From Bacillota bacterium (GTDB lineage: Bacteria > Bacillota > Clostridia > Christensenellales > UBA1242), in assembly GCA_009780625.1 (NCBI GenBank), contig WQZR01000003.1, positions 1 to 32,600 on the forward strand: DNA of 32,600 nt. Direction: 5' to 3'. The notes under the pieces were generated by a model that searched no databases, had not been told where the DNA came from, and saw only the letters and a list, made by a program, of their open reading frames with translations. The position numbers were made by a program, and so were the translations under genes. Of the stretch, positions 1 through 32,600 are shown in pieces (the stretch's first letter is position 1; each line of letters opens with the position of its first letter).

Positions 1-1
1 C

Positions 2-160
2 TCAGATGAACTTATAAAACTGATTGACGAATGGACGGAAGCAAAAAAAGAAGAGAACTATAAGCTTGCCGATGAAATTAGAAACAAAATAGGCGAGATG
101 GGTTTTGACATGCAATATACAAAAGATGGAAAGGTTCAACTTAAGGAAAGAAAGAAATAA
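2..160 (+). CDS. cysS: C-terminal fragment of probable cysteinyl-tRNA synthetase (cut by window start)
   Basis: Open frame from base 2 to TAA at 158-160: SDELIKLIDEWTEAKKEENYKLADEIRNKIGEMGFDMQYTKDGKVQLKERKK. The 'AxxDxxR..L...G' tail resembles the CysS C-terminus. Confidence 0.6.
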   Translation, partial: SDELIKLIDEWTEAKKEENYKLADEIRNKIGEMGFDMQYTKDGKVQLKERKK

Positions 161-187
161 AAAAAGCACCGTGAGGTGCTTTTTGTT
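161..187. terminator. Bidirectional intrinsic terminator
   Basis: AAAAAGCACC GTGA GGTGCTTTTT between convergent cysS end and divIC. Confidence 0.85.
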
Positions 188-444
188 TAACGTGGTCTTA
201 CAATAATTTCTCCAGGTTTGCCCCAACCTTGTTGACGAGCATGTTGTTCTGCAAGTGTTGAAAGGTTGTTTTGTGCGTCATATATAACAGAGTTTAGATA
301 TGCGTTTCTATCTTGTTTGTCTGAAAGTTCTTTTGAAGCAGTTGCAATTCTCACAAGTTGGAACGTGATTACAACAATCAAAATAGATAGCAACACTGCA
401 ACCCCAACAGCAATTGTGTTTAGAAGCGTTTTAGAATTTTTCAT
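187..444 (-). CDS. divIC: DivIC/FtsB-like septum formation initiator
   Basis: One N-terminal TM, coiled coil, C-terminal 'GWGKPGEIIVRP'. ATG at 444 preceded by GGAGG with 5-nt spacing; overlaps yabQ as in the yabQ-divIC order. Confidence 0.75.
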   Translation of the reverse strand: MKNSKTLLNTIAVGVAVLLSILIVVITFQLVRIATASKELSDKQDRNAYLNSVIYDAQNNLSTLAEQHARQQGWGKPGEIIVRPR

Positions 445-770
445 CTGTTCCTCCAAGTGGTTAGAAATACTTTGATTTTATTATAACAAAAACCAATGAT
501 TTTTCCAAACAATCTGCCGAGCGTGCAAAAACTTGCAGCAAAGCCGATTACTGTTCCAAACAACATATAGAATCTAAACACGCCATGGTTAAGCTCTAGA
601 ACAAACACAAAAAAAGAAAGAGAAACAAGAAAGGCGGAGATTATGGAAACGGAAATAAGCAGCCATTTCTTTTTTTGTTGTATAACAAAATAGTGAGTTA
701 TCCCAAAAACCATTCCAAGCCAAAGAAAAGAAAGAAAGATGATAAATTCGTTTAGCCCAAAAAAATGCAT
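441..770 (-). CDS. yabQ: YabQ-like spore cortex biosynthesis membrane protein (short)
   Basis: Multi-TM, 'NHGVFRFYMLFGTVIGFAASFCTLGRL' resembles YabQ; adjacent to divIC and yabP. Confidence 0.7.
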   Translation of the reverse strand: MHFFGLNEFIIFLSFLWLGMVFGITHYFVIQQKKKWLLISVSIISAFLVSLSFFVFVLELNHGVFRFYMLFGTVIGFAASFCTLGRLFGKIIGFCYNKIKVFLTTWRNR

Positions 771-811
771 TAAACAATTATATTAGGAAAACATCAGACA
801 TATACTTTGCT
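771..811. promoter_or_regulatory. Overlapping divergent yabQ/yabP promoters, predicted leaderless on both sides
   Basis: Plus: TATACT 801-806, 5 nt, ATG 812. Minus: TATAAT (complement of 777-782), 6 nt, ATG at 770. Confidence 0.65.
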
Positions 812-1087
812 ATGACAACAAACCAAATAAAAAACACAACACATCGTGTGACTTTAACAAATCAAAACAAACTGAGCATAACTGGAGTTAAGAAAGTTAA
901 CCTAACAAGTGAAACGGCAATCAACTGCGAAGTTGAAAACGGTGAGTTTAGCTGTTTTGGTGAAGGACTTCATGTTACGAAAATCGACACCGATGAGGGA
1001 GTGATTGAGGCAGAGGGCTTGGTTTTTGAGTGCAAATATAGTCACAAACGCGAAAAGGTGGGTTTTTTGAAGCGTGTTTTTAAATAA
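812..1087 (+). CDS. yabP: YabP family sporulation protein
   Basis: 'HRVTLTNQNKLSITGVKKVNLTSETAINCEVENGEFSCFGEGLHVTKIDTDEGVIEAEG' matches the YabP pattern. Confidence 0.85.
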   Translation: MTTNQIKNTTHRVTLTNQNKLSITGVKKVNLTSETAINCEVENGEFSCFGEGLHVTKIDTDEGVIEAEGLVFECKYSHKREKVGFLKRVFK

Positions 1088-1101
1088 CATTCTTCAAAGT
1101 C

Positions 1102-1130
1102 TTTACAAAAGATTTAATCTGTATTAAAAT
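1102..1130 (+). promoter_or_regulatory. Candidate promoter for the CYTH gene, conventional leader
   Basis: TTTACA 1102-1107, 17-bp spacer, TAAAAT 1125-1130. Confidence 0.5.
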
Positions 1131-1168
1131 TAAAAGAATAAGTTTTTATGGGAACAAAGGATGTGAAT

Positions 1169-1816
1169 ATGAGAACAAGAAGATTAGAATTAAAATTTAA
1201 AGTGAAAAAGCTTCCAAGTGTTAAAGGACTAGATTTGGAAGAAGTGGTTTCTCCTTTCAAAAAAGAAATTGAAAGAGACTTCTACTACGACACTCAAGGC
1301 TACGACCTTCTTAAACACGGAAACGTTTTAAGAAACAGAGACAATAGAAGAATTGAGTTTAAACTGCACCTAAGCCCAGTTGAAAAAGTTAGAACACCGA
1401 TTGTTGGTTTTGTGTTCCATACATTCAACAAAAAGAACGCAGAGGTTGCAAAAATTTTCAAAACTCTAAACCTGCCATTCAACGACAAATATAGAGACTT
1501 TAATGATTTCCTTAGAGTAAACAACCTGCGAATTCTTGTTGCGGTAAGCAAAAAGAGAAGACGCTTTAAAGTGAAAGAAGGAATGTTTTTAAACCTAGAT
1601 GAAGTTATTGGACTTGGTTGCTTTGTAGAACTTGAAATTCATAACGCAAATGCTGATGTTCCGGTTTCTGTGTTTAAAGACGAAGCTTTCAAAATTCTGT
1701 CTGAATATGGTTTGGTTGATTCATCTGCTGAATTCATACCGTCAGGTGGGGGTTATGTTGAGCTTTACCTTAAAGCACAAAACCCAGCGGTTTATATGCT
1801 TTCTAAATACAAATAA
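1169..1816 (+). CDS. CYTH-domain protein (adenylate cyclase IV/triphosphatase-like fold)
   Basis: 'RLELKFKVK...FYYDTQGYDLLKHGNVLRNRDNRRIEFKLHL...NLDEVIGLGCFVELEIHN'. Start moved from 1148 to 1169, which follows an AAAGGATG SD-like sequence. Confidence 0.65.
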   Translation: MRTRRLELKFKVKKLPSVKGLDLEEVVSPFKKEIERDFYYDTQGYDLLKHGNVLRNRDNRRIEFKLHLSPVEKVRTPIVGFVFHTFNKKNAEVAKIFKTLNLPFNDKYRDFNDFLRVNNLRILVAVSKKRRRFKVKEGMFLNLDEVIGLGCFVELEIHNANADVPVSVFKDEAFKILSEYGLVDSSAEFIPSGGGYVELYLKAQNPAVYMLSKYK

Positions 1817-1885
1817 ACAAAATGAGGGGTTGCTATTGAAGTGCCCCTTTTTTAGTGGTATACTTTAGCCATTTAAGGAGTGTTT

Positions 1886-3760
1886 ATGACAAGACTAAAG
1901 AAACTTCTATCTATACCTGCAATGCTAATAATTTTTGCGATGGTGATTGTTGCCTGCGGAAACGACAACAACCAGCCATCATCATTCACGGTGACACTGA
2001 CGCAAGGCACAGGCTATTCGATTGTTGCAAAGAACAATGCTTCAACCACAATATCTCGTGGGGGAAGTTTTACGTTTGTTGTTGTGCTTGATGCTGCATA
2101 CACTCAAAGCACGCCATCTGTGAGAGTGAACAACATTCCTGTAAGTCTGACAAATCTCGAGTTTACAATTTCAAACATAACTTCAAACCAAAACGTGACG
2201 GTTGTTGGTGGGTTGGCATTAAACAACTATGTTGTTTCGCTTCCTCAAACGCAAACAGGTTTTAGCTTAACGGCAAAAGACGGAATGTCGACAACTGTGG
2301 AGCACGGTGGTGATTTCACTTTTGTTTTTGAACTAGACTCTGCATATAGTCAAGCAAGCACACCATCTGTGAAAGTGAATAACGTTGAGGTTCTTGATGC
2401 CGACGGTGAATATACAATCGAAAACATCACTGGCGCGAGAAGTGTGACGGTGAGTGGAATTGGTGGTTTAAACAACTATTCTCTAAATCTTACATTTGTT
2501 AACCTAACAAATGGCACAACACATGATGCAATTGAAGTGACTGGAAACAACATTGGTGGCTTTGAAAGTGGTGACACTGCAAATCTAAGCATAACTGAAA
2601 ACCCAGGATTTGAATTTGTTAGATGGACAGGCGACATTGAAAGCACAAACAGAACAATTCAATTTACAGTGACTGGCGATATGGCTCTTGAAATTGAATA
2701 TGAAATGATTCCGTACGATGTTGTATTCATGGACGGAGTTGCTGAAGTTGAAAGACTTCAAGGTGTTATATTTGGTGAAGTTATCACGGTTCCAGGAATG
2801 AATGAAATTCATGACACGCTTCCAGCAATTTTTGTTGGTTTTAGAGATGCTAACAACGAAGAAGCAGGTGCAAATTTAAATGCTTCGATGATTGAGCTTG
2901 AAATTGCTGGCGAGATTATTTACGACGCTAGCTATGCAGAAGTTATTCTAAACTTCGAAGGTGAAGGTTTTAATTTTGATGCAGGAACACTATTGACAAG
3001 AATATTTGTTGAGAGGCTTGGCGATGAAATTGGAACATTCTTTGATGCAATTTTACCTGACGGAGAAAACACAAACCCAGGTTACAAATTTGTTGGCTGG
3101 GAATTTAATGGCACAAAAATAGCAAATGACAATATTTTTGAAATCAGCGACTTTGCGATAAGACTTAACGACGCTGCAGTCATGTTTAGTGGTGTAGACT
3201 GGATTGCGGAAATTTCGTTCCAAGCAATTTGGGAAGCAAATGAAGCACGCGCGTTCTTCTGGTTTAACTTTGAAGACAAAGACGGCAACTATACAGAAGT
3301 TTTCTTAAACGGTCTTGAAGAAAATATTTCAAACGATGATAAGTTTATAAACGGCACACTGCTTGGTGAGGCTCTTAGAATGGCACATGTTGACACAGTT
3401 GGTCCGCTGCCAAGTGAGAAACTTCAGGTTGCTGCAGATGAGGTGGCGTTTGAAAACATAAACAACAGATTTAATGTTCAGGGCTGGGTTGCTGCGATTG
3501 ATGGAGAACTTCACATCTTTGCTGCTGGAAACAACCAAGTTGCAACAGAAACAAACAAAAAGCTCCTTCTTCAATGGGCACACGTTCATCATGAAGTTTT
3601 GCACATGATAACTGGAGACATTGATAAGTTTGCCGAGTTTACAATCAAAGCAGAATTTGAAAACAATTTCCATAGAGTTGATGATTTTGAAATGGTTATT
3701 CTAAACAACATTACAGGTGGGGTGGACGATATTCATTTCTTTGCAATATACTCATTGTAA
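1886..3760 (+). CDS. Secreted lipoprotein with tandem beta-rich repeats and an InlB/Listeria-Bacteroides-like region
   Basis: Signal peptide with lipobox-like 'VIVACG'; two ~75-aa repeats; 'NPGFEFVRWTGD'/'NPGYKFVGWEFNG' motifs. AAGGAG precedes ATG 1886 (track start 1880 is an upstream GTG). Confidence 0.75.
   Translation: MTRLKKLLSIPAMLIIFAMVIVACGNDNNQPSSFTVTLTQGTGYSIVAKNNASTTISRGGSFTFVVVLDAAYTQSTPSVRVNNIPVSLTNLEFTISNITSNQNVTVVGGLALNNYVVSLPQTQTGFSLTAKDGMSTTVEHGGDFTFVFELDSAYSQASTPSVKVNNVEVLDADGEYTIENITGARSVTVSGIGGLNNYSLNLTFVNLTNGTTHDAIEVTGNNIGGFESGDTANLSITENPGFEFVRWTGDIESTNRTIQFTVTGDMALEIEYEMIPYDVVFMDGVAEVERLQGVIFGEVITVPGMNEIHDTLPAIFVGFRDANNEEAGANLNASMIELEIAGEIIYDASYAEVILNFEGEGFNFDAGTLLTRIFVERLGDEIGTFFDAILPDGENTNPGYKFVGWEFNGTKIANDNIFEISDFAIRLNDAAVMFSGVDWIAEISFQAIWEANEARAFFWFNFEDKDGNYTEVFLNGLEENISNDDKFINGTLLGEALRMAHVDTVGPLPSEKLQVAADEVAFENINNRFNVQGWVAAIDGELHIFAAGNNQVATETNKKLLLQWAHVHHEVLHMITGDIDKFAEFTIKAEFENNFHRVDDFEMVILNNITGGVDDIHFFAIYSL
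1985..2480 (+). repeat. Two tandem protein-level repeats inside the lipoprotein (approximate bounds)
   Basis: 'GYSIVAKNNASTTISRGGSFTFVVVLDAAYTQSTPSVRVNNI' vs 'GFSLTAKDGMSTTVEHGGDFTFVFELDSAYSQASTPSVKVNNV'. Confidence 0.75.
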
Positions 3761-3761
3761 G

Positions 3762-3777
3762 TGATATAATGGACCTT
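3762..3777 (+). promoter_or_regulatory. Extended -10 promoter, predicted leaderless (MBL gene)
   Basis: TGA-TATAAT (TATAAT 3765-3770), 7 nt, ATG 3778. Confidence 0.6.
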
Positions 3778-4587
3778 ATGAGAGTTGTTAGTCTTGCAAG
3801 TGGAAGCAAAGGGAACTGCTATTTGGTTTCGCACAATCGTGCTCTTGTTTTGCTTGATGTTGGAATTTCTTATAGCACTCTTGAAATTAAGCTTAGAGAT
3901 TTGGGCGAATCTGTTTCTCAAGTGAATGCAATCTTTCTGACACACTGTCACCACGACCATATTAAAGGACTGGAAGTCCTGCTTAAAAAAATGCCACATA
4001 TTGAGGTTTGGGGAAGTGTTGAATGCATTGCAAGTGTAAAAAGAAAACTTCTTGGAAAGATTAGAACTGAAGCTGTTGATTTTAGAATCATTGAAAAAAG
4101 CAGTTTTTATTATAAAGACTTTTTGGTGTCGGCTTTTTTGGTTCCGCATGATGCGAAGGGAACGCTGGGCTTTTCGTTTTGGCTTGATGGAGAAAATAAG
4201 TTTACGTTAATCACAGATGCGGGCTGTATCACAGAAGAAATGAGAACTGCAGCAATGAGTGCAAAACTTTTGTTTATTGAAAGTAACCACTGTAAAACGC
4301 TTATCAAAGAAACAACAAAATATCCAAAGGTGCTTAAGGATAGAATTCTGAGCGATAAGGGGCATCTTTCAAACTGCACATGTGCTGCGTTTTTGGTTGA
4401 GGTTTTAAAAAAGAGAGAAGATAGAGTGACGTTCTGCCTTTGCCATCTTTCAGAAAACACAAACACAAAGAGTGCAGCAATAGATTGCATTATGTTTGAA
4501 CTGGAATCTAGACAGTTTGTGCTGGGTGTTCATTTTATGCTTGAAGTTCTTTGCCAATATGACACCAGCGAAGTTTTTGAAATATAA
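3778..4587 (+). CDS. yycJ: MBL-fold hydrolase, YycJ/WalJ family
   Basis: 'MRVVSLASGSKGNCYLV...VLLDVGISY...AIFLTHCHHDHIKG'. Start 3778 fits the family N-terminus better than 3769. Confidence 0.85.
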   Translation: MRVVSLASGSKGNCYLVSHNRALVLLDVGISYSTLEIKLRDLGESVSQVNAIFLTHCHHDHIKGLEVLLKKMPHIEVWGSVECIASVKRKLLGKIRTEAVDFRIIEKSSFYYKDFLVSAFLVPHDAKGTLGFSFWLDGENKFTLITDAGCITEEMRTAAMSAKLLFIESNHCKTLIKETTKYPKVLKDRILSDKGHLSNCTCAAFLVEVLKKREDRVTFCLCHLSENTNTKSAAIDCIMFELESRQFVLGVHFMLEVLCQYDTSEVFEI

Positions 4588-4594
4588 ATAGATA

Positions 4595-4609
4595 TGTTAT
4601 ACTAACCTT
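4595..4609 (+). promoter_or_regulatory. Extended -10 promoter, predicted leaderless (tmk-like gene)
   Basis: TGT-TATACT (TATACT 4598-4603), 6 nt, ATG 4610. Confidence 0.6.
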
Positions 4610-5284
4610 ATGGAAAAGAAAGAAGAAGAAAAAAAAGTTGGCTATCTTATAGCCATTGAATGTATTGATAACAGATTTAGCAAAAGAGTTGGCGAAATGC
4701 TTAACGAGTTTTTTAGAAAGAATAAGCAAAAGTCATCGGTTGCGTTTTTGGCAGGAAAGACTGAATTTGAAGAGCAGCCAAAACAAAAAGACAAAAATAA
4801 AAAAGGTGGCAACAATCAACAAAAGCCACAAGCGGTTGAAAAGCCACTGGGTGAGTTTAATGACAAGCTGAGCCCAATTGCGGTGTATTTAGACTATGGT
4901 GCAAAAGTGGCTGAACTTATTAAAGAAAAAATCAATCCTAAGTTAGACGAAGGTGAAATTGTAATCACACACAACTTTGCAGTTGGCGCAGAAGCGTTTT
5001 TCACATATGGGCTTGGACTTGACTCGAAGAAAGTTAAGAACATAAACAAATGTATATACTCTAAACTTAGACCGGACTATACAATTTTCCTAGACATCTT
5101 TGCAGAACACATTGTTAAAGATGCAAGGCTTAAAGAAAAAATGGAGCTTACATATCTAGGCTATAAGAGGCTTTTAAGAAAAGACAGAAAGCTTTTAATT
5201 GTAAATGCTGAAAACAAAGAAGACGTCATCCTTCTGCACATTGTTGAAAGCCTGACAAAGCGTGGAATTATTGCTAGTGAATAG
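4610..5284 (+). CDS. Thymidylate kinase-like protein lacking recognisable catalytic motifs (putative pseudokinase)
   Basis: 'KVAELIKEKINPKLDEGEIVITHNFAVGAEAFFTYGLGLDSKKVKNINKCIYSKLRPDYTIFLDI' aligns with the Tmk segment around the DRY/DRF motif; lies directly upstream of holB-ricT. P-loop position reads 'IECIDNRFSKR'; DR(Y/F) position reads 'HNF'. Confidence 0.65.
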   Translation: MEKKEEEKKVGYLIAIECIDNRFSKRVGEMLNEFFRKNKQKSSVAFLAGKTEFEEQPKQKDKNKKGGNNQQKPQAVEKPLGEFNDKLSPIAVYLDYGAKVAELIKEKINPKLDEGEIVITHNFAVGAEAFFTYGLGLDSKKVKNINKCIYSKLRPDYTIFLDIFAEHIVKDARLKEKMELTYLGYKRLLRKDRKLLIVNAENKEDVILLHIVESLTKRGIIASE

Positions 5285-6086
5285 TCTTCCTTCACAAACA
5301 GAAGAATATAAAAATGCAAAGAAACAGATTGAATCGCTGAAGTTTAGCCATGCCCATTTGATTGAAAGCGATGTTGAAACAGCAAGGGCATATCTTGGAA
5401 TGGTTCTTAAACTTATAATCGAAAACAGCGAGCGTGTTTCGAACCTCGAACACCCAGATATTCAAATATATGCGGGGGAGAGTTTTCTTACAAAAGATTT
5501 AGAACAAATGCTAGACCTTGTTCCGCTTAAGCCAATCGAAGCACCGGCTAAGGCTTTTATTATTTTTGCAAATGGGCTTAGTGCGGTTGTTCAGAACAAA
5601 CTTCTAAAAACTTTGGAAGAGCCACCACAGAACACATATATCTTTATTGTTGCAAAAAACAAGGAGGGGTTCTTGCCAACTGTTCTTTCTAGAACCAACA
5701 AAATCAGTCTTGGAAGAACATATAGTTCTAGCGCAGAAACTGAAATGTTTACTTATGTTATAAGCACGCTTTCAAACATGCAAAAGAGCAGCCAAGTTTT
5801 GAAGTATTCTAGAAACTTTGGAAAACTTAACAAAGACAAACTTGGTGAGATTTTAGATATGTTTGAACAAGTTTTTGAAAGGCTTATTTCTCTACGAGGG
5901 GCAAATGCAACAGACAAGCAATATGCTGCTGTTTTAAAAGACGAAGGGTTTTCGCTTAATGCATTGGCTAAGTGTGTGGTTAGCCTAAAGAAAGCAAAAG
6001 ACCAAAATATGTATAACGTAAACCCAAATGGGGTTTATGATTTATTCTTACTTTCTATACTTGAAAACAAATTTTTAGCACGTTAA
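5262..6086 (+). CDS. holB: DNA polymerase III delta' subunit
   Basis: 'FIIFANGLSAVVQNKLLKTLEEPPQNTYIFIVAKNKEGFLPTVLSRTNKISL'. GTG start at 5262 or 5277, both overlapping the upstream gene. Confidence 0.8.
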   Translation: MELLLVNSLPSQTEEYKNAKKQIESLKFSHAHLIESDVETARAYLGMVLKLIIENSERVSNLEHPDIQIYAGESFLTKDLEQMLDLVPLKPIEAPAKAFIIFANGLSAVVQNKLLKTLEEPPQNTYIFIVAKNKEGFLPTVLSRTNKISLGRTYSSSAETEMFTYVISTLSNMQKSSQVLKYSRNFGKLNKDKLGEILDMFEQVFERLISLRGANATDKQYAAVLKDEGFSLNALAKCVVSLKKAKDQNMYNVNPNGVYDLFLLSILENKFLAR

Positions 6087-6087
6087 A

Positions 6088-6102
6088 TGGTATACTAGTT
6101 TT
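6088..6102 (+). promoter_or_regulatory. Extended -10 promoter, predicted leaderless (ricT)
   Basis: TGG-TATACT (TATACT 6091-6096), 6 nt, ATG 6103. Confidence 0.6.
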
Positions 6103-7128
6103 ATGAATTATTTAGTTAAAACAAAATCATATATAGATGGCGAATTGTTTATGGGAGACAACTTTGAAGTTGGAAACAAAGTTGTTGTTGATTTAAACTC
6201 GGCACAATTTTTGGGCGAGGTTGCTTCAAAAGCAAAAGGCAGAGCAGACAAAACAAACTTTGTTGTGAGAGTTGCAACAAAGGACGATATTGCAATAGAT
6301 AGCGAAAACCAAGAAAGAGCAAAAGAAAGTCTTAAACGTGCAAAAACAATTGCGCTAAACTTCAAGTTGGATTTAAAGCTTCTAGATGCAGAATATTCTT
6401 TGGACCAGTCTAAACTGATTATCACTTTCATAAGTGAAGAGAGGGTGGATTTTAGGGCATACGTAAAAGACCTTGCACAAAAACTTAAAACAAGAATTGA
6501 GTTAAAACAAATTGGTGCAAGAGACGAAGTTTCGCTTGTTGGAGCACTTGGTGCATGCGGACAGATTTGTTGCTGCGTTAGAAAGTTTGGAAAAATGGGT
6601 GCATGCAACAATGGTTGCAGAGCAGGTGAGTGTGGGGCAACATGCGGCAAGTTTCCAGCAGTTTCTGTCAAAATGGCAAAAACGCAAGGGCTTAGCCTTG
6701 CGCCAAATAAAATCAACGGAATGTGTGGAAGGCTTCTTTGCTGCCTTGCGTATGAACAAGAAGACTATGACATCACACTTGCCAAAATGCCAAAACTAAA
6801 CACACAAATAAAAACACCAGATGGCGTTGGGACAGTTGCGTCTGTAAACGCTGTTAAGGAAACGGTTTCTGTAAAATTTTGGAACGAAGATTCGAAGTTG
6901 ACCCGTTTTGAAGAATATACTCTAGAAGATTTGGGAGCCCCAATGCCTGCACCTCAGGCGTCTGAAGCCCCAAAAAAACCAGAGGAAAATTCTCAAAATA
7001 AAAAGCATAACTTCTTTAATAAAAACAAGGATAGAAAAAACCAGCAACCTCAGAAACAAAATAATAACAAAGAGAACAAGAAACCGAAAATATTTAATAT
7101 TCGAATTGGACCTAAAAAAGAGGGATAA
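6103..7128 (+). CDS. ricT: PSP1-domain protein, RicT/YaaT family, with Cys-rich insertion and Asn/Lys-rich tail
   Basis: 'GACGQICCC...FPAVSVKMAKTQGLSLAPNKINGMCGRLLCCLAYEQEDY' is the PSP1/RicT signature. Confidence 0.88.
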   Translation: MNYLVKTKSYIDGELFMGDNFEVGNKVVVDLNSAQFLGEVASKAKGRADKTNFVVRVATKDDIAIDSENQERAKESLKRAKTIALNFKLDLKLLDAEYSLDQSKLIITFISEERVDFRAYVKDLAQKLKTRIELKQIGARDEVSLVGALGACGQICCCVRKFGKMGACNNGCRAGECGATCGKFPAVSVKMAKTQGLSLAPNKINGMCGRLLCCLAYEQEDYDITLAKMPKLNTQIKTPDGVGTVASVNAVKETVSVKFWNEDSKLTRFEEYTLEDLGAPMPAPQASEAPKKPEENSQNKKHNFFNKNKDRKNQQPQKQNNNKENKKPKIFNIRIGPKKEG

Positions 7129-7140
7129 AACAATAATTAA

Positions 7141-7170
7141 AAAAACGCCTAATACTAGGCGTTTTTTTTA
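7141..7170. terminator. Bidirectional intrinsic terminator
   Basis: AAAAACGCCTA ATAC TAGGCGTTTTTTT between convergent ricT and greA. Confidence 0.85.
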
Positions 7171-7185
7171 GATATTTTATATCTT

Positions 7186-7641
7186 TTATTTAACGTCTAA
7201 TATTTTAACCTGATATTTGCCATTTGCTGTTGCAACAAAAGCGTCTTCGCCTTTTCTCTTGCCCCAAATAGCAGCACCGATTGGGCTTTCGTTAGAAATA
7301 ATTGTTTCGCCATTAGCTTCCAGAATTCCTCTAACTTCATATGTCATCTTTTCGTTTTCTTCAATATCGAGAATAGTAAAAATAGAGCCATAGCCGATTG
7401 TGCCGTCTGTTGCCTTTTTATATACTTTTGCCGTTCTGAGTAGTGCTTCTAGTTCAGCGATGTCTTTATCAAGGTTGTTGATGCTTTCTCTAGCTTCTTG
7501 ATATTCGCTGTTCTCAGATAAATCACCATGCTCTCTAGCTGTTCCCAGTTTTTTAGAGAGGTCTTCTCTGATTGGTCCTTTCATTTCTTTTAGTTTCTCT
7601 TGTTGCAGGTTGAAACCTTCCTGGCTTAGGTAAACTGTCAT
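7186..7641 (-). CDS. greA: Transcription elongation factor GreA
   Basis: 'MTVYLSQEGFNLQQEKLKEMK...LGTAREHGDLSENSEYQEARES...SPIGAAIWGKRKGE'. ATG at 7641 preceded by AAAAGGAG. Confidence 0.93.
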   Translation of the reverse strand: MTVYLSQEGFNLQQEKLKEMKGPIREDLSKKLGTAREHGDLSENSEYQEARESINNLDKDIAELEALLRTAKVYKKATDGTIGYGSIFTILDIEENEKMTYEVRGILEANGETIISNESPIGAAIWGKRKGEDAFVATANGKYQVKILDVK

Positions 7642-7720
7642 GTATAACTCCTTTTCTGCCACTCAGTTTATATTTGTCGTCAAATAATAAAAAAAGTCCT
7701 TATTACTTGCTGACCCCATT

Positions 7721-7748
7721 ATTATAGTCTATATTTAAAATAAGTCAA
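7721..7748 (-). promoter_or_regulatory. Candidate greA promoter with ~70-nt leader
   Basis: Minus strand TTGACT (complement 7743-7748), 16-bp spacer, TATAAT (complement 7721-7726). Confidence 0.6.
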
Positions 7749-7806
7749 CTTATTTCGGGGCTGTCGTAATTTAGACTTTTTTTCTGAAACGAGACACAAG
7801 ATGTTG

Positions 7807-7822
7807 TGGTATTATTATATAT
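7807..7822 (+). promoter_or_regulatory. Extended -10 promoter, predicted leaderless
   Basis: TGG-TATTAT (TATTAT 7810-7815), 7 nt, ATG 7823. Confidence 0.5.
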
Positions 7823-8098
7823 ATGATTAAGCTATGGGTAAAGTTGCATAAAGGTGAAAGACTTGTGAAGAATATCATTCACAAATTTGAGTTGGAAGAC
7901 GGAACAGATTATATCAATGCCGACGATTTTTATAAACAAATTCAAAAGATTTGCGAGGGGCTAGACATTGCAACGCCTGTTGTTCTCTCTGCACATTTTA
8001 ACAACTTTCAACTTTTCAACTTCTGCGAGTTTAAAAAGACAGACTTTGTTGATGAATTTAAGTTCACCAAGATGGTTGTTAGTATAGCCAGGGAGTGA
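7823..8098 (+). CDS. Small uncharacterised protein (91 aa)
   Basis: Complete ORF in a gap upstream of tatD, with a candidate promoter at its start. No family recognised. Confidence 0.6.
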   Translation: MIKLWVKLHKGERLVKNIIHKFELEDGTDYINADDFYKQIQKICEGLDIATPVVLSAHFNNFQLFNFCEFKKTDFVDEFKFTKMVVSIARE

Positions 8099-8110
8099 TA
8101 GAATAGACTT
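8096..8110 (+). promoter_or_regulatory. Extended -10 promoter, predicted leaderless (tatD)
   Basis: TGA-TAGAAT (TAGAAT 8099-8104), 6 nt, ATG 8111. Confidence 0.5.
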
Positions 8111-8992
8111 ATGTATATAGACACGCACACACACATTAGAGACCACAACTATACAGTGGAAGAACAAGAAGCAATTATTAAGTCGCTTAAAGACAGCGGC
8201 GTGAGTTTTATTATTGACATTGGAACGGCAATTGAAACAAGTCTAGAATCGATTGAACTGGCTAAAGCACATAAAACAGTTTATGCAACTGTTGGAATTC
8301 ACCCATATGAAATTGTTGAGGGAAGAAGAGAAACTTATGATATAGACGAGAATATTGCAAAGTTAGACGATATTATTAAAAAAGAAAAGAAACATATTGT
8401 TGCAATGGGTGAGATTGGGCTGGATTATCACTATCAAGACTATTCGAGAACAACGCAAATCGAACTTTTTATCAAGCAGTTGGAACTTGCAAAAAAGCAT
8501 GCACTGCCTTTGGTTATTCATCTGAGAAGCGTTGAAGACAACAGAAAGGAATCGAACATTGCAGTAAACCCAAATGAAAACAACGAAGATAATGCTTTCG
8601 CTGACTTTCTAGAAATTGTTAGAACCAGAAGAGAACTGTTTGACACAAAAATTCTTATGCACTGCTATGCAGGAAGTTTGGAATACACAAAAGAAGTTGT
8701 TAAAGAATTAAACCCATACTTCAGTTTTGGGGGAATAATCACGTTTAAAAAAGCAAGAGACAGCAAGGCAGAGATTATAAAAGAAATTGGCTTAAATCGC
8801 ATTATGGCTGAAACAGATTGCCCATATCTAACACCAGAGCCGATGCGTGGGAAATTTAAGAACGAGCCTAAATATGTTTCTTATGTATATAAACGAATTG
8901 CAGAAATATTTGAGTTAGACGAAGAAGTTGTGAAAACAAAAATTTTAGAAAACATAAACGATATGTTTAAATTGGACGGTAAACATGAGTAG
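8111..8992 (+). CDS. tatD: TatD family deoxyribonuclease/metallohydrolase
   Basis: 'MYIDTHTHIRD', 'VGIHPYE', 'GEIGLDYHY', 'LPLVIHLR', 'MHCYAGS', 'ETDCPYLTPEPMRGK'. Confidence 0.93.
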   Translation: MYIDTHTHIRDHNYTVEEQEAIIKSLKDSGVSFIIDIGTAIETSLESIELAKAHKTVYATVGIHPYEIVEGRRETYDIDENIAKLDDIIKKEKKHIVAMGEIGLDYHYQDYSRTTQIELFIKQLELAKKHALPLVIHLRSVEDNRKESNIAVNPNENNEDNAFADFLEIVRTRRELFDTKILMHCYAGSLEYTKEVVKELNPYFSFGGIITFKKARDSKAEIIKEIGLNRIMAETDCPYLTPEPMRGKFKNEPKYVSYVYKRIAEIFELDEEVVKTKILENINDMFKLDGKHE

Positions 8993-9833
8993 AGTATATG
9001 AAGAGTTGAAAGAAGCAGGGTTTAGCTTCAAAAAGAAGTTTGGTCAAAACTTCATCACAGACAGAAATCTGCTTGAGGCAATTGCATCTGACGCAAACAT
9101 TTCAAGAGAAGACACTGTTTTGGAAATTGGCGTGGGGGCAGGAACTCTCACAGAAGTTCTTGCGGCGACTGCAAAGCATATTCTTGCGGTTGAAATTGAT
9201 GTTTTGCTTAATGGGTTTCTTTATAAAAAGTTTGAAGATGCTGAAAACGTTTTGCTTCTTTTCAGCGACATATTGGAAATAAAGAAAGAAGACTTACTTA
9301 CAATGCTAGCCCTAGAAAAGGGTGGGAAGTTTAAGGTTGTTGCAAATTTGCCATACTACATCACCACACCGATTATTTTTAAACTGATTGACGATTTTAT
9401 GGAAGAACTTGAAAGCATCACGGTGATGGTTCAAAAAGAAGTTGCAGAGCGAATTGTGGCTAAACCTGGCACAAAGGAATATGGAATCATTTCGGTTAAA
9501 CTAAACGCAGTTGCAAACACAAGAATTTCAAGAACGGTTTCAAGAAAGATGTTTAGGCCAGAGCCAAATGTGGACAGTGCGATGCTTGTTATTGAATTTG
9601 ACGAAGCAAAGAAAAAAGAGTTTGGAGATGTAACATTCGAACAGTTTAAAAAAGTTGTTAGCGGATGTTTTGGAATGAGAAGAAAAACACTTCACAACAA
9701 CTTGGTTTCTGCGCTTAAACTAGATAAGGTGAAGGCAAAAGAGATTATAACTAAATTAGGTTTTAGCGAAGACATTAGAGCAGAAAGGCTTACATATGAA
9801 GATTTCATTCGTCTAACCCGCGAAATATTTTAA
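8985..9833 (+). CDS. ksgA: 16S rRNA (adenine(1518)-N(6)/adenine(1519)-N(6))-dimethyltransferase
   Basis: 'KKKFGQNFITDRNLLEAI', 'VLEIGVGAGTLTEVLA', 'VVANLPYYITTPIIFKL', 'FGMRRKTLHNNL'. Overlaps the end of tatD. Confidence 0.95.
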   Translation: MSRVYEELKEAGFSFKKKFGQNFITDRNLLEAIASDANISREDTVLEIGVGAGTLTEVLAATAKHILAVEIDVLLNGFLYKKFEDAENVLLLFSDILEIKKEDLLTMLALEKGGKFKVVANLPYYITTPIIFKLIDDFMEELESITVMVQKEVAERIVAKPGTKEYGIISVKLNAVANTRISRTVSRKMFRPEPNVDSAMLVIEFDEAKKKEFGDVTFEQFKKVVSGCFGMRRKTLHNNLVSALKLDKVKAKEIITKLGFSEDIRAERLTYEDFIRLTREIF

Positions 9834-9886
9834 TATATAACAAAGTAATATAAAAATTGGCAAACTCTTTGTTTTAGAATGGCAGC

Positions 9887-10681
9887 ATGGGCTATTCTAA
9901 GAAGATTGTTATTCTGAGTGATGTTTCTAATATCAAGAGTGAAAGAAAATGCTATCTGACTCTTGAGTCTATAGGAAGCGAACTTTTTGGGAGCGTTAAG
10001 TTTTTTAATTTTATTCAAGAAAAAGATTTAACACTTGGAATTATGGTGGACGGAGTTATGCTTTCAACCATTCTGCTTAGAAAAGAAACGAACATCTTTA
10101 CCCTAAATATTGAACTTGAAGTGAACAAAGATGTTTTTGCATTGCTTGCGTATGTGGAGAATGGCAAGGCAGAGCCTTGTTTTTTTGGAGGTGGCGGGAC
10201 TCATCAACCACCCTACAAAAAACTGACAAGCAAGGCGTTGGAGTTTAATGGAATTGGTGTTAGACCAAAAATTGATTCAGCTCTGTTTGAATATACAGAA
10301 AAAGAAATTGAAGAAACTGTTGACAAAGAAATGCAGAATGTAGGGGTCGCTGTCCTCAGCGACCCGCAACCTTTTTTCAACTTGGTAGAAGAAGAGATTG
10401 AAGAAATGTTTTTGACATATCCAAAAGAAACAATGCTTGAGAACTCTATTCCAAACAGTCGGTTTTGCAGAGTTAGTTATGGACGGGAAAATATGTTTTA
10501 TGCTCTTGGAATAATTTATGAAGACTTGGTTCCAGAATATATTTGTTATGCAGTTCCAGCAAAAAGCGAAGGAGAAAAACCAAAGGAGTTTGCAAAGTTT
10601 TGCCAATGGTTGCCAACAAAAGTTGGGGGCTTCTTTATGATGTTTCAGGATGCAAAAAGCGGAAAAAGCATCGTTTTTTAG
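9887..10681 (+). CDS. Uncharacterised protein containing an in-frame palindromic repeat
   Basis: 264-aa ORF with C-terminal 'VPEYICYAVPAKSEGEKPKEFAKFCQWLP...GGFFMMFQDAKSGKSI'. TAGAAT 9875-9880, 6 nt, ATG 9887. Confidence 0.75.
   Translation: MGYSKKIVILSDVSNIKSERKCYLTLESIGSELFGSVKFFNFIQEKDLTLGIMVDGVMLSTILLRKETNIFTLNIELEVNKDVFALLAYVENGKAEPCFFGGGGTHQPPYKKLTSKALEFNGIGVRPKIDSALFEYTEKEIEETVDKEMQNVGVAVLSDPQPFFNLVEEEIEEMFLTYPKETMLENSIPNSRFCRVSYGRENMFYALGIIYEDLVPEYICYAVPAKSEGEKPKEFAKFCQWLPTKVGGFFMMFQDAKSGKSIVF
10340..10367 (+). repeat. Palindromic repeat copy 1, inside the CDS
   Basis: GTAGGGGTCGCTGTCCTCAGCGACCCGC; stem GGGTCGCTG/CAGCGACCC with TCCT loop. Confidence 0.75.
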
Positions 10682-10808
10682 TTGTTTAAATAAAGCTGGA
10701 AATGTGCTAAAATTAGTAGACAAAAAGGTTAAAAATCATTATACTTTGACATAACTCTTTTGTGTAGCTAAAATTGAAAAAATGCATAAATTAAATAGCG
10801 GAGGACAA

Positions 10809-11318
10809 ATGAAGTATATTCGTTGCCCAAGATGTGAACTTAACTATATTCAAAAGAAAGACAAGCTTTGCGGTGTTTGCAAAGGTGAACTTAAAATTTC
10901 AGGTGGAGAAGAATTCAACGAACTGGAGGCGGATTATGAAATCTGTCCTTTGTGTAAAATAAACTATATCACAACAGATGAGGACATGTGCGCAAGTTGT
11001 GCTAAGGAAAGAAGCATAGAACTTGAAAGTGACGACTTTATTGACAGAGAATGGAAAAAATATATCAACGACGAAGATGAAGACGAAGTTGTTAAAGAAA
11101 CAGAAAATCTGAGAGTTGCAGACTATCACGATGAAGAGGAAGAAGAGGAAGAAGACGAAGACGGAATCGACATCGGAGAACTTGCTCTTGATGATGAAGA
11201 CTTCGACGATGAAGCCGAAGGTGAACTAGACATTGAAGGTCTAGCTGATGACTTTGAAGATGAAGAATTTGAAGACGAAGAAGATGAGGACGAAGAAGAG
11301 GAAGAAGACGAAGAATAA
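10809..11318 (+). CDS. Protein with two zinc-ribbon-like motifs and a highly acidic C-terminal tail
   Basis: 'CPRCELNYIQKKDKLCGVC' and 'CPLCKINYITTDEDMCASC' (both CX2C-X11-CX2C), then a long D/E tract. GGAGG precedes ATG 10809. Confidence 0.8.
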   Translation: MKYIRCPRCELNYIQKKDKLCGVCKGELKISGGEEFNELEADYEICPLCKINYITTDEDMCASCAKERSIELESDDFIDREWKKYINDEDEDEVVKETENLRVADYHDEEEEEEEDEDGIDIGELALDDEDFDDEAEGELDIEGLADDFEDEEFEDEEDEDEEEEEDEE

Positions 11319-11349
11319 AAAAATGCCCTAGCAATAGGGCGTTTTTTTG
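11317..11349. terminator. Bidirectional intrinsic terminator
   Basis: AAAAAAATGCCCTA GCAA TAGGGCGTTTTTTT between convergent genes. Confidence 0.85.
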
Positions 11350-11585
11350 TTTATAACAACATTGCCACACAAAACATCTGTATAAGTTGCTGAGATGTTT
11401 TTTGGCTGTTCTTGCCCAGCGGTTTCCACGCTTAGAGTAAAGACCTGTGGGTAGGTTTCCTTTATTTGCCCAAAATAGGTTTCAATCTTTTTTCTGCCTT
11501 TGTTGATTTTGATTTTTATATCTTGCCCAACAAGTTCTTTAATCTTTTCGCGGACAACTTCGATGCTAGGTGGTTTTTGTTTCAT
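11328..11585 (-). CDS. veg: Veg family protein
   Basis: 'IEVVREKIKELVGQDIKIKINKGRKKIETYFGQIKETYPQVFTLSV'. Confidence 0.88.
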   Translation of the reverse strand: MKQKPPSIEVVREKIKELVGQDIKIKINKGRKKIETYFGQIKETYPQVFTLSVETAGQEQPKNISATYTDVLCGNVVINKKTPYC

Positions 11586-11681
11586 ATATATATAGTATGC
11601 ACAAGAAGTTGTTTTTAAAACCTAGTTCTAAAATATGGGGAGTGTTAATAGAATAGAGCATAAAAAACTCTAGGAGGCACA

Positions 11682-13211
11682 ATGTTTAACATGTCGGGAG
11701 AAACGGTTCACAACATAAACAAGGTTATAAGACTGGCGTCTTCGCAAACCAAGGTTCTGGCTAGGCTTAGCGCAGAAGGGGTGGAAATAAAGCGAGTTCT
11801 TAAAGCAGGCGCAGTTTCGAAGGTTTTAACCCATGAAGTTTTGGAAGGCAGCATTATGGTTGGCGGACTGATTGAAAACTCGGTTATGTTTTTAGACAAA
11901 GACGGCATGGTTAGGCAAATGGAAGGGACTAGCGAATTTAATTTGAAAATTGACGATAGAGCGATTGATATTGAATGTGCTGTTGTTTTTTCTAAGGCTG
12001 TTGTTGTGAGCAGCGAATTTAGGCTGGAGAGTGATTCTGTTGTGTCTATTGAAATTGTTGTTGAAACAGAAATGTTTATAAACAAAAAGCACCAAATCAA
12101 AACAAATATTGTTTCAGACGACAAATGTTTTGTCAAAAGCGAAAAAACAGAAATTCCAACTGTAAGGGCGGTTTCTAGAAAAGAATCTAATTTAGAACTT
12201 ATTATAAAAACAAAGGAAGAGGCAAAACAAATTCTTGAGGTTTCAACAAAGGCCTTTATTAAGGACGTTGTGTTTAAAGGTGGAAACTTGTTTGCAATTG
12301 GGGAGATATATTCTAAAGTAAGCTTTTTGACAAACGATGAAACATCGGAACTTAAAACTGTGTATGACGAAGCAGAGTTTGAAGAAGAACTTATGAATCT
12401 AGAATCGGCACAGTTTGCTTCAGGAGACGCACAAGTTGAGGTTGTTTCAACTTCGGGAAGTGTTAGTGCTAGGGAGATTTCGATTAGAACAAATATAAGA
12501 ATTGATTATGTTGTTTTTGAAAACAAAGAACTTAACCTTGCGCTTGACGCATATTCGACTGCTGCAAATTTAAATTTAGGACTAGACACAACAGTTTTGG
12601 AGGTTCTAAGGTTTAGCCAAAACTTTAAAGATGAAATAAATTCCACAGTTACACTCAAAGTGAAGCCAGACCATAAGGCAAAAGTGAACTCTGTTATTGA
12701 AAAAAACATCACGGCAATCAATGCGTGGACAAAAGACAGGGAATGTTTTGTTGAGGGGTTGGCTAGCTTTTCGGTTATATACGACGAAATAACTCCAGAC
12801 ATGGAGCACAAAGAACTGACAAGTGTTGAAGTGGAGTTGCCTTTTTCGCTAAGTTTTAGGGAACCACAAGCAATTGAAGGCGACAAACTTAGAGTGAGTG
12901 TGAGTTTTAAAAGTACAGACATAAAACAACTTCGAGGAGAAGAGGCAGAAATCAGCAGTTATTTAAACTTCTTTGTTGGAGTGTATAGAACTGAAGAGCA
13001 TGTGCATCTTTCATCTGTAACTGTTGATGAAGCAGTTGAGCAGGAGCATATGGCATTGACTCTATATATTGCAACAGGCGGAGATGATTTGTGGGCAATT
13101 GCAAAAAAACTTAGAGTGGACCCGGCGATTGTTGTTTCGCAGAATCCAGAATGTGAGAGCGAAATAAAGACAGGACAACAGTTGACCATCTTTCGACAAA
13201 GAAACGTCTAG
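11682..13211 (+). CDS. SPOCS (DUF3794) and C-terminal LysM domain protein
   Basis: Repeated SPOCS-like segments ('VLAGAVSKVLTHEV'-type) and C-terminal LysM 'LYIATGGDDLWAIAKKLRVDPAIVVSQNPE..IKTGQQLTI'. AGGAGG SD. Confidence 0.85.
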   Translation: MFNMSGETVHNINKVIRLASSQTKVLARLSAEGVEIKRVLKAGAVSKVLTHEVLEGSIMVGGLIENSVMFLDKDGMVRQMEGTSEFNLKIDDRAIDIECAVVFSKAVVVSSEFRLESDSVVSIEIVVETEMFINKKHQIKTNIVSDDKCFVKSEKTEIPTVRAVSRKESNLELIIKTKEEAKQILEVSTKAFIKDVVFKGGNLFAIGEIYSKVSFLTNDETSELKTVYDEAEFEEELMNLESAQFASGDAQVEVVSTSGSVSAREISIRTNIRIDYVVFENKELNLALDAYSTAANLNLGLDTTVLEVLRFSQNFKDEINSTVTLKVKPDHKAKVNSVIEKNITAINAWTKDRECFVEGLASFSVIYDEITPDMEHKELTSVEVELPFSLSFREPQAIEGDKLRVSVSFKSTDIKQLRGEEAEISSYLNFFVGVYRTEEHVHLSSVTVDEAVEQEHMALTLYIATGGDDLWAIAKKLRVDPAIVVSQNPECESEIKTGQQLTIFRQRNV

Positions 13212-13226
13212 GCGTTTCTTTTTATT
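13198..13226. terminator. Bidirectional intrinsic terminator
   Basis: AAAGAAACG TCTAGG CGTTTCTTTTT between convergent genes; overlaps the upstream stop region. Confidence 0.8.
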
Positions 13227-13738
13227 AAATCCCACAAGATGCTTCTATACTCAACATTATCGCCAGTTCCGCCGGAGATGAAGCAAAGGGGCGGATAAAT
13301 CACGCACCACCAATTTTGGCCGTTTCCATTGCCGAGCGTGATGATTAGGGCATCATAAAACCCGTTTTCCAAAACTGTGCCGTTATAGCTTCTTGTTGGA
13401 AAATGCTCTTGAGATAGCCTTGCTGAAGCTCCATAACCAAAACCGTTTGCTCTAAGCACGGCTATTGAAATTTGCTCAATCATTTTGATGTTATTGTTTA
13501 TTATTTCTATTGCTTCTTTGGCTGAAGACGTGGCTTTGACTCTTGGCTCGATATAGGCAACAACTTCTTCCATGACAAGAAGTTTAACCACTTGGTCTTG
13601 TTGGCTGTCGGAATTTGCTCGAATATGAAACCTCAAAAAGCCTTCTGCCGTTTTTGGGTTTTGGTTGAAAAAACTTACTCCAAAGAACACCAAAGCAAGG
13701 CTGCAAATGACTGATGAAACTATTATCATTTTCTTCAT
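13208..13738 (-). CDS. spoIIR: Stage II sporulation protein R
   Basis: 'LRFHIRANSDSQQDQVVKLLVMEEVVAYIEP...FPTRSYNGTVLENGFYDALIITLGNGNGQNWWCVIYPPLCFI'. ATG at 13738; AATACT 6 nt upstream. Confidence 0.92.
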   Translation of the reverse strand: MKKMIIVSSVICSLALVFFGVSFFNQNPKTAEGFLRFHIRANSDSQQDQVVKLLVMEEVVAYIEPRVKATSSAKEAIEIINNNIKMIEQISIAVLRANGFGYGASARLSQEHFPTRSYNGTVLENGFYDALIITLGNGNGQNWWCVIYPPLCFISGGTGDNVEYRSILWDLIKRNA

Positions 13739-13819
13739 ATAAAGAGTATTGACGCCAGAGAAAAGAGACAAAAAAGAATTATGTAGAATAATAAAAAACA
13801 ATGTTGGTTATATTTATTT

Positions 13820-14851
13820 ATGGTTAGAATTGCCCTAGTTAGACGCGTTGGTTTTCTTTTTGGAATGCTTATTTTAAGTGTGGCAATGTTCACGTTTTTG
13901 GGGCTGTATGTTGCACAAAAAACGGCACTAGCAGCCAAAGAAAAAGAGTTTGAAAGGATTAGAACACAAAGCCTTATAGAAACACACAAAGTGACAAAAG
14001 ACATCGAAATAGGGCTTATTTCAGCCCTGGCTGCAAGCAATCAGGCAAATCAACACAATGCACTAACCAATGTGCATTACAATTCTAGGTATGGTTTAGG
14101 GCTTGTTGAAACGTTGCCTTTAAACACAGAAAGCAAAGAACAAATGGCACATTTTTTTGGTGTTTTGGTGGAATATTCTCTTGCGGTTTCTGGCAGTGTT
14201 TTGTCTTCTTTAAATAGGGAATCTTTGAATGAAATTTTGGGAGCAACCACCATTGTTTTGGCAGGTTTAGACTCACTTGTGGAAAGAAATGAGAGAGGTG
14301 AAAAACTGGCCAATGAATCTATTTTTAGAAGTGAAGTGAGGGATGTTCTGAATAAAGATGCTTTTAGAAATAGTGCAGTTCTTGCTAGTGCAAAAGTTTT
14401 AAACACAAGGCCGCTGACAGTTGAAGAGGCTGAAGTTAGGGTTTTAACACAGTTTAATAACAAGGGAATAAGAAGCCATAGGCTTATTGGGAGAAACAGC
14501 GGAACATATGAATTTGAGTTGACGCTTAGACACAATGAACGTGTTAGAGTCTTTGTTTGTGAGACTATAGGAGTTGTTGTTCGAATGGAGAGAAATGAAG
14601 TCCCGAGGGCTATGAACATAACCAATGAGATTGCAACAACCAATGCCAAAAGATTTGTTTTGGAACAAGGCATAACAACTCTTGAGGTTTTTAATATTGC
14701 ACCAGCTGGAAGAACTGTTGTTGTTTATATGGCGCCAAGGAAAGACGGGAAGTTTCTTATAGAAAACCGCGTGAAACTTGTTGTGAGTCTTGATAGTGGC
14801 AATGTTATATTTATGGACGCAAGTGTGTTTTATTTGTCGAAATTTGTATAA
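13820..14851 (+). CDS. YpeB-like protein (PepSY/YPEB region)
   Basis: N-terminal TM plus C-terminal 'VKLVVSLDSGNVIFMDASVFYLSKF', resembling YpeB; shorter than typical YpeB. Confidence 0.65.
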   Translation: MVRIALVRRVGFLFGMLILSVAMFTFLGLYVAQKTALAAKEKEFERIRTQSLIETHKVTKDIEIGLISALAASNQANQHNALTNVHYNSRYGLGLVETLPLNTESKEQMAHFFGVLVEYSLAVSGSVLSSLNRESLNEILGATTIVLAGLDSLVERNERGEKLANESIFRSEVRDVLNKDAFRNSAVLASAKVLNTRPLTVEEAEVRVLTQFNNKGIRSHRLIGRNSGTYEFELTLRHNERVRVFVCETIGVVVRMERNEVPRAMNITNEIATTNAKRFVLEQGITTLEVFNIAPAGRTVVVYMAPRKDGKFLIENRVKLVVSLDSGNVIFMDASVFYLSKFV

Positions 14852-14869
14852 TTTTGAACAAAAGTATTG

Positions 14870-14883
14870 TATAATGAATCTAT
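14870..14883 (+). promoter_or_regulatory. -10 box, predicted leaderless (Rho-like gene)
   Basis: TATAAT 14870-14875, 8 nt, ATG 14884. Confidence 0.45.
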
Positions 14884-16155
14884 ATGATTTTCACCAAAGA
14901 ACAACTTATTGATTTAGGTATACACGAGCTTAGAGTGATAGGGCGTGAAGTTGGCGTTAAGAGCCCTTCTTCTTTGACTAAAGATGTTCTTGTGAGAGAG
15001 ATTTATCAAATATCGAACAAACAAAAACTTCCAAACATGAAGCATACAAGAGGCAGACCAGCAAAGGTTGGAACAGGTTTGATTTTTGACAGAACAAGGC
15101 TTTCTAAAGACGAAGGCTTTTTGAATCCAGAGTTTGTGGAGCTTGGAAGCAGCACAATTGACGAAAGCGAATTATATGAAACAGTTGAAACAATTGGCTA
15201 TATAGACATTCTAAGTTCTGGACACGGAGCGATTAGAGAACAGTTTATTCCAAATGTGGAGCAAGATGCAATCATCACAGATGCGCTTATAACCAAGCAC
15301 GAACTTAAGTCTGGAATGAGGGTTAAGGCAATATGCAAAAAGTTTAAAAACAGAAACCTAAGTGTTGCAACAGAAATTTTGGAGAATTATTCAAAAGAAA
15401 GCAGAGTTGATTTTTCAACACTTAAAAAAGCCCCTGCAAACAAAAGGCTTGTATTTGTTGACGATTTGAAACTATATAACAAAATTGCAGTTGTTGGTGC
15501 GGGAGAGAGTGCTCTTATCAGTGCACCGAGCCAAGATTTGGCTGACAGATTGATTTTGAAATTGTTTAATGGGTTGAACGCAAAAAATAAGTGCATGGTG
15601 TATTTCAACCCTAGTCTTGTTATGGAAGAAGGCTTTTCAAAAAAGAAAGATGAAAAAACAATTCTTGTTCCAAAAACAGCAACAACAAGAGTTCAACTTA
15701 AAATGCTGGAACTTATTGTCCAACACAAAAAGAGAATGGTGGAAGCGGGCGAAGATATTGTTTTGTTTGTGAACAACCTAAATATTGTTCTAGATTTGAT
15801 TTCGGACATAAACACAGTGAATGCAAACGTTTCGGCAGAGCAACTTCAGATTTTGAAAGAATTTGTTTTCAGCAGTGGAGACTATGGCAAAGGAAGTTTT
15901 ACGCTGGTTTTGGGTGCTGGAGTTGAAAATCTTAGAGAACAGGTTGTTTATAACTATCTAAAAACTGTTGCTGATGTGAATATTGTGGTTAGTGAAGCGA
16001 ACAGCTTTTTGGTTGGAGATGTTGCGATTGATTTGTTTAAAACAAACTTAGACAGAAACAATGCACTGATTGGTGAGGCAGAGGCAAAGAGACTTAAAAA
16101 ACTTATATATGACACGCGAGATGATTATCTAAAACTGTTGGAAGAAATAAAATAA
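14884..16155 (+). CDS. Rho-like protein with degenerate ATPase motifs
   Basis: Rho N-domain-like 'FTKEQLIDLGIHELRVIGREVGVKSPSSLTKDVLVREI'; 'GYIDILSSGHGAIR'; C-terminal 'KGSFTLVLGAG...VAIDLFKTNLDRNNALI' matching Rho 'GSLTILATAL...PAIDIRRSGTRKEELL'. Walker A position reads 'ISAPSQDLADRL'. Confidence 0.75.
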   Translation: MIFTKEQLIDLGIHELRVIGREVGVKSPSSLTKDVLVREIYQISNKQKLPNMKHTRGRPAKVGTGLIFDRTRLSKDEGFLNPEFVELGSSTIDESELYETVETIGYIDILSSGHGAIREQFIPNVEQDAIITDALITKHELKSGMRVKAICKKFKNRNLSVATEILENYSKESRVDFSTLKKAPANKRLVFVDDLKLYNKIAVVGAGESALISAPSQDLADRLILKLFNGLNAKNKCMVYFNPSLVMEEGFSKKKDEKTILVPKTATTRVQLKMLELIVQHKKRMVEAGEDIVLFVNNLNIVLDLISDINTVNANVSAEQLQILKEFVFSSGDYGKGSFTLVLGAGVENLREQVVYNYLKTVADVNIVVSEANSFLVGDVAIDLFKTNLDRNNALIGEAEAKRLKKLIYDTRDDYLKLLEEIK

Positions 16156-16183
16156 AAGAGGGGTTTGTAGCCCCTCTTTTTTG
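16154..16183 (+). terminator. Intrinsic terminator of the Rho-like gene
   Basis: AAAAGAGGGG TTTGTAG CCCCTCTTTTTT. Confidence 0.85.
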
Positions 16184-16389
16184 TGGTAAGCAGTTTCGTC
16201 CTTCATCAATTAGATATTCAACTATTCGCAAAATACCACTTTCCTTTAGGTTTCGGGCTTACGCCGGCACTTCCTAAAGCCTTATCGATTGCCTGTTTTG
16301 GCGTTCTGTTTGGTCTAAAGCTTAACTGCTTAGAACTATTATGTGTACGTTATAAAATAATATTCGGGAGAGTGAAGGAAAATTTTTAC

Positions 16390-16420
16390 AAAAAAAGTTG
16401 GGCGAACCCAACTTTTTTTT
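16390..16420 (-). terminator. Intrinsic terminator directly after the giant gene
   Basis: AAAAAAAGTTGGG CGAA CCCAACTTTTTTT abutting the stop codon. Confidence 0.88.
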
Positions 16421-19400
16421 ATCGAACTTTCATCTTGTATCGTAGTCTAACGAAGAAGAATATTCCGGCAACAAGAAGAATCGACGCAACAACAATCAGC
16501 ACAACTGCAACGGTGTTGAGCGGTTCTCCAATGAACACCATGTTTCTCATAAGAATGAAACCTTCTGGAGTTACAACTTGAACGATGTATATGCTGTTGA
16601 ATGCCCCCAGATTTTCGATGTGTTCTGTTCGGTCTGGACTTTCTGAGTTAACTTCAACACGTTCAATAAGCACTCTTTCACCGCCTTGGTCAGGTTGTCT
16701 GAAAACTTCGATGAAAACTGTTCCATTTCTGTGGTATATGAAACTTGGGTTGAAGCTTATAGTGAACGGGTCGTTTGTTTTTGTTGCCCACGGTTGACTT
16801 GTTTGAATTAGAGGGTTTTCGTTTGAAATGAACACTCTGAATGTATATTCTGTGTTTGTTCTAAGGCTTGGCTCAGACGCTGTTCCGAACGATGCTCTAA
16901 CTGTGAAACTATATCTTCCGTCACTCAACATTCCGTTTCTATCTGGAGTTCTGTCGAAACTTGAAAGTTGAATTTGATTTCTGTTGTGTGTGACTGCAAA
17001 CAACTCGTCTAGAATTGGTCTTCCAATTTCGTTAGGGTTTAGAGTTGCAAATCTTAGACCGCTTACAATTTCAACATTTGCTCTGCTTTGCATAAATGCA
17101 TAGTCAATTCCAAGTCTTGCAATTGATGGGTCTATGATGAAGAATGTATATCTTGTTTCTCTGTTTTGAACTGGAGGTGAAGCGTTTGGAACAGAGTAGG
17201 TTACTGTCAATTCATAGAACCCTGGTCTTGTTAGGTTTAGAATGTGAGGCTGAAGTTCTGATGACTCGAACGCTTCTTCGCCGTTTAGCATTGCTTTCAT
17301 AGAAATTGCACTAAATCTATGAGCATGAGTTGCTGTCAGACGAACAGAGTTTTCATACACCATGTTGCGAAGAGCTGCACCGTGTTCTGCGTTTGCAGAG
17401 TTGAAGTTTGTGCTTTCAGCTGAAAGCATTGCTTCTGTCAGAACATAGAATGCAATTTGAGTTGTTGTCACTCCGCCTGATGCAATTCTGTGAGTGTTTC
17501 CGGCAAGGTCTCTAAACACAAGTGTATACCTTCCTGGTTCAGACAGTCTAACTCTTGCAGAACCTGCAGAGTTAAGTTGAGAAACATCGCTTCTTCCAAC
17601 TGTTTGAACAAGTCTTCCTTCATAGTATATGTCATCAAAGTTCAGGTTTCCATAGAACGAAGATGTTGAGGCATCTGTGCTTCTTGAAGTGAAAGTGATA
17701 AGTGAGTGTGCTTGCGCTGGGTCTGTGTTTGTTATATCGTTTGTCGCTTGAATTGTTCTTCCAACACCAAAGTGGAATTCGTTAGGGTTTTCTCTGTTTA
17801 GACCGCTTAGAGTTGTTGTTGGTCTGATTACATAGATATCTGCAAACTGTCTAACTGTGCTGTCGCCAGTTGCAGTGATTTCGAAACGAAGACGTCTTAG
17901 GGCATCTGTTGGAAGCCCTTGCCCTGATGTTAGTGTGTGGAACAGTGAGAATGTGACGTTGTTTTGGTGAATTGGGTTTATTTGTATTGTTGGGTTTGTG
18001 TCGATTGTGAAGAACCTTGTGATGATTCTTGGGTTTTCATTCATGATAACCACTTCATCTCCAAATATTGGAGATGTTTCGATTCTGTTTCCTCGGCTAT
18101 CAATTGCCCAGAAAAGTCTTGCATCTTGTTCTTCGATGATGATTGTGTAGTTTCTTGTGAACCCAAGGTTTGAAGTGAAGGTTAGGTGATAGATGCTGTG
18201 AAGCCTTTCAAAAGGAGTTCCACTGCTGATTTGACCCATGTTTTGGTGAACACTTAGACCAGTGATTGGGTTTACTTGTTCTTCAACTGCGGTAAGTATG
18301 AAACCAAATGGGTTTCCAGGAGCTGTTTCATATGTAAGCCTTGCAAAGTGCGTAATCAACTCACCATCTGCTGTGAAACTTTGTTTTGCAACTGTTGTGT
18401 TTTCGCCACCGGCTGTCCAAGCTTCAAGCTCTGGGAATGTTGAGTCGTAAATCACTGGACCGATTGTTGTTGAGTTTTCAAGTATGGTTGAATTTAGAAG
18501 AATTCTGATTTCAATTCTCACATTCACTCTTTCGTTAAATGATATAACTCTAAGCCCTGTTCCAGCAGGGTCTACACTTGTTGTGAAGTTTGCTGGATTC
18601 ATTGTCACCCAACTTCCGCCAGTGATTAGGTTTCTTTCTTGAATTGTTACAGTGTGAAGTTGAGGGTTATATCTATATCTTAGGTTTTGAGTTGCATACA
18701 ACGGACCAGTAGGGTGAGGAACGTTGATTGCACCATCGAAGTGTTGGCGACTTGCTGTTAGGTTTGTGATTGCTTTTGTGTCGGTTCTGCCGAAGTTGTC
18801 TACATACCACAATCTATACACACCAGCAGTCAGTGTAAACCTTGCAACTTGACCTTGCTCGAATGCAATTGTTTGAGCAGGTGTTGAGTTGTCTGTCAAT
18901 ATAGGGTTAGGTTGACGGACGTTGTTTACATACCTATGAAGGGTGTGAGTGATTGTTGTGCTTGCATTGAATGCACTGCCAAGAATTCCAATAACAATTG
19001 GCTGACCCTCTGGGTTTACGTTGTCTATGTCTACAAATGCACCAGCAAAGTGGAAAATCACTCTTAGGTTTTGTTCTGGGTTGTTTCTGTTATGAATTGT
19101 AAGCGAATAACTTGAACCCGCAATTGTGTCAACTCTTCCAGTGCCTGTGAGTTGTTCTTGAATATATTCTTCTGCGTGTTTCATAACATCGTTTTTGTTC
19201 AGGTAGCCATGCGAGAAGAATGTTCTTGAATTTGTTGCTGTTGGAGTTGGATAGAATGGGTCTGTTCTGTCCATAACGGTAACCATAAACCATTTGTCTG
19301 GAGAACTTACGTTATTTACAACAAAGTTTCTGGTTGCATCTCCTGGTCTATAGATTGCGTTTACAACTCTTGGGGCAGGAGAGTGGGTTAGGTTTAAGGT

Positions 19401-22400
19401 TTGTTGTCTAGCTGCTGCACTTGTTGGAATTTCGTTATAGAACGAAACACTCATGCTTGGTCCGATTGTCGCTTCTTCTGGGTTTGGAACATAGATGAAG
19501 AACCCTCTAAAGTTTCCTGCCATATCTCTTTCTATAATTTCGAAGTTTGTTTCATCTGTCCAGTTATAGAATGTGAGAATTGACTGAAGTGTGTGTTGAG
19601 GACCGTATTGAATAAGTTTATAGTCTAGGTTGTTTGGGTCGAATATTGGGTGTCTGTCTAGATTGATTCCGTCAACCGCTGCAAGTGCTTCGAGGTCGTC
19701 GTCTGGAAGAATTGAGAATAGAGATAAATCGCGGTTTCCTGCGTTTGATTCTCTAACTTCTCTAATCCAGATTTGATAGCTGTCTAGACGTGGGCTATAT
19801 CTTTCTTCTAGTCTTTCAAGAGGACTGTTGTTTAGAATTACGTTGTTTGTTCTTGTATGCTCGAAGAAATGGCTTCTGTTTGCAACAAAGCTGTATGAAC
19901 GAAGCATAACTGCATCGTCTGTTTCTGAGTTTAGAACGCCTATAACATCTCTTGCAAAATGTTGTTCGTCTTCTCTAACAACAAGATGGTGCGTTGCATC
20001 TGCTCTGTTTAAGAACTCAAACAAGAATCTGTCTGTTTGCAGAAGTTTTGTAAGGTTGCCTTCTGGTCTTAGGTTGTCGATGATAAGAACATATCTTTCT
20101 TCACCGAAGCCTTCGCCCGTGCTTCTAACATAGTTATCTAGGTCGCCAGTGAAGCGAACAGTGATTGCAAAAACATCACCCTCTCTTGAGGCGTCTAGTT
20201 TAATGAAATAACGTCTTCTGTGATTGTCTCCGCCATGTGTTCCAAGTCCTTCTGAGTTTTCAATTTTTCTGAATTCAACAAGTGGGGTTACTGAAACTCC
20301 ATTGTGAAGAACTGTCACGTTATTCCAGTCTATTTGTGCTGAATATCTGTCTGCTGGGTCGTCAAAAGCAAACGAAACATATCTTTCTTCTGGTGTGTTT
20401 GGTGTTGGTCTGATTGCAACAACGCCATCTTCAACTTGACCGGTTGGAATTAGTTGATTGTTTAACACTTGATATAGAATTGGACCTTGGTCGTTAAGCC
20501 TTGGAGCTTCTGTTGTTGGGGTTCCATATTCTGAACCTTCGAAATATCTAGCTTGCGGACCAACTGGGTCTATTTCAAAAGCATATCTCATGCGGTTTGA
20601 AAGGAATGGTTCTCTTGCTATTGCGTGGTCGTCGTGGAAGGTTACGAAGTTTACGTCGACTCTGTCTCTAAGCAGAACCGCATACTCTGCAGCGATAAAC
20701 AGTCCACCATTTGTTGTGGATGTTGATTCTCTATATGAACCGTCTTCTTCGCCTATGATGCTGAAGATATCAACAACTTGATTGTTGCTTGAAAGTGGGG
20801 CAGAGGAGCTGTGAATCAAGGCTTCTCTTTCTCTTGGGTGCATGTTGTATGTGTTGAAACTTGTTATTCCAGAAGATAGTTGGATATTCAGGTCCAATTC
20901 TCCACCAATAACAATAAGTGAAAGAAGTTGTTTGATTCTTCTATCAATGCTTGTCAGTCTTTCAAGTTCAACTTGGTTTGAAGTTCTTGTTGCACCTTCG
21001 ATGTCTAGTTTAAGAACTTCAATAAAGTCTGCAATTGCTCTCATTGGATTGTTTAGGTAGTTTGGAGGGAGAACATAGTCTGTGTCTTCTTCAATTATGT
21101 GGAATACTGACGCAAAATATGAAGCAGTAACAACACCATATTTATTTGCAAGAACTTGCATTGCAACTGGAACGAAGTTTGTGTTAAGTTCGATGTTTGC
21201 TGCTTCCCACATATCTAGGTGAGAATATACGACTGCGTCTTGAAGAATCAGAACGTTGTCTTGTCCGATGCTTTGCGAAACATCAATAATTCTGCCTCTG
21301 TCGATTCCAAAAATCCAAATTCTTTCGATTTCATCTGTTTCGAAACCATCTATGTCTATAGGGCTTTCGAACTCTGGAGTGTATCTTCTTGAAACTGTGT
21401 AGCGACCTTCAAGGGTTTTTTCATCACTGCCTGGGTTTAGCATTGTGTCTGGAGTGGTCCATCTGCCTGCTCCAAGATAGTTTATGTGAAGTGTGTTTGA
21501 AACGCCAAATTCTGGTGTTCCGATGCTGTATAGAGCTGCTGGCTCTCCAAGTTCAGCAAAGATTTGGTTGAATGTATAAGTTACAGTTTCAACTTCAAAT
21601 GGCTGCGGAACATCGTTAACTATGCCGCCTCCAAAATCTCTAACCCCAACGTGAGCTCTGTCTCTTGAAGTTGTTACGGTTGGACCTGCAAGGTCTGGGA
21701 ATCTTCCGCCTTGATACCATGCTGCGTTGTCTGTTTCCATTTGGCTTTCGATTCTAACGCCCGCAAGGTCGAAGTTGACATTGATTTGTCCTGCTGTTCC
21801 GTTGTGCCCGAAAACGTCTCTTGCACCAAATAGGAATGTTCCTTCGTTTTGTTTAACTTCAACAAGCCAGAAACCAGCATCACTTACTGACCTTCTGTGT
21901 GTGAAGCCTTGTCTATATACGATTGCCCAAACTGTTTCGCATTCTGGAGCGCACACTGAACCGATGCAGTTTACTGTGCAATCCTTTTCTGGGTTTAGGT
22001 TTTCTGCAAGAAGATTATCTCTTGTGCTTGGAACAGTTCTTGCTGTTCCTGTTGCTCCACCAATACCAAAACCATATGCAAGACGAGTAGGGAGGTCTAG
22101 TGAGTTGAATTGGTTTGGCGAGTGCATGATTCTATATTCTTCTGCATCGTCGTCAAATCCAACTCCGATGTTTTTTGTGAGTAGATATGTCATGTCTGTT
22201 TCGTCGCTTATGTCTATGAAGGCTTCGAAATATCTAACTCCTTGAGTTTCTTCAACTGGCATAAAACTGCCGAGAGCGTTTCTTTTTAGAAGTGGGTTGT
22301 TTACCGCTGGGTCTTGATAGCCAACTGGTTTAACTCCGATGTTTGTTGTTATAAAATCATCGTCTCCAAGTTCTAGAGCTTTGTGTGTTCCCCAAATAAC

Positions 22401-25400
22401 GTTGTGAGTTGCAGGGGCATCTCCGCCTCTAAGGTTGACGCTTAGTGGGTTAGAAGGGTTGTCTGCGTCATGTTCGTCTAGAATGTCTTCTAGAATGATT
22501 GTGTTTGGTCTGATGTCTCTATCCAAAATGATGTAGTAATACGTCACGTTGCCTGCAGTGTCTGTGATTCTGAAAACATATATTCCAGATGTTGCAAGAA
22601 TGCTTTGTGTTGTGTATGGAATAAAGTTTTGGCTTAGTTGTCTGTTCTCGAGCATAAAACGAGCCTGAACCCAAATTTCTTGATTTGCTTCTCTTGCCCA
22701 GTGTCCGTATCTTAGACTGTTGTTTGTTTCAAGACCTTGGCGTCCAAAAACAACGGCATTTAGCGCATCTTCGTGGTCTCCTGAAACAATTGAAAGGTCT
22801 TGGTTGATTGGCGTGAATGCAAATTCAACACCAACTGTTGCACCACTTGCTTTCACATCTTCGAAGTCGAACCAAACCATGTTGTTTGTCACGAATGTTT
22901 TGTCGTCGATTGCAGAAAAACGTCTTAGGAATTCTGTCCAACTTTGCTCTCTCCATCTATTTAGAGCCGTTTCGAATTCTGCATCAGATGCAAAAGATTC
23001 TCTCACTGGAGGTGTTGGAACTGTGTCTCCTCTGGTGTTTTGTTTTGGAGCGATAATAATTGGTTGGGTGTCAATATAGAAGTCAAAAGGAACAGTTGAA
23101 CCTTGAGTTCCAAACCTTGCGGTCAGAACATAGTGCCCGTTGTGTTGTGTGAACTGTCCGTTTTGAGGGAAGTTCTCCCGTGCTTGGCCAAGTGCTTCTT
23201 GGTCTGTCAGCCATGTTCTGCCCATAAGCGCTGCGTCTGGTGCAAAGAACATGCGTGTGAAGCGTCCATCAAACCAGCCATATTTTTCAAACATAGCTAG
23301 CCCTAGAGAGTTTCCAAATGTTGATTGATACCAAGCTTGAGTTCCTTCAACGTTCTGGAACATGTTGTGTGTTGGAACGTTTGTGTTGTTTGAGCCAAGT
23401 GCAATTTGTTGGAATGTGAAGTTTGGCGGAATGTCAAACACGCTGTGTTCCATGATGTCTATTCTTACAGTTTTGTTTGTGTGTGTTCCACTTGTGATTG
23501 GTCTCCAAGTAGCCGTTCCTTCAGATGGGTCTGTTTCTGCAGCATGGCGAACAGACACAGTCGGGTTCGTTGTGTTGATTTCGAAAGCAAACCATTGAGT
23601 TGATGCTTTTCTTCCCATCTCAACTCTGAAGTTGTTTAGGGTTAGGTTATAGATATGGCTGAATTCAATTCGAACAAGATATCTTCCAGTTTGTTCAAAC
23701 AGTCTGTCTCTTGTGAAACTTGATGTAAGAACTTCGGTTCTTCCAAATGGCATGAAATATATCTGGCTGTTTCTTGTGATTGTGCCAGCGTTTGCAAGGC
23801 TACCAACAAAATTGAAGTCAACTGGAGGTTGGTTTGTTGAAACAAGTCCTCCTGGAATTTCTCCACCAGTTGCGCCTGGTGTGTTTCCTGTTGTAAGTCT
23901 TGACATGATTGCATTGAATGTTGCAGGTGTGATGTTTCTTGGGTCAGGAATAGAAGGGAAGCCCCATTCGTTTGCTTGGTTGCCCCAGGTGTTTGGAAAA
24001 CTTGTGCCGTTGTTGTTTGGGTTTGGCATATACTCTGTTATGTTTGCGCCCTGTGTTTGTTGTTGTGTTCCAGCGTGAAGTCCGCTAGATGGGCTGTTTA
24101 GAAGGTTTGTAAGCGTAAATTGACCATTGACATGGTATAGAGGCAAATCTCTTGCAGTTGTTCTGTCGGTATACATCATTTCAAAACCAAAACTGCTAAG
24201 GTGAAGGAAACGCATATCTGCACCAGCAATCACTTGTGGGCGATATTCCATGCTTCCAGTTGATTGGTCGATAATAACTGTCTGATATTCGATTAGATAT
24301 GTTCCAACGTTTTCAAGACAGATTTCAAGTCTTTCACCGGTGTAGGTTGTTCGTGTTTCAACACGTTGCCCTGTAAGGTTTCCAAAACTGTCTCTTCTTT
24401 CACGAGTCACCAAAAGGTTGTTTGCAAATGGGGCAGGGGAAATTAGTTTGATTTCCCATCTAAAAATTTGCTCGAAACCTCTAAGGTCTATATGCGAAGT
24501 ATCGATTGTAACCCAGAAACGATTAGGGTCGAAACTTATTGTTGGTTTTTCTAGAGTTTGTCCATAGAACTGGTATGCAGAAAGTGCAAGCATTGGAGGG
24601 TCGTTTGCTTCAACGCCTGGAATGTCCATAACTCCAATTTTGTCTCCGCTGATATCTCTAGCTAGAGAAGCGCCGTTGATTGTTGGAGCTTTTCCATCTC
24701 CAAAGAAACTGCTTTCTAGAACAAGGTTAAAGTGGATTTGGAAACCATCGTTGTCGAAATTGTTTCCGTCGTGGTCTGCCATGATGTGCGCACCAATGGC
24801 AATTGTGTAGGCACCTTCTGGAAGGGTTGTGTGAGCAAGTGTTTCTCTTCTTATTCCAAGTTGTTGAATTGTTCCATCTCCGTTATAGACAATGTTGTCG
24901 TTAAGCATAATTCTGTTGTCGTTTAGAATCCATGTTGAGTCTGAACATGGCCCTGTTGCAATGTCTGTAAGAACAATGTCGTCATCAAGAGGATTTCCAA
25001 ATAGAAGAGATGTGACTGCAATAGCATTGTTTGCAAGTGAGAAACTGCTGACCTGTGTTGGTCTTTCTGCTGGGTTGAATACAATAACTGCGTCCCATGC
25101 ACCTCCAGCGATGTCTGAGTTCCAGAAAACCAGTTCGCCTTGATTGTTTATTGCAAAACGGTCTTGAACGCCACCAGTTGCAAATGAACCTTCTCCAACA
25201 CTGTGAACCGTGTTTGCTAGGTGTAGTTGGTCTGGCATAAGAACTGTTCTTCTTTCAGCACCAGAGAAAGGGTTTGCCATTGCAAGACCTTGTGGGTTTG
25301 TTGCTGGAATTGCATATGGAAGCATAAGGGAAATCATGAAGCCTTCTGCCTCTGTGTCGTCTTGAGCGTAGCTATAGTGAAGTAGGGGAGAGATTAGAGG

Positions 25401-26132
25401 AAAATCGTATCTGCCAGTTTGAATGCTTGGAGAAACAACCGAAACAGCAATTGGTGTTGTTCCTTCTTCATCTGAAAAACCAACAAGTCGTTGGCCAAAT
25501 TCACCAAAAGAAATATAAACTGCGTCTTTAACTTCGTGCCCCAAAACTCTTGGTGCTCTTGGGTTTGGAAGAAGATTTCTATTCGCATCTCTATCTAAGT
25601 TTGAAATCATAAAGAAGTTGTCTGCACCTGTTTCGAATTGAGCAGGTCTAGAACCAAATGTTGGTGCTCCACCAGGTGTTGCTGAAGGAATTTCGTATGA
25701 TACTCTGATGATTTCGTATTGCTCTCTGTAGGCATCTCTTTCTAGGTTTCTGTATTGAGTGTTTGGAACAACTGGACCGCCAGGAACGCGAATGATTGGG
25801 TTATCTCCACCGCTTGAAATTCTGAACCAGTTTAGATAATGCGGTTGTGGAAGCCCCATTGGTGTTCCGTCTGTTGGGTCGTAGTATTGCTTCATACCAA
25901 AACGTGCAAGGTTTGTGTTTGCACCAGTTGTTTCGGTGTTCATTCTAACCATTTGCGCCAAAAAAGTTCCAGTTGTTTGGTCTGTGCTTGGCGTGGTTGC
26001 AATTGCATCTCTTTTCATTGTTGGAACAAACGCAAAAACAGTACCTAAAGTGGCTGCTAGAACGATGACCATTAAACTAAAAACCCTTGAAATTCTTTTG
26101 CTTCTAAGGGTGGCTTTTTCTACGAAATTCAT
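16419..26132 (-). CDS. Giant cell-surface protein (~3,237 aa) with signal peptide and C-terminal TM anchor
   Basis: One uninterrupted ORF; start moved to MNFVEK at 26132, followed by 'VFSLMVIVLAATLGTVFAFVP'; C-terminus 'VAVVLIVVASILLVAGIFFFVRLRYKMKVR'. Beta-rich Ig-like-looking segments such as 'SGIYVFRITDTAGNVTYYYIILDR'. Confidence 0.88.
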   Translation of the reverse strand: MNFVEKATLRSKRISRVFSLMVIVLAATLGTVFAFVPTMKRDAIATTPSTDQTTGTFLAQMVRMNTETTGANTNLARFGMKQYYDPTDGTPMGLPQPHYLNWFRISSGGDNPIIRVPGGPVVPNTQYRNLERDAYREQYEIIRVSYEIPSATPGGAPTFGSRPAQFETGADNFFMISNLDRDANRNLLPNPRAPRVLGHEVKDAVYISFGEFGQRLVGFSDEEGTTPIAVSVVSPSIQTGRYDFPLISPLLHYSYAQDDTEAEGFMISLMLPYAIPATNPQGLAMANPFSGAERRTVLMPDQLHLANTVHSVGEGSFATGGVQDRFAINNQGELVFWNSDIAGGAWDAVIVFNPAERPTQVSSFSLANNAIAVTSLLFGNPLDDDIVLTDIATGPCSDSTWILNDNRIMLNDNIVYNGDGTIQQLGIRRETLAHTTLPEGAYTIAIGAHIMADHDGNNFDNDGFQIHFNLVLESSFFGDGKAPTINGASLARDISGDKIGVMDIPGVEANDPPMLALSAYQFYGQTLEKPTISFDPNRFWVTIDTSHIDLRGFEQIFRWEIKLISPAPFANNLLVTRERRDSFGNLTGQRVETRTTYTGERLEICLENVGTYLIEYQTVIIDQSTGSMEYRPQVIAGADMRFLHLSSFGFEMMYTDRTTARDLPLYHVNGQFTLTNLLNSPSSGLHAGTQQQTQGANITEYMPNPNNNGTSFPNTWGNQANEWGFPSIPDPRNITPATFNAIMSRLTTGNTPGATGGEIPGGLVSTNQPPVDFNFVGSLANAGTITRNSQIYFMPFGRTEVLTSSFTRDRLFEQTGRYLVRIEFSHIYNLTLNNFRVEMGRKASTQWFAFEINTTNPTVSVRHAAETDPSEGTATWRPITSGTHTNKTVRIDIMEHSVFDIPPNFTFQQIALGSNNTNVPTHNMFQNVEGTQAWYQSTFGNSLGLAMFEKYGWFDGRFTRMFFAPDAALMGRTWLTDQEALGQARENFPQNGQFTQHNGHYVLTARFGTQGSTVPFDFYIDTQPIIIAPKQNTRGDTVPTPPVRESFASDAEFETALNRWREQSWTEFLRRFSAIDDKTFVTNNMVWFDFEDVKASGATVGVEFAFTPINQDLSIVSGDHEDALNAVVFGRQGLETNNSLRYGHWAREANQEIWVQARFMLENRQLSQNFIPYTTQSILATSGIYVFRITDTAGNVTYYYIILDRDIRPNTIILEDILDEHDADNPSNPLSVNLRGGDAPATHNVIWGTHKALELGDDDFITTNIGVKPVGYQDPAVNNPLLKRNALGSFMPVEETQGVRYFEAFIDISDETDMTYLLTKNIGVGFDDDAEEYRIMHSPNQFNSLDLPTRLAYGFGIGGATGTARTVPSTRDNLLAENLNPEKDCTVNCIGSVCAPECETVWAIVYRQGFTHRRSVSDAGFWLVEVKQNEGTFLFGARDVFGHNGTAGQINVNFDLAGVRIESQMETDNAAWYQGGRFPDLAGPTVTTSRDRAHVGVRDFGGGIVNDVPQPFEVETVTYTFNQIFAELGEPAALYSIGTPEFGVSNTLHINYLGAGRWTTPDTMLNPGSDEKTLEGRYTVSRRYTPEFESPIDIDGFETDEIERIWIFGIDRGRIIDVSQSIGQDNVLILQDAVVYSHLDMWEAANIELNTNFVPVAMQVLANKYGVVTASYFASVFHIIEEDTDYVLPPNYLNNPMRAIADFIEVLKLDIEGATRTSNQVELERLTSIDRRIKQLLSLIVIGGELDLNIQLSSGITSFNTYNMHPREREALIHSSSAPLSSNNQVVDIFSIIGEEDGSYRESTSTTNGGLFIAAEYAVLLRDRVDVNFVTFHDDHAIAREPFLSNRMRYAFEIDPVGPQARYFEGSEYGTPTTEAPRLNDQGPILYQVLNNQLIPTGQVEDGVVAIRPTPNTPEERYVSFAFDDPADRYSAQIDWNNVTVLHNGVSVTPLVEFRKIENSEGLGTHGGDNHRRRYFIKLDASREGDVFAITVRFTGDLDNYVRSTGEGFGEERYVLIIDNLRPEGNLTKLLQTDRFLFEFLNRADATHHLVVREDEQHFARDVIGVLNSETDDAVMLRSYSFVANRSHFFEHTRTNNVILNNSPLERLEERYSPRLDSYQIWIREVRESNAGNRDLSLFSILPDDDLEALAAVDGINLDRHPIFDPNNLDYKLIQYGPQHTLQSILTFYNWTDETNFEIIERDMAGNFRGFFIYVPNPEEATIGPSMSVSFYNEIPTSAAARQQTLNLTHSPAPRVVNAIYRPGDATRNFVVNNVSSPDKWFMVTVMDRTDPFYPTPTATNSRTFFSHGYLNKNDVMKHAEEYIQEQLTGTGRVDTIAGSSYSLTIHNRNNPEQNLRVIFHFAGAFVDIDNVNPEGQPIVIGILGSAFNASTTITHTLHRYVNNVRQPNPILTDNSTPAQTIAFEQGQVARFTLTAGVYRLWYVDNFGRTDTKAITNLTASRQHFDGAINVPHPTGPLYATQNLRYRYNPQLHTVTIQERNLITGGSWVTMNPANFTTSVDPAGTGLRVISFNERVNVRIEIRILLNSTILENSTTIGPVIYDSTFPELEAWTAGGENTTVAKQSFTADGELITHFARLTYETAPGNPFGFILTAVEEQVNPITGLSVHQNMGQISSGTPFERLHSIYHLTFTSNLGFTRNYTIIIEEQDARLFWAIDSRGNRIETSPIFGDEVVIMNENPRIITRFFTIDTNPTIQINPIHQNNVTFSLFHTLTSGQGLPTDALRRLRFEITATGDSTVRQFADIYVIRPTTTLSGLNRENPNEFHFGVGRTIQATNDITNTDPAQAHSLITFTSRSTDASTSSFYGNLNFDDIYYEGRLVQTVGRSDVSQLNSAGSARVRLSEPGRYTLVFRDLAGNTHRIASGGVTTTQIAFYVLTEAMLSAESTNFNSANAEHGAALRNMVYENSVRLTATHAHRFSAISMKAMLNGEEAFESSELQPHILNLTRPGFYELTVTYSVPNASPPVQNRETRYTFFIIDPSIARLGIDYAFMQSRANVEIVSGLRFATLNPNEIGRPILDELFAVTHNRNQIQLSSFDRTPDRNGMLSDGRYSFTVRASFGTASEPSLRTNTEYTFRVFISNENPLIQTSQPWATKTNDPFTISFNPSFIYHRNGTVFIEVFRQPDQGGERVLIERVEVNSESPDRTEHIENLGAFNSIYIVQVVTPEGFILMRNMVFIGEPLNTVAVVLIVVASILLVAGIFFFVRLRYKMKVR

Positions 26133-26147
26133 CTCTTTTTTTACCTT

Positions 26148-26192
26148 ATTATATATCATTTTAATTGCTGTTGAAATTTTACCAATTTTACC
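26148..26192 (-). promoter_or_regulatory. Giant gene promoter with adjacent tandem 9-bp repeat
   Basis: Minus strand TTCAAC (complement 26170-26175), 16-bp spacer, TATAAT (complement 26148-26153); (GGTAAAATT)x2 at 26175-26192. Confidence 0.5.
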
Positions 26193-26293
26193 CTTTTTAT
26201 TAAAATAAAAACTCCCGTTTTTCGACACTATTTTTCGTTCTTTTTGCTTATTTTAGTTTGAGGAAATGGAGTGGTTTATATGCAAAAAATATG

Positions 26294-26308
26294 TGTTATA
26301 ATCAAACC
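26294..26308 (+). promoter_or_regulatory. Extended -10 promoter, predicted leaderless (HD gene)
   Basis: TGT-TATAAT (TATAAT 26297-26302), 6 nt, ATG 26309. Confidence 0.65.
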
Positions 26309-26863
26309 ATGAAAGAACAAAAAATTGATTTAGAAAAAGCACTATATTTTGCAAAAATAAAACACGAAGGTCAGACCAGACAAGGGGGAGAACCATATGT
26401 AACTCACCCTATTCGAGTGGCTGAAATAATCAAAGAAAACAAGGTTGGAGCGAAGTATCACGACGAACTTATTGCCGCAGCTCTTCTTCATGACACTATG
26501 GAAGACACCGAAACATCGTATCAAGAATTAAAGAGAAATTTTGGAGAAATGGTTGCTTCACTTGTTCTAGAACTGACAGACCCAAAGTATACACAGAGAT
26601 ATCTTGGCAAAAAAGAATATATGACCAAAAAGATGGGGCAGATGACGTCTTATGTTTTGACGCTTAAACTTGCTGACAGGCTTGATAATCTTAGAGACAT
26701 GAAGAATGCAACAGAAGAGTTTAGACAAAGACAACTTACAGACACGAGATATATTCTTGAAAACCTTGATGTTGAATATACAAACAGCCAACAAAAACTT
26801 GTTGCATTGGTTAGGGAAGAACTTGCAAAATATGAAGTGGGTGGCAAAGGCATTCACGCTTAA
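26309..26863 (+). CDS. Single-domain HD protein, SpoT/MESH1-like (p)ppGpp hydrolase candidate
   Basis: 'HEGQTRQGGEPYVTHPIRVAEII', 'AAALLHDTMEDTETSY', 'LTLKLADRLDNLRDM'; no synthetase domain. Confidence 0.85.
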   Translation: MKEQKIDLEKALYFAKIKHEGQTRQGGEPYVTHPIRVAEIIKENKVGAKYHDELIAAALLHDTMEDTETSYQELKRNFGEMVASLVLELTDPKYTQRYLGKKEYMTKKMGQMTSYVLTLKLADRLDNLRDMKNATEEFRQRQLTDTRYILENLDVEYTNSQQKLVALVREELAKYEVGGKGIHA

Positions 26864-26870
26864 TAGAATA

Positions 26871-26901
26871 AAAAAGACGCGGTTGCGTCTTTTTGTTTTT
26901 T
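26871..26901. terminator. Bidirectional intrinsic terminator
   Basis: AAAAAGACGC GGTT GCGTCTTTTTG between convergent genes. Confidence 0.85.
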
Positions 26902-28973
26902 TAGAAGTCGTCGTCAAAGATGGACCTTGTGTTTGGAGCGCCGCCTCCACCAGAATTACCCGAACGCATTTTGATATAGCCTTGCATTCCGTATCTAACT
27001 TTGTCTACGTCTAGATATTTTGCTGGTCTGAATTCTGTTGCTAGAGCGTTTCCAATTTCATACACAGATTTAGCAAATGCTGTGAAGGTTAGTTTTGTGA
27101 AGAATGGAGGAGTTTTGTCCATAAGAATAACTGCGCTTTGCTTTTCAAGCTGACGAAGTTGTTCTGGGAAGATAAGTGGACGAGATTGATAGTTTTCACT
27201 TTCTGTTCTGCTTCGTTGGAAACCACCTTTTCCGTCTGGGTTTCTTGAAACAGAGTCGTTTTCAACCCTTGCAACCGTTGTTCCGCACTTATCAGAGAAC
27301 TCTTTAACTGTTTTGTCGTCTCCAGAACCGATAAACACGTGAATGTTGCAGTTGGTTTTAATAATTTCCGCTGGGTTTTGCTCATATTTTGCAGCCAACT
27401 GCATATATGACTGAAGAACTAAGTGGAAAATGATACGTCTAGAACGTGCAACCGTGATGTATGTGTCCATACCTTCAATTTTAGGTAAGTTTGCAAACTC
27501 GTCCAAAATGAAGTGACAGTCTTGTTTAAGTGCCTGGTTGTGGTTTTTGTTTGCAAGTTCAACAAGCTCTTTATATAACTGCGAAATCGCCATAGAAGCA
27601 ATTCTGTGCATTGTGATTTTTTCGTCTGGAAGCATCAAGAATAGGGCAGTGTATTTGTCGTCGAATGTTCTAAAGTCGATTTCGTCTCCAGATGTTACGT
27701 ATGCAATACCAGGGTCAGCCATGAAGGAAATGTTTGTTCCCATAACCGAGATATATGACGCTCTTGTTGCATCTGGTGCGTTTAGAACTGTGCTTGCAAG
27801 TTCTGTCACTTTAAATTGTTCGCTTCTGCCTTCAAGATATTTTTTTGTTGTTGCAAATGGGTCGTCGCCTGGGTCTTTGTGGTTGACGATTGTATAGAAG
27901 TTAAACAGGTTGAATTTTTCTTTTGTCATGCCTAGTTCTGGATATTTTAAATCTTCAACCATGGCAAACATAACTGCCTTACAAAAGTCTCTAGCCCCGG
28001 TGTTCCACATCTTTTCTTTGTCACTTCCGTCTGGAATAATGACCAAACAAATGTCGTTAACGTCTGTTGCAATATCTGCTGTCAGAGCTTGTTGCACACC
28101 GCGTTTTGCGTCTTGAACTTGCTCCCATGATGGATATGCACCTCTATCGAGTTCATACCACGTTCCAGAGAACTGAGATTCTGGGGCAAATTTAAGTTTG
28201 AAATCTCTTGGGTGTCCGGCTGTGTGTTTTTTGATTTCGTCGTCGATTTTTAAGAAACGCATATAGTTTCTATAAACCCTTGCAAGTGGGTTCCAACGGT
28301 CGCTCTTAAATGGTTCACGCAGGTTGAAAGCAACGCAACGATAGCCGCGTCTTCTTAGTTTTTCAGAGTGAGAGTCATAAAGTTCACCCTTAACGTCTCC
28401 AACAACCATAGATGGTTTTTTTGGAAGTTCAGCAAGAACTTGAATGGTAGGGGAGATATACGCCTGTGTTTTACCCGAACCAGTGTTTCCGATAATCATT
28501 GTGTGAATAGGAGCACCAAGACAAACGTTGATGTCTCTTCCGTTTGCTTGAAGTTCTGCTTTAACAAGAATTCCGCTGCCTTTATATGGCTCGCCTTGCC
28601 AGTCTCTTTTTGAGCCTAAATCTAGTTGACCAAGCTTTGAATATGAGGTGTATGCAAACATTCTTCTAAGGTCGGCGTCTTCTAGCAATTTACCTTCGAA
28701 GAATTGTTTTTCTTCGTCGCTTCTTTCGCCATATTTTGTTTTCTTTCTATATTCGTATCCTGCCCCAGATTGCGTCATCATCTTATAGCCTAAGCCGCCA
28801 GAAAAGCCAATAAACGCTCCAAGCCCAGCTGACAGAAGAAAATCGATGTCTCCAAGTTCTGGAATAATCGTTGGAAGCACGACTGCAGTCAAAATTCCAA
28901 GGACTAAACCAATCCCTGTCATTAGGAAGACGTCGCTCCAAAAGCGTCTTTTTTTATCTTGCTTTCTCGCCAT
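26901..28973 (-). CDS. VirD4/TraG-type type IV coupling protein
   Basis: N-terminal TMs, Walker A 'MIIGNTGSGKTQAY', Walker B region 'HFILDEFANLPKI', 'VARSRRIIFHLVLQS'. GAGGG upstream of ATG. Confidence 0.92.
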   Translation of the reverse strand: MARKQDKKRRFWSDVFLMTGIGLVLGILTAVVLPTIIPELGDIDFLLSAGLGAFIGFSGGLGYKMMTQSGAGYEYRKKTKYGERSDEEKQFFEGKLLEDADLRRMFAYTSYSKLGQLDLGSKRDWQGEPYKGSGILVKAELQANGRDINVCLGAPIHTMIIGNTGSGKTQAYISPTIQVLAELPKKPSMVVGDVKGELYDSHSEKLRRRGYRCVAFNLREPFKSDRWNPLARVYRNYMRFLKIDDEIKKHTAGHPRDFKLKFAPESQFSGTWYELDRGAYPSWEQVQDAKRGVQQALTADIATDVNDICLVIIPDGSDKEKMWNTGARDFCKAVMFAMVEDLKYPELGMTKEKFNLFNFYTIVNHKDPGDDPFATTKKYLEGRSEQFKVTELASTVLNAPDATRASYISVMGTNISFMADPGIAYVTSGDEIDFRTFDDKYTALFLMLPDEKITMHRIASMAISQLYKELVELANKNHNQALKQDCHFILDEFANLPKIEGMDTYITVARSRRIIFHLVLQSYMQLAAKYEQNPAEIIKTNCNIHVFIGSGDDKTVKEFSDKCGTTVARVENDSVSRNPDGKGGFQRSRTESENYQSRPLIFPEQLRQLEKQSAVILMDKTPPFFTKLTFTAFAKSVYEIGNALATEFRPAKYLDVDKVRYGMQGYIKMRSGNSGGGGAPNTRSIFDDDF

Positions 28974-29040
28974 AGAAAAACCCTCACTTAAGTATGTTAT
29001 ATTTATTACCCTTATTATTACATTTTAGAAGGTAGAGACA

Positions 29041-29072
29041 AAATAAAAAACGCCCGTAGGCGTCTTTATTTT
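29041..29072 (-). terminator. Intrinsic terminator of pilin 1
   Basis: Minus strand AAAGACGCC TACG GGCGTTTTTTATTTT. Confidence 0.75.
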
Positions 29073-29084
29073 GTGACTGATAGT

Positions 29085-29465
29085 TTATGGCAAGAAGAAG
29101 TTGATTATGAATCCAACGCCTGTGTCGCCTTTTGAAATCTCTTCGATTGGTTTGTCAGGAAGTCTGAAACCAATGTTTAGAATCAGAGACAATACAACGA
29201 TTGCACCAATACCAACTAGAGCCCAAATTAGACGCTTTTTAGCTTCATCACGTTTCTCAGCATCTTCTGCTCTTGCAAGGTTTACACCAAGAATAACGCA
29301 GTATACCGTTCCACCAAGTCCAACTGCAATCATCAGAACAAGTGTAACCATTGACGTAACGTTACTTAGTTCCTTAACCCACTCGTCAGGTGACCCTGGA
29401 CCAGCTGCCGCTATTTGTCCAATTCCAAGTGCCCATGCGTTTAATGTTGCTAACATATTTTGCAT
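29085..29465 (-). CDS. TrbC/VirB2-like pilin (paralog 1)
   Basis: Small two-TM protein with 'VTLVLMIAVGLGGTVYCVILGVNLARAEDAEKRDEAKKRLIWALVGIGAIVVLSLILNIGF'. AAAGGAG precedes ATG at 29465. Confidence 0.78.
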   Translation of the reverse strand: MQNMLATLNAWALGIGQIAAAGPGSPDEWVKELSNVTSMVTLVLMIAVGLGGTVYCVILGVNLARAEDAEKRDEAKKRLIWALVGIGAIVVLSLILNIGFRLPDKPIEEISKGDTGVGFIINFFLP

Positions 29466-29656
29466 AATTTTTCTCTCCTTTAAATTCGAGCACTGGAACA
29501 GCACTCTTTGTTTATGGTTATAATTTAACATTTCAATTTCATAAACGCAAACAAATTTCGCTATTTTACGCAGTATTTTTTAAATGCCAGATAAGCAAAT
29601 TCTGGGAAAACTGAGGTTTTTTGCGGGTTTTTATATACCTTATATATATAAGAGCC

Positions 29657-29685
29657 GCGGGACGCCCGAGGGCGGCGTCCCCTAC
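29657..29685 (-). repeat. Palindromic repeat copy 2, between divergent pilin genes
   Basis: Reverse complement GTAGGGGACGCCGCCCTCGGGCGTCCCGC; 8-bp stem GGGACGCC/GGCGTCCC. Confidence 0.75.
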
Positions 29686-29733
29686 GATATAACATCGTGA
29701 ATAAAATTTCTTTGTCGGCAAAAACTACAACAT

Positions 29734-30129
29734 ATGAAAATGTTTCTAGCTAAGTTTAATATGTTTCAGTTGGCTGCTGCGGGTGGTGTTGGCGACGCGG
29801 GTGTGAACCCTTTTGAAAACATGGAGTGGCTCCTCACGTTGACTCAAGTTGTAAATTCGATTACGCTTATTCTGATGATTGCGGTTGGAATGGGTGGGAC
29901 GGTGTATGCGGTTATTCTTGGTGTGAACCTTGCGAGGGCAGAAGATGCGGAAAGAAGGGAAGAGGCAAAGAAGCGTCTCATTTGGGCGCTTGTGGGAATT
30001 GGTGCAATTTTTGTTTTGATTGTTCTAATTAACATTGCCTTTGGAAATCCAGACGTTGATGCAATGGGGAACATTGTTCCCGGTTCCGCAGGCTTCTTAA
30101 TCAATTGGATTATAGGGAATAATCAGTAA
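29734..30129 (+). CDS. TrbC/VirB2-like pilin (paralog 2)
   Basis: 'ITLILMIAVGMGGTVYAVILGVNLARAEDAERREEAKKRLIWALVGIGAIFVLIVLINIAF', near-identical core to the 29085 gene. Start 29734 or 29740. Confidence 0.78.
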   Translation: MKMFLAKFNMFQLAAAGGVGDAGVNPFENMEWLLTLTQVVNSITLILMIAVGMGGTVYAVILGVNLARAEDAERREEAKKRLIWALVGIGAIFVLIVLINIAFGNPDVDAMGNIVPGSAGFLINWIIGNNQ

Positions 30130-30130
30130 G

Positions 30131-30165
30131 TTAACACCAACGCGGAATTTGTAGTATAATGGGGA
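30131..30165 (+). promoter_or_regulatory. Full promoter, predicted leaderless (CDF gene)
   Basis: TTAACA 30131-30136, 18-bp spacer, TATAAT 30155-30160, 5 nt, ATG 30166. Confidence 0.7.
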
Positions 30166-31083
30166 ATGAGCAAAAGTTGGTTTTCCAAGGGTGATGAGAA
30201 CGCCCGTATTGTTATAAGGATTTCTTTAATCACAATTGTGATTAATCTTTTGCTGGTTATTTCTAAATCGATTTTAGGCGCAATGTTTGGAAACCTTTCA
30301 GTTTTGTCTGATGCCATTCACTCTGGCTCGGACTTGTTTACGTCTTTTTTGATTATTGCTGCTGTGTTTCTTTCCAGCCCAAAACGAGACAATCAATATA
30401 ACTATGGTCGCGAAAAAGTGGAGCCGCTGGTGGTTCTGTTTCTTGCACTCATCATTGGAGGGGTTGGAATATTTTTAGGTTGGGAAGGAATTCAGGGGCT
30501 CATATCGCCAGAACCTGCAGAACTAAACTTCTATCTTATAGCCGTGACTGTGCTTTCGATTTTAGTCAAGGAAGGAATGTTTTGGTATGAAATGCACTAT
30601 GCTAAAAAAATAAATTCTGCCATGTTGAAGGCAGACGCTTGGCACAGCAGGTCGGACAGTTTGGCATCAGTTGCAGTTTTGATTGGTTTGATTTGTAGCA
30701 CCTTTATGGAGACAGACATCATTGAAAGCATTGCCGTTTTGGTTGTTGCTCTCTTTATTTTGAAGGTTGCGTTCGACATTGCAAAACCATCAATTGGACA
30801 ATTGCTCGATAAGTCTGCGGGTGAAGAGGCAGGCAAAGAGATTAGGAAAATTGTTTTGGAAATCGAAGGCGTTAAGGGAATCGACGTTTTAAACACACGA
30901 CTTTTTGGAAACAAGATTTATGTTGATATTGAAGTTTCAGCGGACGGTGCACTGACTTTGGAGGAGTCTCATAAGATTGCTCATGAAGTTCACGACACGC
31001 TTGAAGCGCACGAAGAGCTGCGAATTAAGCATGCCCAAGTTCATGTCAACCCAATTAAAGAAGAGCCAATTTGCAAGAACTAG
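30166..31083 (+). CDS. Cation diffusion facilitator family transporter
   Basis: 'SVLSDAIHSGSDLFTSFLII', 'NYGREKVEPLVVLFLALI', 'KADAWHSRSDSLASVAVLIGL', C-terminal cytoplasmic domain. Confidence 0.93.
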   Translation: MSKSWFSKGDENARIVIRISLITIVINLLLVISKSILGAMFGNLSVLSDAIHSGSDLFTSFLIIAAVFLSSPKRDNQYNYGREKVEPLVVLFLALIIGGVGIFLGWEGIQGLISPEPAELNFYLIAVTVLSILVKEGMFWYEMHYAKKINSAMLKADAWHSRSDSLASVAVLIGLICSTFMETDIIESIAVLVVALFILKVAFDIAKPSIGQLLDKSAGEEAGKEIRKIVLEIEGVKGIDVLNTRLFGNKIYVDIEVSADGALTLEESHKIAHEVHDTLEAHEELRIKHAQVHVNPIKEEPICKN

Positions 31084-31168
31084 GTTAAATCGTTTGGAAA
31101 TATTTTCCTGTTTTGTTAAAATCGGAATTACTATATTTCGACAAATTTTGACAAGGGAAGAGTGAGTG

Positions 31169-31657
31169 ATGAAGAGTTTTGGGTTGAGAAAATTTGGTGG
31201 AATTTTTTTGTTGTTTGTGGTTGTGGTGTTTTTGCTGACAGCTGGAGCGGGTTTTGATTTTGATGTTGAGATGCTTGGTGGCGGAATGCTCTTGGCGAGT
31301 TCTCAATTTGGGAGACCTCCTGAAAACATGCCAGAAATCGTTGAACCACCTATAGACAACGAAAGCAAAAATTCTGAAAGCAAAAATTCGGAGAACGAAA
31401 ACAAGGAAGAGAAGTCGAAAGAGAAATCGAAGGATGATGTGGATGTCCCGTCGTTTTCAACACCTCCGGAAACAGTTATTGAAGTAGGTGATGGGAGCAT
31501 CTCCTCTACAACTTTGGATGGAGACGACAATCAGAGCAAAGGCTGGTTTATGGAAAAAATTGGTTGGACAGGAATTTCAATTGGCTCGGTTTTTGTGTTG
31601 GTTGTTGGGTTCTCTGTTTTTATGACTCATAAATCAATGCGAAGAAAGACAAAATAG
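31169..31657 (+). CDS. Uncharacterised membrane protein with charged low-complexity linker
   Basis: N-terminal signal/TM, 'ESKNSESKNSENENKEEKSKEKSK' linker, C-terminal TM. Lies directly upstream of the VirB6-like gene. Confidence 0.65.
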   Translation: MKSFGLRKFGGIFLLFVVVVFLLTAGAGFDFDVEMLGGGMLLASSQFGRPPENMPEIVEPPIDNESKNSESKNSENENKEEKSKEKSKDDVDVPSFSTPPETVIEVGDGSISSTTLDGDDNQSKGWFMEKIGWTGISIGSVFVLVVGFSVFMTHKSMRRKTK

Positions 31658-31681
31658 ACAATATATAGGTATTTTGAAATC

Positions 31682-31712
31682 TGACGCAAGCGAAAAATGG
31701 CTTGCGTTTTTT
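31682..31712 (+). terminator. Intrinsic terminator
   Basis: GACGCAAGC GAAAAAT GGCTTGCGTTTTTT. Confidence 0.8.
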
Positions 31713-31817
31713 GGGGGTTTTAATTTTGAAATCTCTAATAATTTTGTTACAAATAGAACAAGATAGAACGAGCAAGTGTGCCGTTTTAAATGCCAAAAAA
31801 AGAGGAGGGTTACGTAG

Positions 31818-32600
31818 ATGCTCGCATTTGCTGGAAATATATCAAATTCCTTGGGCAGTGTCATGGGTTCATTTAGCGGACTTATTGATTCACTTTCTTT
31901 CATAGGAAGAATTCTTAGCTGGGCGTTAGGAAAAGTTATGGAAGTTGTTTTCAACTTCATTATGGCGATTGTCGACCTGATTATCATGGTTGTTATCATG
32001 ATATATGTGTATCCGGCAGTTGTACCTGCGCTTTATAGTATCTTCATGCTTTGCTATGTGTTATTCATTATGCCATTCTTCCTTATTATAGACTTCTTGG
32101 AAATGTTCTTCAGAAGATTGGCGGGACTTCATGGAGCAATTGAGCTAGGCAGTGGATATGCTGGAGTTGGGGTTGAATCTACAACAAGAACAAACCCAGA
32201 AGCCGGCGTTGACTTAGTGCTATTATTTATTCAATCACCAATGGTATGGAACGTGTTCCTATCACTTGGTCTAGTTGCAGTTGCGCTTCTTGGAATTTCA
32301 ACACTTATTGCAATTTTAAAATCAGAATGGAACTTTGAAAAAGAAGGAAACGCAAAAGGTCCAATCTTCGGAAAAGCAATCAAAGCTTTGCTGTTGTTCT
32401 TTGCGGTTCCAGCTTCGGCATTCTTCGGGGTTATGTTTGCAAACATGATTCTTAGAGTTATTGACCAAGCAACAAGACAAGACGGCAATGTTTCTATAAG
32501 TGGTATGTTGTTCTATACAGCAGCACAGCGTGGAAACAGACTTATGACCAATGAAAACTTTGCCTTTATATGGCATCACTCTCGACTTGCAAGTTTAGGC
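31818..32600 (+). CDS. Polytopic VirB6/TrbL-like T4SS membrane protein (cut by window end)
   Basis: ATG 31818 after AGGAGG; 261 open codons to the window edge: MLAFAGNISNSLGSVMGSFSGLIDSLSFIGRILSWALGKVMEVVFNFIMAIVDLIIMVVIMIYVYPAVVPALYS... Absent from the supplied track because it has no stop. Confidence 0.7.
   Translation, partial: MLAFAGNISNSLGSVMGSFSGLIDSLSFIGRILSWALGKVMEVVFNFIMAIVDLIIMVVIMIYVYPAVVPALYSIFMLCYVLFIMPFFLIIDFLEMFFRRLAGLHGAIELGSGYAGVGVESTTRTNPEAGVDLVLLFIQSPMVWNVFLSLGLVAVALLGISTLIAILKSEWNFEKEGNAKGPIFGKAIKALLLFFAVPASAFFGVMFANMILRVIDQATRQDGNVSISGMLFYTAAQRGNRLMTNENFAFIWHHSRLASLG

Follow-up and report, generated by a model that had tools for sequence, protein, structure and literature searches.

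Gene Organization at the Locus

The window, i.e., the whole 32,600-nucleotide stretch of DNA that was analyzed, is one entire contig of a Bacillota bacterium draft genome (0.97 Mb, 84%-complete). On its forward strand, an open reading frame (ORF) of 224 amino acids (aa), with an ATG start and zero internal stops, follows a gene for an MBL-fold hydrolase and is succeeded by holB and ricT. This order corresponds to the slot of tmk, the gene for thymidylate kinase (dTMP kinase, Tmk), which belongs to a small cluster of genes retained in many Firmicutes. The ORF is hereafter referred to as pseudo-Tmk, and the features assigned at the locus are as follows:

3769–4587, + strand: MBL-fold hydrolase (profile match), upstream of pseudo-Tmk with a gap of 22 nt
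4598–4603, + strand: TATACT with a TG 1 nt upstream, separated from the ATG by exactly 6 nt and read as a putative −10 element of a leaderless transcript (pattern)
4610–5284, + strand: predicted inactive thymidylate kinase homolog, 224 aa (PF02223, family Tmk HMM, AF2 and Foldseek to Tmk structures)
4658–4687, + strand: former P-loop, EGxDGxGKST replaced by ECIDNRFSKR (alignment)
4745–4759, + strand: former REPGG, now FLAGK with a single Gly kept (alignment)
4769–4846, + strand: charged low-complexity insert EEQPKQKDKNKKGGNNQQKPQAVEKP, 26 aa, after the second strand, predicted to be disordered with low pLDDT (sequence, AF2)
4970–4978, + strand: former DR(F/Y), now HNF (alignment)
5105–5125, + strand: approximate site of the LID deletion, with the conserved LID Arg absent (alignment)
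5262–6086, + strand: holB, DNA polymerase III delta′ (PF13177), starting inside the pseudo-Tmk ORF
6103–7128, + strand: ricT, PSP1/RicT (NF041131), with its own TATACT-N6-ATG

The TATACT-N6-ATG arrangement of pseudo-Tmk is identical at ricT (6091), and TAGAAT-N6-ATG precedes tatD (8099) and the ORF at 9875. In 5 of the 24 ORFs of the window (4598, 6091, 8099, 9875, and 782 on the − strand), the start codon is preceded at exactly 6 nt by a TANNNT hexamer, this spacing being the commonest among the ORFs. The pattern suggests that leaderless transcription is common in this lineage and that the hexamers are putative promoters. The holB gene starts at GTG 5262 or at GTG 5277, the latter with an 8-nt overlap (GTGAATAG) of the same length as that in the relative G005, and neither a Shine-Dalgarno sequence nor TATACT was found upstream of its start. 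Because holB begins inside the ORF without such a signal, the pseudo-Tmk frame may also deliver ribosomes to holB.

Relationship to Thymidylate Kinase

The taxonomic family was sampled with 309 genomes, mostly of approximately 1 Mb, among which the genome of the window is the sole representative of its genus. An active-looking type-1 Tmk occupies the slot in the family members G005, G015, G016, G024, G032, and G301, and several slot Tmks of the family overlap holB by a few bases; likewise, pseudo-Tmk lies directly upstream of holB, overlaps it, and precedes ricT. In most genera of the family, the slot tmk has been lost and a second type of Tmk, with an intact P-loop and DRY and nearest to NCBIfam NF005923, is encoded elsewhere. 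In the relative G003, the slot before holB (contig C14; L035:3725–4396) is occupied by a type-2 Tmk whose P-loop is intact, so that the old locus houses the second enzyme type.

Homology to Tmk was detected at three levels. The Pfam profile PF02223 (Thymidylate_kin) matches the ORF over profile positions 48–178 with an E-value of 6.8e-10 and 39.4 bits, above the curated cut-off of 27 bits, and an HMM built from six family Tmks matches it with an E-value of 1.3e-16. TIGR00041 gives an E-value of 4.7e-9 and 36.2 bits, below its equivalog cut-off of 83.25 bits. Furthermore, alignment with the family Tmks shows that pseudo-Tmk is colinear with the active slot Tmks from the first strand onward. A frameshift masking an intact P-loop was considered and rejected, because the P-loop strand and helix of the active enzymes align colinearly, and in frame, with the N-terminus of pseudo-Tmk.

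The active site is extensively altered. P-loop residues G18, G21, G23, K24, and T26 are all replaced, the LID region corresponds to a 14-column alignment gap, and the dTMP-binding Arg, Tyr, and Gln are likewise gone. Across 46 active Tmks, 40 columns are conserved at ≥85%; pseudo-Tmk retains 13 of these, whereas an active Tmk typically retains 38. The loss is uneven: 1 of 18 ligand or catalytic columns is kept versus 12 of 22 other conserved columns (Fisher p 0.0017, on categories that were assigned by hand from general features of Tmk structures). A preliminary description, made from the DNA letters, had placed the ORF in the tmk-holB-ricT slot, matched its central segment to Tmk, and quoted CIDNRFSKR for the P-loop, HNF for DR(Y/F), and the charged insert; the slot assignment and the match agree with the present results, and the motifs and insert were found exactly as quoted. 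Its further claim that the catalytic apparatus is missing is borne out by the loss of 17 of the 18 conserved ligand or catalytic residues. Judged by its sequence, the ORF is thus a Tmk by descent and not a dTMP kinase by motif. As a separate observation, the insert resembles the K/N/Q-rich C-terminal tail of RicT in composition (summed K, N, Q, E, P, and D of 0.86 for the tail versus 0.85 for the insert).

Structure prediction by AlphaFold2 (AF2) with an alignment of the 46 active Tmks yielded the Tmk fold with a disordered insert (pLDDT 86, pTM 0.81), and the best 50 matches of this model in the PDB, searched with Foldseek, were all thymidylate kinases. The comparison proposed in the preliminary description thus returned the Tmk fold when a Tmk alignment was supplied, and no confident model without an alignment (pLDDT 38); the predicted fold is weak evidence, since the alignment steers the model toward it.

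Retention of the Reading Frame

Neutral decay was simulated to the same mean identity as that of pseudo-Tmk (23%) in 460 runs; the simulated sequences acquired 7.7 stops on average and the frame was open in 0 of 460. The fraction of conserved columns kept is 0.33 in pseudo-Tmk versus 0.46 under the simulation, i.e., more were lost than neutrality predicts. Retention of the hydrophobic core showed no excess over the simulation and was dropped as evidence for folding, because neutral decay yields the same value. In-frame synonymous codon usage equals that of the neighboring genes in both halves of the ORF. Measured against the other members of the order, pseudo-Tmk has a distance of 3.98 changes per site versus a family mean of 2.25, whereas that of RicT from the same genome is 2.40 versus 2.09, an ordinary distance despite a fairly long end branch. 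The pseudo-Tmk gene is strongly accelerated on its own account, unlike its neighbor RicT. Taken together, the frame that is open against the simulation, the normal codon usage, and the separate acceleration indicate that the frame was held open while the constraint on Tmk was lifted.

These results speak against simple junk and for maintenance of the frame as coding sequence. The description of the protein as conserved-looking, by contrast, finds no support: no comparable degenerate slot Tmk occurs elsewhere among the 309 family genomes, and approximately 70 family slots that were examined contain either an active-looking Tmk or no Tmk. Pseudo-Tmk is real but solitary, and conservation cannot be claimed for it. 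No close relative suitable for dN/dS is present in the genus, and two scans of genome contigs, queried with the slot protein and RicT, gave no match; selection is not measurable by dN/dS, since no second species carries pseudo-Tmk.

Source of dTMP Kinase Activity

The 84%-complete genome contains no PF02223 match besides pseudo-Tmk; within it, searches with a type-2 Tmk profile and for a T4-type dNMPK (PF21448) found nothing and a search for dNK (PF01712) gave no clear match. The second tmk anticipated in the preliminary description was thus not recognized, a result that fits either a missing piece of the genome or an unrecognized enzyme. Those weak P-loop matches in the genome that were inspected look like cytidylate kinase, uridine kinase, Ffh, a guanylate-kinase-like protein, and similar proteins, as named by eye. 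A ThyX-like gene is present. ThyX-like proteins of approximately 400 aa were also noted (G000:C22:5732–6166, G313:C34:34842–36023, and in G020, G111, and G170), several showing two distinct Thy1 matches within a single reading frame, a possible tandem ThyX.

No PF02223 match at all was found in 43 of the 309 family genomes (G026, G123, G180, G247, and G277 among them), or in 24 of the 190 good-quality ones; completeness reaches 98% in G026 and G123. The readable slots of these genomes contain no Tmk, and T4-type dNMPK was absent from those tested. Given that approximately 16% of the genome is missing and that 43 family members are in a like situation, no conclusion is drawn on where dTMP kinase is encoded. 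Another dTMP kinase, not yet recognized, may exist in the family. That approximately one-eighth of the genomes of a family with reduced genomes lack a recognizable dTMP kinase implies that either an undiscovered enzyme or an unusual route of supply may operate there.

Interpretation and Alternative Explanations

On balance, we favor, with moderate confidence, an inactive but retained protein of the Tmk fold, encoded by a vertically inherited type-1 tmk and acting without catalysis. The gene would be the bacterial type-1 tmk inherited vertically in this lineage, whose dTMP kinase duty was first taken over or became dispensable; ATP, dTMP, and LID functions would then have been lost while a translated, folded Tmk-like protein remained. 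dTDP would be made by another enzyme, unrecognized or unassembled. As for the structural or regulatory role suggested in the preliminary description, we infer that the fold was kept and that a binding or scaffold subunit is the most likely form of it, because Tmks are homodimers and the gene is still overlapped with holB. A narrower version, in which pseudo-Tmk is a dedicated non-catalytic partner of the clamp loader (DNA polymerase III delta′) or of an undiscovered dTMP kinase, appears improbable.

The main rival, which we regard as unlikely though well short of negligible, is a leader cistron: the protein would be functionless, and the frame would be kept open solely so that ribosomes reach holB. 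Since the holB start lies within the ORF and lacks a dedicated initiation signal, stops and frameshifts would be selected against while amino acids drift, which would account for an open frame together with accelerated divergence. The overlap at either GTG and the lack of a Shine-Dalgarno sequence or TATACT before holB agree with such an arrangement. However, most relatives dropped tmk and start holB elsewhere, and the far better preservation of non-ligand than of ligand columns is not expected from drift alone.

Early decay of a young pseudogene, by chance still open in a fast-evolving lineage, would suit a singleton in a family where most genera lost the slot tmk, and the RicT end branch of this genome is fairly long, although RicT lies at an ordinary distance from the order. 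The divergence is nevertheless too great for a neutral frame to remain open (0/460) and codon usage is normal, so we hold this explanation to be improbable. Less probable still is a dTMP kinase that remains active through a remodeled catalytic site. It draws on the expectation that dTMP kinase, normally an essential enzyme, should be encoded and on pseudo-Tmk being the sole PF02223 match; against it stand the loss of the P-loop glycines and lysine, DR, EPGG, the LID Arg, and the dTMP-binding Arg, Tyr, and Gln, the incompleteness of the genome (84%), and the 43 of 309 family genomes that likewise lack a recognizable Tmk.

Comparison with Known Systems

Among known proteins, the closest is the bacterial dTMP kinase itself (Tmk; TIGR00041/PF02223), with which pseudo-Tmk shares gene position, colinear sequence, the fold predicted from a Tmk alignment, and the overlap with holB. 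It differs from that enzyme in lacking the nucleotide-binding and catalytic motifs, in the deletion of the LID, in the 26-aa charged insert, and in scoring under the equivalog cut-off. Maintenance of such a motif-free Tmk would imply that this enzyme and its locus can be separated without loss of the protein. Among the papers searched, none names both thymidylate kinase and pseudoenzyme.

In Pseudomonas putida KT2440, a 65-kb island splits tmk, and its duty passes to a T4-type dNMPK, PP_1964 (PMC10653934). There, too, dTMP kinase is no longer provided by the tmk gene in its original position, as would be the case for pseudo-Tmk. Unlike the split gene, however, the pseudo-Tmk ORF is intact and its inactivity is predicted from the sequence; the search of its genome for a T4-type dNMPK was negative. 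A further parallel is NDUFA10, a subunit of complex I that contains a deoxynucleoside kinase domain, keeps its P-loop region, and binds dGTP (PMC9226000). The likeness, at the level of weak profile matches, would lie in the recruitment of a nucleotide-kinase fold as a subunit of another complex; NDUFA10 differs in being eukaryotic, in belonging to a different kinase family, and in retaining the P-loop region. More generally, pseudo-Tmk resembles the pseudoenzymes (reviewed in PMC10211241) as an enzyme homolog without catalytic motifs, and it seems to represent a clear but so far solitary case of an essential enzyme that was turned into a non-enzyme and kept as a protein.
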